From NCBI RefSeq assembly GCF_020740795.1, contig NC_067305.1:2728001-2792000 (forward strand): DNA of 64,000 nucleotides. Reading direction: 5' to 3'. Source of the stretch: Apus apus. Its lineage: Eukaryota > Chordata > Aves > Apodiformes > Apodidae. The notes under the pieces are model-generated. The model made no database searches. It worked only from the letters and a program-made list of their open reading frames with translations, and was not told the DNA's origin. Position 1 is the first letter of the stretch. Every line of letters starts with the position of its first letter. Shown here piece by piece: positions 1 through 64,000 of this stretch. The translations under genes were made by a program, and so were the position numbers.

Positions 1-510
1 TGCCTCACTCAGACACTTTCCCTGTCTCTCCCTTTTCCAGTAACTCCTTGCCTGAAATGTTAGGTAAGAAAACTAATAATCCTGCAGCATTTGGAGCTGG
101 TTGTGTTATTGGAGTCTCCATGGGTACAGATTCCACACACTTCCTTGGCTTAGGCTGGGACATACTTTTCAGAAAACGTTACAGAAAAAAAGACATCCTC
201 AAAGCTTTTTTCACATGTCAATGAGCTGAGCCTTGAAACCCTGAAATGTCTGATGGGGATGTTTTTTGGTGGTGTTTTGTTGTTTTTTTTCTGCAGCAAT
301 TGAAAAGGGCACGTGGTGATTCTGCTGGGCTTCCATGGGGGAAAAAAAAAGCCAACAACAAAACCCCCACAAACACAAGTATTCTGAAAAGCTTTCTAAA
401 AAAATGTTGCTTTCCTTGGCAGCACCTGCCTTCAAAAACTAGAGAGAAGAACTGAGATTGACCTAGAGCACATATTGGTTTTCCTTATGCAGCCCTTGCT
501 GCCAGAATGC
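1..510. other. Upstream intergenic DNA, nothing recognised
   Basis: AT-richer unique sequence with short open frames only. No exon, repeat or regulatory site is evident. Confidence 0.5.
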
Positions 511-972
511 ATGGAATCATAGAATGCTTTGGGTTGGAAGGACCTTAAAGATCATCCAGTCCCAACCCCCCTGCATGGGCAGGGACACCTCCCACCAGCC
601 CAGGTTGCTCCAAGCCCCATCCAACCTGCCCTTCAACACTGCCAGGGATGGGGCAGCCACAGCTTCCCTGGGCAACCTGGGCCAGGCTCTCACCACCCTC
701 ACACTCCAGAATTCCCTCCTCATGTCTCACCTCAATCTCCCTCTTCCAGTTTTCATCCATCCCCCCTTGTCCTCTCCCTCCCTGCCCTTGTCCCAAGCCC
801 CTCCCCAGCTTTCCTGGAGCCCCTTCAGGCACTGGAAGGTGCTCTAAGGTCTCCCTGGAGCCTTCTCTTCTCCAGGCTGAACACCCCAACTCTCCCAGCC
901 TGGCTCCAGAGCAGAGCTGCTCCAGCCCTTGGATCATCTCTGTGGCCTCCTCTGGACTCTCTCCAGGAGAGG
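511..972 (-). mobile_element. CR1 LINE, 3' fragment
   Basis: The minus-strand 3' end starts at the GAATCATAGAATG motif and the copy runs back through the conserved 3' region, including the G-rich block, to a 5' truncation near CTCTCCAGGAG. Confidence 0.9.
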
Positions 973-1262
973 AGGTGGGGAGCAGAGCACCTCCTTATCC
1001 TGTGATTAAAGCAAGTGCCATGGTCACCTCAGCTCTATCATCATTTTTCACTGAAGAGAAGTTCCCAGGCTCTAGGACGGGGTTAACTCTGGTTGGGTCA
1101 GACCAGCTGGATGGTCAGACCATCCCATGGGAGATGTGATCACCCACAAGAAGAGGCAGGACACATCCCCATTTGTCTTTAAAGTTGTCTCTCCCTTCAC
1201 AATTTCTTCTTTAGGAGCAAAACTGTCCTTAAACTTAACCACCCAGCCATGGCCAGACTCAC

Positions 1263-1294
<32 letters not shown>

Positions 1295-2259
1295 CCACCA
1301 TCACCCTATCAAGACCCTTTGGTTGCAAAGAGAAGCCTCTTAGAAGCTGAACACTGGAACCATCTTCATTCTCAAATGTGTCCAAATTTGTCCCATATTC
1401 CCAAAGGAAGGTGAAAAATGAGCAGCAGTGTCAGTGTCTCCTTCACTGTCTCACAGGGTCAGGCATGAAGCTCAACCTGCATGAAATGCCAGAAAACAGG
1501 ACAATTTGGCCTTTCTTTGGAAAAAGACAGGGAGAAGATGGTTCAGCAGGACCCAAGGTTCTTGCAACTGCTTAATATTAATTTCCAAGGGAGTTGCTTT
1601 TAGCTACCTGGAAAAGTTTGTACCTGCTGATTTGGTGGTAGAGGAATCTGTATCCAAAAGGAGCTTTCCCAACCCAGCAGGGACAGAATTGGTGGTGCCC
1701 ACTACAACCAGCCTGCTTTTTGCCCCCAAAATGAAGGAAGAAAGGCCATCCTTATGGATAGATTTTAGTCCGTGTGCTTTCAGGACACCTGGCCCTGCTG
1801 TCCTGGTGAGGCCAGGCAGTCACATCCAGCCTGGAATGTGATCCAGATCCCCTTCTTCACCTGGCTCAAGTCTCTCCTGGTCCCTCAGGGAAGAGGTTTC
1901 AAGGAAACTCCACCTGAAACCTGTGGGATTCCCAGCCTGAACTGCTTCCAGGGGAGGCAGAGGATTCCCAGGCTGGAAAACCCTGACTCTCCCCACAGGG
2001 GACGGTCATTGAAGGGAAGCAAGTGTTGAGCTGAGGGAGCTGCTTCTTTTGCAATTCCCTGTGTCCACAGACCGTCCTTTTGGGCTTCATTCTCTCCCCA
2101 CCATCAACACCAAAAGATCATTCCACTTTCCCACCCAGAAGCAGGTGCAGTATTCCCAAACCTGGTTGTGCTGAGCGTGTGGAAGTACTGAGGAGTGACC
2201 AGATCCTGTCCATATTCCAGGTGCTGGGAGCCCTTCCTGAGTTGCCAGCAGCTGGCAGG
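973..2259. other. Upstream intergenic DNA with an ATC microsatellite
   Basis: Apart from the microsatellite at 1259-1306, I see no gene or repeat. Several frames of 60-110 codons overlap one another without any recognisable protein. Confidence 0.5.
1259..1306. repeat. (ATC)n microsatellite
   Basis: About ten uninterrupted ATC units are followed by imperfect ACC/ATC units. The apparent poly-Ser and poly-Met frames through it are artefacts. Confidence 0.9.
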
Positions 2260-3092
2260 CTCCTCCTCCAGACTGACTGGTTCCACAAGGAGCTCACCAG
2301 GAGCTCTGCACCTCCTCCAGACTGACTCTGGTTCCACCAGGAGCTCATCAGGAGCCCCTGGAGCTCCTCCAGACTGACTCTAGTTCCACCAGGAGCTCAC
2401 CAGGAGCTCTGCAGCTCCTCCAGACTGACTCTGGTTCCACCAGGAGCTCACCAGGAGCTCTGGAGCTCCTCCAGACTGACTCTGGTTCCACCAGGAGCTC
2501 ACCAGGAGCTCTGCAGCTCCTCCAGGCTGACTCTGGTTCCACAAGGAGCTCACCAGGAGCTCTGGAGCTCCTCCAGACTGACTCTGGTTCCACAGGGAGC
2601 TCACCAGGAGCCCCTGGAGCTCCTCCAGACTGACTCTGGTTCCATAAGGAACTCACCAGGAGCCCCTGGATCTACTCCAGACTGACTCCAATTCCACCAG
2701 GAGCTCACCAGGAGCTCTGCAGCTCCTCCAGACTGACTCTGGTTCCACCAGGAGCTCACCAGGAGCTCTGCAGCTCCTCCAGACTGACTCTGGTTCCACC
2801 AGGAGCTCACCAGGAGCCCCTGGAGCTCCTCCAGACTGACTCTGGTTCCATAAGGAACTCACCAGGAGCTCTGGAGCTCCTCCAGGCTGACTCTGGTTCC
2901 ACCCGGAGCTCATCAGGAGCCCCTGGATCTCCTCCAGACAGACTCTGGTTCCACCAGGAGCTCACCAGGAGCCCCTGCAGCTCCTCCAGACTGACTCTGG
3001 TTCCACAGGGGGCTCACCAGGAGCCCCTGGAGCTCCTCCAGGCTGACTCTGGTTCCACCAGGAGCTCACCAGCAGCTCCTCCAGACACACCA
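2260..3092. repeat. 51-bp minisatellite, about 16 units
   Basis: The unit carries TCCAGACTGACTCTGGTTCC, then a CCAGGAGCTC pair and a CTGCAGCTCC or CTGGAGCTCC tail. Because 51 is divisible by three and stops are absent in some frames, minus-strand reading frames run through it with a 17-residue period (for example 2348-2656). The array ends about 315 bases before the promoter CRE. Units differ by a few substitutions, so it is not freshly expanded. Confidence 0.93.
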
Positions 3093-3408
3093 GGACCCAC
3101 TCTGTCCCGCAGCCCTTGGGGACCGGAGCTCAGCACTTTCCGGACCTGGCCCGTTCTTGAAGACCCAACCACGGATGCTCCGTGGGGAAGGAGCTGCTGG
3201 GAGAGGGATGCTCTTCCCTGCGGGGGTGACGCTGCTGCTCCCTGCCCAGCGCGTCCCCAGCCAGCACCGGCGGTGCCTCATCTCACCAGGGCGGGAAGCA
3301 GGAGCTTCTGCTCAGCAATTCACTGACATTCCTCAAATTTGCCCCAATCCAGACCCCCCCAGCCCCCCTTGTTTCTCCTCCCCCCGCCCCCCAGGCCTGA
3401 GTCGGCCG

Positions 3409-3416
3409 TGACGTCA
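3409..3416. promoter_or_regulatory. Perfect palindromic CRE
   Basis: The sequence is TGACGTCA, the full cAMP-response element bound by CREB/CREM/ATF dimers. It lies six bases before an X-box. CREM is a known driver of post-meiotic gene expression, which fits the testis role of RFX2. Confidence 0.7.
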
Positions 3417-3422
3417 CACCCG

Positions 3423-3436
3423 GTCGCTATGGAAAC
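3423..3436. promoter_or_regulatory. RFX X-box in RFX2 promoter
   Basis: GTCGCTATGGAAAC fits the 14-base X-box pattern GTHNYY-AT-RRNAAC at every position. This is the site type bound by RFX1-3 dimers. Its place in the promoter of RFX2 itself suggests autoregulation, which has been reported for the paralogue RFX1. Confidence 0.65.
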
Positions 3437-3440
3437 GGTT

Positions 3441-3448
3441 TGATGTCA
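3441..3448. promoter_or_regulatory. CRE-like element
   Basis: TGATGTCA differs by one base from a full CRE and lies four bases after the X-box. The X-box is therefore flanked on both sides by CRE-type sites. Confidence 0.5.
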
Positions 3449-3801
3449 CGGGAAAGTGGGAGCTCAGGACGGGAGAAGCCAAACCCGGAGGAACCGCGAG
3501 CCCGGCGGGATTTGTGCGGGTTTCCCCCGGGAACCTCCTTTCATAGTTCACATTAAAGATGAATCTTTAACCCGGGGGGGGGAAACACCGACCCAGCAAG
3601 AACAGGAAAAAAACAAAAAAAAGACGGAACTTTTAGATGTTGTTTCGGTACCGGAGCCCCCGGGATCGCCGCTCTCTGCCCCCCCCCCCCCCATCCCGCC
3701 CGTTCCCCCCGGTCCCGGTTCCCGCACCGACCCCCTCCCCCCCTCATCCCCCCCCCCCCCCCTCCCGCCATCCCCGCCCCGCGCCAAAGCGCGCGCCAAC
3801 T

Positions 3802-3815
3802 CCCCGCCCCGCCCC
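3802..3815. promoter_or_regulatory. Tandem GC boxes
   Basis: CCCCGCCCCGCCCC is a double Sp1/KLF-type site in the core of the island, just upstream of the two CCAAT boxes. Confidence 0.6.
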
Positions 3816-3829
3816 TCTCCCCCGCTGCC

Positions 3830-3834
3830 ATTGG
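3830..3834 (-). promoter_or_regulatory. Inverted CCAAT (Y) box
   Basis: ATTGG reads CCAAT on the minus strand, the usual NF-Y site orientation. With 3882-3886 it forms a pair of oppositely oriented CCAAT boxes about 50 bases apart, at the distance expected upstream of a start site near 3900-3990. Confidence 0.6.
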
Positions 3835-3881
3835 TCCGTTCCCTCTCCGTCCCGCCTCCCCGCTGACGGACAAGGCGCCAG

Positions 3882-3886
3882 CCAAT
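3882..3886 (+). promoter_or_regulatory. CCAAT box
   Basis: CCAAT lies in the context GCCAGCCAATGGGAGC, which matches the preferred NF-Y flanks. It is the second of two CCAAT boxes. Confidence 0.6.
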
Positions 3887-3889
3887 GGG

Positions 3890-4086
3890 AGCCGGCGATC
3901 CGGCGGCGGGGGTGGGCGTGGCCGGGCGGTGACGCGGGAGGAGAGGGTAGCAACAGTTGCTTCGAGACCCGGCGCCAGGCGCCATAGTGACCGTAGCCCT
4001 GGAGACTGTTACTTGCCAACGGCAGCAACGCGCGGCCCCGGCGGCCGGAGCCCAGCGCAGCCCGCGGCGCCCGGCGGGGAGGGCAG
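3890..4086 (+). other. RFX2: Probable non-coding exon 1 of RFX2
   Basis: A strong donor, CAG followed by GTGAGC, sits at 4086/4087 inside the CpG island, 200 bases downstream of CCAAT and GC boxes. Coding begins only at 39674, just after a splice acceptor, so a separate 5' untranslated exon is required. The start site cannot be fixed from sequence; 3890 is a rough lower bound. Another first exon, for instance at the second island near 26.8 kb, is also possible. Confidence 0.55.
3947..4020. promoter_or_regulatory. X-box-like and MYB-like motifs over exon 1
   Basis: GTAGCAAC (3947-3954) is an X-box half site. It overlaps CAACAG and CAGTTG (3951-3959), which fit the MYB pattern YAACNG on opposite strands. 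GTAGCCCTGGAGAC (3993-4006) and GTTACTTGCCAAC (4008-4020) are imperfect full X-boxes. A-MYB upstream of RFX2 in meiosis is established in mouse; binding here is inference. Confidence 0.35.
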
Positions 4087-5969
4087 GTGAGCGGGGTGGG
4101 GGGTGGGGGTGGGCAACGGGGGTCCCCGCCCCGCTGAGGGGGCCCCGCGGTGCGGTGTGTGAGGAGTGAAGGGGAGTCCAGGGAGGCGAGGCCCCCCCCC
4201 CATCGCCAGCCTCAGGGGTCGGTGGAGGAGCCGCCTTCCCCGTCCCGCCTCTCCGCCCCGTCCCGGCTGTGGCAGGATTCGCCCCTCGGCACGTTTCCCC
4301 GGGGGGGGCTCCCTCGAACCCCCCCCCCCCCCGCTGCCGCCTCCGGGGCTGAGGCTGCTCCCCGCAAAAAAACACCCCCGGAAAGTTTGGGAGCGGCGTC
4401 GCGTCCGGGCGGAGCGGGGGAGGAGGAGGAGGAGGAGGAGGAGGCACCAACCCCCCCCTTCCCCCCCCCTTCCCGGCCGCGTCCGGTGCCCGCGGGCCCC
4501 GCCCGGAGCGCGGCGGGCCCGGCTCCCTCCCCGGGGCACGGCAGCTCCAGCCGCCCCTTGCAGCCCCAGCGGGGCCGCACGGCGGGAGCCTCATCCCTCC
4601 CGCCCTGAACCAACTTCTTCAGGGTTCGTTTCACGCCTTTGAACTCCCCGCTCCCAGCCTCGGGTTTGGTTCGGGACGAGCTGAACGTTTGCTCCGTCCT
4701 CCTCCCGCCGCCCGGGGTGGGGAGGAACTCGCCAAGTGCCTGGTGAGAGTTGGGAAGAGGGGCTGGAGACTCCACCTTCTTGTTTAAGAAGCTTAAAACC
4801 TCTTGTGCCGTCTCCGTTTCCCTCCCCCGGACACTCCTCCTGGTCTTAACTGGGTGGGGGGACGAGGTTTCAACTCCTCCAGTTTGCCAGAGCTTTGAAA
4901 TCCCAGCGCTTGCTTTCCTTGTTGGTCTTAGAAACGAGCAGAAAATTGCAATAAGAACTATTTTTAAGTATCTGCCGTCTATTCTTGACTTGGTTGCTCC
5001 TGTTTGTTTGGAATAAAGTATGTTGTGAAACAAGACTCATCTCCTGTTAAAGCAGGATTTTGTGGATGTGCCTATTTCAAGCGTGAGTTCCTGCAGACTG
5101 ATTAAATCTTTCCATTCTTTGACTTAGATCCTACTCTAAAGTCTTTTTTTGGTTTTGCTATTGAAAGAAGAGACTCTTACCCATTAAAGAGCAAAGCAGA
5201 ATAAATAAGGTATTTTTTAAAAAATGTCCTTTATGCTTGGAAGAGCCTTAAACTGAACCAGGAGTATCCTCAAACTGACTGTGCTCAGGTTTATTTTTTT
5301 ACTAAAGGCTTTTTTCATCTGCTTCTGCCCAACCTTTGCAACTCTCCATCTCAGTTACAAATAATTTGAGAACAGGGAGTAATTGCTGGCTTAAAAATAA
5401 AAGGGGGGAAAAAAAAAATCAGTCTCAAAATATAAGCTTTAAACTCCCAAGGTTGGGGGTTCCTTCTTTGCCTCTGTTTGTGACTTTCTGTGTGAATTTG
5501 CTTTGGTCAGCTGAAGATGAATCCAGTCTTATCTCAGTTTTATTTGGAAGTTACATGTCTGGTGGGAATCAAGTCAATGTGGAAGGGAATCTGGGAAGGG
5601 CTTCTCGTGGTGACCTATTTCAGGAGGGGTTGATTCAGCCTCTGAAGGTTGAGAGAGTCTAGGATGAGCCAGTTTGGACATTTGCCTTCTACTTGGCTGA
5701 AGTCAGGTGAGGAGAAACCCCCATTTTTCAGGACCAAACTGGGGGGGTTGGATATCCAACACGGGGACTGGGATGAGGCGGCTCCTGGTTTCACTTTGAA
5801 AATCTTATTCCACAGTTTTATAAAAAACCAAACCCCACAGGTTCTCTGCTCTCCATATTTGGTCCCAAGAGACACGAAATATCTTTTGAATTGTGTGAGA
5901 TGTTTTGCATTTGCCTCTTGGTGTGTACAGATGTGGGTGTGCTGGTGTGTTTTGTTTCCAGCCTTTAGA

Positions 5970-6129
5970 GTTGATGTTCTCAGAGCTGTTCCTGTGAAGG
6001 TGAGGATGGAAATACTCATCTTTCCAAAGGGAATCTGAGTGCTCAGGTAGTTGATGTTCTCAGAGCTGTTCCTGTGAAGGTGAGGATAGAAATACTCACC
6101 TTTACAAAGGGAATCTGAGTGCTCAGGTA
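5970..6129. repeat. 80-bp tandem duplication
   Basis: Copies at 5970-6049 and 6050-6129 both run from GTTGATGTTCTCAGAGC to GAGTGCTCAGGTA and differ at only a few positions. Confidence 0.9.
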
Positions 6130-6577
6130 ACTGCAGGATCTTGGCCTTAAGGGTGAAAGCACACACAAAACCAAGAGAGGGCTTGGCAACTGGAATGTCT
6201 TTGTCCCCCTGCTTGCTTCCTGCTAAACTGGAACAATCCCAGTGCATTTGTGGCTGGTGATACCAGCATCCACTGTTACAGAGCTGTGCAAGAAGCCAGG
6301 TCTGACAGACTTCACATGGGGCTTCCACAGACAGTCCCTGCTTTGCATTTCCCTGCTGTGTCATTTGCATCTCATGAATTCCTCTCATAGTACTGTGTCC
6401 CTGTCCTGGGGCCCTGCCTGCCAGCTCTGTTGGCTGTGGAGGGCCTGAAATCCCAGGGCTGTGCTACAGCAACCAGAGAGGGTGCAAGATGTGCAAGGAG
6501 ACAGGCTGGGTGTTGTGGCCGTGGCTCAGGACAGCAAATTCCCCCTCAGCATCAGATCTGCCCTCTCAAAGAACATT

Positions 6578-6661
6578 GTGGGGGTTTGGCTTATAAATGT
6601 GGGGGTTTGGCTTATAAATGTGCAGGTTTGGCATAAAAATGTGCAGGTTTGCCATATAAAT
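6578..6661. repeat. 21-bp tandem repeat x4 with TATAAA-like core
   Basis: Four units start at 6578, 6599, 6620 and 6641. Each has a GTTTGGC or GTTTGCC core followed by an AT-rich TATAAA-like end (TATAAA at 6592, 6613 and 6655). Confidence 0.85.
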
Positions 6662-7799
6662 GGAGGTCCATCTTCATCAAGGGCCCACGTATCCCATGGA
6701 ATCCCCCACAGCACAGGGCTGGGGGAGAGGGATGGGGTCGCCCATCTCAACACTTAAGGCTGAGTGTGCTCTAGAGAGAGCTGCTGTTCAATTGTGTGCT
6801 TTGTATGTGAAAGTACATTGGAAATGCACTTTCTGGGCATTTTAGCACGTGTGAATCTGTCATGGTTAATTTAAGGCCATAGTCATTAAAGGCATGAGCA
6901 GCCAGTGCCTCTGACAGACATCAACCGATGCGGTGTGTCCTGCCTATTTCTTGAGGTAAATTCTCCAGTTGAGAATGTTTGTTGCCACTATAAGTCACCT
7001 CTGCACTTGCTGCCCTCTGTCACAAAAGCTCTTCAGGGCTGCTGTAAAGGTAGAGCTGCAGTCAGTGCTTGATAATAACCCTGGCTTTTCCCAGCTCCAT
7101 CACAGGGAAGCAGTCGGCGCCAGGCATTGTCTTTAAATAGTCTCCTGCTTGTAACACCTCAGAGCGTTGGCAGCTGTTGTGTTTAATCACAACATGTTTT
7201 CCCTCTTCGTACAGCCCTGTAAACAGAGCTGCTTTAACGGATCCCAGCATATTTGCCTTGCTCAGTTTTAGCCCTCCAGAGCTAAAAGCGTCCCGCGGCG
7301 CGCGGCGTCACAGGGAAGGGCCGTGCTGATTCAACAGGCGGATCTCACCGCACGGCTTCGCAGCCAAAGTTTCTGCTGGAGGCTGCTGAGTTATATTTAA
7401 ACCCTTTTTTTTTTTTTTTTTCTTTCCCCTCCCTCGGAACAAATGCCAGTGCAGTTAAGGGCTGGATGCTGGCCAGCTGGAGCAGAGCCCTGCCTGGCCC
7501 AGGGTGCCAGGCTTTGCCGTGGGTGCTGCGGGGAGGAGCACCCAACCTCCCCGTGCGTCGGCGCGTGCAGCTGGGGGATCCGGGATTATGTTTCTGAGAC
7601 TTGAAGCATATGGAAGGTTTCTTCCTGTAATCTGTGCTTTAAGACTCGGTATTTTGTCATATTTGGACTGGCAGTTCTTAATTCCTGTGTTCAAACATTT
7701 CACAGATCCACCACATTGTCGAAGAACAGGCTGGGTTCCTCACGGTTGGCTGTTTCTGTCTGAGTAGTATATGGACTAACTAAGCCATAAACATGTAAA

Positions 7800-8066
7800 C
7801 AGAATCAGAAAATGGTTTGGGTGTCAAGGGACCTTCAAGATCATCTAGATCCAACCCCCCTGCATGGGCAGGGACACCTCCCACCAGCCCAGGTTGCTCC
7901 AAGCCCCATCCAACCTGCCCTTCAGCACTGCCAGGGATGGGGCAGCCACAGCTTCCCTGGGCAACCTGGGCCAGGGTCTCACCACCCTCACACTCCAGAA
8001 TTCCCTCCTCCTGTCTCAACTCAATCTCCCCTCTTCCAGTTTTAATCCATCACCCCTTGTCCTCTT
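7800..8066 (-). mobile_element. CR1 LINE, short 3' fragment
   Basis: Same subfamily as the copy at 511. It is truncated at CCTTGTCCTCT, next to the G-rich block of the sense strand. Confidence 0.9.
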
Positions 8067-9599
8067 GACAATAGACAAATAGGCAACAAAACTTCTCGTC
8101 AGCACAAGCCACGTGCCCATTAATACACTGAACAAAGAGGATTCTTTTTGTACAGAGCACAACCTACAGAAAATCACTTTTCTTGCCACGTGGAGGCAAT
8201 GATTACATGCCCACCAGTACACAAACTGTTTCCAGTTAAGGGGGGGAAAGGAAACAAATTAAGAACCCACCTTCAGCTCTGGGTCATGTTTTTCTGAATG
8301 TTTGCATCTCACCCAGCTAAAACAGTTTACATTTGTGTAGTTCAGCTGACTTGTTGAAACAATATTTAGTGATGTTTAGACATGTCAATGAATGTGAGAA
8401 TCTTCCAAGGCCATTCTTTCTTAGGACACCGGGGGATTTCAATTTACAAGGATAATTTTTAAATTGCAACAGAAGCAAGAGTCCTCCCATATAGAACTTT
8501 ATAAAGTGTATTGTTCTGTTGATCTGGGATTAAAGAGCAGTTAAGATCTGGAGAAATGCCAAATGGAGGTATTTGAGAAGTAATTCAAAGGCAATTGGTC
8601 AGGTTGCTTTTTCCCCTAAATTCGAAATCATTATCAAATGAAGGATTCATTTTTCTGAGCTTAGTAAATGCCAAAGAAGTCTCAGCACAGGGCAGATGTG
8701 TCCTAGTGATGAAGCTTTGGAAGAGATGAACAAATGAACGTTGCCGTTGCTTTCGAAGAACCAGGGGTCCAAAATGCTACCATTGCTGATTTCATGGAAA
8801 GCACGTGCAAAAAAAACCCAACCCAACAGATTCTTTGTTTTCTTATCACAAATCAATCCTCTGCTGAAGGAAATCCTCAGTGTCTTTAGGAAGAAGCTGA
8901 CAGAAGAAATAATTGCTTTGAGTGCAGTGACACTCCTCACTGCTGCATCATTTAGTTCATTGCTGCACGTTGGGACCATCCAGTCCCCACAAATGATTGT
9001 TTTTTCCTGTTCAAGGTGGTTCTTCTCTGGCTTCATGTGTGGAAATGTCTGAATGTGTATGAGCAGAAAGGAGCAGGTACCTGCATGTAGGATCTGGTGA
9101 AAACCAGCAGTTTGAGACACGTCCCTGTCTTCTGTGGCAGAGTGACTTCATGTTCAAACTTCTTCAGGGCATCTCTAGTTTTTACAGTCTCTAGTCATTA
9201 CAAAGAAAAGGCAGAACATGAGCAGACACCAAACAAAAGCAGGAGACAAGAAGGCTCCTGTGGATGCCATGGTGTCCAAGATGTGTGTAGCAGCATTTCT
9301 GTGGAGATCAGCACTCCAGGAGTGGTCCTGGCTGCCAGGACAGCCCAACCTGGGCTGACATAAGCACTTTTCTCTTGCTGCATCTATGCCATGAATTTTG
9401 CTGCCATACATAGTGCCCAAGGGCTGTGTTTCCTTTCTGTGGCCTGGCCAGCTGACACTGCTCTGCTGGGAGAACTTCCCCATGTGGTTCAAAGTTTCCA
9501 AAACGTCACCTGCTCGGCTGCCCTCACAGGAGAGGACTTGAGTTGTACTGGGGTGCATGGATGCAAGCTGGAGCCTACAGCAAAGGTGGGGGGAAACAT

Positions 9600-9879
9600 T
9601 TCACCAGAGAGAGTAGTGATATGGCAAGGGGTTTCAAACTGAAAGAGGGAAGATTTAGATGAGACAAGAGGAAGAAATTCTTCACCGTGAGGGCAGTAAA
9701 GCACTGGCCCAGGTTGCCCAGGGAGGTTGTGGAAGCCCCATCCCTGGAGGTGTTCAAGGGCAGGTTGGATAGGACTTGTGCAGCCTGGGCTGCTGGGAGG
9801 TGTCCCTGCTCATAGCAGGGAGGTTGGAGCTTGATCTTTTTTAAGGTCCTTTCCAAGCTTCACCATTCTATGATTCTAA
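9600..9879 (+). mobile_element. CR1 LINE, 3' fragment (diverged)
   Basis: It ends with CACCATTCTATGATTCTAAG. It belongs to an older variant without the G-rich block and has several substitutions. Confidence 0.88.
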
Positions 9880-11849
9880 GCTCCAGGGTTTGGGGCAGGG
9901 ATCATGCAGGAGCAGCAGGACACCAGCCTCCAGCCCTGCTGCCTCCTCTCGTAGCCCCCAAATGGCTCCTGCTGTTGAACACAGATGGAGATGTTTGCAC
10001 CTGAAATTAGATTTCCCCCAATCCTTCTAGAGATGAGGTTCATGGCTGGATTATCTTCTCTCCTGGACAGCTCTGGAGCACATGTCCTGCCTTTCCCATT
10101 GGGAGCTCCTGCACCATGTGCTGCAGACACATCCACATTCCTTGGCAGGAATGTTATGGGTGAGTGAATCCCTGTGAAGTCCACATGGCACGAGTGAATC
10201 TGGGTGTGAAGAAAGATGGTTCTACCTCCATAGCAGAGTTTTGTAAGTGCCCATGTCATGTGGAAGCACTAGGATGAAATCCATGCTGAATCCAGGCAGT
10301 GGTGCCCCAGTTCTTGAGGAGTTTCTCTGGGAGTATGTGGTCAAGGTTCTTCAAGGTTAAAGCAAGGCAGAGGGTCCCACTGAATTGAGCCCATAATTAT
10401 TGATGCTCCTTCTTTTGGAGGTGTCACTAGCTAAGATGACAAGAAACATCAGGGGAAGAAGAGAGAGAGGAAGAGGCATGGATGGAATGATTAAAAGCAA
10501 ACAGCCCAGGCATAATAAGCAATTTGCTTGGCTGCCTCTTAGTAATTGTGAGCTTATTCTTTAGTATCAGCTTAAGATCCTATTGCCACCATGACAACCC
10601 TGGAACTATTCTGGATGATTTCTGGCTTAACACACAGCTGATCAAACATTCACCTTCTCTGGGGATTGGTATTAGTTATTGTTCCTTCTTATCTCTAGTG
10701 GAGGGTACCTGGGATGCAGGGAGTTCAGCTGGCTTTGGAAAAACGAACCTCATGCTGACAGGTGATACCCCAACCTGTGGTAGATAAGGCAACGTTTGAG
10801 GAAGAACCTAAACCTTCATGTTTATAAGAATAATTGGGGGTGTAAAGAAAGTTCTGACGTGGCTTTGGGTAGAGGGGTCACCTCTTTGGTGGGCTCCCTT
10901 AGCAGGGTGTGAGGGGTACCAGGCTGAGGAGCTGCCTGACCCCAGCGTGGCCCTGGTGAAATCACACAGGTCCTGTTCTGCTGGTCCATCTGGAGGAGCA
11001 AACACACTGTGTTGTACAAGTCTTGGCCTTGGGCTGGCCTGCCTTTGTGCAGCTGAGCAGGCAGGCAGCAGGACACTTTACAAGAACCTTTGTTAATTGT
11101 ATTTATTTATATTTTTCCTGAGACAGTGCTGCAGTGATCAGAGAAACCAGGGCACTGAAAACTTAATTTGTATTATTCTAAGGCACAGACATCCAGCAGC
11201 CCTACTCTGTGATGCAGCAGTGGCCTGAATCCAGCACTGGTTGAAGGTTATTCCATTCACTTGATTTGGGAAGGTTCTTTATGGTGGTCATTATGCATAT
11301 GTCTTATTTCTAGAATGGCACCTTTTAGAAAACAGTGTTTGAAGGCAGAAATAGTCCAGATGATCTGAGCATGTTGCAGCTGATGATCACTTTTGCACAG
11401 AGGGTATCCTGTGTTTTGTTGCTCCCAGGGCTGGATGCCAACATCGTGGAGCTCTAATCAGCTCATGTGAAAAGGCCCTTTTCTTTCTTCCTTTTCCCTG
11501 CTTGGCTTTCTCCAAGATCTGACCCTGAGCTGAACCAGCACCTGATGATGTGTGGGTTGGATCAGTGCTTCAGGTGGGTTTAATGGCTGGTGTTGGGTAA
11601 TTTCACCAATCTTAAGCATCCTCTCCTCAGTGTGTGAAGGAGGCTATGGGACTGGGTACCAGGCCAGTGACATCCCTGTCCCCATCACCCCATGGCCATG
11701 GTGTATTCACCAGTGTCCAAGGATGGAGCTGAGTCTCCACCTGGACAAACCCAGGCTTTGCTGAAGAGGGTGAAGGCAGCTTGTTCTTCTTGGCCAAACC
11801 TTTCCAATCTGCTGCAACCCAGGCTACAGCTGGAGAAGGGAACCAAAGG

Positions 11850-12470
11850 GGGATCTGGAGGTGGGCTGCATCAAAAGAAGTGTGGCCAGCAGGGCCAGGG
11901 AGGTGATTCTGCCCCTCTACTCTTCTCTGGTCAGACCACACCTGGAGTGCTGTGTACAGCTCTGGTGCCCTCAGCACAAGAAAGATACAGACCTGTTGGA
12001 GAGGGTCCAGAGAAGAGCCACCAAGATGATCCAAGGCCTGGAGCAGCTCTGCTCTGGAGACAGCCTGAGAGAGTTGGGATGTTCAGCCTAGAGAAGAGAA
12101 GGCTCTGAGGAGACCTTAGAGCACCTTCCAGTACTTGAAAGGGGCTCCAGGAAAGCTGGGGAGGGGCTTTTCATCAGAGAAGATAGTGATAGGACAAGGG
12201 GTGATGGTTTTAAACTGAGAGAGAAGAGATTTAGATTAGATATTAGGAAAAAATTCTTCACTCTAAGGGTGGTGAGAAACTGGGATGGGCTGCCCAGGGA
12301 GGTTGTTGATGCCCCATCCCTGGAGGTTTTTAAGGCCAGGTTGGATGAGGTTTTGTACAACCTGATCTAGTGGGAGGTGTCCCTGGTCATGGCAGGGGGT
12401 TGGAACTGGATGATCTTGAAGGTCCCTTCCAACCTTCATGATTCTATGACCCTACAGTTCTATGATTAGG
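11850..12470 (+). mobile_element. CR1 LINE with ORF2 C-terminal remnant
   Basis: The frame at 11861-12091 reads [19 protein letters not shown], then [15 protein letters not shown] and [19 protein letters not shown], the C-terminal end of CR1 ORF2 (reverse transcriptase protein). The 3' end carries GATTCTATGACCC followed by TTCTATGATT. It is 5'-truncated. Confidence 0.92.
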
Positions 12471-14439
12471 TGGACAAAGGGCCCGTCTCAGTGCAGCAAG
12501 ATGTTCGTGGCAAGCAAGGCTGAATCTGCACAGAGCTGGATATTCCACTTGGTTCAGCCAGATCTGGGGCCCTTCTGGCAAGCAGGCAGTAGTCTTGTAT
12601 TTTTGCTTACCCAGATTAAGTTCTTATTTGGACAGTAAAGAGAATCTGTGTGTAGCCTCTGATAAGATTGAAGCTTGCAGAGAGCTGGGAGGAAGCAAGT
12701 TCTGAGATAAGCCCGAGCTCTCCGTGTGCTGTGGGTACTGTGCTCATCAGTGCTGCCACCTCCCTGGCCCCTGCAAGGAAATCTGTCTCCTTTCTCCTCC
12801 CCCAAACTTGTCTTGGAAGGTCCAAATCAAAAAACTCAACTTGAAATCCACTTCTGAGCTGTGAAACATAGGGGTAGTGATGAATAAGTGCACATGGACT
12901 ATCTAATTTATCTTCAGTCCTTGCATTTTAAACAAACTATTTGATCTGTTGTTTAAACCCCTGCCCCTTCTCCCCCAAAAGAAGATGAAATGCAGATCTT
13001 CTCAAATATTCATAACCTTAAATGACCAGTCATGGGAGGAACTTTTTCTTTTAATAGGTACAGCGAAATAATGGTTCCTGGTCACCAAGCTACTCTTCAG
13101 AGCTTTCTTCTTCCTAGCAAATGTTTATCCTTCCTAATATGATAGATGCAACAGAAGACTTGCACCTGCCAGGAAAGTGAAATATCCCTCACCCAGGTCC
13201 TAAAACCCTTGAATAAACAGGGCCTTGCCTGCAGGCTGCCTGTCCTCTGCAGCTGTTGGAACTCAGAATGTAGATTTTTTAAAATCAAATTACATTCCTG
13301 CAAACCAGAAATACAAAATTCACCCTTCTTGGCACCAACTCTGTTCCATTCACTGTCAGGCTGACAACCTGCAACACTCTGCCTTGAGCTGGGCACTGCA
13401 AAGCAAGGGTTCTCCCTGCTCATGGCTCAGGCTGGAGGTCTCTTGGTGTCAATATTTTCCTTTAGGAATTGCATTTATTATGGTCCTTTCCTTAAGATTA
13501 CTCCCAACACTGTGATGAGAGAATATTCACCAGGTAGGAGCCACTGGCAGGCAGGAAGCAGTTAGATGGTTAGAATTGCTGTTTGATGTGCTAATAAATG
13601 GACTTATTTACATTTCTTGCATGCTGCAAACATTAGAGATAATTGCATAAGGTGAGGAGTTGTAAGCCAGATAATTCATGTTTCAAATTCTCCTGGAGCA
13701 GCAAAAGTTTCTTACCACTCTTGGTTTCCACAGTTTCATTCTTCCCAATTTAGATGCTGGTCAGAAGTTTAAAAATCTTTAAAAAAACAAACAAACAAAT
13801 AAACAATAAACCAACCAAAAAAAACCCAACCTGTTTTTATATAAAAAGCACAGTCAACATTTGTGTAACATGTAAGAAACTGTGTTCCTGGAGGTTTTCC
13901 TGCCTCCTGGAATTTTGGGTCAGTTCGTTGTTTACTCGTTCTCGAGGTGGAGGCTCTAGGTAGACAGAACTTCTTTCCAACTCATCATCTACAAGAAGTT
14001 CAAACCCATGGATGTTTGGGCTGTGACAGTGCCAGGAAACCCCAACATACCCTGATCATCCTTTTTCCTGGCTCATTGTAGCAGGGCCTGGTCTCTGCCC
14101 CAAAGTGCTCACTGTGCTTTCATGGGACGGGCAGAGCAAGGGTTGTCTTACAACAGAGATGGGGGTGAATTATTTGGTGCTGGCAGCGTGTTTTTGTCAT
14201 CACAGCAGCCTCCTCTGCAGTCCCCAACTAAGACATTCCAGTCTGGTGCCTCAGCAGCTGCTGCTGCAGCACATCCATCATCTCCAGGCCTTGGGAAGGG
14301 CCGTGGCCACAGGCAACTGTTCCTGGGAAGAGCCTGACGTGCCTTCAACTGAGGGATCTTCAGGCTATTTGATCCATAACCCTTTTGGAGGTCAACTTCA
14401 CTGAGAGCAAACACCCTCCTGTGCCTTCATGGAGGAACC

Positions 14440-14514
14440 TATCATGTTTCAAGCTGAAATAGGGGAGGTTTAGATGAGATAGGAGGAAGAGTTCTTCACT
14501 CTGAGGGTGGTGAG
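14440..14514 (+). mobile_element. CR1 internal fragment
   Basis: A GAGGTTTAGATGAGATAGGA stretch through TTCTTCACTCTGAGGGTGGT matches the CR1 3' region. It stops where the inverted duplication arm begins. Confidence 0.75.
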
Positions 14515-15026
14515 ACACCATCCTCTTCCCTGAGTCTGCACTTTGGGTGCTCAGGCAAAAAACTCTCCACAGAAAGAACACACATTGTTCAGCTGAGCAT
14601 TCACATCAGGTTTGGGTTTTTTCCCTCCCACAATCACTATATGCCAAGAAAGTCAGGCTGCTCAACCCCAGCACTGACCCAGAGCTGCAGGGGGACCTGA
14701 CAAGGGTATGATTCAAGAAGTGGACTCAAAGGGACCTTGGACAAGGGCAGGAGGGAGAGGACAAGGGGGGATGGATGAAAACTGGCAGAGGGAGATTGAG
14801 GTGAGACATGAGGAGGGAATTCTGGAGTGTGAGGGTGGTGAGAGCCTGGCCCAGGCTGCCCAGGGAAGCTGTGGCTGCCCCATCCCTGGCAGTGTTGAAG
14901 GGCAGGTTGGATGGGGCTTGGAGCAGCCTGGGCTGGTGGGAGGTGTCCCTGCCCATGCAGGGGGGGTGGGACTGGATGAGCTTTGAGGTCCTTCCAACCC
15001 AAACCAGTCTGTGGTTCTGTGATTGG
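14515..15026 (+). repeat. Inverted duplication, left arm
   Basis: This arm of about 510 bases reappears in reverse complement at 16846-17354. Its first 220 bases are non-CR1 sequence (for example CATCAGGTTTGGG and CAATCACTATATGCCAAG), and the rest is a CR1 3' end truncated at the same point in both arms. The shared non-CR1 flank shows that a larger segment was duplicated rather than CR1 inserting twice. Confidence 0.88.
14737..15026 (+). mobile_element. CR1 LINE inside left inverted arm
   Basis: CR1 3' end from GGACAAGGGCAGG to GTCTGTGGTTCTGTGATT. It is truncated within the G-rich block. Confidence 0.9.
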
Positions 15027-15548
15027 TGCTTAATAAAGTACAAACTCTTAATTTATAGAGTTGATTTTGGGAAACTGGTATTGAGATAGGGAACAGGGTG
15101 TGAGGACAGGGCACACCCAGTGTGACCAGGCAGCCCCAATCTCTTTATTCCCTCTATCCATTGTCCTGGTGGATGAGAGCTGGGCTGGGCAGTGGGTTGC
15201 AAGGCAGGTCTCTCCTAAATTCAAACTGTGGACCAGGGACTTTTCCACATCTTTTTCATGGATTCAATCAGTAGGAAAACATGATCTGCCTTGTTGTCAT
15301 ATTCAGGAATATTGAAGTCCTCTGTAGGGAAGCATGCTTTGTCCTCAGCCCCACAGGTGCTGTGCAAGCTCAGTCTTCTTCTCTCATTTGTAAAAAGCAC
15401 TAATTAGCACTTGGTGGGAACTGAAAGGAGACATTTTAATACCAAAACACCTGAGGGTGTGTCTGTCATAATCAATCTTGTGTGTGTTTCTGCAGGCCCT
15501 GGGGCTGTATCTGTAGCTGTGTATGTGGAGGGACAGGTAGATTTTATT

Positions 15549-15660
15549 TTTTATTGATATATATATACACTATATATATATATACACACACACACCCATA
15601 TATATATATATAAAAACATATATTAAAAATATTTCTGTATATGTACATATATATACATTA
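15549..15660. repeat. (TA)n/(CA)n microsatellite
   Basis: Alternating TA runs are broken by short ACAC stretches. The region is AT-rich and non-coding. Confidence 0.9.
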
Positions 15661-16845
15661 GGATGGAGTGTAGTTCCAAGAAGACATCATGGCTGAAGGA
15701 TGTTTATTCCACGTTTCTGCTGCACCTTCTGCCTCTAAACCCCTTGTCCTTGCTGGGGTTTCTGTGGGTGCAGCCACCTTAAACCCTCCTGTGGGTCTGT
15801 GCTCTGGGGCATAAACCAGTCTCTGAGCAGGTCCCTTCCTTTTCTGATCCAGCTGCCACATCTTTTGGTACTTCTGAGTCTGGGAAACCCTGCTTGATTT
15901 GCTTTCTGCTTTCATTTCCATCTTCCATTAAGGAAAAATTCAATACCTGCCTTTTTCCAGAGACCAGAAAGTTGAGCTGGGAGGCTTGTAAGGATTACTA
16001 TTTGAAATCCTGAGGTGATTGCTGCTTTATTCACTGCTCCAAATCACGTGCATTTTTGGGATGGTGTCATTTATTGCTCTGCTTCATGCCCTCTTGGAAT
16101 ACTTTGTGTAGGAGCACTTGCCTTTTACCCTCTGGACACTGAAAAACAAGGACAACCAAAATGAACCAACCCCTGGAGAAATGATTTAATGGGAGAAATT
16201 CTTTTGAGGGAAAAGAATGATGGTGGAATTTCTTGCTGAAGTGACTCCAGTGTCATTCTTCAGGCTGTTTTAAGGTCCCAATAAACACACACGTAGAGTG
16301 CTCTGAAAAAGGGAATTTTGGAAGAAAAATCTTGGGAAGATGGACTGTAGATGAGCTGAACTTTGTTGTTCCACATTGCTGTGTTTGCACTACCTGGTGT
16401 GAAACACAGAATAGTTTCAGTGACACTCCCTCTCTTTGCACATTTGAAGAGAAAATTTGGGTTATGGATTGAATTTTTCCAGCTGTGTTCTAACCTCATG
16501 TCCTTAAAACTCCAGCAAAAACATGCCCACAAATAACTAAATTAATACATCATACATTGCAATTCTTATTCATGTTCCCCCAAGAATTACTCAATACTTC
16601 AGTGATGAGTCTTTTATTAGTGTAACATGAAGGAATTTTTTATGATAGCTTAAAATTTGGCAGCTACTTTGTTGAATTGATATTATGATATTGGACAAGA
16701 AGGTATTCCACAGGAAATATTTTGAATGCATCTCTTGATTTCTGGCTGCTTTCTTCATATATACAGCTTGAATGACATGATCAGACAGAATATTATGCAA
16801 TATTTCTGCTGGAGAAAAGAAAATTGTCTATGGGTGAATTTATCA

Positions 16846-17130
16846 TAGAATCATTGAATGGTTTGGGTTGGAAGGGACCTTCAAGATCATCTAGATCCAA
16901 CCCCCTGCACGGGCAGGGACACCTCCCACCAGCCCAGGTTGCTCCAAGCCCCATCCAACCTGCCCTTCAACACTGCCAGGGATGGGGCAGCCACAGCTTC
17001 CCTGGGCAACCTGGGCCAGGCTCTCCCCACCCTCACACTCCAGAATTCCCTCCTCATGTCTCCCCTCAATCTCCCTCTTCCAGTTTTCATCCATCCCCCC
17101 TTGTCCTCTCCCTCCTGCCCTTGTCCAAGG
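16846..17130 (-). mobile_element. CR1 LINE inside right inverted arm
   Basis: Same truncation point as the copy at 14737, in reverse orientation. The 3' end is ATAGAATCATTGAATGG on the plus strand. Confidence 0.9.
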
Positions 17131-17354
17131 TCCCTTCTTTGAGTCCACTTCTTGAATCATACCCTTGTCAGGTCCCCCTGCAGCTCTGGGTCAGTGCTGG
17201 GGTTGAGCTGCCTGACTTTCTTGGCATATAGTGATTGTGGGAGGGGAAAAAACCAAACCTGATGTGAATGCTCAGCTGAACAATGTGTGTTCTTTCTGTG
17301 GAGACTTTTTTGCCTGAGCACCCAAAGTGCAGGCTCAGGGAAGATGATGGTGTT
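16846..17354 (-). repeat. Inverted duplication, right arm
   Basis: Reverse complement of 14515-15026 with scattered substitutions and small indels; identity looks to be roughly 95% by eye. About 1.8 kb of AT-rich DNA separates the arms. Confidence 0.88.
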
Positions 17355-19451
17355 GCCTTTTTTTTTCCTCCCTCTGCAGAAAGCAGAACTTCTCCGCTTT
17401 GAAAACAAATGTCACAGATGATCTCTGGAAACTGTTGTTAATGTCTTGATTGTGTGGACTCCTCTGACCTTTACTGCTGACCTAAACCCATTCACTTTTG
17501 AGCTACAAGTTGCTAAATAAGAACAGAAACTGACCCTTCTGTTTTGGAAACCTGGAAATTCAGGATTAACAAAATCTACTTTGTTGCCTTTGAAACAGGC
17601 AGATGTGATCAGTTAACATAAAATTTGCTCAAGTTTATTTTGACTGAAGTCTGATGTCAAGTAGCATCCTAGGAAAATATTTAAGAATAAAAAATACCAG
17701 ATTGCTGACTTACAACTCTGTTGCTGTTGGGTTAAACTAACTATGGTTATAAAATCCCTGGTATTGGCAAAGGTTCTGTTAACAGAACTGTAAGTGTTTG
17801 GATATAGTGTTTTAAACCAGTTGGGTTTTCTGCTGTTAATGGAAAGCATGTTTTGACATCTTCCCCTTAGCTCCCTGACTAAACTGTCTGGATTTGGAAT
17901 TCCATCTGGCTGCACTGAGGAAACTCTTCCCTCTCTTCCCCACCCAAATGGCTTCTCAGGGCATAAAACCATTGAAAAGGTTAACTGGTTTTTTCAGGGA
18001 ACAGATCATTCTGCTTTTATTATTGGCACTGGAGTGGCCTTGACTGGCTACCTGCTGCACTGGGGCTCTCTCGAGGTGTTGGAAGCTTTTTTAAAATGCT
18101 TAGAGTTGCTTAGGCTTGTAAATAACCTACAGATCATAGCCCAGGAGAGACCTTTGAGTCAGGGGGTAGGAAAGGGTCGAGTGTGGGTGTTGGAGAAACC
18201 CCAGAGCAATATTTCAAGTATCAGAAAAAACAGAGGTTTCATTTGGCTGTGCCAAAACCCATCCATAATTAATGCATCCTTTTTCCCCTTTAAAATGTCT
18301 TCCTCCCCCCCCTTCTTTGTCTTTTGGATCCAATAGGAGATTTACTACCCTGTGGAACAGGGAGATGAGTGTTAACCTGTGACTTCTGGCTTTCTTTTTT
18401 AAAGGCAGATTTATGCAATTCAGTCAATGAAAGGGAAACTACCAGAGAGCAGTAATTGGGTTGATAGCTAAACAATTGATTATTTCAAAAGGAAAAAGTG
18501 AATCCCCAGGAAGAGCTGAATGCTGACTGATTCCCCTGCTGCTTTTGAAGCTGCACAGCTCAGACAGGAGAATCAGGTGAGGTGATTTAATCAAGACATC
18601 TGTGCAATCTCCCTCATGGAAAAGAATCCCTTGAAAGCTTCGTAGCCCACACAGAGGAGCAGGGTCTTGGCTTTTAATGTCTCAGCCTCATCTTCCTCAG
18701 CTTCCCATAATGACAAACCTTCATTGTTCTTTGCAGCAGAATAAGGGGGAAAGTTGCTGATGGTTCAGAGCAATTCAGTGTTCCTTGGGCTGTGTTTCTG
18801 GCAAAAAAATAAATAAAATAGAATGGGTTGATGCTTTAGATAGTTCTGGAAAATGCTTAAAATGGGAGGCAGTGTTGCACTGGTGCTGCTGGAAACACAA
18901 GTTTCCAGGTGCTACAGCTCAGACAACATCCTCACACCTCCATAGTTGTTCCAGAAAGAAAACACCTGCTCCTGGGTTTTCCAGCTCTGTTACAGAAAAG
19001 CTCAAGGCAGTGGTGGTTTCTCTGTAGGGGAACAGTAACAAGTGTTGTTAATCCTTGCAATGTTAATTAGGCTCTTGGGGAGAATTTGCAGACCTCTGGG
19101 TGGCCAAGGGAGTTGCACCATCCTGCAGGAACCTGGTAGCAGAGGCCTGATCCCACCACCCATTCCTATGAGTTAAGAATTAAATCCGTGCCTCTCTGAG
19201 TGTGGAGAGGCCTTGTGCCTGCAGGTCAGCACAGGGAGATGGATGAGAGCTTGGTGGGAGATGGTTTGGGGATGAAGTGGACAGGAGTGACCCCCTTCCC
19301 AGGCTGGCTTGTCTCTTGTCATTTAAACTCTGCCTGAGCAAACATGTGGGACAGGCTGTTGGAAAATCTGTGATAAAAAGGGTGAGCAGGGGTCCCCATT
19401 GCTGAGCCTGGTGGTTCCTCCCTTTGTCGGGTCAATCCACTGTTCTATGAC

Positions 19452-19935
19452 ATCTCCAGGACATGGAGCTCCTGGAGAGAGTCCAGAGGAGGCCACAGAA
19501 ATGATCCAAGGGCTGGAGCAGCTCTGCTCTGGAGCCAGGCTGGGAGAGTTGGGGTGTTCAGCCTGGAGAAGAGAAGGCTCCAGGGAGACCTTAGAGCAGC
19601 TTCCAGTGCCTGAAGGGGCTCCAGGAAAGCTGGGGAGGGACTTGGGACAAGGGCAGGGAGGGAGAGGACAAGGGGGGATGGATGAAAACTGGCAGAGGGA
19701 GATTGAGGTGAGACATGAGGAGGGAATTCTTTGTTGTGAGGGTGGTGAGAGCCTGGCCCAGGTTGCCCAGGGAAGCTGTGGCTGCCCCATCCCTGGCAGT
19801 GTTGAAGGGCAGGTTGGATGGGGCTTGGAGCAGCCTGGGCTGGTGGGAGGTGTCCCTGCCCATGCAGGGGGTTAGAACTAGATGGTCTTGAAGGTCCCTT
19901 CCAGCCTTCACCATTCCATGATTCTGTGATGCTCT
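19452..19935 (+). mobile_element. CR1 LINE, 3' fragment
   Basis: Runs from CATGGAGCTCCTGGAGAGAG to CCATGATTCTGTGAT and includes the complete G-rich block (19632-19678). Very similar to the copy 1.3 kb downstream. Confidence 0.92.
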
Positions 19936-20689
19936 GGTTCTATTTGCTTTGCTGATTATTTGGCCTTAGGAGGGTTGTTACTTTGTTCTCAGCAGCTGAT
20001 GGCTTTCTGTTCTAGAAGAGATGGATTTGTTTTTTCCATCCCTGAATAATTTAGATGCTATTGATAGCTTAAAAATATTCTTTTGCAGAGAAACTGGGTG
20101 CTTGTGTTAGACTGCAAATGAATTCTGTATTTCCACCAGCAAATTACAGAGCTGCTGCATGAAGTTTACTGTTACAGAGCTTTAGGGGCTCCAATTTAGT
20201 TTTCATTTAATCAATTTATTTTGTGGAGGAAAAATTCTATCAACTCTGGCAGCCCTTTTAATAGGTGTGTTTCAGAAATGAAATCATGTCTGATTCTGGT
20301 TCCAAATGTGCTGTGAGATTAGTGTTAGAAAAACCCCACAACAAGCAAAACCCCACAATTATTGCTTCTCTTAATTGCAAAAGGAGCAAAGTTCTTATGT
20401 ATCAAGAGATTTGTTTTAATTTTGAAAGGTTTTGGCATCCTCAGCTGGAACCCACTATTGTTGCTTGTGAGTGCAGCCCCAACCCAGGAAATGTCTCATA
20501 ATTTGAGAAACAAGTATTTTCTGGTTGGCCTGTGTGATAGAAAATATTTAGCCTGAAAACTTGAATTAAGATGGTGGAACAAATCAATAGGATGGTCTCA
20601 GCTGAGGCAAATCTTAATTAGTCTGGAGCATGATAGTGGTGGTGGGATAGGGTTGGTGCCCTTCTCCTCCCTGAAAGGGTGAAGGTGTA

Positions 20690-21250
20690 GGGGAGGAGGG
20701 GGTTCTCCCCTTCTGCTCTGGTGAGACCCCACCTGGAGCTTGTGTCCAGTTCTGGAGCCCCCAACATAAGAAGGACACGGAGCTCCTGGAGAGAGTCCAG
20801 AGGAGGCCACAGAGATGATCCAAGGGCTGGAGCATCCAGAGCTCTGCTCTGGAGCCAGGCTGGGAGAGTTGGGGTGTTCAGCCTGGAGAAGAGAAGGCTC
20901 CAGGGAGACCTTAGAGCAGCTTCCAGTGCCTGAAGGGGCTCCAGGAAAGCTGGGGAGGGACTTGGGACAAGGGCAGGGAGGGAGAGGACAAGGGAGGATG
21001 GATGAAAACTGGCAGAGGGAGATTGAGGTGAGACATGAGGAGGGAATTCTGGAGTGTGAGGGTGGTGAGAGCCTGGCCCAGGTTGCCCAGGGAAGCTGTG
21101 GCTGCCCCATCCCTGGCAGTGTTGAAGGGCAGGTTGGATGGGGCTTGGAGCAGCCTGGGCTGGTGGGAGGTGTCCCTGCCCATGCAGAGGGTTGGGACTG
21201 GATGATCTTTATGGTCCCTTCACACTGAAACCATCCCATGAGTGTGTGAA
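20690..21250 (+). mobile_element. CR1 LINE, 3' fragment
   Basis: Contains the ORF2 end (GAGACCCCACCTGGAGCTTG region), the G-rich block and a decayed 3' end near 21240. Same orientation as the copy at 19452. Confidence 0.92.
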
Positions 21251-22462
21251 GGTGTCCAGCATGCCTGATGTTCTCCTTGCTCACTAGCTGGTGTCTTAGC
21301 CTAAGTTTCCCGTTGCTCAGCAGCTTGGGTTGGAACTGCAGCGGGGCCATCCTCATCTGCAGAGAGGATCTTCTGCCAGCAGGACCTGCTCTGAGCCTGG
21401 TCTCCCTCCCAGGCTCTAGAGGTATGTGGAGTCTCCTCTCAGCTCCAGATCTGGGCCTTCCTGCTGTTGCTCAGTTTGCAAGTGGAGGCATTCTTAGCAT
21501 TCCTTCCAGTCTGCACCGGAGCTACACAACATCTAATGACACTTCTGCACACCAGCCTGCCAGCCAATTAACATGAGAATGCATCTTAAAGCTTTGTAAT
21601 TACTCCAACCTGTCATTGGGCTGGAAGAGTCCTGGGCTCTGCCTGGCAGCCTTTCCTCCCAGGGCAGCCCCTTTCTCCTTCTGCCTTTGGAGTCTTCCTG
21701 CAGGTGAAGTAATTGTTTTCCTGAGGCCTTCTTGTCCTTAGCAGCACATTTCTCCTCTTTCTTAAGGGTTTTTCTGTTAATTACTTTGGGTCCAGGAGTG
21801 CCACCAAAGGTTGGGACCAGGCTCTGAAGGGGAGTGGAACATGTTGCTGCGTTTCTCTGCTGACCTGAAGTGTTCCTGCCACTTGTAAACACCCAGGGCT
21901 GCTGCTGCTTTCTTTGGCCTGCCCCAATTTTGATTCTTGTTTCTACAGAAGCTGCTGGAAGAGGTGCCTTTGGCAAAGGTGGGAACTGGCCTTGCAGGAC
22001 TGGTTCCCTGGAGGGAGGGACAGGGGCCCTGCCCACTGTAGCCTCCCAAATTCTACCTTAGTTTACCCTTGGGCAGGGCAAGGGGCATCCTTTCTGTTCC
22101 CTTCTGCTTTACACCTTTGTGGCTCTTCCTGGCAAAATCAAGGGTTTTATTACCACAGGAAAGGTACAAGCTCCAGAGGGGGATGCCTGGAAGGGGGATG
22201 CCTGGCACCATTCCAGGGCTGGACCCAGCAGGAGCAGTGGGGGTGTTTGCATCCTTCCCCCTCTGGGCACCCGACTTCAAGCAGGATTTTCAGCTCCCTG
22301 CCCAGGCAGCTCAGAGTCAGTTCCCTCCAGAGGTTGGCTCAGAGGAGCTGCATCTCCTGCTGTACCAAAAATTAAGGCTTCAGCCACTAATGAGGGTACT
22401 TAGGGTCCGTGAGTGATGCTGGGTGCTGTAAATCCTGTGCATCCCTTAGCACCTGCATTGAG

Positions 22463-23045
22463 AGCATCACGGAGTGGTGGGGGTTGGAAGGGACCTCTGG
22501 AGATCACAGAGTCCAACTCTCCTGCTTGAGCAGGATCACCTGGGGCAGGTCACACAGAAAGGCATCCAGATGGGTCCTGAAAGTCTCCAGAGAAGGAGCC
22601 TCCACAGCCTCTCTGGGCAGCCTGTCCCAGGGCTCTGTCACCCTCACAGCAAAGAAGTTCTTCCTCATGTTGAGGTGGAACTTCCCATGTTCCAGTTTGT
22701 GCCCATTGCCCCTTGTCCTCTCACAGGGCACCACTGAGAAGGGTCTGGCCCCCTCCTCTTGACACCCACCCTTCAGATATTCATAAACATCAATGAGATC
22801 CCCTCTCAGTCTTGTCTTCTCCAGACTGAGCAGCCCCAGCTCTCTCAGCTTCATCAGACAGATGTTCCTTCATCATCCCTGTAGCCTCCATGTGACTCTC
22901 TCTGGTCCATCCCTGTCCCTCTTGAACTGGGGAGCCCAGAACTGGACACAAACTCCAGATGTGGCCTCACCAGGGCAGAGTAGAGGGGCAGGAGAACCTC
23001 CCTGACCTGCTGGACACTCTTCTCAATGCTCCTCTGTTGATATCC
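22463..23045 (-). mobile_element. CR1 LINE, second subfamily, intact C-terminal frame
   Basis: The minus-strand frame at 22504-22854 reads [19 protein letters not shown], then [20 protein letters not shown] and [20 protein letters not shown], an undisturbed CR1 ORF2 C-terminus. It is nearly identical to the copy at 58671-59343. Confidence 0.92.
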
Positions 23046-24488
23046 TATGGCGAATCCCTGTGGTTACCCTGAGGATAAACTGATTACATTCCACCCTTAC
23101 ACAGCTTTAACTCCAACCCCAGCTCTTCCCAAATCCAACCCTTGCATTTGGGGAGAGCTCTGCCTGCTTTGAATGGAGGTTGCTGCCTTTTTGTAGAAAA
23201 GGGGGGGGGGAAGGAATGAAATACTAGTTAATACTTAATGCATATGAGCAGCAATGCTGCTGGGGTTGCCTAGCAGCCAGGGAGACAAGCAAGAGAATCA
23301 AAAGAGCTGTTGCAGTGAATGTGGTTGGAGCTGGTTTCTCAGTTTGAGGGTGGAATCTGACCCCTGCAGCCCATTTTCATTTGATTTTTAATTTTGGGAG
23401 GGGGAGGAGATGGAGAAATTGACCACCTATGGATATTTTTGCTCCGTCCCATCATCTCTCTCCTCTTCCCCCACCCCCATCTGGTTTTTCCTTTTTAGAT
23501 TTTTCAAGTGTAACTTGGAAAGCTGTAGCCAAGGGGAGGTGTTAAAGTTTTGTATGGTTTCTGGTGATGGAATGGGGGGAAAAAAACCCAAACCACAACT
23601 ATCTCCAAGTGACTTTTTCCTTCTATTTCCAACTTGTATCTCCAGGAGTCTGCAGATCATTAGCATTTCATGGGCTCTTCCATCTACTGCTCAGTACATG
23701 CAGGAAATGCTCTATAGACTGGAAATAGCTCCTGAAGTCTTGCTCATTGCTCTCATTCTTGCAAGGAAGTGGATGTACATTTCATTTTCTGGAAAGCAAA
23801 AGCAGAAAGATACTTGAGGGAAAAAAAACCCAACAACCAAACCAACAGGGGCCTTGAGCTGCTGTGTGATTGCAAACAAACTGCCCCCTCTCCCCCCAGC
23901 CCAGCAATTCCCCAAAGCTGGAATAAAAACCAGTAGGAGAGAAAATGAAGGAAGGCTGACTGTTTGAATAGTGACTTTCTGGAACTGTGCAGCTCTTTTT
24001 ACTTCTTCAGGGAAAGCTGGAAACCCTTTTTCTTGCCAGGCAAAGCTGTGGGAGTAACAAGACTCCAGCAACTGAAACCCCTGAAGCCCCCACTACCATC
24101 CTCACTTGAGATGAGAGGTGTCAGCTCTCCATTTTTATGCCTTTTCCTCATCCCAGCAGTAACTTTTTAGCATATTTTAAAGCAGGAATGAGGGCACTGA
24201 GCAGAAAGGAATGAAAGGAGAAGAATCATTGGACTTAATTTGCCTGTTTGAATTAAGGAATAAGAATAGTGGCTCTTTCAGGGCAGGCAGCCTCTTTTAC
24301 ACTGGGAAATGAGTTGATATGTCTTGGGTGAATGTCAGCAGATACCACTCCTTTAATTTTGGTGGAAGGAGCAAGGGGGTCTAGACAATGACTTTTGGCT
24401 TGCTTCACAGGCTGGCATTTGAGTGAGACCAGACTTAACCAGAGGTTGGACATGTCCATCTGTGCTTCTTCTGCTGTCATGGCAGAGA

Positions 24489-25080
24489 TTATAGAATCCC
24501 AGACAGGTTTGGATTGGAAGGGGCCAAGTTGCTCCAAGCCCCATCCAACCTGCCCTTCAACACTGCCAGGGATGGGGCAGCCACAGCTTCCCTGGGCAAC
24601 CTGGGCCAGGCTCTCACCACCCTCACACTCCACAATTCCCTCCTCATGTCTCACCTCAATCTCCCTCTTCCAGTTTTCATCCATCCCCCCTTGTCCTCTC
24701 CCTCCCTGCCCTTGTCCCAAGCCCCTCCCCAGCTTTCCTGGAGCCCCTTCAGGCACTGGAAGGTGCTCTCAGGTCTCCCTGGAGCCTTCTCTTCTCCAGG
24801 CTGAACACCCCAACTCTCCCAGCCTGGCTCCAGAGCAGAGCTGCTCCAGCCCTGGGATCATCTCTGTGGCCTCCTCTGGATGCTCTCCAGGAGCTCCATG
24901 TCCTTCTTATGTTGGGGGCTCCAGAACTGGACCCAGTGCTCCAGGGGGGTCTCACAAGAGCTGAGTAGAGGCGGTCAGTCCCCTCCCTGGCTTTGCTGGC
25001 CACACAGCTGATGATGCACCCCAGGACACAGTTGGTTTCTGGGCTGGAAGAGCACATTGCTGGCTCACGTTGAGCTTCTC
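24489..25080 (-). mobile_element. CR1 LINE with internal deletion
   Basis: 3' end ATAGAATCCCAGACAGG is followed by loss of about 60 bases present in other copies. It then continues through the G-rich block into ORF2-end sequence (CTGATGATGCACCCCAGGAC). Confidence 0.88.
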
Positions 25081-25687
25081 ACCAATCCCTTCCTGCAGTT
25101 CTGTTGCAGCACCTGGAGGGTTTGGTAGATAAACCCACAGAAAGCCCAAAGGAATCACTGAAACCACCCTGCACTTGGAGATCAGCAGCTCCAGGAAGAA
25201 GCTTTAGCATTAATGACTGTGGAAGTGACCTGATGTGATGCCAGTGCCTAAGCCTAGATTTAAAAGTTGGAGGGACTAATTCTACCCAAATTCTGTTCCT
25301 ATTGAATTTAGGAGCCTGTGACAGCAGCATGTGGCCTTAATGATGATTAGCAAGCACAGCAGAACTTTTCTGTTTAGATCATGCTGCTGCACCCAGGACA
25401 ATGATCTCTTTCCACCAGCCAAACAAAAGCCTGTCTCTGCTCTTTATTTCCACAAAGAACAAGCTCTCCCTTAAAATCCCCTGAGCGTTTAGACATTTTT
25501 GCTCTCGATTAGTTGCCTGAAATTTTAAAAGTAATAAAAGGCAAAGTACAATTCTGTCCTCTGTTCTTGGAACTAGAAGAAAACATCTTTCTCATGAGTT
25601 TCTCTTCTTCAAAGCAGAGGACACTCAAAAACCACACAAGCTCCCTCCTGGAAGCTCATTTCCCAGCAAGACTCCCTTTCCCTGGGC

Positions 25688-26170
25688 TCATAGAATCACG
25701 GAATGGTTTGAGATAGAAGGACCTTCAAGATCATCTAGATCCAACCCCCCTGCATGGGCAGGGACACCTCCCACCAGCCCAGGCTGCTCCAAGCCCCATC
25801 CAACCTGCCCTTCAACACTGCCAGGGATGGGGCAGCCACAGCTTCCCTGGGCAACCTGGGCCAGGCTCTCACCACCCTCACAACAAAGAATTCCCTCCTC
25901 ATGTCTCACCTCAATCTCCCTCTGCCAGTTTTCATCCATCCCCCCTTGTCCTCTCCCTCCCTGCCCTTGTCCCAAGCCCCTCCCCAGCTTTCCTGGAGCC
26001 CCTTCAGGCACTGGAAGGTGCTCTAAGGTCTCCCTGGAGCCTTCTCTTCTCCAGGCTGAACACCCCAACTCTCCCAGCCTGTCTCCAGAGCAGAGCTGCT
26101 CCAGCCCTTGGATCATCTCGGTGGCCTCCTCTGGACTCTCTCCAGGAGCTCCATCTCCTTCTGTCTTTGG
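25688..26170 (-). mobile_element. CR1 LINE, 3' fragment
   Basis: Starts at CATAGAATCACGGAATGG and ends near CTCCAGGAGCTCCATCTCC. Complete G-rich block. Confidence 0.92.
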
Positions 26171-26647
26171 GCTCATAGATACAAACCCCTACCTGTTGGT
26201 GTTTTAGTTGTGTTTTTTTTTTTCCAGTAGTTTAATCCTGCTGTAAAGGGATCTAAATTCTGCTGGGAAATTTCTAGGAATGTACAAATAGGTGGGGAGA
26301 AAGTACCAGTTGTAAGAACATTTCCTGAGGGCCCAGTGTGTTTGTGGGGAGCTCTGGTACCTGCGTGGTGCTTCCCTGGGCAGCAAACTGGGACCAACGG
26401 GTCTTGGTCTCACAACTAGTTACTAATGTCTCCAAAAGAGCTTCACCCGTGTTTTTAAAAAACATACAGATTGAAAAAGAACAACAACAACAAAAAACAA
26501 CCCTTCCTTTCCTGGGCATCTGCTTTGAGGAACACTCTCCAGCCTCTTAATCCGTTTATTCTGAACTAACAATTAAATAAAAGAAAACCAAAACAAAACC
26601 CCAAACCAGTCCCTTCCCCCCCCCCCCCCCCTTCAAGCTTTGCCTCA

Positions 26648-26661
26648 GTTACTATAGCAAA
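26648..26661. promoter_or_regulatory. X-box-like site
   Basis: GTTACTATAGCAAA matches the X-box GTTRCY-AT-RGCAAC except at the last base. It is the most upstream member of the intron 1 cluster. Confidence 0.5.
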
Positions 26662-26773
26662 GAAAATTATTTGTCAGTCCTCCCGGGCTCCTTCTGAAAA
26701 TACCCGCTGACATATTTAGTGGCGGGCGGGGCGGGGCGGGATGGGGATGTTTGGTTTGGGAAGAGCACCCGGG

Positions 26774-26786
26774 GTTGCCTAGCAAC
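26774..26786. promoter_or_regulatory. X-box, perfect half sites, 1-base spacer
   Basis: GTTGCCTAGCAAC has perfect half sites GTTGCC and AGCAAC with a one-base gap, and is a near-perfect inverted repeat. It abuts the next site without a gap. Confidence 0.7.
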
Positions 26787-26799
26787 GCTGCCTAGCAAC
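26787..26799. promoter_or_regulatory. X-box, tandem neighbour
   Basis: GCTGCCTAGCAAC repeats the preceding 13 bases with one change, so the two X-boxes form a direct tandem of 13-base units. Confidence 0.6.
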
Positions 26800-26818
26800 G
26801 CTCCCTGGCCGCGGCCGC

Positions 26819-26833
26819 GTTGCCCTTGGCAAC
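26819..26833. promoter_or_regulatory. X-box, 3-base spacer
   Basis: GTTGCCCTTGGCAAC has perfect half sites GTTGCC and GGCAAC with three bases between, within the accepted RFX spacer range. A weaker site, GTTGCTCCCAAAC, follows at 26838-26850. Confidence 0.7.
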
Positions 26834-27049
26834 CGCTGTTGCTCCCAAACAGCGTGTTCGGCCCCGCATCCCCCCCCCCCCTCCTTCACCGGCCTCCTCC
26901 TTCCAGAGATGCCAGGGGGTCCCCCCTGCCCTGTCACCCCTTAAGGTGGAATTAGGGTTAAACTCCCTGCCCCCATCCTCAGGTTGTGAGTCAGGATAAG
27001 GAGCTTTTGGGGAGGGTCCAGCCCAGGACCCCAGGGGTGGGGAGAGGAA

Positions 27050-27460
27050 GGAGCATCTGCCTGGGAGGAAAGGCTGGGAGAGCTGGGGCTGCTCAGCTGG
27101 GAGAAAAGGAGGCTGAGGGGGGATCTGGTCAGTGCTGGTGAATATCTCCAGGGGGTGGCAGGAGGATGGGGCCAGACTCTGCTCAGGGGTGCCCAGGGAC
27201 AGGACAAGGGGCAATGGGCACAAACTGGAGCACAGGAGGGTCAAGTTAAATATAAGAAAATAACCTCTTGGCTCTGAGGGTACCAGAGCCCTGGGACAGG
27301 CTGCCCAGGGAGGTTGTGGAGTCTCCATCCCTGGAGACATTCCAACCCCACCTGGATGTGTTCCTGTGGGATCTGCTCTAGGGGATCCTGCTCTGGCAGG
27401 GGGTTGGACTGGGTGATCTCCAGAGGTCCTTTCTGACTCCCACCATTCTGTGACCTAAGG
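27050..27460 (+). mobile_element. CR1 LINE, third variant
   Basis: Ends with GACTGGGTGATCTCCAGAGG and CACCATTCTGTGACC. It carries a CR1 tail with GACATTCCAACCCCACCTGG in place of the commoner region. Confidence 0.88.
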
Positions 27461-27487
27461 ATAAGGAAATCCATGTAGCACTAAACT

Positions 27488-27600
27488 CACCTGGGGTGGG
27501 TTCCTGTGGGAACTGCTGTAGGTGACCCTGCTCTGGCAGGGGGTGGTTGGACTGGCTGATCTCCAGAGGTCCCTTCCAACCCCACCACTCTGGGATTCCC
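27488..27600 (+). mobile_element. CR1 3' end fragment
   Basis: Second copy of the terminal 110 bases of the preceding element type, from GGTTCCTGTGGGAACTGC to CACTCTGGGATTCC. Confidence 0.85.
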
Positions 27601-30600
27601 CAAGAAAGGTTCTGTGACTCCAATCTCTCCACTCAGCTTGATAGACTGAGCCCAACCCTGCTCCAGGATGAGCTTTGAAAGCTGCAGCTTTGCCTTGCCC
27701 GTGTACTGCATGGCTCAAACAAAGGGTTTTCTGGGGGTTATCTGAACCCCTCTCTGGCCAGACAACAAACAGAAGGTTTTGTGGGCTGAGATGTCTGTCA
27801 GAAAGCCACCCACTCCTGTCTCTGGGAGTGTGCAGTTTGGGAGAGTGCAGACTATCAGAGCAGTGTGCAGTTGTTGCAAGCCTTTATTTTCTCCTAGTCA
27901 TCTACAATACAGTCTATTCTGTTACTGTCCTCCCCAAAATGCAGCAGAGCTTGTCTCCAAGTGTAGAATATTCAAATACATGTTCCCAGACATGAGGCAT
28001 CTGAAGCAGCCTTCTCATTTCTTTGCTTGTTCCAGGAAGAATTACCTGTCTCTAGGTAGTTTGCGTTTTCTGTTTGGGCTCTTGTTTAGTCCTGGAGTCT
28101 GCAGCACCAATAACTGTACAAACCTGACATTTCCATGGGGAAAAAACCCCAACAAACCAGCTAATTCCCCAGTGTACTGGTCTGGAAATCAATTCCTTCT
28201 GTCCCTTGTCTTGCTGAAACATGCCCTGAGTACCGTGGTGGAACAGTTGAATAGTTTTGGGACCCCTTTATATTAGCCTGGGGCTCTGAGGAGCACAGTT
28301 GCACTTGGGCAATGCTGGTTTTCAACTTGGGGCAGTTTTACTGCACATGGAGAAGCAGAATCATCAACAAGCAAATCCCAAAGTGTCATTAAGAGAAGTT
28401 TTACATGTTCTGGAAAACCATCCCATTCTGTGGAGTGCAGGAGGAGAGCCCAGACCTTTGTGGTGGTTTCTCAAGTGATAGCACAGCCTGGAAAAAGCAT
28501 CTTGGGTGCATGTGGAAGGATGGTGGAGTCAGAGTTTATGCAGATATGTGAGAAACACAAAGAAACTTGCCCTTAATATCAGGAGAAAGCAAAGAAGCCC
28601 TTCTCCTCCTCCTCCTTCTCCTTCTTCTCCTGCCCACCCAGGCACTTCCTGCCTTTCTGAGGGAAAAGTGACCACTTCTTGTTTCTCTCCTTGTTCCAAC
28701 TCTCCTTTCTGGCTTCTCCAACTACCAGTACAAACCCACAGCACTCGTGACCACTTGTCTATCCCCTCGTGCCACGTTTCAATCCACCCCGTGGTGGAAT
28801 CTCTCCCGGAGACCTCCAGAGCACTGACTCAGCCCCTGCTGTACAAGCTGAGATGAAGTCATCTCTTCTCTGAACAGCCACAGTTTATGTTTGTGGCTTG
28901 TTCAGCTTAACTTTGTTAAGCACCACAATGCTTCTGAATGGTGCTATATAAATAAATAACAATATTCTGGTCTGTGTTGGCAGCAGTTACTTCTGTATTT
29001 GCCGTTCGCCGGGTCGGCCTGATGGAAACAGCTGCTGCTGCCTCCCCACATCTAGATGAAATACTGCAGCAAATCTCCTGCTTCACACTTAAATTGTCAA
29101 AAGGCTGCCTGGTCTAAAGAGCATTGAAAGGGCTGTCAAGTCTAAACAAGGGCAAAAGTGATGGCTGATGAACATACAGGTTTCAATTAAGTTGCTCCCT
29201 TGGAACTGATTGCAAAGAAGTGACATATTGCATCGTTTTCTGCCATATGACAAGCTATAAACAGTGGCAAAAATGCAGCTGAGGAAGGTTTGTTCCAAAA
29301 GGAGCCCGGGAGGATTAGGTGTACCCAGGTACCTGGGATTGTCCTGGGAACATGCAGAAGCAGAGCTACAGACAGCAGGGGTAAAACAACCAGCTGGTCT
29401 GGTTTGGTCGGCAACTGAAACTAAGATTCGTCCTAGAAAGGAGCCTTTGAAATGTTTTTGTGCCAGATTTTTGCTTGACACTCTTTATTTCCACTGGTGA
29501 ATCACAGCCCTGGGAAACCCCAACAGTGCACATGGTAAAAAACATGGGAAAATGATTAATGTGAGCCCAGCACTTGTGTTTGCTTTCACCAGATAGAGTT
29601 GTCAGGGATGAGGAGGGGAGGGAGTTTGTTGTAAGTTGAGGTTTTTACAACATCTTGCTGACTGTGCCAGTTTGTTGTGGAGAAGGGAAAGACTTGAGGG
29701 CACTTGAAGAATCACCATCAAATATATAGAAAAAGGGATTTAAATTGGTTCACCCTGTTGCTTAGTGCAGGGAAGGAGTAGCCAAATGTTGGAATGATTT
29801 TGCACAGGGATTGGGAGGAAGGATTTATAAAAAGATCAGGGGAAATCGAGCCAGGATTTAGACAGGGATCAGGGAGGCCCTCCCATTGGGTCCCAGGTTC
29901 AGAGTGGACCCCCTTGCTTTCTAAACTTCTCCAAGAGGAGTCCAGGAGCAGTTGGATCCACTCCTAGTCCCAGCCTTGGTCAGTGGTTCATGTCTAAAGG
30001 GGCTTCAGTGGAGTGGTTCACCACGTGATTATGGGGCTTGTGTGATTTTGGGTTAGCAGCAATTGAAGATTCATTAACTCTATTACAATAAATCAGAAGA
30101 TTAGGTTTATATGATTTTCTAGCAAAACTTGATCAGTCAGGAATCACAGTTTGTTATTGTCAACACAGCAACTTAATTAAAGGTTGAACATTTTCCTAAA
30201 TCAAATCCCATACACACACAGATACTGAGGTTAACCTGTGATGAAGATGTTGCCTTTTCTGCAGATTACAGTCAGTTTTGGTGCCTAATGATGGAAATCA
30301 AGCTATACTCACTCTTTTCCCTTTGTGGGCTTGTGTCTGGATCACATCCTGAAATCCTGCTGCCATCCCAGAGAGCTCCAAGGGCTGCACTTGGGATCAG
30401 TATTTGCAGGGTGACAAGGTGATTGAATTTGGTCAGTACTTTTTCACTGGGATTGTAATTCTTGTCAGGTCATCTTGGCAGCTTTCAGAGTGGGCTGGGA
30501 CACAGGACTGAGGGGGCTAGGGTACATTTCCCAGGAATTTCAGGCATGGTTGGGAAGTGCCTGGTTGTCCCAGCTCAGTGTACTGGTACCAGGACAAGAA

Positions 30601-31984
30601 GGTACCAAGACAAGAAGGTACCAGATTGTCTCAGCTCACTGCTCCAGTAGGCAAGGTCAGAAAGTGCCAGGTTGTCCCAGCCCACTGCACTTTTAATTAA
30701 AAACCAGAGCAACGTTGGGCCCACAGCACTTGTAATTAAAGCAAGAATGATGTTGGATGGTGTTGACATCATGATGGGGCCCAAGGAGGGGGGTCTGCAC
30801 CACCACAAGCACCGAGGCGTGTGTCAGAGTAGTTACTAGAAAGAAAGATGGAGTTTCAAGCACTTATTGACAGGGTTGGAATAGGCTAGATGGTTGGAAG
30901 CTGTTGGACTTCTTAGGAGCTGGGACTTGTGGAGGTAAGTCTGGGAGACTGATGGTGAGATGCAGCAAAGCAGCAGCTGGGCTGGGTGCTGAGCACCAGG
31001 GGGATCATTCAGATCCAGAGCAACCCAGTGCTGGCCTTTGAGAGGGTTTGTACTGTTAACCCAGAAAGAAAATGGAGCAGGTTTTGGTGTGGCAGGGAGG
31101 TTCACCACATTACTTTGCCATGTTCAGGTCTGAGATCTGCCCACGTGGGGTTTGGCCACAGGCTGCTGCCAGCAGTGTTAAACCATCCCAGCTTCTGCTG
31201 CTCAGTCTCAGCTGGCTCTTAAGGAAACTCCAGATTATCCAGCCAGCACAGACACATTCCTTGCTCTCTTCTGCCTCTCTGAAAGCTACTTTTAAAGAAA
31301 CAGCAAAGAGGAGTGACCTGCTGTTACACAACAGTGATGTGTGTGTGTGTATATCTATTACTTGCCTCGATTCCGTGAAATCTAATTAAAGACCAAGTGT
31401 ATATTTGTATTTCAGTATATTATTAACTATTGCTAATAAAAGCCTTTTCCAAATTTGTATTTTTCCATGAGGACCAGGTCTGCTGCCCTTGAAATGCCTG
31501 TTTTGGGTTTATCTGTGTTTCCAGGTAACTGGAGCTCTTAGACAAGCAGCCTTTGCTTCTGTTTTAAATTAATTTAACCTAATCAGTGGAAGGCTCTGTT
31601 GCCTCCTCTGTTTATAACATTTTGAAGCAATGTAATAAGCAGCCTCTCCAGAATCAGCTTATGATCAAGTTCCTTCTCATGTTTGCTTCCCTCTCCCACC
31701 CTCTCCCCTTTACCACCACTCATGGAAAAGCTGAAGGTTACACCACGTGGATCAGGACACTCTTGGGATGTGCTGGTTCAAGTGCCAGCTCCTGTCAGGC
31801 TGGAGGGGCTCATTTCCAGCCAGGATGGGGGGGTGAGGGCAGGTTCACACTGTTCAGAGGGTGGAGATGCCCAAAGTTCTCCCCATCCTCTGCTGGGGGC
31901 TGCTGGGTCAGGGGGGGCTGGTTGTGAAAGGTGAACGCTGCTCCGGGACGTGCAGGGTACACGAGTGGCTGTTGGTGCCTGAGG

Positions 31985-32790
31985 GGATGGGGCACATCCC
32001 ATGGGATCTGAGGCTCCATCCCACGGGATCTGAGGCTCCATCCTGCAGGGTCCCAGGCTCCATCCCACAGGATCTGAGACTCCATCCCGCAGGATCCCAG
32101 GCTCCATCCTGCAGGATCCCAGGCTCCATCCCACAGGATCTGAGACTCCGTCCCGCAGGATCCCAGGCTCCATCCTGCAGGGTCCCAGGCTCCATCCCAC
32201 AGGATCTGAGGCTCCTTCCCACAGGATCTGAGGCTCCATCCTGCAGGATCTGAGGCTCCATCCTGCAGGATCCCAGGCTCCAACCCGCAGGATCTGAGGC
32301 TCCATCCTGCAGGATCTGAGGCTCCATCCTGCAGGATCCCAGGCTCCATCCCGCAGGATCTGAGGCTCCTTCCTGCAGGATCTGAGGCTCCATCCTGCAG
32401 GATCTGAGGCTCCATCCTGCAGGATCCCAGGCTCCATCCCGCAGGATCTGAGGCTCCATCCCGCAGGATCTGAGGTTCCATCCTGCAGGATCTGAGGCTC
32501 CATGCCAAAGGATCTGAGGCTCCATCCCAAAGGAGCCCAGGCTCCAACCCACAGGATCTGAGGCTCCATCCTGCAGGATCCCAGGCTCCATCCCACAGAA
32601 TCTGAGGCTCCATCCCAAAGGATCCCAAGCTTCATCCTGCAGGATCTGAGGCTCCATCCTGCAGGATCTGAGGCTCCATCCCACAGGATCTGAGGCTTCA
32701 TCCCAAAGGAGCCCAGGCTCCATCCTGCAGGATCTGAAGCTCCATCCTGCAGGATCCCAAGCTCCATCCCACATGATCCCAGGCTCTGTG
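31985..32790. repeat. 22-bp minisatellite, about 36 units
   Basis: Two unit types alternate, one with GGATCTGAGGCTCCATCC and one with GGATCCCAGGCTCCATCC, joined by TGCA, CGCA or CACA. The unit lacks stops in all minus-strand frames, so frames of up to 329 codons with a 22-residue period cross it in every phase. They are artefacts. Confidence 0.95.
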
Positions 32791-33204
32791 GGGTGGCTGC
32801 ATGTCACGTGGCTGCAGACCTTACAGCCTCTTGGTGTGGAATGAGGGGTTTTGGTGTGGAGGCCAAGCTTCTGATGAGCCAAGACTCTCTAGCTTTAACC
32901 TCCTCCAGTGTTTCCTGGCTCTCTCTGAAAGCCAGAAGGGCTGGCTCTTCTTCCAAGGCTCTTAGAGCAGTTAATAAACCAGGAAATACTGTAGCTCTCC
33001 TAAGTGAAGCTAGCATCATGGTTGCCAGTTGTACAACATTTTGGACAAGGATAAGCTCAGGTGCTCAGCAGCCAGACTTCCAAAGGGTTGGAGCTGCACC
33101 CATTGCTAACAGCCATGTTGGGAGTTTTTTTTTCTCCAAGCATCCCTTGTATGGTCAGAAGGAAAAGATAACTCCTAAGCTTGGGTGCTGGTGGAGCAGG
33201 TTCT

Positions 33205-33345
33205 CTTTGGAGACATTCCAAACCTGCCTGGACGTGTTCCTGTGGGATCTGCTCTAAGGGATCCTGCTCTAGGAGAGGGTTGGACTGGATGATCTCCAGA
33301 GGTCCCTTGCAACCCCCCCACTCTGTGATCCTGTGATTCCTTGGC
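33205..33345 (+). mobile_element. CR1 3' end fragment
   Basis: Starts GGAGACATTCCAAACCTGCC and ends CTGTGATCCTGTGATTCC. Same variant as the copies at 27050 and 27488. Confidence 0.88.
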
Positions 33346-36300
33346 TCAGCCATCCCAAAGCAGAGCATTCCTTTGGGATTCCCAGATGGGTGAGCTGGAA
33401 TCATGCAGATCTCAGCTCAGCCCCACGTGCTGCCCATCTGCAAGTACCTGCTCATCTGCTCCTCCAGCTCCCGAGCTTTATGGGCAATGGAAAAAAAACC
33501 CAAACCCAAACCCAAACAATACTATGAATATTTTCCTGATTGGAATTTCAGGGGAAGGCCTGTTGTTCCTTGGAGATACCAAGCTTTGGAGCCACGCACA
33601 GGGAGAGAGGCAGGATTTGATACAAGTATTTGCTTTAGTTCTGCTCTAAGGCAGAACATTCACCCAACTGCATTTCTGTTCACATCAAAACAAAAATCAA
33701 AAACTATCTATTCTTCCAAAGAACAAAACACTTCCTTTCTGGCCTCTGGTTAAAACACAACTAATGCCTTTTCAGGACAAATTATTAAATCCAGACTGAG
33801 CCAAAAAAATGTTGAATGAAATGGAAAATAGTTAAGAAGGTTTTCTTTACTATAAAAACTGTGGCATAGAGTGTGGTGGATCAAGTTGATTGATAGTGTG
33901 CATCTGCTAGAAGAGAAAGGGGGAAAAAATCTGCTATTCCCTGCATTCCTTTTATTATTTTCAGTCACTTTTGAGAACGTTGAGGATTCTCAGTAATGAA
34001 TCTATTAAATGTAAAAACCACAGTTCCTTTTTCTGTAGCCAGGGGAGAAAATGCCACTTAAAGCCCATAGAGAATGTGATGGCTAAACAGCATTTTTATT
34101 TCTTCTGAATTCAGTGATTGCTCTTCTGGTTTTCCTATTTATCTGAGCTCCAAGCCAACTAAACCTGAAGAAAAGTTCCAGAAACCAAGTAACTATTTGT
34201 ATCTGTAAATCTGCTTTTCCAAGTATGCAAAAAATGCACAAAACCAAACGAATGAAAAAGCAAAAACTTGGGTTTGAATTTGGATCCCAGCAGGTCAATG
34301 TTATGGATGGAAAAGAATTCATTTCTTAAAAAAATTAAGCTACAGCCTTCCCTTTACTGTCTGTGAAATACCCAGTATCAGGAGATTTCTATTTTAAAAA
34401 ATAATTAGTAGCTGTATCAGGAACTTGAGGATGGAAATGTGTGATTCCATGTGTGATTCCCTGGTTATTTTACCCCCTGTTCAGCCCAAGATCTGCTGAA
34501 CAGAAAGAAAACTTGGAGCTCAAACTGCCCAACTGAGCATCTTGCCTCTTGGGTGTACTAAATATATTTAATAATTCTAGCAGGTTCACCTAGGAAAATC
34601 AACTTTTTTCTGCCCTTATATCTTAATTTGAAGGGAAGGCCATGAAGTGCATCCTCCAGACATCAAAAATCTGATTTATCGTTGATTCCTGGACTTCCAG
34701 GCAGTCATTTTCCTGGTGGATTTTTATGCCCCACGTTTAAATCCACTTTGAGAAGAAGTTGGTTTTGCAAATGGGAAATGGAGGGGCAGTGGAATGACCC
34801 AGTAAAGGTAATAAGACCCACCAAGCTTTACTGGAAAGCTTAAATATAAGTAACTGGGAGAAACTTTATCCCAGAGGCAGAATAATTGATTATTCTTAAT
34901 CAAAACAACAAAGCCCACATTGAAGATGTTTCCCTTTCCCCCATTTATGTCCCAATATTATATTCTATTTGAAAAGTTCTGCCAGAAAAAATTAAAAAGG
35001 ATGCAATCAAGGAAATGGAAAAGTTTAAAGAAGATCATAGGATGAGCATGTAAGCTTTGAAAAGCAAATTCAATCAAATCATTTGTCTTCAAATGAGCAA
35101 GTGATTGACAGAGGCAGCAAGAATTTTAGGAGTTTGAAAGCTACACGGGTGTGATTGTGTGATTATTCTGGATTAAACAAGGGCATCCACTGGTTGCTGG
35201 TGTAGGGTAACTCATGTTTTATGTTCTCACCTTCAAAAATTAAAGATATGTAAATACAAGACCTAAATACCCCACGAGAGCCAAGACTGCACCAGTCCCA
35301 CCCCTGGTTGCTCTTTAAAAAGAAAAATAAAGGGGAGGGGGGGGTCCTTGTCACTTGAAATGGTGACATTTTCTTCTGATGTGAAAACATGGAGCAGATT
35401 GGCCTGTGGTTCCAGCACAAGTGACCCTGGGCCTGGGGAGGACAGGATGGAATCCACCAGTATCCAAAGGGATCTGGGAGCTGCCTGGTGCTGAGCCATG
35501 TGCTTGGTCATCCCGTGGAGCCAGGACCAGAGCACTAGAGCAAAATAAACCAAATAGTTCCCTGGGACAGACTCCCTGCTCTGGCTCTGATCAGTCATTA
35601 GATGTTTTGAGGTCTGAGCTCCCAAATGTTGTTTGTTTGGAGTGTTCAGGAGCCGATGGTTTATCTCCAAACACACCGTGGAAAAATACTTGCAGTTCCT
35701 CCTCCTGGCAGAGCTCACGGGCTGCAGCACCAACCCAGCACCCTGAGCACCCTGTTCCCACCTGGGGGCTCTGGCTTCAGCCCCCCTCCTTTCCCAAGGT
35801 CTGTTTTTGGGTGCTGGTGCAGGGGATGCTGCTGCTTTCCCTCCTCGGCACTCGCAGGCGGGAGGAAGCTGTGTGAGATCCTCCTGCTGCCTCCTCCTTC
35901 TCTCCCCCCTCTCCCTGCAAACTTGAATGCAAAAAAAAAACCAACACAACCCAACATAAATTCTGAAAAGCTGCTCTTATCTCTGTTTTCCCAGCGTTTT
36001 GGAGCTGGTTTAGGCAGGAGAGATTAACAAAGGCAAGGTTATTTACATGGAGGCGACGTGGCTTATGAATGAAACGGTGACAAGTGGAGTTTTTATCACC
36101 CCTCAAGGCTTTTGATGTTACTACCTGTCCTTCTCAAATGCATTCAGCATCTGACAGCCCTCTGAGACCAGAGCTTGAAAAATACCTCACCTAGAGGAGT
36201 ATCGTGGCTTTTTTAGGAGTGGGAAAATTAAAGTGCAGGGAAGGGGAAGCATTCTGTTCAAGGTCACAGAGCAGGCTGGTGGCAGAACCAGAAATAGCAC

Positions 36301-36521
36301 CCAGAAGTTATTAGTTTTTTCTGTATTTCCTTTCCTGTCACTGCTGTTTGCTTGGATACCGAGTGAGCTGGGTGTAAACAGAGGGTTTCCAGCACCAGGC
36401 AGCCTCCTTATCTGCCTGATATATCCAGTGATGATGCAACCTGGCACCCAGATTTCTCCCCTGCCTCCGTCGTGCTGCATGGGACTTCACCAGCCCTGTT
36501 GAGCAACCTGAGTTTTAAACT

Positions 36522-36880
36522 TCATAGAATCCCAGACTGGTTTGGATTGGAAGGGAACTTAAAGATCATCTAGATCCAACCCCCCTGCATGGGCAGGGAC
36601 ACCTCCCACCAGCCCAGGCTGCTCCAAGCCCCATCCAACCTGCCCTTCAACACTGCCAGGGATGGGGCAGTCACAGCTTCCCTGGGCAACCTGTTCCTGT
36701 GCCTTCCTGCCCTCATGGTGAGGAATCTCTTCCTAATATCTCACTTAAATCCCCCCTCTTCCAATTTAAAACCATTACTCCTTGTCCTGTCTCTGCACTC
36801 CCTGCTGAAGAGTCTCTCCCCATCTTTCCTGTAGGTATTGGGAGGTGCTCTAAGGTCTCCCTGAAACCTCTTCACCTTGT
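36522..36880 (-). mobile_element. CR1 LINE, mixed-variant 3' fragment
   Basis: Begins CATAGAATCCCAGACTGG. The 3' part matches the common subfamily; the rest resembles the variant at 12100-12400 and lacks the G-rich block. Confidence 0.88.
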
Positions 36881-38429
36881 CTCTCTACCTGTGTCAGTAA
36901 CACTAACTAACCCCCATATTATCCTTTATCCATGGTCAGGCCCCCCCTGGAAAAAATAATGGGCCTGTCTTTTTGCTCTCCTTAACCCAGTGAGGAGCTG
37001 GGAAAGCCAAGTGTGGCTGCTGATCCTCTGTGACCCACCAGTGGCTTTGTTGACTACTAATTAGATTCTCAGTTTGTGCAGACTCCCCAGTACCAGGGGG
37101 GGCTGCCAAGCTGTCAGGCTTTCACCAGCTGTCAGAAGCCACAAGACACCTTTTAATAGCTTCTGTCAGTCCCTCCTGCTGCAGCTCTTTCTTTCTTTCA
37201 CTGCCTTCTTCCCAGGCAGGGGTGGGTGGGAAGCAAACGTGGCTGGGCTGAACCTCTTGTCCTTAGAGCAGATCTAAGAGGAAGGCAACAGATCTTGGAG
37301 CTGTGGGTAACAGGAGGGCTGGTTTTGGAGCCACCCAGTCTCTGTTGGGAGAGGATGCTCAGAACACTCAAACTTCCTCCTCTGTGGGAAGTGAAGAATG
37401 GGATGGAAGGAGAGCAGTGAGTCCTTTCATGGCCATTTGCTGAACTGCCAAGGAGCTGCACCAGCTGAGCTCCAGCATCCCACGTGCATCAAGGAGCTAC
37501 AAGTTCCTTCCTTTGCACACACAGCTCTCAAGAAGGGGGAAGAGCAGGACTTGGGATGCCACCAAGCCCTGGCTTGGCTGCTGGTTCCCTTGGTGCTCCC
37601 AGGGTGTCAGCAGAGCTTTCTAAGCACCTTGAGATGGTTTCTCAGAGTGCAGGAATCCTGGGGATGCTGTCAGCTTTTCATCAGCCCAAATGAATGCTGG
37701 CAGATGGCACACACAGAGCTGTCATCCCAGCTCTCAGGAAGCACAGGATGGCTTTAGTGGGAAATAAATGATTCTTTATCCAGGATGTTTCACTGATAAA
37801 CAAAATAATAAATTGCCTTGTACATGTGCCTTGGTGCCCAGTACTTCTCTGTCTGTCTGCCTTGTCTGGAAGTACCAGCTGCAGATTTCACCAGGGTCTT
37901 TGTCTCTGGCTTGGTTGTCATCACTAACAGAGCCTGCAGTTTGTAACAAACCTGAACATAGTGTTGGTGATTTATTTTGCCAGCAAACAATCCACCTTCC
38001 ACCCTGCCTGCCTCTCTCTGGTCTCCTTTGGGAAACCAGATGACAACATTTATCAGCAGAGACAAGTAGGTGATCATTTTGAGACAGCATCACTTCCGAG
38101 TGTCCTTTTCTGCCCTTAAAAAGAGACCTTCTGGTGACCTGGAATGCCAAGATCTGACCCTGCCAGAACCATTCTCTAGTAGATCATTCAAATACAACTG
38201 GCAACTGATTCACCTTCCTCCTGTAACCTCACCACGCTCTGTTTTTTCTACTCAGAAAGCCCTAGAAAGCTGTGAACCAGAGCCCAGGGCACCAATAACA
38301 GGCAATTAAACATCCTTGCAAGAATTAGGGGAATGTGTACACAGAAGGTGATCCCTCTCTTCTGCCTGAGCATCTTCATGTGAGCTTTATAAACCTTCCT
38401 CCTTTGCCAACAGCCCCGGCCAAAATGGT

Positions 38430-38953
38430 GGATGAGAAGCTCAACATGAGCCAGCAACGTGTCCTTGCAGCCCAGAAACCAACTGTGTCCTGGGCTGTGT
38501 CACCAGCAGAGTGACCAGCATGGCCAGGGAGGGGGTTCAACCCATTTACTCTGCTCTGGGGAGACCCCACCTGGAGCACTGGGTCCAGTTCTGGAGCCTC
38601 TGGCATAAGAAGGACATGGAGCTCCTGGAGAGAGGCCAGAGGAGGCCCTGGAGGTGATCCCAGGGCTGGAGCAGCTCTGCTCTGGAGACAGGCTGGGAGA
38701 GTTGGGGTGTTCAGAGTCCTTGCTGCAGGGCAGGCTCAGCCCTGCTCTCCTGCCACCAGCTGTCCCCAGGATGACCCTGCAGGTCCCTTGGGATGCTTGT
38801 GGCTGCCCCATCCCTGTAGGTGTTGAAGGGCAGGTTGGATGGGGCTTGTGCAGCCTGGGCTGGTGGGAGGTGTCCCTGCCCATGCGGGGGGGTTGGAGCC
38901 TGATGGTCTTTAAGATCTCTTCCAATCTTCACCATCCTGTGACTTTCTGATTC
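38430..38953 (+). mobile_element. CR1 LINE with ORF2-end remnant and deletion
   Basis: Starts with AGCTCAACATGAGCCAGCAA and passes through GAGACCCCACCTGGAGCACT to a 3' end at TCCAATCTTCACCATCCTG. The middle (about 38715-38795) is replaced or rearranged and the G-rich block is missing. Confidence 0.88.
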
Positions 38954-39665
38954 CCAGGGTGGCTGAGGGATGCTGGGTGGGTGGTGGGACAGGGATCTGA
39001 GTGACTGGAAGATGTTGGGGGCGTCAGCCCTGGAGGGTGGGAGCAGGACAGAAGGGTGATGGTGTGTCCCTGTTTGGGGACCTTGGCATGGTCAGGGATG
39101 GGGCATTGGAGGTGGTGCTTTCTGGGGGTGGTTTTGCAGATTTTGAAGTGATGGTCAATCCCTGTTCTTCTGCTGTTCATGTTTGATTGTCAGGTGTGAG
39201 TACAAACCCATACTGGCCACCCCACTTCCCAGATGCAAGCACCAGCTGAGCTCCAGGCACGTGCTTAGATCTGATTAATTATTTTTTGTGCAGGAGCTAA
39301 AGATGATAAGGCAGAGGGGGAGTAAAAATGAGTTTTAAATATGCCCTTACTCTTCCAGATCTGAAGTTATCCTCACGATGACACAATCATTTTCCAACTC
39401 TACTTTTCAGTTATATTTAGAAACACATTTTCTGTTCCTTCCCCTCTCCTACTCTGTGGAACAATTGTGCAACTTAAGTTTTTCTTCATATAATAATACT
39501 GTCTTAAAATTAGCTCCAAGACTCAAAAAGACTCCCCTGTGTAGGAAGGTAACTGCCTTCCTTCCTACCACTTCCCCTGGATCTTCCATTGGGATTTGGT
39601 TCCTGTCAGAGGCGGGTTCCTCGGTTCCTTAGGGTGTTGGGCTGATGTCCCTCTGCTCTCCCCAG

Positions 39666-39778
39666 CAGTGAGCATGCAGAGTTCAGAGGGTGGATCCGAC
39701 TCAGCAGCTTCTGTGGCTCTTCACCCTTCTGCCCCAGCCCAAGCTCCAGTGGTGCAACCAGTGCCAGCATCTCAGCAG
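39666..39778 (+). CDS. RFX2: RFX2 coding exon 1 (start codon exon)
   Basis: A pyrimidine tract and AG at 39664-39665 precede the exon, although an AG three bases later could also serve. The ATG at 39674 has A at -3 and opens MQSSEGGSDSAASVALHPS, the recognisable RFX2 N-terminus. Coding part is 105 nt (residues 1-35), ending Q-Q in phase 0 before donor GTAACG. This P/Q/A-rich segment begins the N-terminal activation region. The 5' untranslated part in this exon is only about eight bases. Confidence 0.93.
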
Positions 39779-40034
39779 GTAACGTATGCACAGCTTGCCA
39801 TGGAGAAGAGCCCTGCTTTCTGGGCAGATGTGTTGTAATCTAGGGTTCCTCTGTGAGGGACAGGGTTGTTCATTAGATGGTTGAGGGGAGAACCTGTTGC
39901 TGGGCTTGGTGTTCATAAAGGCCATGGATATTTCATGTCTTAGCCCTTGGAATAAAGCAAGATTTCAAACATGGGATTTAGAGTTTAGCTTAGCTACCCA
40001 AGGAAGTCGCTTCAGGCCAGTTTGGTGTTTGCTT

Positions 40035-40415
40035 CAGTTGGGGTGTTCAGCCTGGAGAAGAGAAGACTCCAGGGAGAGCTTAGAGCACCTTCCAGTGCCT
40101 GAAGGGGCTCCAGGAAAGCTGGGGAAGGGCTTGGGACAAGGGCAGGGAGGGAGAGGACAAGGGGGGATGGATGAAAACTGGCAGAGGGAGATTGAGGTGA
40201 GACATGAGGAGGGAATTGTGGAGTGTGAGGGTGGTGAGAGCCTGGCCCAGGTTGCCCAGGGAAGCTGTGGCTGCCCCATCCCTGGCAGTGTTGAAGGGCA
40301 GGTTGGATGGGGCTCGTGCAGCCTGGTCTGGTGTTCCTGCTCATAGCAGGGAGGTTGGATCTAGATGATCTTTAAGGTCTCTTCCAACCTTCACCAGTCT
40401 ATGATTCCATAATTC
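40035..40415 (+). mobile_element. CR1 LINE, 3' fragment in RFX2 intron
   Basis: From TTGGGGTGTTCAGCCTGG to CAGTCTATGATTCCATAATT, with the G-rich block. It lies about 260 bases after the start-codon exon. Confidence 0.92.
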
Positions 40416-40639
40416 TCTATCCTGTTGTTGTTATTTGGTGTGTCAATAAAAGCAAGAGAAAATGAAAGTGTTGAAAGGCATCTCTGCAAATGGGGCACCC
40501 AGCTGGGCAGAGGAGAGCTGGAGGAAGCACCAGTGTGAGGAGAGGATGGAGGAGGAGCCACATTCTGGTCTCTTCCTTTGGCAGGTGGATCCTGACATTT
40601 TAAACTGGGGAGGGGGGATTCAGGATTCTTGTCCATGGA

Positions 40640-40706
40640 TTCAGGGAGGTTGGATCTAGATGAGCTTGAAGGTCCCTTCCAACCAAAGCCTTTCTATCAC
40701 TCTATG
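40640..40706 (+). mobile_element. CR1 terminal fragment
   Basis: Only the last 65 bases, from GGAGGTTGGATCTAGATGAG to CTTTCTATCACTCTATGG. Confidence 0.8.
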
Positions 40707-41610
40707 GATATGATGCACTTGGGAGGTCTCCTGGCTGGGAGGAATGGTAGGTTCAGCTGATGAATGAAACCTGCAAAATGGGAAGGGTTAAGTACAGCTG
40801 GTTCCTTTTTATGCCTTTTGGGGAACTATCAAGAGGAGTTTCTGTCGCAGGAAGCCGGAGGGATAAGAGGATGGGTGGGTGTAACTTGGCTACACCCACT
40901 TCTCTCCAATTCCCAAGTGAGCAGAAGTCACTGCCATTGGATGCTGGTGAAAAGGAACAATTAAAAATTGAGGCAGGAGCATTGGATTGACCAGGAGACG
41001 TGGACATTCCCATCGTGTGGTCCGGGGTGTGTTTGGCCAGCTCTCGGTCACCCTTCAGCCTTCCCATCTCCCATGCTCTGGGTTTCTTGTTGCTGTTGTG
41101 ATACCGTGGATACCCCTGATCAGCAGCCTCAAGTATCTTCAGGATCATCAGTCATTTGTATGAATTTGTGACACCTTGTTAAAGAAGCTGAGAAAACCCA
41201 TCCCTTTGGATGATGAAATTACCCATCCGGGCTTTGCTGGTGCTGTTGTCATGACACGTCGTGTTGAGTGGAACTCTGTGGATTAAGGATGACCCAGAAG
41301 ACTGTGGAAGATTGAGGAGGAGGAGCATCCAGAGCCATCCCTTCTCAGCAGCAGGACAAAGGCAAAACTGAGGATGAACTACTGGCAGCATGGCTGGTGT
41401 GAGGCTGAAGGCTTTGGTGGTGTTGATCACTGGTCTACCTTCCAGTGTGAGAGGAGGCTGTATGAACAGGATGGCTTCATCTTACAGGTTGGAGATGATT
41501 CATTAATTTGGTTGAGAGGTAACAGGAGGAACTTTGCAGGTGGGGACAAATTCCACAAGTAGCTGAGCTGCTCAGCTGTGCCTGAGGAGATGTGTTCTTT
41601 GTTGAGAGCA

Positions 41611-41672
41611 ACCACAGAATCGTTCAGGTTGGAAAAGACCTGTAAGATCATCCAGTCCAACCTCAGTGACAG
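41611..41672 (-). mobile_element. CR1 terminal fragment
   Basis: ACAGAATCGTTCAGGTTGG and GATCATCCAGTCCAACC match the reverse-complement CR1 3' end. Confidence 0.75.
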
Positions 41673-42626
41673 AGAATGGGTAAAAGGCAGGAGAGACTTT
41701 AGTTGAGGTGACAATGTCAAGGCCAGACTTGAAAAAGGGCTTTGAATGTTCCCCTGGTGCCCTGGTTGCAGCTTCTTTTGGAGAGAAAATGGACAAAGTG
41801 TCCGTGTCCTCATCCCCAGCTCAGCTGAAGGATCTCCAGTGTGTCCAGACTTACTGAAGGTCAGCCTGGGGGCTGGTGATGCAGACACTGCCTAAAAATC
41901 TGGACAATTGGCATATTCCTGGAATCCAGCTGGAATAGAATTAATTGTTGGCTGGTTACAAAGGGCAGTTGGGAGGGTGTCAGGGGGTTAAAAAGCATGA
42001 ACAGATACGTGGAAGGTAGGCAGGGATTGTCAAGGTGTCTCCTAGGATTCATGTGAGGTTGTTTTGCAGCTTTTTGTGGGGTTGGCCCAATCTGCTGGGT
42101 ATTTTTAAAGCCTCAGAGGGTGACAGTCTCCACAGGGAGTGACTATCTCCTTGGAGAAGGTCCTCATCAGTTTAAAAGGCCATACTGATGTTTGGCTTGA
42201 ATGTGATATCAGGTCCCTGGCCCTGTTCCCATGGGCCCTGCTGGATCTCTTCTTCCCATCCACCACGTCCCCATTGCTTGTTTTGCTGGATCTGCAAGGT
42301 GCTGAGCACTCTACAAGGTGTGTGTCCACCCTCAAACTGGATGCTGAGCATAACACCCAGAGCTGGGAGATGATGGAAACGAGAGGGAAGAAGTAGAGCA
42401 GAGGCTGAGCACTGCAAGGCAACACAAAGTGTTTCTGTGCCCTTGGTGGCCCTGAAGGGAGAGCAGAACCATCTCAGCTTTGGGGCTGGTAGAAACCAGA
42501 AGGGTTGAGACATGTTGGAGAGAGTGGAGAGTCACAGGAGGCAGAGCATGGTCTGGTGTGGCAGCTGGTAGAGAGGAGACTTTGCAGCCCTAGGAGGAAA
42601 ATGGGAATGTCTGAGGAGTGGTTCTT

Positions 42627-42688
42627 GTTGAGCTCCTCCCAAACCTCACGTTGAGCTCCTCCCAAACCTCACGTTGAGCTCCTCCCAT
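42627..42688. repeat. 23-bp tandem repeat, about 2.7 units
   Basis: GTTGAGCTCCTCCCAAACC followed by TCAC is repeated, with units starting at 42627, 42650 and 42673. The units are identical, so the expansion is recent. Confidence 0.9.
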
Positions 42689-42940
42689 CAATCAGCTTTT
42701 TGCTGGCATCTCCTCATGTGGAGACTTAAAGTTGATCCATGGCAGAAAATGTGGATCCAGCTTTTCCCAAGCTGGGGGCACTGATGTCCAGTGCAAATTG
42801 CACGGGGAGGCTGGGGAGCACAGGGAGGCTCAGGGGCACTGCAGCCTGTGGAGCAGGAGGCAGGAGTTCCACGGGGGTTTGAAAGGGGTAACTCAGATGT
42901 GTCACAGACTGGAAGTAACTGTTCCTGTATCTTCTTGCAG

Positions 42941-43030
42941 AGGGTTCTGGTCCAAGCAGCAGGCTCTGCTCCCAAAGGGGCGCAGATGCAGCAGATCTCT
43001 GTTCCCAGAGTGCAGCAGGTTCCACAACAG
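42941..43030 (+). CDS. RFX2: RFX2 coding exon 2
   Basis: The exon is 90 nt in phase 0 (residues 36-65), between acceptor CTTCTTGCAG and donor GTAATA. It encodes RVLVQAAGSAPKGAQMQ followed by QISVPRVQQVPQQ. This block is typical of RFX2 and absent, as far as I recall, from RFX3, so it supports the paralogue call. It is Q-rich and low in acidic residues, part of the activation region. Skipping it would keep the frame. Confidence 0.93.
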
Positions 43031-43996
43031 GTAATATCTCCAGGGTGAGACACCACCCAGGGGCCCCTGTGTCAGCAGGACCCCCCCACCCCCCATGACA
43101 TTTGAAACTGCTCTTCATCAAAGAGTTGTGTGCAATTAGAGAACTGGAGCTGAGTGTGAGAGCAACTTGCTGCAGCTCTGCCTTGCTTAGACTGATGGCA
43201 AAAGAAAACTCAAAGAGATTTGGAGTTTAGAACCTTTCCTGTGGCAGTTCTTCCATCCATTTGAAGATCTGGTGGCTGCTTTTAATTGCCATTGCAAAGA
43301 GGTCCTCCTCTCTCAGGGTTTTTGGAGGGGCAGAGTGGTTGGGATTATTTTTTTCATGACACAAATACATGAATTGGTTGCATGTGGCTTCACAGAAAGG
43401 TGACAGAGCCCTGCAAGTGGGGTTTTTTTACCTCAGCTTTTGCCTTTTGCAGTCCATGTTTCCTAAGAAACCAGGCACGTGTGGACACGCTCCTTGGTGT
43501 GGACAGTGAGTCTGACTCTCTTGACTTTTTCCTCTGGCAATTTTTTTCTATTTGGTTGCTCAGTTTCAGGGAGGAAAAAAATCAACCAAGAAAACTTGAC
43601 AGAGGGCAACTCCCTCCCTCCTAGAGCAATGGAGAAAGGGGGCTGGGGTGGAGGTGGACACTGCCAGCCTCCTGTCTGAAGGAAAGGTTGCAGGATGATC
43701 TCACCCTTATGAGTCAGCAGAGAACCAGCCCTGAGACATGGGTGCAGAGGAAACCCAGCTCCATTGTTTTCCACTGCTGGTGGAGCAGCTCCTTATTTCT
43801 TTCTTAGAATTTGACCTTTTCCAAAAAAAATGCCTCCCTTGGGATTCCTGGGCATGTGGGTGTTTTGGTTCTTTTGTTTTGCTTTTTCAAAGCAAGCCTA
43901 AATGTCAAGGTAAGGTTGAAAGTTGTGGAGGGATGTAATGGGTGATTTAACTCCCTGTTCCTGGGCAGTAACATCTGTTTCTGGTCCTTGTTTCAG

Positions 43997-44076
43997 GTGC
44001 AATCTGTGCAGCATGTCTATCCATCCCAGGTCCAGTATGTGGAAGGAGGAGAAGCTGTTTATACCAATGGAACCAT
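43997..44076 (+). CDS. RFX2: RFX2 coding exon 3
   Basis: The exon is 80 nt, begins after TTTCAG and ends with AT before donor GTAAGA, so the Ile codon is split (phase 2). It encodes VQSVQHVYPSQVQYVEGGEA then VYTNGT (residues 66-92). The HVYPxQVQYVEG segment is shared by vertebrate RFX1-3 and lies in the N-terminal activation region. Confidence 0.94.
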
Positions 44077-44272
44077 GTAAGAGTCTCTTGTTGGCTGTAG
44101 CAGTTCCCTGTTCCCCTCCCAGCTGGGTTGAGCCCTTTGGTCCTCCCAGCTCCTTCCACCTGGTGCTGCTGCTGGAAGGAGGAAGAGGAGGAACAACAAC
44201 AAACCCTTTTTGTGTGTGTGTGGGGGGAGTTTCAGCCAGACTCCAGCCTCCCTGGTCTCCAGGGAATCACAG

Positions 44273-44800
44273 AATCATATCATAGAATGGTTTGGGTTGG
44301 AAGGGACCTTACAGATCATCAACCTAGGGAGGTTTAGATTAGATATCAGCAAACATTTCTTCACTGAAGAGGTGATTAAGCACTGGCACAGGCTGCCCAG
44401 GGAGGTGGCTGAGTCTCCATCCCTGGAAGTGTTTAAGAAACATAGATCAGAGAATCACAGGGGTTGGAAGGGACCTCTGAAGATCATCGAGTCCAACCCC
44501 CATGATGTGGTGCTTGGGAACATGTTTTAAGTACTGGACTTGGTAGAGTTGGGTTAGTGGTTGGTAGAGTTGGGTTATGGTTGGACTCAATGATCTTGAA
44601 GGTCTTTTCCAAACAGAATGATTCTGGGATTCTGTGATCTAATCCCAACCCCCTGCATGGGCAGGGACACCTCCCACCAGCCCAGGCTGCTCCAAGCCCC
44701 ATCCAACCTGCCCTTCAACACTGCCAGGGATGGGGCAGCCACAGCTTCCCTGGGCAACCTGGGCCAGGCTCTCACCACCCTCACAGGGAAGAACTTTTTC
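44273..44800. mobile_element. Mosaic of CR1 fragments in alternating orientation
   Basis: Five pieces can be separated: minus 3' end (44273-44327), plus internal piece (44328-44442), minus 3' end (44449-44505), plus 3' end (44506-44635) and minus 3' region (44636-44800). The orientation flips at each junction. Confidence 0.8.
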
Positions 44801-44939
44801 CTCATGTCCAACCTGAATGTGGAAATCAGAGTGAGAATGGGGTTTGGCTTCTTCAGGAGGGAAAAGAGAAGGGTTGCTAGTTGGAACAAACCTTAGCACT
44901 CACATGGTGATGGGGTATTGGTGAGAGAACAGCTTAAAA

Positions 44940-45150
44940 TCATAGACTCATAGAATGGTTTGGATTGGAAGGGACCCTCAAGATCATCTAGATCCAACCC
45001 CCCTGCATGGGCAGGGACACCTCCCACCAGCCCAGGTTGCTCCAAGCCCCATCCAACCTGCCCTTCAACACTGCCAGGGATGGGGCAGCCACAGCTTCCC
45101 TGGGCAACCTATTCTAGTGTCTCACCACCCTCAGAATTCCCTCCTCTCCA
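44940..45150 (-). mobile_element. CR1 LINE fragment abutting coding exon 4 acceptor
   Basis: Begins CATAGACTCATAGAATGG and ends about 30 bases before the exon at 45180. It is shorter than its relatives, having lost the region after GGGCAACCTATTCTAG. Confidence 0.9.
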
Positions 45151-45179
45151 CCTCCTGACCCTGTTGTCTCCTTTGACAG

Positions 45180-45447
45180 ACGAGCCACCTACTCCTACAA
45201 CACAGAAGCTCAGATTTACGCCCCCAGCAGCGCAGCCTCCTATTTCGAGCCGCAGGGAGGAGGTGGAGCTCAGGTGACTACAGCGACATCCTCTCCTACA
45301 GCCATTCCCTCTCACAACATGGTGGGCATCACCATGGACATTGGGGGAAGTCAGATCCTCTCCGGCTCGGGAGCCTATCTCATTCATGGGGGGATGGAAA
45401 ACACTAGACATTCTCTGTCACATACTTCACGCTCCTCTCCAGCAACG
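45180..45447 (+). CDS. RFX2: RFX2 coding exon 4
   Basis: The exon is 268 nt (residues 92-181), from acceptor TTTGACAG to donor GTATGT, and ends in phase 0. It encodes RATYSYNTEAQIYAPSS, then SYFEPQGGGGAQV, a VGITMDIGG segment and SHTSRSSPAT. The middle is Gly/Ser-rich and poorly ordered. A CR1 fragment ends about 30 bases before the acceptor, so the branch point must lie in a very short stretch or inside the repeat. Reading through the donor gives 26 more codons and a stop that overlaps AATAAA. Confidence 0.94.
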
Positions 45448-48400
45448 GTATGTAGCCCTGCAGATGTTGAAGCTCAGGGGCCAGGAATTGTGCCAAGGGG
45501 ACTGAAAAGCCTTCAGAAAATCAAATAAAGTCCTGTCTGTGAACATGTCTAGAACCTGCCATGCCAAGGCAAGGGAGAGAATAGACACTGGTGTACTACA
45601 GGGAGTTCTTCAGCAGGAGTTGGGGACGTCTCTCTTGCTGGTGGGCAGAGGCTTTGTCAAACTTTCTTCCCTTTCAAACTGCTCTCATTGAAATTGTGCA
45701 GCAAAGAAGAGAAAATTCTCATTTTGGGGTGGTTTTGTTTTTTTTTCATTCCCTGAGCAAATTACTTTGGCTTCCCCGTTCAAAAGAATTGCCTGTGTTT
45801 ACATTTTTGAACAAGCAGGACGTCTGACCATGGGCCTTGGCTTCCCCACAGCAAAGAAATATACCAGTGTGTTTTTCTTTCTGAAGGGACCTGAAAAATC
45901 CATCATTAACCCACTGGGTAATTAGCACAGAAGGTCTGTCAAGCTGATCATGCCCAATGTGCAGTGATTGAAAAGCCTTTGTGTATCTCCTACACCATTG
46001 TGTATTCTGCCCGTGCCATGTGCTGCAGCAAATGTGTTGTAGGGATAATGCTGATCAAACAGAGATGTTGAAAACCCTTAATTATGATTTTGTTTTTGGA
46101 ATGGTGTCCCTCCAGCTGTCAGTCGAGGTGCCAGGTTGGGAGAAACACAGCTGGACACATGTGTGGGACTGGGGGGAAACACCTGTGAACCCAGACCAGC
46201 TGGAGCTGCCAGGGCTTTTCCTGGAGAACCTCCCAGCCCTTGGTAGCAGCTGCAGCCAGGAATGGGTTGGAGCTCTGCTCACCTTCCTTTCCAGACTGAT
46301 TTAGGTGTATTTATATGTTTATATTGAAACATAATTACAAATATAGGTGTGATTCAGAGTATGTGGCCAGATTTTAAAATATAAACAACAACACCACCCA
46401 GGGAGAAAACCAGTTGCTACTGGACACTCTTGGACATCCTGCCCCTTAGGTTGTGTTTTGTTTTCCCCCTGAGTTTTAGAACACAGACTTGATGGTTTTT
46501 TGAATCTTTTTACCTTGAAAGGTTGGTGACAGAATAAACGTGCTCTGCCTGAGGTAGAAGCAGGGGAAATGTGCTCAGCTTTGGGTGGAAAATGACTTCT
46601 GGAACAGCTGGGGTCCCTCTCTCGTGTGTGTGTTTGTGTGTATTTAACTGTTCACAGTTAAAAACTGTTCACAGTTTTTGTTTGTTTGCTATTTTGAAGG
46701 AAGTAGCTGCTGATGTTGTCACCTGTGTGGGGCTGCACCTTTGCAAAGCACAACGTGACTTTGGTTTGGTTTGTTATTTCTGTTGCCCTGGTGATGGGCA
46801 CAATGGAAAAGGCCCAGGTAGAATATGTGTCAGTAGAAATGTCCCATGAACAGATGGAGCTTGTGGCTGTCTAGCACATGAGATCAAAGTGGTCAGGAAA
46901 AAAAGAATGGAGGGAGTTACCTTTATGAAAATGCATCTGAGGTAAATTCACTTCGTTGCCTGTGAGGAGGAACTTTCAGAAAGGATTTTAACACAAAATG
47001 TCTGTGGCTCTTTTGAAAGGGTTCCAGAGAGTGAAGGAGTGGATGGAAGACACCCTAGGGATGTGTCTGTGGGTGGCTGTCAGTTAGAATCATGGAATGG
47101 TTTGGGTTGGATGGGACCTTAAAGATCATCCAGTCCCAACTCCCCTGCATGGGCAGGGACACCTCCCACCAGCCCAGGCTGCTCCAAGCCCCATCCAACC
47201 TGCCCTTCAACACTGCCAGGGATGGGGCAGCCACAGCTTCCCTGGGCAACCTGGGCCAGGCTCTCACCACCCTCACACTCCAGAATTCCCTCCTCATGTC
47301 TCACCTCAATCTCCTTCTTCCAGTTTTCATCCATCCCCCCTTGTCCTCTCATAAGCCCTTGTCCAAAGTTCCTCTCCTGTGTTCTCCCAGCACAGACCAG
47401 AGTCAGAGGGGGACAGGGCAGATCCATGAGAACTGCTTTGGATTTCACAGCATGGTGGGTGGATGGGGAGTGGAAGGCTTAAGGAGAGCAAGGACAACAC
47501 CACATCAGTGGTTGGAACATTATTTTTCATTGCAGTGCCTGAAGCAGAGGACAGGGAAGGCTGGTGTCCCAGAGGCTGGAGAAGCTGTAGTCCTGGCAAA
47601 ATGGATTTGGGGCAGAATTAAGAGCTTGGTGGAGAGGGAGTAAAAGTACATCTCATGCAGGTGTAGCCAAGGAAGACGTGGTGTTTGCATGTGGCTTTGG
47701 GGGTGAAGTGCAAAGGGGATGGAAGCCAAAGTGTCCAGCAATGGGGGGGTTGGCTGCTGGGAATGGAGAAGGGTCTGGAGGGCTTGAATGCTTGAGGCAG
47801 AGCTGGCCCTGAGACCTCAGAAGGGAAAGCAAGGAGAGCATCTTCAGAGGAGGCAAAGAACAAGGCAGCACTTCAGAATTAGCAATGGTATCAGAGCTGC
47901 CCCTGGAGGTTGAGGATGTTTGGTGAAGACTGAATGTACCCTAAGATGTAATCTTCAGTTATTTAAAAAAACTCATCCTCTATATCTGCTGGAATGATGA
48001 TGTTCAGCTCCAGCAGGTGGGCTGAAGCAGCACATGAAGTTCAACATCAGTGCCCACAGAGCAGAATGAATCTTCACTTAAACTAGATGATACCAAGAGG
48101 GGAGATCCTTGAGGCCTCCCATGAGTGGGTCCTCAGAGCTCCTCCCTTCATGCTCCTCACCATTTAAGAGCTCTTAGTCTTTCCCCTGTAGGATATTTTT
48201 TCTGCAGATGTCAAGTGTCCATTTGCATGGGACACTTACCAAGGAGCCAGAAGGTTTGGCAGTGTTTCCAGGCTTGTGTAAGAGGAGTTGCTCAACTGGC
48301 ACTGGGCTGCTCCTTGAGCAGAGGAAGGAAATGGTGTCTCCCTCTAACACTGACTCATTTCCTGAAGGCTGCATCAGCAATCAGCCCTTGGTTCCTCATG

Positions 48401-49928
48401 GTGCATCACAGTGTGCTAGACATTTTTTCTCAAAGCCCACTGACACGTAGTCTCAGACTGACCCTTTTATGAATTCTGTGATGACTTCTTGAGAAGTACC
48501 CCAGGGGTGGCACTTTTGGATGGAAACCAAGGGACGTGGAGGTGCTTGGACAGAGTGTCCTGCTCAGACATGGACATGGCACAGACTGTGTCTTTGGTTG
48601 TTGAGTGTTCAGAAGTGAGGTCTGATTTGTTCTGTTCTCCCACCTTCCTGGCAGAGCTGGGTTTGTAAATGGCTGGTTTTATCTCGATCTTTATCTCCAC
48701 CATGTTGTAAGTCAGGTCAGACCGGAGCACAGGGAGCTGTGGAGGAGGCCATGGTGTGCAGATGTGATGCCTTCAGCTTGTGCTCACAGATGAGCACAGG
48801 ACCATGCCTGTCAAATGAGGACAGATGCTGGAGATAACTGCTGCCTGCAAGGCTCACTGGCTGGTGTGGGCTGCCCTGTCCTGCCTGCACTAACAGGTCC
48901 CAGATAACAGGGCTTTGAGAACATCTACTGGAGAGAAACAGCAGGTTCTGCTCCTGCCAGGCCCTTTTGGAGGGGGGATTTTTGAGTTTGTTTTTATGGT
49001 GGTTTCTTTTTTTCTCACTTGCAAAAGGCTTATGCTCAGGAGCAGCAGAGCTCTGGGTCCAGCAGCTCTCCATGAAGAGATTGTCAAGGGAGCCCCAGGG
49101 GCAGGAAGGAGAAGACAAGAAGTGTTCAGGGGAGGGTCCAGGCATGAGGCAGCAGCCATAACTGGGCTGAGTGTAGAAGAGAAGCTCTTCAGAGGGAAGC
49201 ACAGGGGCTCTTCAGGGGCCAGAAAGCTGCACCAGGACTCCACTTGCAGAGGCTCTGAGCTCAGGGGCCACGAGCAGCAGCAAGAAGTGCCTTCCCAGGG
49301 GAAGGAGGTCGCTTCCTGAAACCCCTCTTCTTCCTTCAGGGTCCCCTCACAGTTCTCTTCAGGAACAAAGAGCTCTTATCCACTCCAGCTCCTCATGCTG
49401 TGTGTCAGCCCTCCTTGTGCCCCTGTCTTATTTAGTTGCCAGCAGTTTGAGATCAAGATGTTAAGCAGCAACAACAACCAAAGCCATGACTTCCAGTTCT
49501 TGAAAGATCTGGGTAAAACTCCCCATTCTCTGGAGCAGATCTTTCACCTGCTGCTACATATCTGGCTGGGGGTGGTTCTGAAACGGGCAGGAAGGGGAAA
49601 GGAGAAGGAAAAAAGACTCCTCTTTTGCTGGGCAGTGGAAGATAAAAGCCTCCTGGTCTTGCTCTTTCACCCTCCCAGGGATTCTGTTTGTGTTGTTTGC
49701 ATGCGACCCAATAACGCCTCCGCAGCTTCATCCCATAAGGACTCACCTGTTTGCCTCTTCTTCACAAGCTTGTTGATATAAAGCATTAATCATTCAAATA
49801 TTAATAAAGAAACAATAATCCTGGCTGTTGCTAACTATCTGATTTCCTTTCTTTTTCTTTTGTTTCCCCTCCCCACCCCCCTTTTTTTTCTCCCCCCCCC
49901 CCCCTCCCCCCGTGCACATTTTCTTTAG
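45448..49928 (+). other. RFX2: RFX2 intron between coding exons 4 and 5
   Basis: It contains one CR1 (47087-47375) and a possible early polyadenylation site near 45524. The stretches 45560-47086 and 47376-49850 show no gene, repeat array or conserved motif I can name. Its last 70 bases are almost pure pyrimidine with a C13 run. Confidence 0.7.
47087..47375 (-). mobile_element. CR1 LINE, 3' fragment
   Basis: Begins GAATCATGGAATGG and is truncated at the G-rich block near 47357-47375. Confidence 0.9.
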
Positions 49929-50003
49929 CTTGAAATGGCGATTGAAAACCTACAAAAAAATGAAGGGATTACATCACACAAAAGCAGTTTGCTCAACAGC
50001 CAT
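49929..50003 (+). CDS. RFX2: RFX2 coding exon 5 (75-nt, likely cassette exon)
   Basis: The exon is exactly 75 nt in phase 0 on both sides (residues 182-206), between TTCTTTAG and GTAAGT. It encodes LEMAIENLQKNEGITSHKSS followed by LLNSH, the linker before the DNA-binding domain. Removing it loses 25 residues without a frameshift. From memory, the two human RFX2 isoforms differ by 25 residues, which would match skipping of this exon. C homopolymers of 13 and 14 bases flank it, ending 24 bases upstream and starting 31 bases downstream. Confidence 0.93.
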
Positions 50004-53000
50004 GTAAGTTACAAATGGAATTTACAACCCTTTCCCCCCCCCCCCCCACTTTGGTAGGAGCATTCTCTTGGTAGCCCTTTGGTGTATTACTCAACAGCAC
50101 GAGCCACTCAAAGCAGCCTTTGGTGCCCAAAGCAGCCTAAGAAACACCAACCTGCAAAAAAGGGCCCTGATGTTCGTGGTTGTTTATGAGATGCTCTGGA
50201 TTCTGGGAACTGCCTCTCCCCTCTGTTTGATTTAGTTCATCTGCCTTGCAATGGGAATTGCTGGCAATTAGATAAACACATTGGAGGAAGTTCTTTTCCT
50301 TTCACTGGCATTGAAAGATGGCTGGAAAATAACTTGGTGTGAATCATGAGACATGTCCCTTAACCTGCTCCTCTGGGTGCCTTAATTCCTCTCTCTGGGC
50401 CTCAGGGAGACCCTTACTGGTACAAAGCCATGCTAAATCCGTTTGCTAGACCTCTCTCTTCTCACTGTGCCAACAATTTCCCTGCTTTGTGTGAAGTTCC
50501 TGCTCTTCTACTGGCCCTTCTGCACCGTGGTTTATGGCTCCCATGCTCCAGGGTGACCACACGCTCCTGGGAGGTCTGGAAGGTCTGGTTCAAGTCATTG
50601 GACTTGCCTTGGCTCCAGAGTGTGTTGGATGAGGCTGAAGCATGCTCTGCACTGACAAATCACGTTGTCCAAAGTTTTACTTCTTTATTCTAACAGATTT
50701 CCTTTTGCTTTGTGTTTGGGGCCAGATTTGTTGTTCTTAGGTCCTGCAAGAACAGTCTTTGCCTTCTTCACCCTCCAGAAATAGCCTGAAACGGAAGGAA
50801 CATTAAGCCTAATGGTCTGATTTTCTCCAGCTGATGTCAGACTCCAAACCTGGGCTCCTGGATGAGCTTGGTCTTGATTTCAACCTCTAGGTTCCCTGTT
50901 GTAGTTGGGGAAACACAAACCTACAGCATCAGGCTGGTCGTTCCTGTTCTGAGCACCTCGCTCCCAGGCCCTGCCTGTGCTGTGCCCCAAGTGCCACCCA
51001 CCCTGGTCCAAGGGCAACTCTGCAGAGTTTGCCCCTTGTTTGTCCCAGTGCAGAGAGGGACAGAGCAGAGCAGGATGGGGTGGGTAGTGATGTGGTGTTG
51101 AAGGAGGTTTGGAAAAAAAATCAGGAAAAGGGCAGAGGAGCAAAAGTGGAGACACAGAAGAGATTTCATCTGCCCACAGGCTGTGCAGGATGGAGTTGGG
51201 GCCTGATCCAGGCTCAGATCAGATCTTCCCCACCCTTGCCTTGCAGGGTAGATGTCTCTTTTCTCAGGACATGGTTCATAGTTTGAAGCAAGGCTGAAGT
51301 TCTCTGACAAATTCTAAAGGGAATAAACTCCCTCCTGAGCGTGTGTGTGCACATCAGGGACATGGTTTAAGCACTGGGCTTGGTGGAGTTGGGTTAATGG
51401 TTGGTAGAGGTAGGTTATGGTTGGACTTAATGATCTTAAGGGTCTTTCCCAACCAGAAGGATTCTGTGATCTTCAACCAGGTCAGGTTGCACTATTAGTT
51501 GTGACTTAATTGCTTTTACTCTTAAGGTTGCAGAGTTTTTTATTAAATGTTCTGTCCCTCCTTTTATCTTTCACATTTGGCAAATCTGTCAGTTCTTGGG
51601 ATAATGGTTCAATTTGGTTGTTGTCATCAGGTGTTTCAGGCCAGGGCTCTTTGGTTGGGGTTGTGGGTTTTTTTTGGTTTGGTTATTTCTTTATTTTTTT
51701 TAGAAAAGAAACAAAAAGTGTCACAGTCAACAGGGAATGTTTTACATAAAGCTGCTTAGGCAAAGTTAATGTGGAGTGAAGCCACACTTGATAATTTAAT
51801 TTAGCATCAAATACCCTCTGAGAGGTTATTTAAGTGCACTTGAGAGATCAAATTTGGGAGGTGAAGCTCATGTTAATACCCCAGTGACATATGATGTTTC
51901 TAATGGAATCTTGTCAATCTGTGGCTGTTCCTGGGAAACAAGTGCACTCCAGAGCCCAGGGCAGAGGATTATTTCATTGCCAATGATCAGTTTGCAGATG
52001 ATCCAAAGGAATTGGTGAAAAATAACTACCATTTTTTGTCCCCAAGTGCCCAAAGGTGGATATTCCAGGAAGGAGTTGGATGCTATAACCTGCTGTTCCT
52101 TAGTATTTATAGGAGTAGGGGGAAGATTTTTATTTTTCCTCACTTTCTGTAAAACAAACAGAAAAAAACCTCAAATCACCCCCCCCAAAAACCCACTGGA
52201 CTTCTTCCCTCTGGGTGAATGTCTTAGGTGGGTGTTGCTGGAGTTTTCCCCCTGAGGAAAAGATCTGCCCCCCAACTGGGATTTAGGTGGAAACACCTAA
52301 AATGAGACTGAAGAGAGAAATGGGAGAAGTGTTAAAGGGAATAATTTTCCCTTGGCTGGGGGAGGAATGTGATCATCTTCTGCAGGATGAATCTCCTGCT
52401 TGGTGGAGAAAGGTGGGTGGTGCTGGAGTTGGTGCTCATGAACTTGGGTGGTTCCAAGCTGAAGTGGGAGCTGAGCTGACAGGCTTTTGTTCCAGAAAAG
52501 AGACTTTTCAAGAAAATCTGTAGGTTTTGATGAAAGTTGGGGTATGTCAGGGAACTCCTGGTATGAGTGAAATGTTTCTCCCTCTTGCTGAGCTCAGGGT
52601 GCTCAGCAGGCACATGGGTGGTCCAGAGTCCCTCCTACATCTGAGCTGGCCTGAGCTGGGACTTGGTAACTTGCTCCTTTGGTCTCAGATGAAAACACCT
52701 GAAATATGAACCATGAACCTGTTCCTTTAGTGGTTTCTTTTCCATGGAAGTGCCCAAATGGAGAAAAGTGAAGAGAACTCAATGGAGTGAAATGTCAGGG
52801 AGGTCACTGTCCATTTGTATTTTCACAAAGTCATTGATATAAAACCTGAGGAATTAGGACCCCAAAGATTCACCAAGAGTAGAAAAGAACCAGATCCTGG
52901 AGTAGGAATGGAGGGGACTTAAGCACAGGCCAACTTTTGTACATCCATGGGGAAATCCCCCTGGTTTCTAGACCAACTTTGTGCTTCATCCCAATGTGTG

Positions 53001-53953
53001 CTTGAACTTGGTGTTTGAAGGAGATGATGTGGTTGATCTTTTGGCATCCAGAACCTGAGTCTGTGTTAACCACTGCTCTGGTGGGAATGCAGCTGCTTCT
53101 GGTGGAGCTGGGCCTGATGCACGAGGGATGGAGGTTTGGGGGTGGAGAGGGGAGTCCTGAAAATGTTAACCCCAAATGTCCCTAATGACCAGGAAAGGGC
53201 TCTTATCAAAGCTATTGAATTGAGTCCCTTGGTGCATCTAATTCCTTCAAAACTTCACTTCTTGTCTTGCTGCTGAAGTCATTTAGCCAATTAAAGGAGT
53301 TTGGGTCTTTTTGTATCTTAATTCCTGCCCTTTCAGTCCAGCCAGGTGTAAATAATTTGTATCTGAGTGCAAATTTTAATCAACAGAAATGTCAGAAGTA
53401 GTTCAGGCAGTCAGTTTTGAAAACCAGATGGAATCCCTCAGATTTTGAAGGTTGCTTTGCTAACCATCAGTTTTATTGTTGATTGATCAGTTGCAGACGG
53501 GCCCGTTTTCAGATTAACCAAGATTTTGCAGCATATTTGGTTCCATTGAAATTTATTCCTTTATAAATATCTCAACAAGTATCTTAACAACTTTTTTTCT
53601 TAGAAGCCATGAATTCTTGCAGCTTAATTTTGGCTCTGCAGGGTTGAAACTAAAGCTGGACACTGAGCTGGCAGGTGGACCCTGCGCTGGCGGGTGGACT
53701 TTGTTTTAATGCTTGCAAAATCTGACAGCATTTTTGTTGGGTTCTTAGCTTTGGGCTGGGGGTTCTTTTCTAAAAATACAACTGGCTTAAGAGATACAAA
53801 ATGATTTCTATAAATGAACTACCCAGCATTAAGTTCTTTTGAACTCAGATGAGCTCTCCTGATGCTGAAGCATTGACGTTGTTCGACGCAGCCCGTTCCA
53901 GCCCTCTTTAGACTTTCATGTGTTCTTTCTCTCTTTGTTTTCCACACATGAAG
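50004..53953 (+). other. RFX2: RFX2 intron between coding exons 5 and 6
   Basis: Apart from the C14 run at 50034-50047 and a CR1 end at 51355-51475, I see nothing recognisable in 50100-51354 or 51476-53930. Confidence 0.7.
51355..51475 (+). mobile_element. CR1 3' end fragment (another variant)
   Basis: CATGGTTTAAGCACTGGGC through AATGATCTTAAGGGTC to GGATTCTGTGATC. Same type as the piece at 44506-44635. Confidence 0.85.
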
Positions 53954-54135
53954 CTCCAGTGGTTGTTGGACAACTATGAGACAGCAGAAGGTGTCAGCCT
54001 TCCCAGGAGCTCTCTCTACAACCATTACCTGAGGCACTGCCAGGAGCACAAACTGGATCCAGTGAACGCCGCTTCCTTCGGGAAACTGATCCGGTCGGTG
54101 TTCATGGGCCTGAGGACTCGTCGCCTGGGAACCAG
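53954..54135 (+). CDS. RFX2: RFX2 coding exon 6 (DNA-binding domain, part 1)
   Basis: The exon is 182 nt (residues 207-267, last codon split after two bases). It encodes [39 protein letters not shown] and [19 protein letters not shown]. This is most of the RFX winged-helix domain, including the helices that sit on X-box DNA. The acceptor CACATGAAG follows a pyrimidine tract. The donor AG/GTTGGT is weak at +3 to +5, and a CR1 fragment begins about 26 bases beyond it. Confidence 0.96.
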
Positions 54136-54161
54136 GTTGGTGTGAATCTACATTTGTGCAG

Positions 54162-54228
54162 AGTCATGGAATTGTTATGGTTGGAAAAAGACCTCTGGGA
54201 TCATTGAATCCAACCATCCACCCAGAGG
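54162..54228 (-). mobile_element. CR1 terminal fragment next to exon 6 donor
   Basis: GTCATGGAATTGTTATGG and the following ATTGAATCCAACCATCC match the CR1 3' end in reverse. It starts about 26 bases after the donor and runs into an A-run at 54231-54243. Confidence 0.8.
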
Positions 54229-54243
54229 GAAAAAAAAAAAAAA

Positions 54244-54600
54244 GGCTCCAAGGAGACCTTGGAGCACCTGCCAGTGCCTGAAGGGGCTCCAGGAAAGCTG
54301 GGGAGGGGCTTGGGACAAGGGCAGGGAGGGAGAGGACAAGGGGGGATGGATGAAAACTGGCAGAGGGAGATTGAGGTGAGACATGAGGAGGAGATTCTGG
54401 AGTGTGAGGGTGGGGAGAGCCTGGCCCAGGTTGCCCAGGGAAGCTGTGGCTGCCCCATCCCTGGCAGTGTTGAAGGGCAGGTTGGATGGGGCTTGGAGCA
54501 GCCTGGGCTGGTGGGAGGTGTCCCTGCCCGTGCAGGGGGGTGGATCTAGATGATCTTTAAGGCCCCTTCCAACCCCAAACATTCTATGGTTCTATAATCT
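54244..54600 (+). mobile_element. CR1 LINE, 3' fragment
   Basis: From GGCTCCAAGGAGACCTTGG to ACATTCTATGGTTCTATAAT, with the G-rich block. It is separated from a minus-strand CR1 end only by an A-run. Confidence 0.92.
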
Positions 54601-55540
54601 TCCCATGGGAAGCACCATTGGATTTCAGGTCCCTCTGTCATGATGACCCAGCAAGCAAATCTGAAGCAACCCCAGTGAGGGGGGGAGCTCTGAGTACCCT
54701 GTGCAGATCCCTGGGCTCCATCGCCTCCCTCTGAGGCCTCAGCTCAATGTTGTTAGTGACACACTGGCCAGTGCCAAGGTGGAAATGCTGTCACTGTGTA
54801 TCCATGGCTGCAGAGCTGTCCTTCTCCCTCCCAAAAGCAGTCACTTGGGGATTGAAAAATGCCAGTTTGGTGGAAAAACTTCAGCTGACACATCTCTCTG
54901 ATGTGATGGAAAGATGTTCTCCTGAGGAGCATCACAGCAGCTTTACTGACCAGCAAGGAAAAATGAATCACAGCCTCTTTTGCTTGCAGAAACCTTCCAG
55001 TTTTCACAAAAACTACAACAATGCCCAACTCCAAGAACAAAACCACATCAAAGCTGTTGCTGTTCCTGTGAAAGTGCTGGCTACCCAACCACATTTTTCT
55101 TACCATACTTGACTATTCAGCCAGGCTTGTTTTATCAAGATGGAAGTTTGTTTTTTTATGGGGGAAAAAAGCCACGTCCTTAAACCCTAATCAAACAGCA
55201 ACGTGTCCCCTGAGGTCTTTCTGTCATTCTGTTTAGTAACACTTTGTATTGTACCACTTGTCTCTTCTGCTCCAGTTGCCATGGGTTACTTGGAACAAGC
55301 CTTGCTGGGTTTTACATGTGGATGTCACTGAACTTTGTGACATGTGGTTTTGCATTTCCAGGGGGTGATGGCATCTCTGGTTAGTTCATTAGTTTTGGCC
55401 TTTCAAACAGGGCTTGGCAGCAGAGCAACGTGTGCTGGAAGGAGGAGGGTGTAGTGTCCAAACAAGAGTAAATTGCAGGGCTCTGGTGTCCCCTCATCAA
55501 CTGGTTTCCACCCAGTGACTTCAACTCTTGATCCTTCCAG

Positions 55541-55660
55541 GGGAAACTCCAAATATCATTATTATGGGATCCGTCTGAAGCCGGAGTCTCCGCTGAACCG
55601 CCTGCAGGAGGACACCCAGTACATGGCCATGAGGCAACAGCCCATCCACCAGAAGCAGAG
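55541..55660 (+). CDS. RFX2: RFX2 coding exon 7 (DNA-binding domain, part 2)
   Basis: The exon is 120 nt (residues 267-307), from ATCCTTCCAG to donor GTAGGT. It encodes GNSKYHYYGIRLKPESPLNR followed by LQEDTQYMAMRQQP. The GNSKYHYYGIR motif is the near-invariant wing and final strand of the RFX DNA-binding fold. The split Arg codon (AG/G) joins it to exon 6 in frame. Confidence 0.96.
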
Positions 55661-55805
55661 GTAGGTGGTCCTGGAGACTTGGAGCTGGCTGGTGGTGCCC
55701 CCAGTGCTGCTCTGGGCAAGGGGACTTTCCCCAAAATAGCTGCAGATCCCACCTTGGGGCTTGGCTTGGGAGCGTGTGGGGAGGGAGCTGCAGGTCAGTG
55801 ACCAC

Positions 55806-55866
55806 TGAGGAGCTGGACTTGATGATCTCAAAGGTCTTTTCCAGCTTTGGAGATTCTGTGTGATCC
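55806..55866 (+). mobile_element. CR1 terminal fragment
   Basis: GAGGAGCTGGACTTGATGAT through TTCTGTGTGATCC resembles the last 60 bases of CR1. Confidence 0.65.
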
Positions 55867-56114
55867 TTATTTTGTTGTTTGGTTTTTTTTTTGGTGTCAC
55901 CTTGGGCCAAACTTCTTAACCCCTTTAATTCTGTGCTGGGCAGGAGGTTCTCAATTCCCCCCTCCACTTGAGGGGGGGATATAAACGCTCAGCCCTGGAG
56001 CGTAACCTCACGTGTTCCATGACCAACACAAAACTCTGCATCACCACCTTGCATCTCAGATGCCCATCTTGGCTCGTGCTTGCCTGAACCCCAAACCACC
56101 TTCTCTACATGCAG

Positions 56115-56230
56115 GTACAGACCCGTGCAGAAGATGGATGGGGTGGCAGAGAGTGGCTCCAACACGACCCTGCACACCACGCCGGAGCAGTCGGTGGCTG
56201 CTCAGAGCCAGCACCACCAGCAGTTCATAG
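56115..56230 (+). CDS. RFX2: RFX2 coding exon 8
   Basis: The exon is 116 nt (residues 307-346), from acceptor CATGCAG to donor GTGAGG. It encodes YRPVQKMDGVAESGSNT, then LHTTPEQSVAAQSQHHQQF. This is the Ser/Gln/His-rich linker between the DNA-binding domain and the conserved B region. It ends with one base of a split Asp codon. Confidence 0.94.
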
Positions 56231-56352
56231 GTGAGGACACTGGGTCAGGCTGGTGGGCATCTCCATCCTAGAGCTGTGAGAAGAAGGAGACACCTTGCCC
56301 CACCAGCCCCTGCTGGGTTGCATTTGTTTGCTTCTCCAATCAACCTACATTA

Positions 56353-56560
56353 TCATATATTTCTATACACACATTGTATATATGGTGTGTCTATATATAT
56401 ATATATATATATACACACACATGGGATGTATATGGTATATATACATATATACACACACACATATATATAGTATACATAATATATGTGGTGTGTAGGTAGA
56501 TATTATGTATATATTCTTATAAACTCTTGTATAGATGATATATAGTATATATTAATATAA
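56353..56560. repeat. (TA)n/(CA)n-rich tract
   Basis: Long TA alternations are mixed with ACAC blocks, followed by AT-rich sequence with GAAGAAGAA-type units up to about 56690. It lies 120 bases after coding exon 8. Confidence 0.85.
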
Positions 56561-56749
56561 ATAATAATTTGAAGAAGAATAATCATTATTTCATTATTTG
56601 ATTATTTAATTGTTTATTGGAATACTCTGTATATAGTGTATCTACATAATATATGAAGATGATGAAGAAGAAGAAGTATAATTTCATTATTTGATTATTT
56701 CATTGTTTATTGATCTATACTATATATAGTGTATATACATACTATATGA

Positions 56750-56971
56750 TGATGATCCCAGGGCTGGAGCAGCTCTGCTCTGGAGCCAGGCTGGGAGAGT
56801 TGGGGTGTTCAGCCTGGAGAAGAGAAGGCTCCAGGGAGACCTTAGAGCACCTTCCAGTGCCTGAAGGGGCTCCAGGAAAGCTGGGGAGGGACTTGGGACA
56901 AGGGCAGGGAGGGGGATGGATGAAAACTGGCAGAGGGAGATTGAGGTGAGACATGAGGAGGGAATTCTTCA
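56750..56971 (+). mobile_element. CR1 LINE fragment lacking its 3' end
   Basis: Starts GATGATCCCAGGGCTGGAG and stops abruptly at GGAGGGAATTCTT, well before the normal CR1 end. A deletion or rearrangement removed about 250 bases next to coding exon 9. Confidence 0.88.
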
Positions 56972-57057
56972 TGAAAGCCACACACCAGCACCTTGGACTC
57001 ATCCTGCCTGGCTGCTCCTGACTCTCCCCATCTTTCCCAAATTTCTTTTCCCCCTAG

Positions 57058-57176
57058 ATGTAACCCATGTCTTTCCTGAGTTCCCAGCCCCTGACCTAGG
57101 TAATGTCCTCCTACAAGAAGGAGTCACCATGAATGATGTGAAAACTCTGCAGCTTCTTTACAGGAGACACTGTGAG
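57058..57176 (+). CDS. RFX2: RFX2 coding exon 9 (B region start)
   Basis: The exon is 119 nt (residues 346-385), from TTCCCCCTAG to donor GTGATT, ending in phase 0. It encodes DVTHVFPEFPAPDLGNVLLQ, then EGVTMNDVKTLQLLYRRHCE. This opens the conserved B region shared by RFX1-4 and RFX6. A CR1 fragment that lacks its normal 3' end stops about 87 bases before the exon. Confidence 0.95.
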
Positions 57177-57475
57177 GTGATTCTTTTCAATGTTTGAATT
57201 GATTTTAATTGATGTGGGGCAGATTCATCTGCTGCCCTCATATCCTGCTTTTAGGAAAGCAGGTCTATAATAGGGAATGCTTGATCTGCCAGGTATTACA
57301 ACTCTACTATTGCACTTTGTGACCTGTTTTATGTTATGATTTTTAAAACAATGCCATTTTCCATTATTTGTCTTGTAAATTACTTAATCTAAATGGCAGG
57401 ACATCAGATTGATGCTCACACTTGTGTCACCAGATGCCAGCAGAGCAGCTAATGAGTTGTCTTCTTTGTTGTTAG

Positions 57476-57588
57476 GCCACTTTGGATGTTGTGATGAACC
57501 TTCAATTTCACTATATTGAGAAACTGTGGCAATCCTTCTGGAATCCTAAAACCCCACCTAGTGATGGCTCTGCTGCCCTGCCATCCAG
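57476..57588 (+). CDS. RFX2: RFX2 coding exon 10
   Basis: The exon is 113 nt (residues 386-423), from GTTGTTAG to donor GTAGGG, ending two bases into a Ser codon. It encodes ATLDVVMNLQFHYIEKLWQS followed by FWNPKTPPSDGSAALPS. The helical VVMNLQFHYIEKLW segment is part of the conserved B region; the tail is a variable Ser/Pro loop. Confidence 0.95.
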
Positions 57589-57737
57589 GTAGGGCTGCTG
57601 GGCTCCCAGTCTTCCCCAGTCTTCCATTTTTTAGTGGTATTTTATCATTGAAAAAATGCACAAAAGATTTTCAGCTTCATTAGGGCATGTTGAGAGCTTT
57701 GTAGGACCTGGAAGTCTTTCCTTTTGACAAAGGCTTG

Positions 57738-58018
57738 ATGTGAGAGGACAAGGGGGGAATGGATGAAAACTGGCAGAGGGAGATTTAGGTGAGACATGAG
57801 GAGGGAATTCTGGAGTGTGAGGGTGGTGAGAGCCTGGCCCAGGTTGCCCAGGGAAGCTGTGGCTGCCCCATCCCTGGCAGTGTTGAAGGGCAGGTTGGAT
57901 GGGGCTTGGAGCAGCCTGGGCTGGTGGGAGGTGTCCCTGCCCGTGCAGGGAGGTGGGACTGGATGATCTTGAAGGTCCCTTGCAACCCAAACCATTCTAT
58001 GATATGATTCTATGATGT
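57738..58018 (+). mobile_element. CR1 LINE, short 3' fragment
   Basis: Truncated at GAGAGGACAAGG, beside the G-rich block. It ends CATTCTATGATATGATTC. Confidence 0.92.
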
Positions 58019-58498
58019 GAAGGTGTTAAACACCTCAAAACCATTTGTAGGATCTGTCAGTACCAGGTAACCTGCTCCACCAACCTGCTCTGCAAACATT
58101 TGTCCCCACTGCTACAGCTGAGGAGCTTTAGTGCAGAGAGGAGAGGCAGGAATGTTTTGGAAGTAGCTGGGTTTGTAGGAAGGAACCAGCTACACCTTTG
58201 CCTGCTGAAATGACTCCCCTCAAGGGCAGTTCCCAGCTTCACATGCCCAGGGGTGGGCAAGAGGCACCTGAGGTTCCAGACCAAAGAAGCAGAAGCAGAA
58301 ACTCCTCAGAGCTCTGACCCCATGGACAGGGAGGTTTGCAGGGTCAGGCAAGACCTGCACAAACAAGCAGACATTTCCTTTTCAAAGGACCAGGAATGGG
58401 TTTTTCCTGCTGAAAACTGGGGTTAGAAATGGAGAGGAAGGGGGAATGTACTGAATGCCAAACCTGCTGCTGATGCTGCCTCCCTCCTGCTCCCACAG

Positions 58499-58650
58499 CG
58501 AAGAGGAGCACGAAGGGACCCTCCCAAGGGACAAGCTGATCACCCTGTGCAAGTATGAACCCATCCTCAAATGGATGAGGAGCTGTGACCACATCTTGTA
58601 CCAGGCCCTGGTGGAGATTCTCATCCCCGACGTGCTCAGACCGGTGCCCA
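58499..58650 (+). CDS. RFX2: RFX2 coding exon 11 (B/C region)
   Basis: The exon is 152 nt (residues 423-474), from TCCCACAG to donor GTGAGT. It encodes EEEHEGTLPRDKLITLCKYE, then PILKWMRSCDHILYQALVEI and LIPDVLRPVP. The WMRSCDHxLYQALVEILIPDVLRP stretch is one of the most conserved parts of the RFX C-terminal region. A 670-base CR1 fragment starts about 20 bases after the donor. Confidence 0.96.
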
Positions 58651-58670
58651 GTGAGTATCCTCCAGCCTGC

Positions 58671-59343
58671 TCAGGGGGTTGACCTGCTAGAAAGCAGCTC
58701 CATGGAGGACCTTGGAGTCCTGGTGGACAATCAGTTATCCATGGGACAGCAATGTGCCCCTGTGGCCAAGAAGGGATACATCAAGAGCAGTGTGTCCAGC
58801 AGGTCAGGGAGGTTCTCCTGCCCCTCTGCTCTGCCCTGGTGAGGCCACATCTGGAATCTGTGTCAAGTTCTGGGCTCCCCAGTTCAAGAGGGACAGGGAT
58901 GGACCAGAGAGAGTCCAATGGAGGCTACAGGGATCATGAAGGAACATCTGTCTGATGAGGCTGAGAGAGCTGGGGCTGCTCAGTCTGAAGAGAAGACTGA
59001 GAAGGGATCTCATTGATGTTTATAAATATCTGAAGGGTGGGTGTCAAGAGGAGGGGGCCAGACCCTTCTCAGTGGTGCCCTGTGAGAGGACAAGGGGCAA
59101 TGGGCACAAACTGGAACATGGGAAGTTCCACCTCAACATGAGGAAGAACTTCTTTGCTGTGAGGGTGACAGAGCCCTGGGACAGGCTGCCCAGAGAGGCT
59201 GTGGAGGCTCCTTCTCTGGAGACTTTCAGGACCCATCTGGATGCCTTTCTGTGTGACATGCCCCAGGTGATCCTGCTCAAGCAGGAGAGTTGGACTCTGT
59301 GATCTCCAGAGGTCCCTTCCAACCCCCACCACTCTGTGATTCT
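58671..59343 (+). mobile_element. CR1 LINE, second subfamily, with ORF2 C-terminus
   Basis: Starts 20 bases after the coding exon 11 donor. The first frame reads MEDLGVLVDNQLSMGQQCA; a small deletion interrupts it. The frame at 58955-59302 is an intact ORF2 C-terminus. Ends CCACCACTCTGTGATTCTC. Confidence 0.93.
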
Positions 59344-59935
59344 CAGAGGACATGGATGATCCTGCCTCCTGCTCAGCTCCTCCTGGGCTGAGTCATGGGA
59401 TGTGCCTGCTGAGCTCATGACTCACTGGCTCTGGCTACAACTTGCCACAAAGGTTTCCACTGTGAAAACTCATTTTAGAGCCTTTTGTTTTGAATACAAC
59501 CTCCAATATTATGGCAACAGCAACATTCCTCCTGCTGCCCTGCTCTGTGGCCCCTGGAAATTCCCATGGCTTTTAAAATTGCCTTTATTCAAATCACATC
59601 TCCTGCCTCTGGTTGGGAAGGTGAAAGTGCAAGTTTCATGCCCAGCTAATCCTGCTGAGATGGTTCCTTGGGGACAGGATCTTTCTTTACATGGGACCAT
59701 CCCCTGCTGCACCTCCTGGAAATTTGGGGTCAGCTTCTATTTGGGAGATGAGTGATGGGATATTGAGGATTTTCTCTCTGTTCTGGCTCCTCCAGGTGTC
59801 ACTGTCCCCAAGGTCTCAGCTCAGCAGTCCTGGGAAGCCACATCCCTCTGAGTTGCTGGTGTCACTCTACCTGCTGGGGGGTTGGGTGGCTTTAAAGGGC
59901 TTATTTCAACACTTGGGAGATGCTGAGGGAGAGTT

Positions 59936-60345
59936 TGAGTGAGAAAAGGGTAAGAAAGAGTAAGGAAATGAGAAAGAATAAGAGTAAGAAAAGAAAATAA
60001 GGAAAAAAAATGGAAAGGGAAAAGGGAAAGGGAAAGGGGAAAGGAAAAGGAAAAAGGGAAAGGAAAATAATAAAAAATAAGAAGAAAGAACAAGATTAAT
60101 GATAATGAGAAAAATAATAAGAAAAAGAAGAAGAAAGAATAAGAGTGAGAATAAGTGAGAATGAGAAAAATAAAACAAGAATAAGAACAAGAATAATAAT
60201 AAGAATAAGAAGAATAATAAGAAATAAGAATAAGAATAAGAGTAAGAGTAAGAATAAGAATAGAAGAAAAACAGAAAGAAAGAATAAGAGTAAAAATGAG
60301 AATGAGAAAAATAAAATGAATAAGAGAAGTTTGAGAGAATAAGAA
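59936..60345. repeat. Polypurine AAGGG/TAAGAA tract, about 410 bp
   Basis: Only four C residues occur (near 60091, 60176, 60188 and 60272) in about 405 bases. The first part is made of GGGAAA-type units, the rest of TAAGAA-type units. Strand asymmetry is extreme. Reading frames rich in Tyr/Ser/Phe or Lys/Asn/Arg arise from it and are not genes. Confidence 0.92.
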
Positions 60346-60412
60346 CAGGTGTGTGCATCTCAGGACCCATTTCCTTGGTGCCAGGACAGCAGAGCAGCTC
60401 AGGCTGTGCTCC

Positions 60413-60942
60413 CAGAGCAGTGTTGGGCTGGGCAGGGTGTCCCAGGCTGGGCTGGGCAGGGTGTCCTGGGCTGGGCAGGGTGTCCCAGGATGGACTGAGC
60501 AGGGTGTCCCGGGCTGGGCAGGGTGTCCCAGGCTGGGCTGGGCAGGGTGTCCCAGGATGGACTGAGCAGGGTGTCCTGGGCTGGGGAGGGTGTCCTGGGC
60601 TGGGCTGGGCAGGGTGTCCTGGGCTGGGCAGGGTGTCCCAGGATGGACTGAGCAGGGTGTTCTGGGCAGGGCAGGGTGTCCTGGGCTGGGCAGGGTGTCC
60701 CAGGATGGACTGAGCAGGGTGTTCTGGGCAGGGCAGGGTGTCCTGGGCTGGGCAGGGTGTCCCAGGATGGACTGAGCAGGGTGTTCTGGGCAGGGCAGGG
60801 TGTCCTGGGCTGGGCAGGGTGTCCCAGGATGGACTGAGCAGGGTGTTCTGGGCAGGGCAGGGTGTTCTGGGCTGGGCAGGGTGTCCCAGGATGGACTGAG
60901 CAGGATGTCCTGGGCAGGGCAGGGTGTCCTGGGCTGAACCTG
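60413..60942. repeat. GC-rich minisatellite with 62-bp higher-order unit
   Basis: The basic element is a GGGCAGGGTGTCC-type sequence of about 20 bases. GATGGACTGAGCAGGG recurs at 60489, 60556, 60642, 60704, 60766, 60828 and 60890. The last four intervals are exactly 62, so the 3' half is the youngest, homogenised part. The minus-strand frame of 531 codons across 59821-61416 is produced by this array and the purine tract. Confidence 0.93.
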
Positions 60943-60977
60943 GAGTAGCCTTTCTAACTCTGCAGCCTTCCCTGCAG

Positions 60978-61075
60978 GCACCCTGACACAGGCCATTCGG
61001 AACTTTGCCAAGAGTTTGGAAGGGTGGCTGATGAATGCCATGAGTGAATTTCCCCCCCAGATTGTCCAGACCAAG
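60978..61075 (+). CDS. RFX2: RFX2 coding exon 12
   Basis: The exon is 98 nt (residues 474-506), from CTTCCCTGCAG to donor GTAAGC, ending in phase 0. It encodes TLTQAIRNFAKSLEGWLMNA and MSEFPPQIVQTK, in the conserved region involved in dimerisation. It lies only about 37 bases downstream of a 62-bp GC-rich minisatellite; that gap holds the branch point and pyrimidine tract. Confidence 0.95.
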
Positions 61076-61479
61076 GTAAGCAGGGGGGAGCAGGATGCAG
61101 GGCAGGGGGTGCCCCCTGGGGTCTGTGTTTTTGTGTGGGGAGGTTTTCCACAGAGACTGGAAATTGCTGTGAGGGTTTGGCCACTTTTAGTCCAGACTAA
61201 CGAGAGTGTAAATGGATAATTATGAACCAAAATCAGCAAGGAGAGGGAGGACAGGTAGGGCAGTTTCTGTCCATTGAGCCATTCCCATGTCCTGAAATGG
61301 GAGATGGAGTTTTCTGGGAGAAAATCTCTGCACTGGGATAAATCTTTCCTGCTAGGAAGTGCAGGACACCTCATGGGCTGAGTGGTATTGCAGAGGTTGA
61401 ACCTAAAGCTCCTCACCCTCTCCTACAGCCATGGATTCTGGCAGCCTGTCCTCACCTTGCTGCTCTCTGCTGGGCCCCC

Positions 61480-61958
61480 CACTGCAAGAAGGACATTGAG
61501 GGGCTGGAGCGTGTCCAGGGAAGGGCAGTGGAGCTGGGGAAGGGGCTGGAGCACAAGTGTGAGCAGGAGCAGCTGAGGGAGCTGGGGGTTCAGCCTGGAG
61601 ACAAGGAGGCTGATGGGAGACCTGCTGGCTCTGCAGCTGCCTGAGAGGAGGTTGGAGCCAGGGGGGTCGGGCTCTGCTCCCCAGGAACAAGTGATGGGAC
61701 AAGAGGAAATGGCCTCAAATTGCCCAGGAGAGGTTTAGATTGGATATGAGGAGAAACTTCTTCCCTGAAAGGGCTCTCAAACCCTGGCCCAGGCTGCCCA
61801 GGGAGGTGGTGGAATCCCCACCCCTGGAGGTGTTTCCAAGCCCTGGAGATGTGGTGCTGAGGGACACAGGTCAGCACTGGACTGGGTGGAGTTGGGTTAA
61901 TGGTTGGACTGGATGATCTGAAAGGTCTTTTCTAACCAGAACACCTCTGTGATTCTGA
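61480..61958 (+). mobile_element. CR1 LINE, diverged variant
   Basis: The GAGGTTTAGATTGGATATGA block, CAGGCTGCCCAGGGAGGTGG and terminal CACCTCTGTGATTCTGAG mark it as CR1. The upstream 100-250 bases are diverged. Confidence 0.87.
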
Positions 61959-62150
61959 GTGTGAAAGCCTTGAATTTCAAGCAAAGAAAGGCAGAGGCTG
62001 GTTTGCAAGATGCAATGGACCTGCTAGTGCTGCTCTGGAGTGCTGGTGTGTGCTGGATGGGGCTGTGCAGCTCAGCCAGCCCAGGGCTGCTGTGTGCTCG
62101 GGCTGGGCAGCAGGAGGTGCTGGCCCTGAGCCCCGTGGTCTCTGTTGCAG

Positions 62151-62300
62151 GTGGGGGTGGTGAGTGCCTTTGCCCAGACCCTGAGGAGATACACATCCCT
62201 GAACCACCTGGCTCAGGCTGCCCGGGCTGTGCTGCAAAACACTTCCCAGATAAACCAGATGCTCAGCGACCTCAACCGGGTCGACTTTGCCAACGTGCAG
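62151..62300 (+). CDS. RFX2: RFX2 coding exon 13
   Basis: The exon is 150 nt in phase 0 on both sides (residues 507-556), from TCTGTTGCAG to donor GTAACT. It encodes VGVVSAFAQTLRRYTSLNH, LAQAARAVLQNTSQINQML and SDLNRVDFANVQ, a helical part of the RFX dimerisation region. In the genome it would be skippable without a frameshift, but the region is highly conserved. Confidence 0.96.
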
Positions 62301-62391
62301 GTAACTCCTGGTGCCTCTTCCTACCTCCTGTTGGCTGGAGGTGGGGGTCTGTGGGGAGGATGTCTGCTGGTAACCAGCTCTGATGCTCAGA

Positions 62392-62815
62392 GGAGCATCC
62401 TATGGAGCCAGGCTGGGAGAGCTGGGGTGTTCAGCCTGGAGAAGAGAAGGCTCCAGGGAGACCTTAGAGCACCTTCCAGGGCCTGAAGGGGCTCCAGGAA
62501 AGCTGGGGAGGGATTTGGGACAAGGGCAGGGAGAGAGAGGAGAAGGGGGGATGGATGAAAACTGGAAGAGGGAGATTGGGGTGAGACATGAGGAGGGAAT
62601 TCTGGAGTGTGAGGGTGGGGAGAGCCTGGCCCAGGTTGCCCAGGGAAGCTGTGGCTGCCCCATCCCTGGCAGTGTTGAAGGGCAGGTTGGATGGGGCTTG
62701 GAGCAGCCTGGGCTGGTGGGAGGTGTCCCTGCCCGTGCAGGGGGGTTGGATCTAGATGATCTTGAAGTTCCTTTCCAACCCAAACCATTCTATGGTTCTA
62801 CAATCTTATTTCCAA
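62392..62815 (+). mobile_element. CR1 LINE, 3' fragment
   Basis: From GGAGCATCCTATGGAGCC to CCATTCTATGGTTCTACAAT, with the G-rich block. It begins about 90 bases after the coding exon 13 donor. Confidence 0.92.
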
Positions 62816-63112
62816 TACTAAAAAGCATTTAAATGAACAGTTTAATGGTCTTCATGTTACTTCTCCAGACAAGCCTCCCATCTCGCTGGGAATAGTGGAG
62901 AAGGCACAAAGGAGCTGCTGTGAGAAGCAGTGCTACCAGCAGTAATGCAGTTTTTAATAATACTGTGCTGTGGTCTGGGCAGAGTAGAAGAGACATGGTT
63001 CCAAGCTGGTTTGGAGTCCTTGTCTACTAGAAATGAAGTTGAATTCCTAGGCTGAGATGCACCAACCATGCAGGCTTGGCTTGAGTAACCATCAGCCCTT
63101 CTTCCCGAGCAG

Positions 63113-63321
63113 GAACAAGCCTCGTGGGTCTGCCAGTGTGAGGAAGGGATGGTCCAGAAGCTGGAGCAAGATTTCAAGCTCACTCTACAGCAGCAGAGTT
63201 CTCTGGACCAGTGGGCAAGTTGGCTGGATAATGTTGTTACTCAAGTCCTGAAGCATCACGAGGGCAGTCCCAGCTTCCCCAAGGCAGCCAGGCAGTTCCT
63301 CTTGAAGTGGTCTTTCTACAG
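63113..63321 (+). CDS. RFX2: RFX2 coding exon 14 (dimerisation region)
   Basis: The exon is 209 nt (residues 557-626), from CCCGAGCAG to donor GTACAT, ending two bases into a Ser codon. It encodes EQASWVCQCEEGMVQKLEQD, FKLTLQQQSSLDQWASWLDN, then VVTQVLKHHEGSPSF and PKAARQFLLKWSFY. These are amphipathic helices of the RFX dimerisation domain. A CR1 fragment begins about 100 bases after it. Confidence 0.96.
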
Positions 63322-63424
63322 GTACATTTGCTTTCTCCTTTTGGATGTGTTTCTGCATCAGGCTTAAGGCATGTAGCTAGGTCCTCCTTTAGGTTTGGAT
63401 TTAGAGGGTATTTAGAGAAGAGAG

Positions 63425-63665
63425 TAAGAGGGGAGATTGAGGTTGGACATGAGGAGGGAATTCTGGAGTGTGAGGGTGGTGAGAGCCTGGCCCAGGTTGC
63501 CCAGGGAAGCTGTGGCTGCCCCATCCCTGGCAGTGTTGAAGGGCAGGTTGGATGGGGCTTGGAGCAACCTGGGCTGGTGGGAGGTGTCCCTGCTCATGTA
63601 GGGGGTTGGATCTAGATGATCTTTAAGGTCCTTCCAGTCCAAACCATTCCATGGTTTTATGAAAA
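63425..63665 (+). mobile_element. CR1 LINE, short 3' fragment
   Basis: Truncated just 3' of the G-rich block (GAGGGGAGATTGAGG). Ends CCATTCCATGGTTTTATG. Confidence 0.91.
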
Positions 63666-63931
63666 GCCAAGGCCATGTTCTTCACTCCATGTAGCTCTGG
63701 TAACTGTTGCTCTGCCCTGGTACAGAAGGGAATCTTCTGGCTCCTGAATCCTTTCAGCATGGGGGCAGGATACCCCATCAACTAACTTCTCTAAAGGGCT
63801 TTGCTCCTCTTGGGTTAGAGGTGGGGACAGAGCCCTGTGCTTCACAGCACCTGCAGGGTGAATAATTCACACCAGCCACCATGCAAGTGGAAAACACTTC
63901 CCAAGGACTCTGTTTCCTGCCCTTTTCCCAG

Positions 63932-64000
63932 CTCCATGGTGATCCGGGACCTGACCCTGCGCAGTGCTGCCAGCTTTGGGTCCTTCCACCTGATCCGCCT
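63932..64000 (+). CDS. RFX2: RFX2 coding exon 15 (cut by window edge)
   Basis: After acceptor CTTTTCCCAG the exon reads SMVIRDLTLRSAASFGSFHL then IR in frame, matching the conserved RFX C-terminal region. Only 69 nt (to residue 648 plus two bases) are inside the window; the donor and the remaining C-terminus are not seen. Confidence 0.94.

Follow-up and report, generated by a model that had tools for sequence, protein, structure and literature searches.

Does RFX2, a regulator of cilia and sperm, control its own gene? In 2009 the question still had no answer for mouse Rfx2 (PMC2797782), and a 2018 survey judged such self-regulation 'not a common feature' of human RFX genes (PMC5838959). A stretch of 64,000 nucleotides from Apus apus (contig NC_067305.1, positions 2,728,001 to 2,792,000; hereafter the window, numbered from its first base) raises it for a bird. 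Near 26.8 kb, within a CpG-rich patch of RFX2 intron 1, lies a cluster of RFX sites that stands well above shuffled sequence. At 60 bases, the cluster is a small and exact target for testing RFX2 self-regulation, and it would be a modest local curiosity if absent in other birds.

The RFX2 gene and its first intron

The exons of the window join into a 650-residue reading frame without stops that is ended by the window's edge, the acceptor of the exon placed at 58493 being provisional. A protein search with this frame scored 7977 candidates, 3640 of them at an E value of 0.001 or better. The best 120 of these 3640 homologues are 84-98% identical, and the names shown identify them as RFX2 or RFX2-like proteins of birds, reptiles and a few mammals, with one also named 'hypothetical protein'. 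In its DNA-binding part the frame matches a domain of human RFX1 with a solved structure (1dp7), and the RFX1_trans_act family is recognized in the exon at 45181-45450. By sequence similarity, the gene is avian RFX2. Its start-codon exon (39666-39778, + strand, ATG at 39674) ends intron 1, with an acceptor ending at 39665.

The probable main promoter (3882-4090, + strand) was recognized by its likeness to the mouse Rfx2 promoter as this is described in words: a CpG island with an NF-Y site, GC boxes, and MYB sites and RFX half sites, three of each; one of the MYB sites is an overlapping inverted pair with a 3 bp displacement, placed within two RFX half sites (PMC2797782). In Apus apus, a CCAAT at 3882 and a GC box (GGGCGG) at 3924 are followed by RFX half sites at 3949-3961 (AGCAAC and GTTGCT) around CAACAGTTG, itself an inverted pair displaced by 3 bases, with one of its members fitting YAACKG. 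A weak inverted RFX pair, CTTGCC-AAC-GGCAGC, occupies 4012-4026, with CAACGG at 4017. The 3.88-4.03 kb region is probably the orthologous counterpart of the mouse promoter, as judged against the description and not against the mouse letters. One feature fits poorly: in the mouse, the assigned cap site comes about 200 bases after the site cluster (PMC2797782), whereas the strongest candidate donor of exon 1 in Apus apus (CAG/GTGAGC at 4087, 10.9 bits) sits only 60-140 bases past the promoter site cluster. The next good donor is at 4743 (8.8 bits). In the mouse, exon 1 is non-coding and the start codon is in exon 2 (PMC2797782, Horvath and colleagues).

As the probable promoter at 3.88-4.03 kb is upstream of the X-box cluster and the ATG exon at 39.67 kb is downstream, the cluster falls in intron 1, whichever of the two donors ends exon 1; with the frame unbroken to the end of the window, the predicted gene and intronic location are both supported. 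The 26.8 kb patch was itself considered as the main RFX2 promoter and rejected, because the features described for the mouse (NF-Y site, GC box, and MYB site inside RFX half sites) are found at 3.88-4.03 kb instead. A motif search of 26400-27100 found no CCAAT or ATTGG and only one YAACKG.

Several further features of the locus were observed. A probable alternative first coding exon of RFX2 is located at 41374-41487 (+ strand), the GT at 41488 being in frame with the next exon; across 38 residues, this segment is 84% identical to the N-terminus of an isoform annotated in Morphnus guianensis (P0013; E 9e-27), and the N-terminus of another homologue, P0018, corresponds to a different frame of this DNA. 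The segment at 36431-36472 (+ strand) weakly matches chicken RFX2 in one of its alternative N-termini (P0107; E 0.012; 57% along the first 14 residues, starting with the Met). Goose has a similar N-terminus (P0098), and the segment may be a further alternative first exon with an unclear donor. Large minisatellites occur at 2263-3078 (51-base unit, 16 copies), 32004-32786 (22-base unit, 36 copies) and 60600-60936 (62-base unit, 5.4 copies).

The X-box cluster

The X-box is an inverted repeat, GTNRCC-N(0-3)-RGYAAC (PMC5752003). Three sites of this kind, all on the + strand, were identified within 60 bases. X-box 3 (26819-26833; GTTGCC-CTT-GGCAAC, spacer 3) has two perfect half sites and the top matrix score of the window. 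X-box 1 (26774-26786; GTTGCC-T-AGCAAC, spacer 1) has the second-best score and starts 45 bases before it; the second half of X-box 1 fits RGYAAC and is one base off GGCAAC, so that the original prediction of two sites with perfect half sites holds in full for X-box 3 only. Both sites agree with the published consensus, from which X-box 2 (26787-26799; GCTGCC-T-AGCAAC, spacer 1; 15.3 bits, tied for fourth to sixth in the window) differs by one base. X-box 2 is a tandem copy of X-box 1, and the predicted 13-base direct tandem of abutting sites was recovered by Tandem Repeats Finder as a repeat of 2.4 copies at 26776-26806. Since this tandem probably arose by one duplication, the cluster provides two sites as independent evidence. 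The exact 26-base tandem had no match in viral contigs, a result with no bearing on birds.

The outer members of the predicted group of five fared less well under the weight matrix. Of two sites called near-perfect, X-box 2 is a good one, whereas GTTACT-AT-AGCAAA at 26648-26661 (+ strand) is weak, reaching 10.8 bits with 42 window alignments scoring higher; a MYB-type CAGTTA at 26646 overlaps it. The supposed weak fifth site at 26838-26850 (+ strand) is indistinguishable from background (5.2 bits, 425 window alignments higher) and was discarded as noise. The spacers of 1 and 3 bases had been considered unusual; both are inside the published range of 0-3 bases (PMC5752003; PMC2797782).

Excess over shuffled sequence

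The strict pattern G[TC]TGCC-N(0-3)-RGCAAC was counted on both strands of the window, in dinucleotide shuffles of the 64 kb window and in shuffles of the 350-base island. Its three matches in the window are X-boxes 1-3. Across 300 window shuffles the mean was 0.2 and the maximum 2, and none of the 300 had three matches within 200 bases; among 20,000 island shuffles, 34 contained one match and none contained more. The looser GTNRCC-N(0-3)-RGYAAC has four matches in the window against a shuffle mean of 0.57, and two of the four are in the island, a number reached by 1 of 20,000 island shuffles. An approximate RFX weight matrix gave a similar picture, ranking 26819 first and 26774 second, with 26787 in the three-way tie noted above. 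At 15 bits or more, the window has six sites, three of them in the cluster (shuffle mean 0.8, maximum 4), and even two such sites within 60 bases were found in none of 200 window shuffles. At 13 bits or more, it has nine (mean 3.2, maximum 8); two within a 60-base span occurred in 2 of 200 window shuffles and three in none. In these counts the motif density of the cluster is above chance, with the reservation that shuffles understate the true site background two- to fourfold, because the window outside the cluster has six sites of at least 13 bits, where shuffles average 3.2, and three of at least 15 bits, where they average 0.8. The sites for this one factor are closer together than chance, as the term homotypic cluster implies, the second being a tandem copy of the first; the term suits the three sites at 26774, 26787 and 26819 and does not extend to the two outer ones.

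Loose X-box counts in this window are inflated by GCTTCCCTGGGCAAC (nine places) or its complement (seven), a look-alike with two mismatches found at 16 places (for example 662, 7951, 19762, 25841 and 63496), mostly within repeat copies that we take to be CR1-like.

These counts bear on the explanation that the cluster has no current function, being a chance or relic group of sites that was enlarged by the local 13-base duplication in a CpG-rich spot. The sites were picked by eye from 64 kb, two of them are probably products of one duplication, and single sites in the rest of the window outnumber those of shuffles by a factor of 2-4; because sites outside the cluster exceed the shuffles, this explanation was given more weight, and an enhancer less, than the shuffles by themselves would suggest. 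However, three sites so close together were produced by none of the 20,000 island shuffles and none of the 200-300 window shuffles, and the surrounding CpG observed/expected ratio is far above that of the intron. Overall, an absence of function appears unlikely.

The CpG-rich patch

CpG islands are defined by a GC content above 0.55 and a CpG observed/expected ratio above 0.6 over at least 200-300 bases. In overlapping 300-base windows, both values are exceeded at 26601-26950, which makes the patch a small island. In a scan with 250-base windows, its core (26651-26900) has 18 CpG, an observed/expected ratio of 0.75 and a GC content of 0.62. This is the top CpG count between 4.8 and 39.6 kb, where the medians are one CpG and a ratio of 0.06, and the ratio of the core is about 12 times the intron median. 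The retained CpGs suggest, on inference, protection from methylation in the germline. Another CpG-rich patch of intron 1, at about 7.1-7.6 kb, has 15 CpG per 250 bases and a ratio of up to 0.95, and no X-box of 13 bits or more by the weight matrix; the island had been called a second one, inside intron 1, and its presence there is upheld while the ordinal is not.

The X-boxes are contained in a segment (26163-27039) that has no copy elsewhere in the window by repeat comparison, and this segment lies between repeat-like stretches at 25680-26162 and 27040-27457, presumably CR1. GC boxes had been placed immediately upstream of the X-boxes, and three overlapping copies of GGGCGG are indeed present on the + strand at 26724, 26729 and 26734 (26724-26739). 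The run of G-tracts at 26724-26746, beside the X-boxes, could form a G-quadruplex, and there is a run of 16 C at 26616 and one of 12 C at 26870.

Possible alternative promoters at the patch

The CpG-rich DNA, GC boxes and X-boxes would also suit an alternative + strand RFX2 promoter that starts at about 26.85-26.95 kb and whose non-coding first exon would join the ATG exon at 39.67 kb by splicing. Among mouse RFX2 peaks, the most robust show an enrichment in promoters (PMC4498915), and alternative RFX2 starts occur in annotated relatives, as 31 of the best 120 homologues (birds, reptiles and one seal) have N-termini that are non-standard by our own pattern, one kind of which maps to 41374-41487. 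However, no + strand splice donor above 6 bits was found at 26780-27040, a weak argument given that about 0.7 would be expected by chance, and the nearest ones, at 27128 and 27138, score 6.5 and 6.8 bits and are inside a repeat, compared with 6.7-11.0 bits for seven RFX2 donors. Nine of the 31 N-termini were too short for a search; of the 22 with at least nine residues, none maps to 26163-27040 better than E 1.4, and alternative protein starts at the island were rejected on this result. For the promoter itself it is a weak argument, as most of the 22 map nowhere in the window: two have a clear place at 41.37-41.49 kb (E below 1e-9), three extend into the bases immediately ahead of the ATG exon (E 0.02-0.03), and the remainder have no convincing place in the window. 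These results lend no support to a coding alternative first exon at 26.8 kb, and a non-coding one may exist there; a + strand promoter at the patch seems improbable to us.

Read in the opposite direction, the X-boxes, the GC boxes and a CTAAATA (26713-26719) follow one another in the order of an ordinary activator-driven promoter. Such a - strand promoter would start an antisense or nested non-coding RNA near 26690, with a donor, CAGGTAGGG, at 26192 that scores 9.0 bits. The + strand of the window has 0.9 donors above 8 bits per kb, which places this one within chance. A nested gene in intron 1 was rejected because nine long reading frames of the intron have no Pfam match at E 0.01 and scans of the whole window for Rfam families (at gathering scores) and for tRNAs found nothing; these results also count against a - strand transcript, and are compatible with a non-coding RNA. 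We regard a promoter of this orientation as decidedly improbable.

A probable intronic element for RFX self-regulation

The patch at 26.65-26.90 kb is probably a regulatory element involved in RFX self-regulation. More specifically, we tentatively favour, with slightly less than even confidence, a cis-regulatory element of RFX2 to which RFX proteins would bind, most likely an enhancer within the intron that is promoter-like in its composition. The predicted self-regulated alternative promoter or enhancer is retained in its self-regulatory part, with the enhancer as the simpler reading; the alternative promoter gained no positive support. It is plausible that RFX2, or RFX1 or RFX3 in the same cell, would occupy two or three consensus X-boxes while SP-type factors occupy the GC boxes, that RFX dimerisation would connect the intronic element with the main promoter, whose weaker RFX half sites lie 22.7 kb upstream, and that RFX2 would in this way control the transcription of its own gene by feedback in the testis or in ciliated cells.

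The enhancer reading is supported by the concentration of the window's two top X-boxes and a tandem copy within 60 bases, unmatched by shuffles, and by the contrast between a CpG ratio of 0.75 and an intron median of 0.06 in DNA without copies in the window. It is also supported by the RFX half sites of the probable main promoter, since the corresponding mouse region prompted the suggestion of auto-regulation (PMC2797782). In Xenopus, Rfx2 was proposed to bring distal enhancers with Rfx motifs to promoters via dimerisation (PMC5245798), and about two thirds of nearly 3,000 RFX2 ChIP peaks in mouse testis are outside promoters (PMC4498915). On the other hand, the promoter enrichment of the strongest of these mouse peaks counts against it, as do the probable origin of two of the three sites by one duplication and the background understated by shuffles. 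In the human survey, promoters and candidate enhancers of RFX genes have no over-representation of RFX motifs, autoregulation is suggested not to be common, and distal functional X-boxes are judged exceptional (PMC5838959).

The sign of the feedback is less certain, and a positive one is a guess. As the gene's strongest RFX sites lie in its own first intron, a direct positive-feedback switch can be envisaged in which A-MYB would induce RFX2 at the upstream promoter and RFX2 would then maintain its own expression while sperm and cilia form; this we consider possible but rather unlikely. The opposite sign is that of an autorepressive element, in which RFX proteins at the cluster would damp RFX2 as RFX1 does at its own promoter (PMC8106159; PMC2797782). 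The inhibitory C-terminus of RFX2 (PMC2797782) is in line with such damping, and the analogy is drawn from a different paralogue and from a promoter, not an intron; autorepression at the cluster appears quite unlikely.

Comparison with known systems

In the titles, abstract openings and selected passages searched, we found no description of RFX sites clustered in intron 1 of RFX2. In the human survey, the three CAGE starts tabulated for RFX2 match one transcript, ENST00000303657, and RFX1 was suggested as possibly the sole exception among the RFX genes, whose promoters and candidate enhancers are not over-represented in RFX motifs (PMC5838959). Enrichment of RFX motifs genome-wide was reported in open chromatin of goose pituitary (PMC10137868).

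The start-site-switching auto-regulation of ZNF143 (PMC3936768) is similar in that sites for a factor in its own gene set its amount, and it provides a model for an alternative promoter; ZNF143 is an unrelated factor. RFX1 autorepression shares with the cluster the presence of RFX sites in an RFX protein's own gene, and differs as well in that its sign is known. The Xenopus enhancers, which are bound by Rfx2 and proposed to loop to ciliary promoters, are alike in their distal RFX motifs and in the action expected via RFX dimerisation; unlike the cluster, they act on genes of multiciliated cells, and a term search of that report found no wording on autoregulation or feedback (PMC5245798).

The closest comparison is with mouse Rfx2, for which the promoter region is said to bind RFX2 in pachytene extracts, a result marked unpublished, and auto-regulation of unknown sign was suggested from the promoter half sites (PMC2797782). 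As autoregulation was already suggested there, the Apus apus cluster would be a new instance of the idea. Unlike the mouse main promoter, it is in intron 1, 22.7 kb downstream of the probable counterpart of that promoter, and has full consensus X-boxes without an NF-Y site or a MYB group. Like the mouse 5' promoter, it is a CpG-rich part of the RFX2 gene that bears both RFX sites and GC boxes and may serve auto-regulation.
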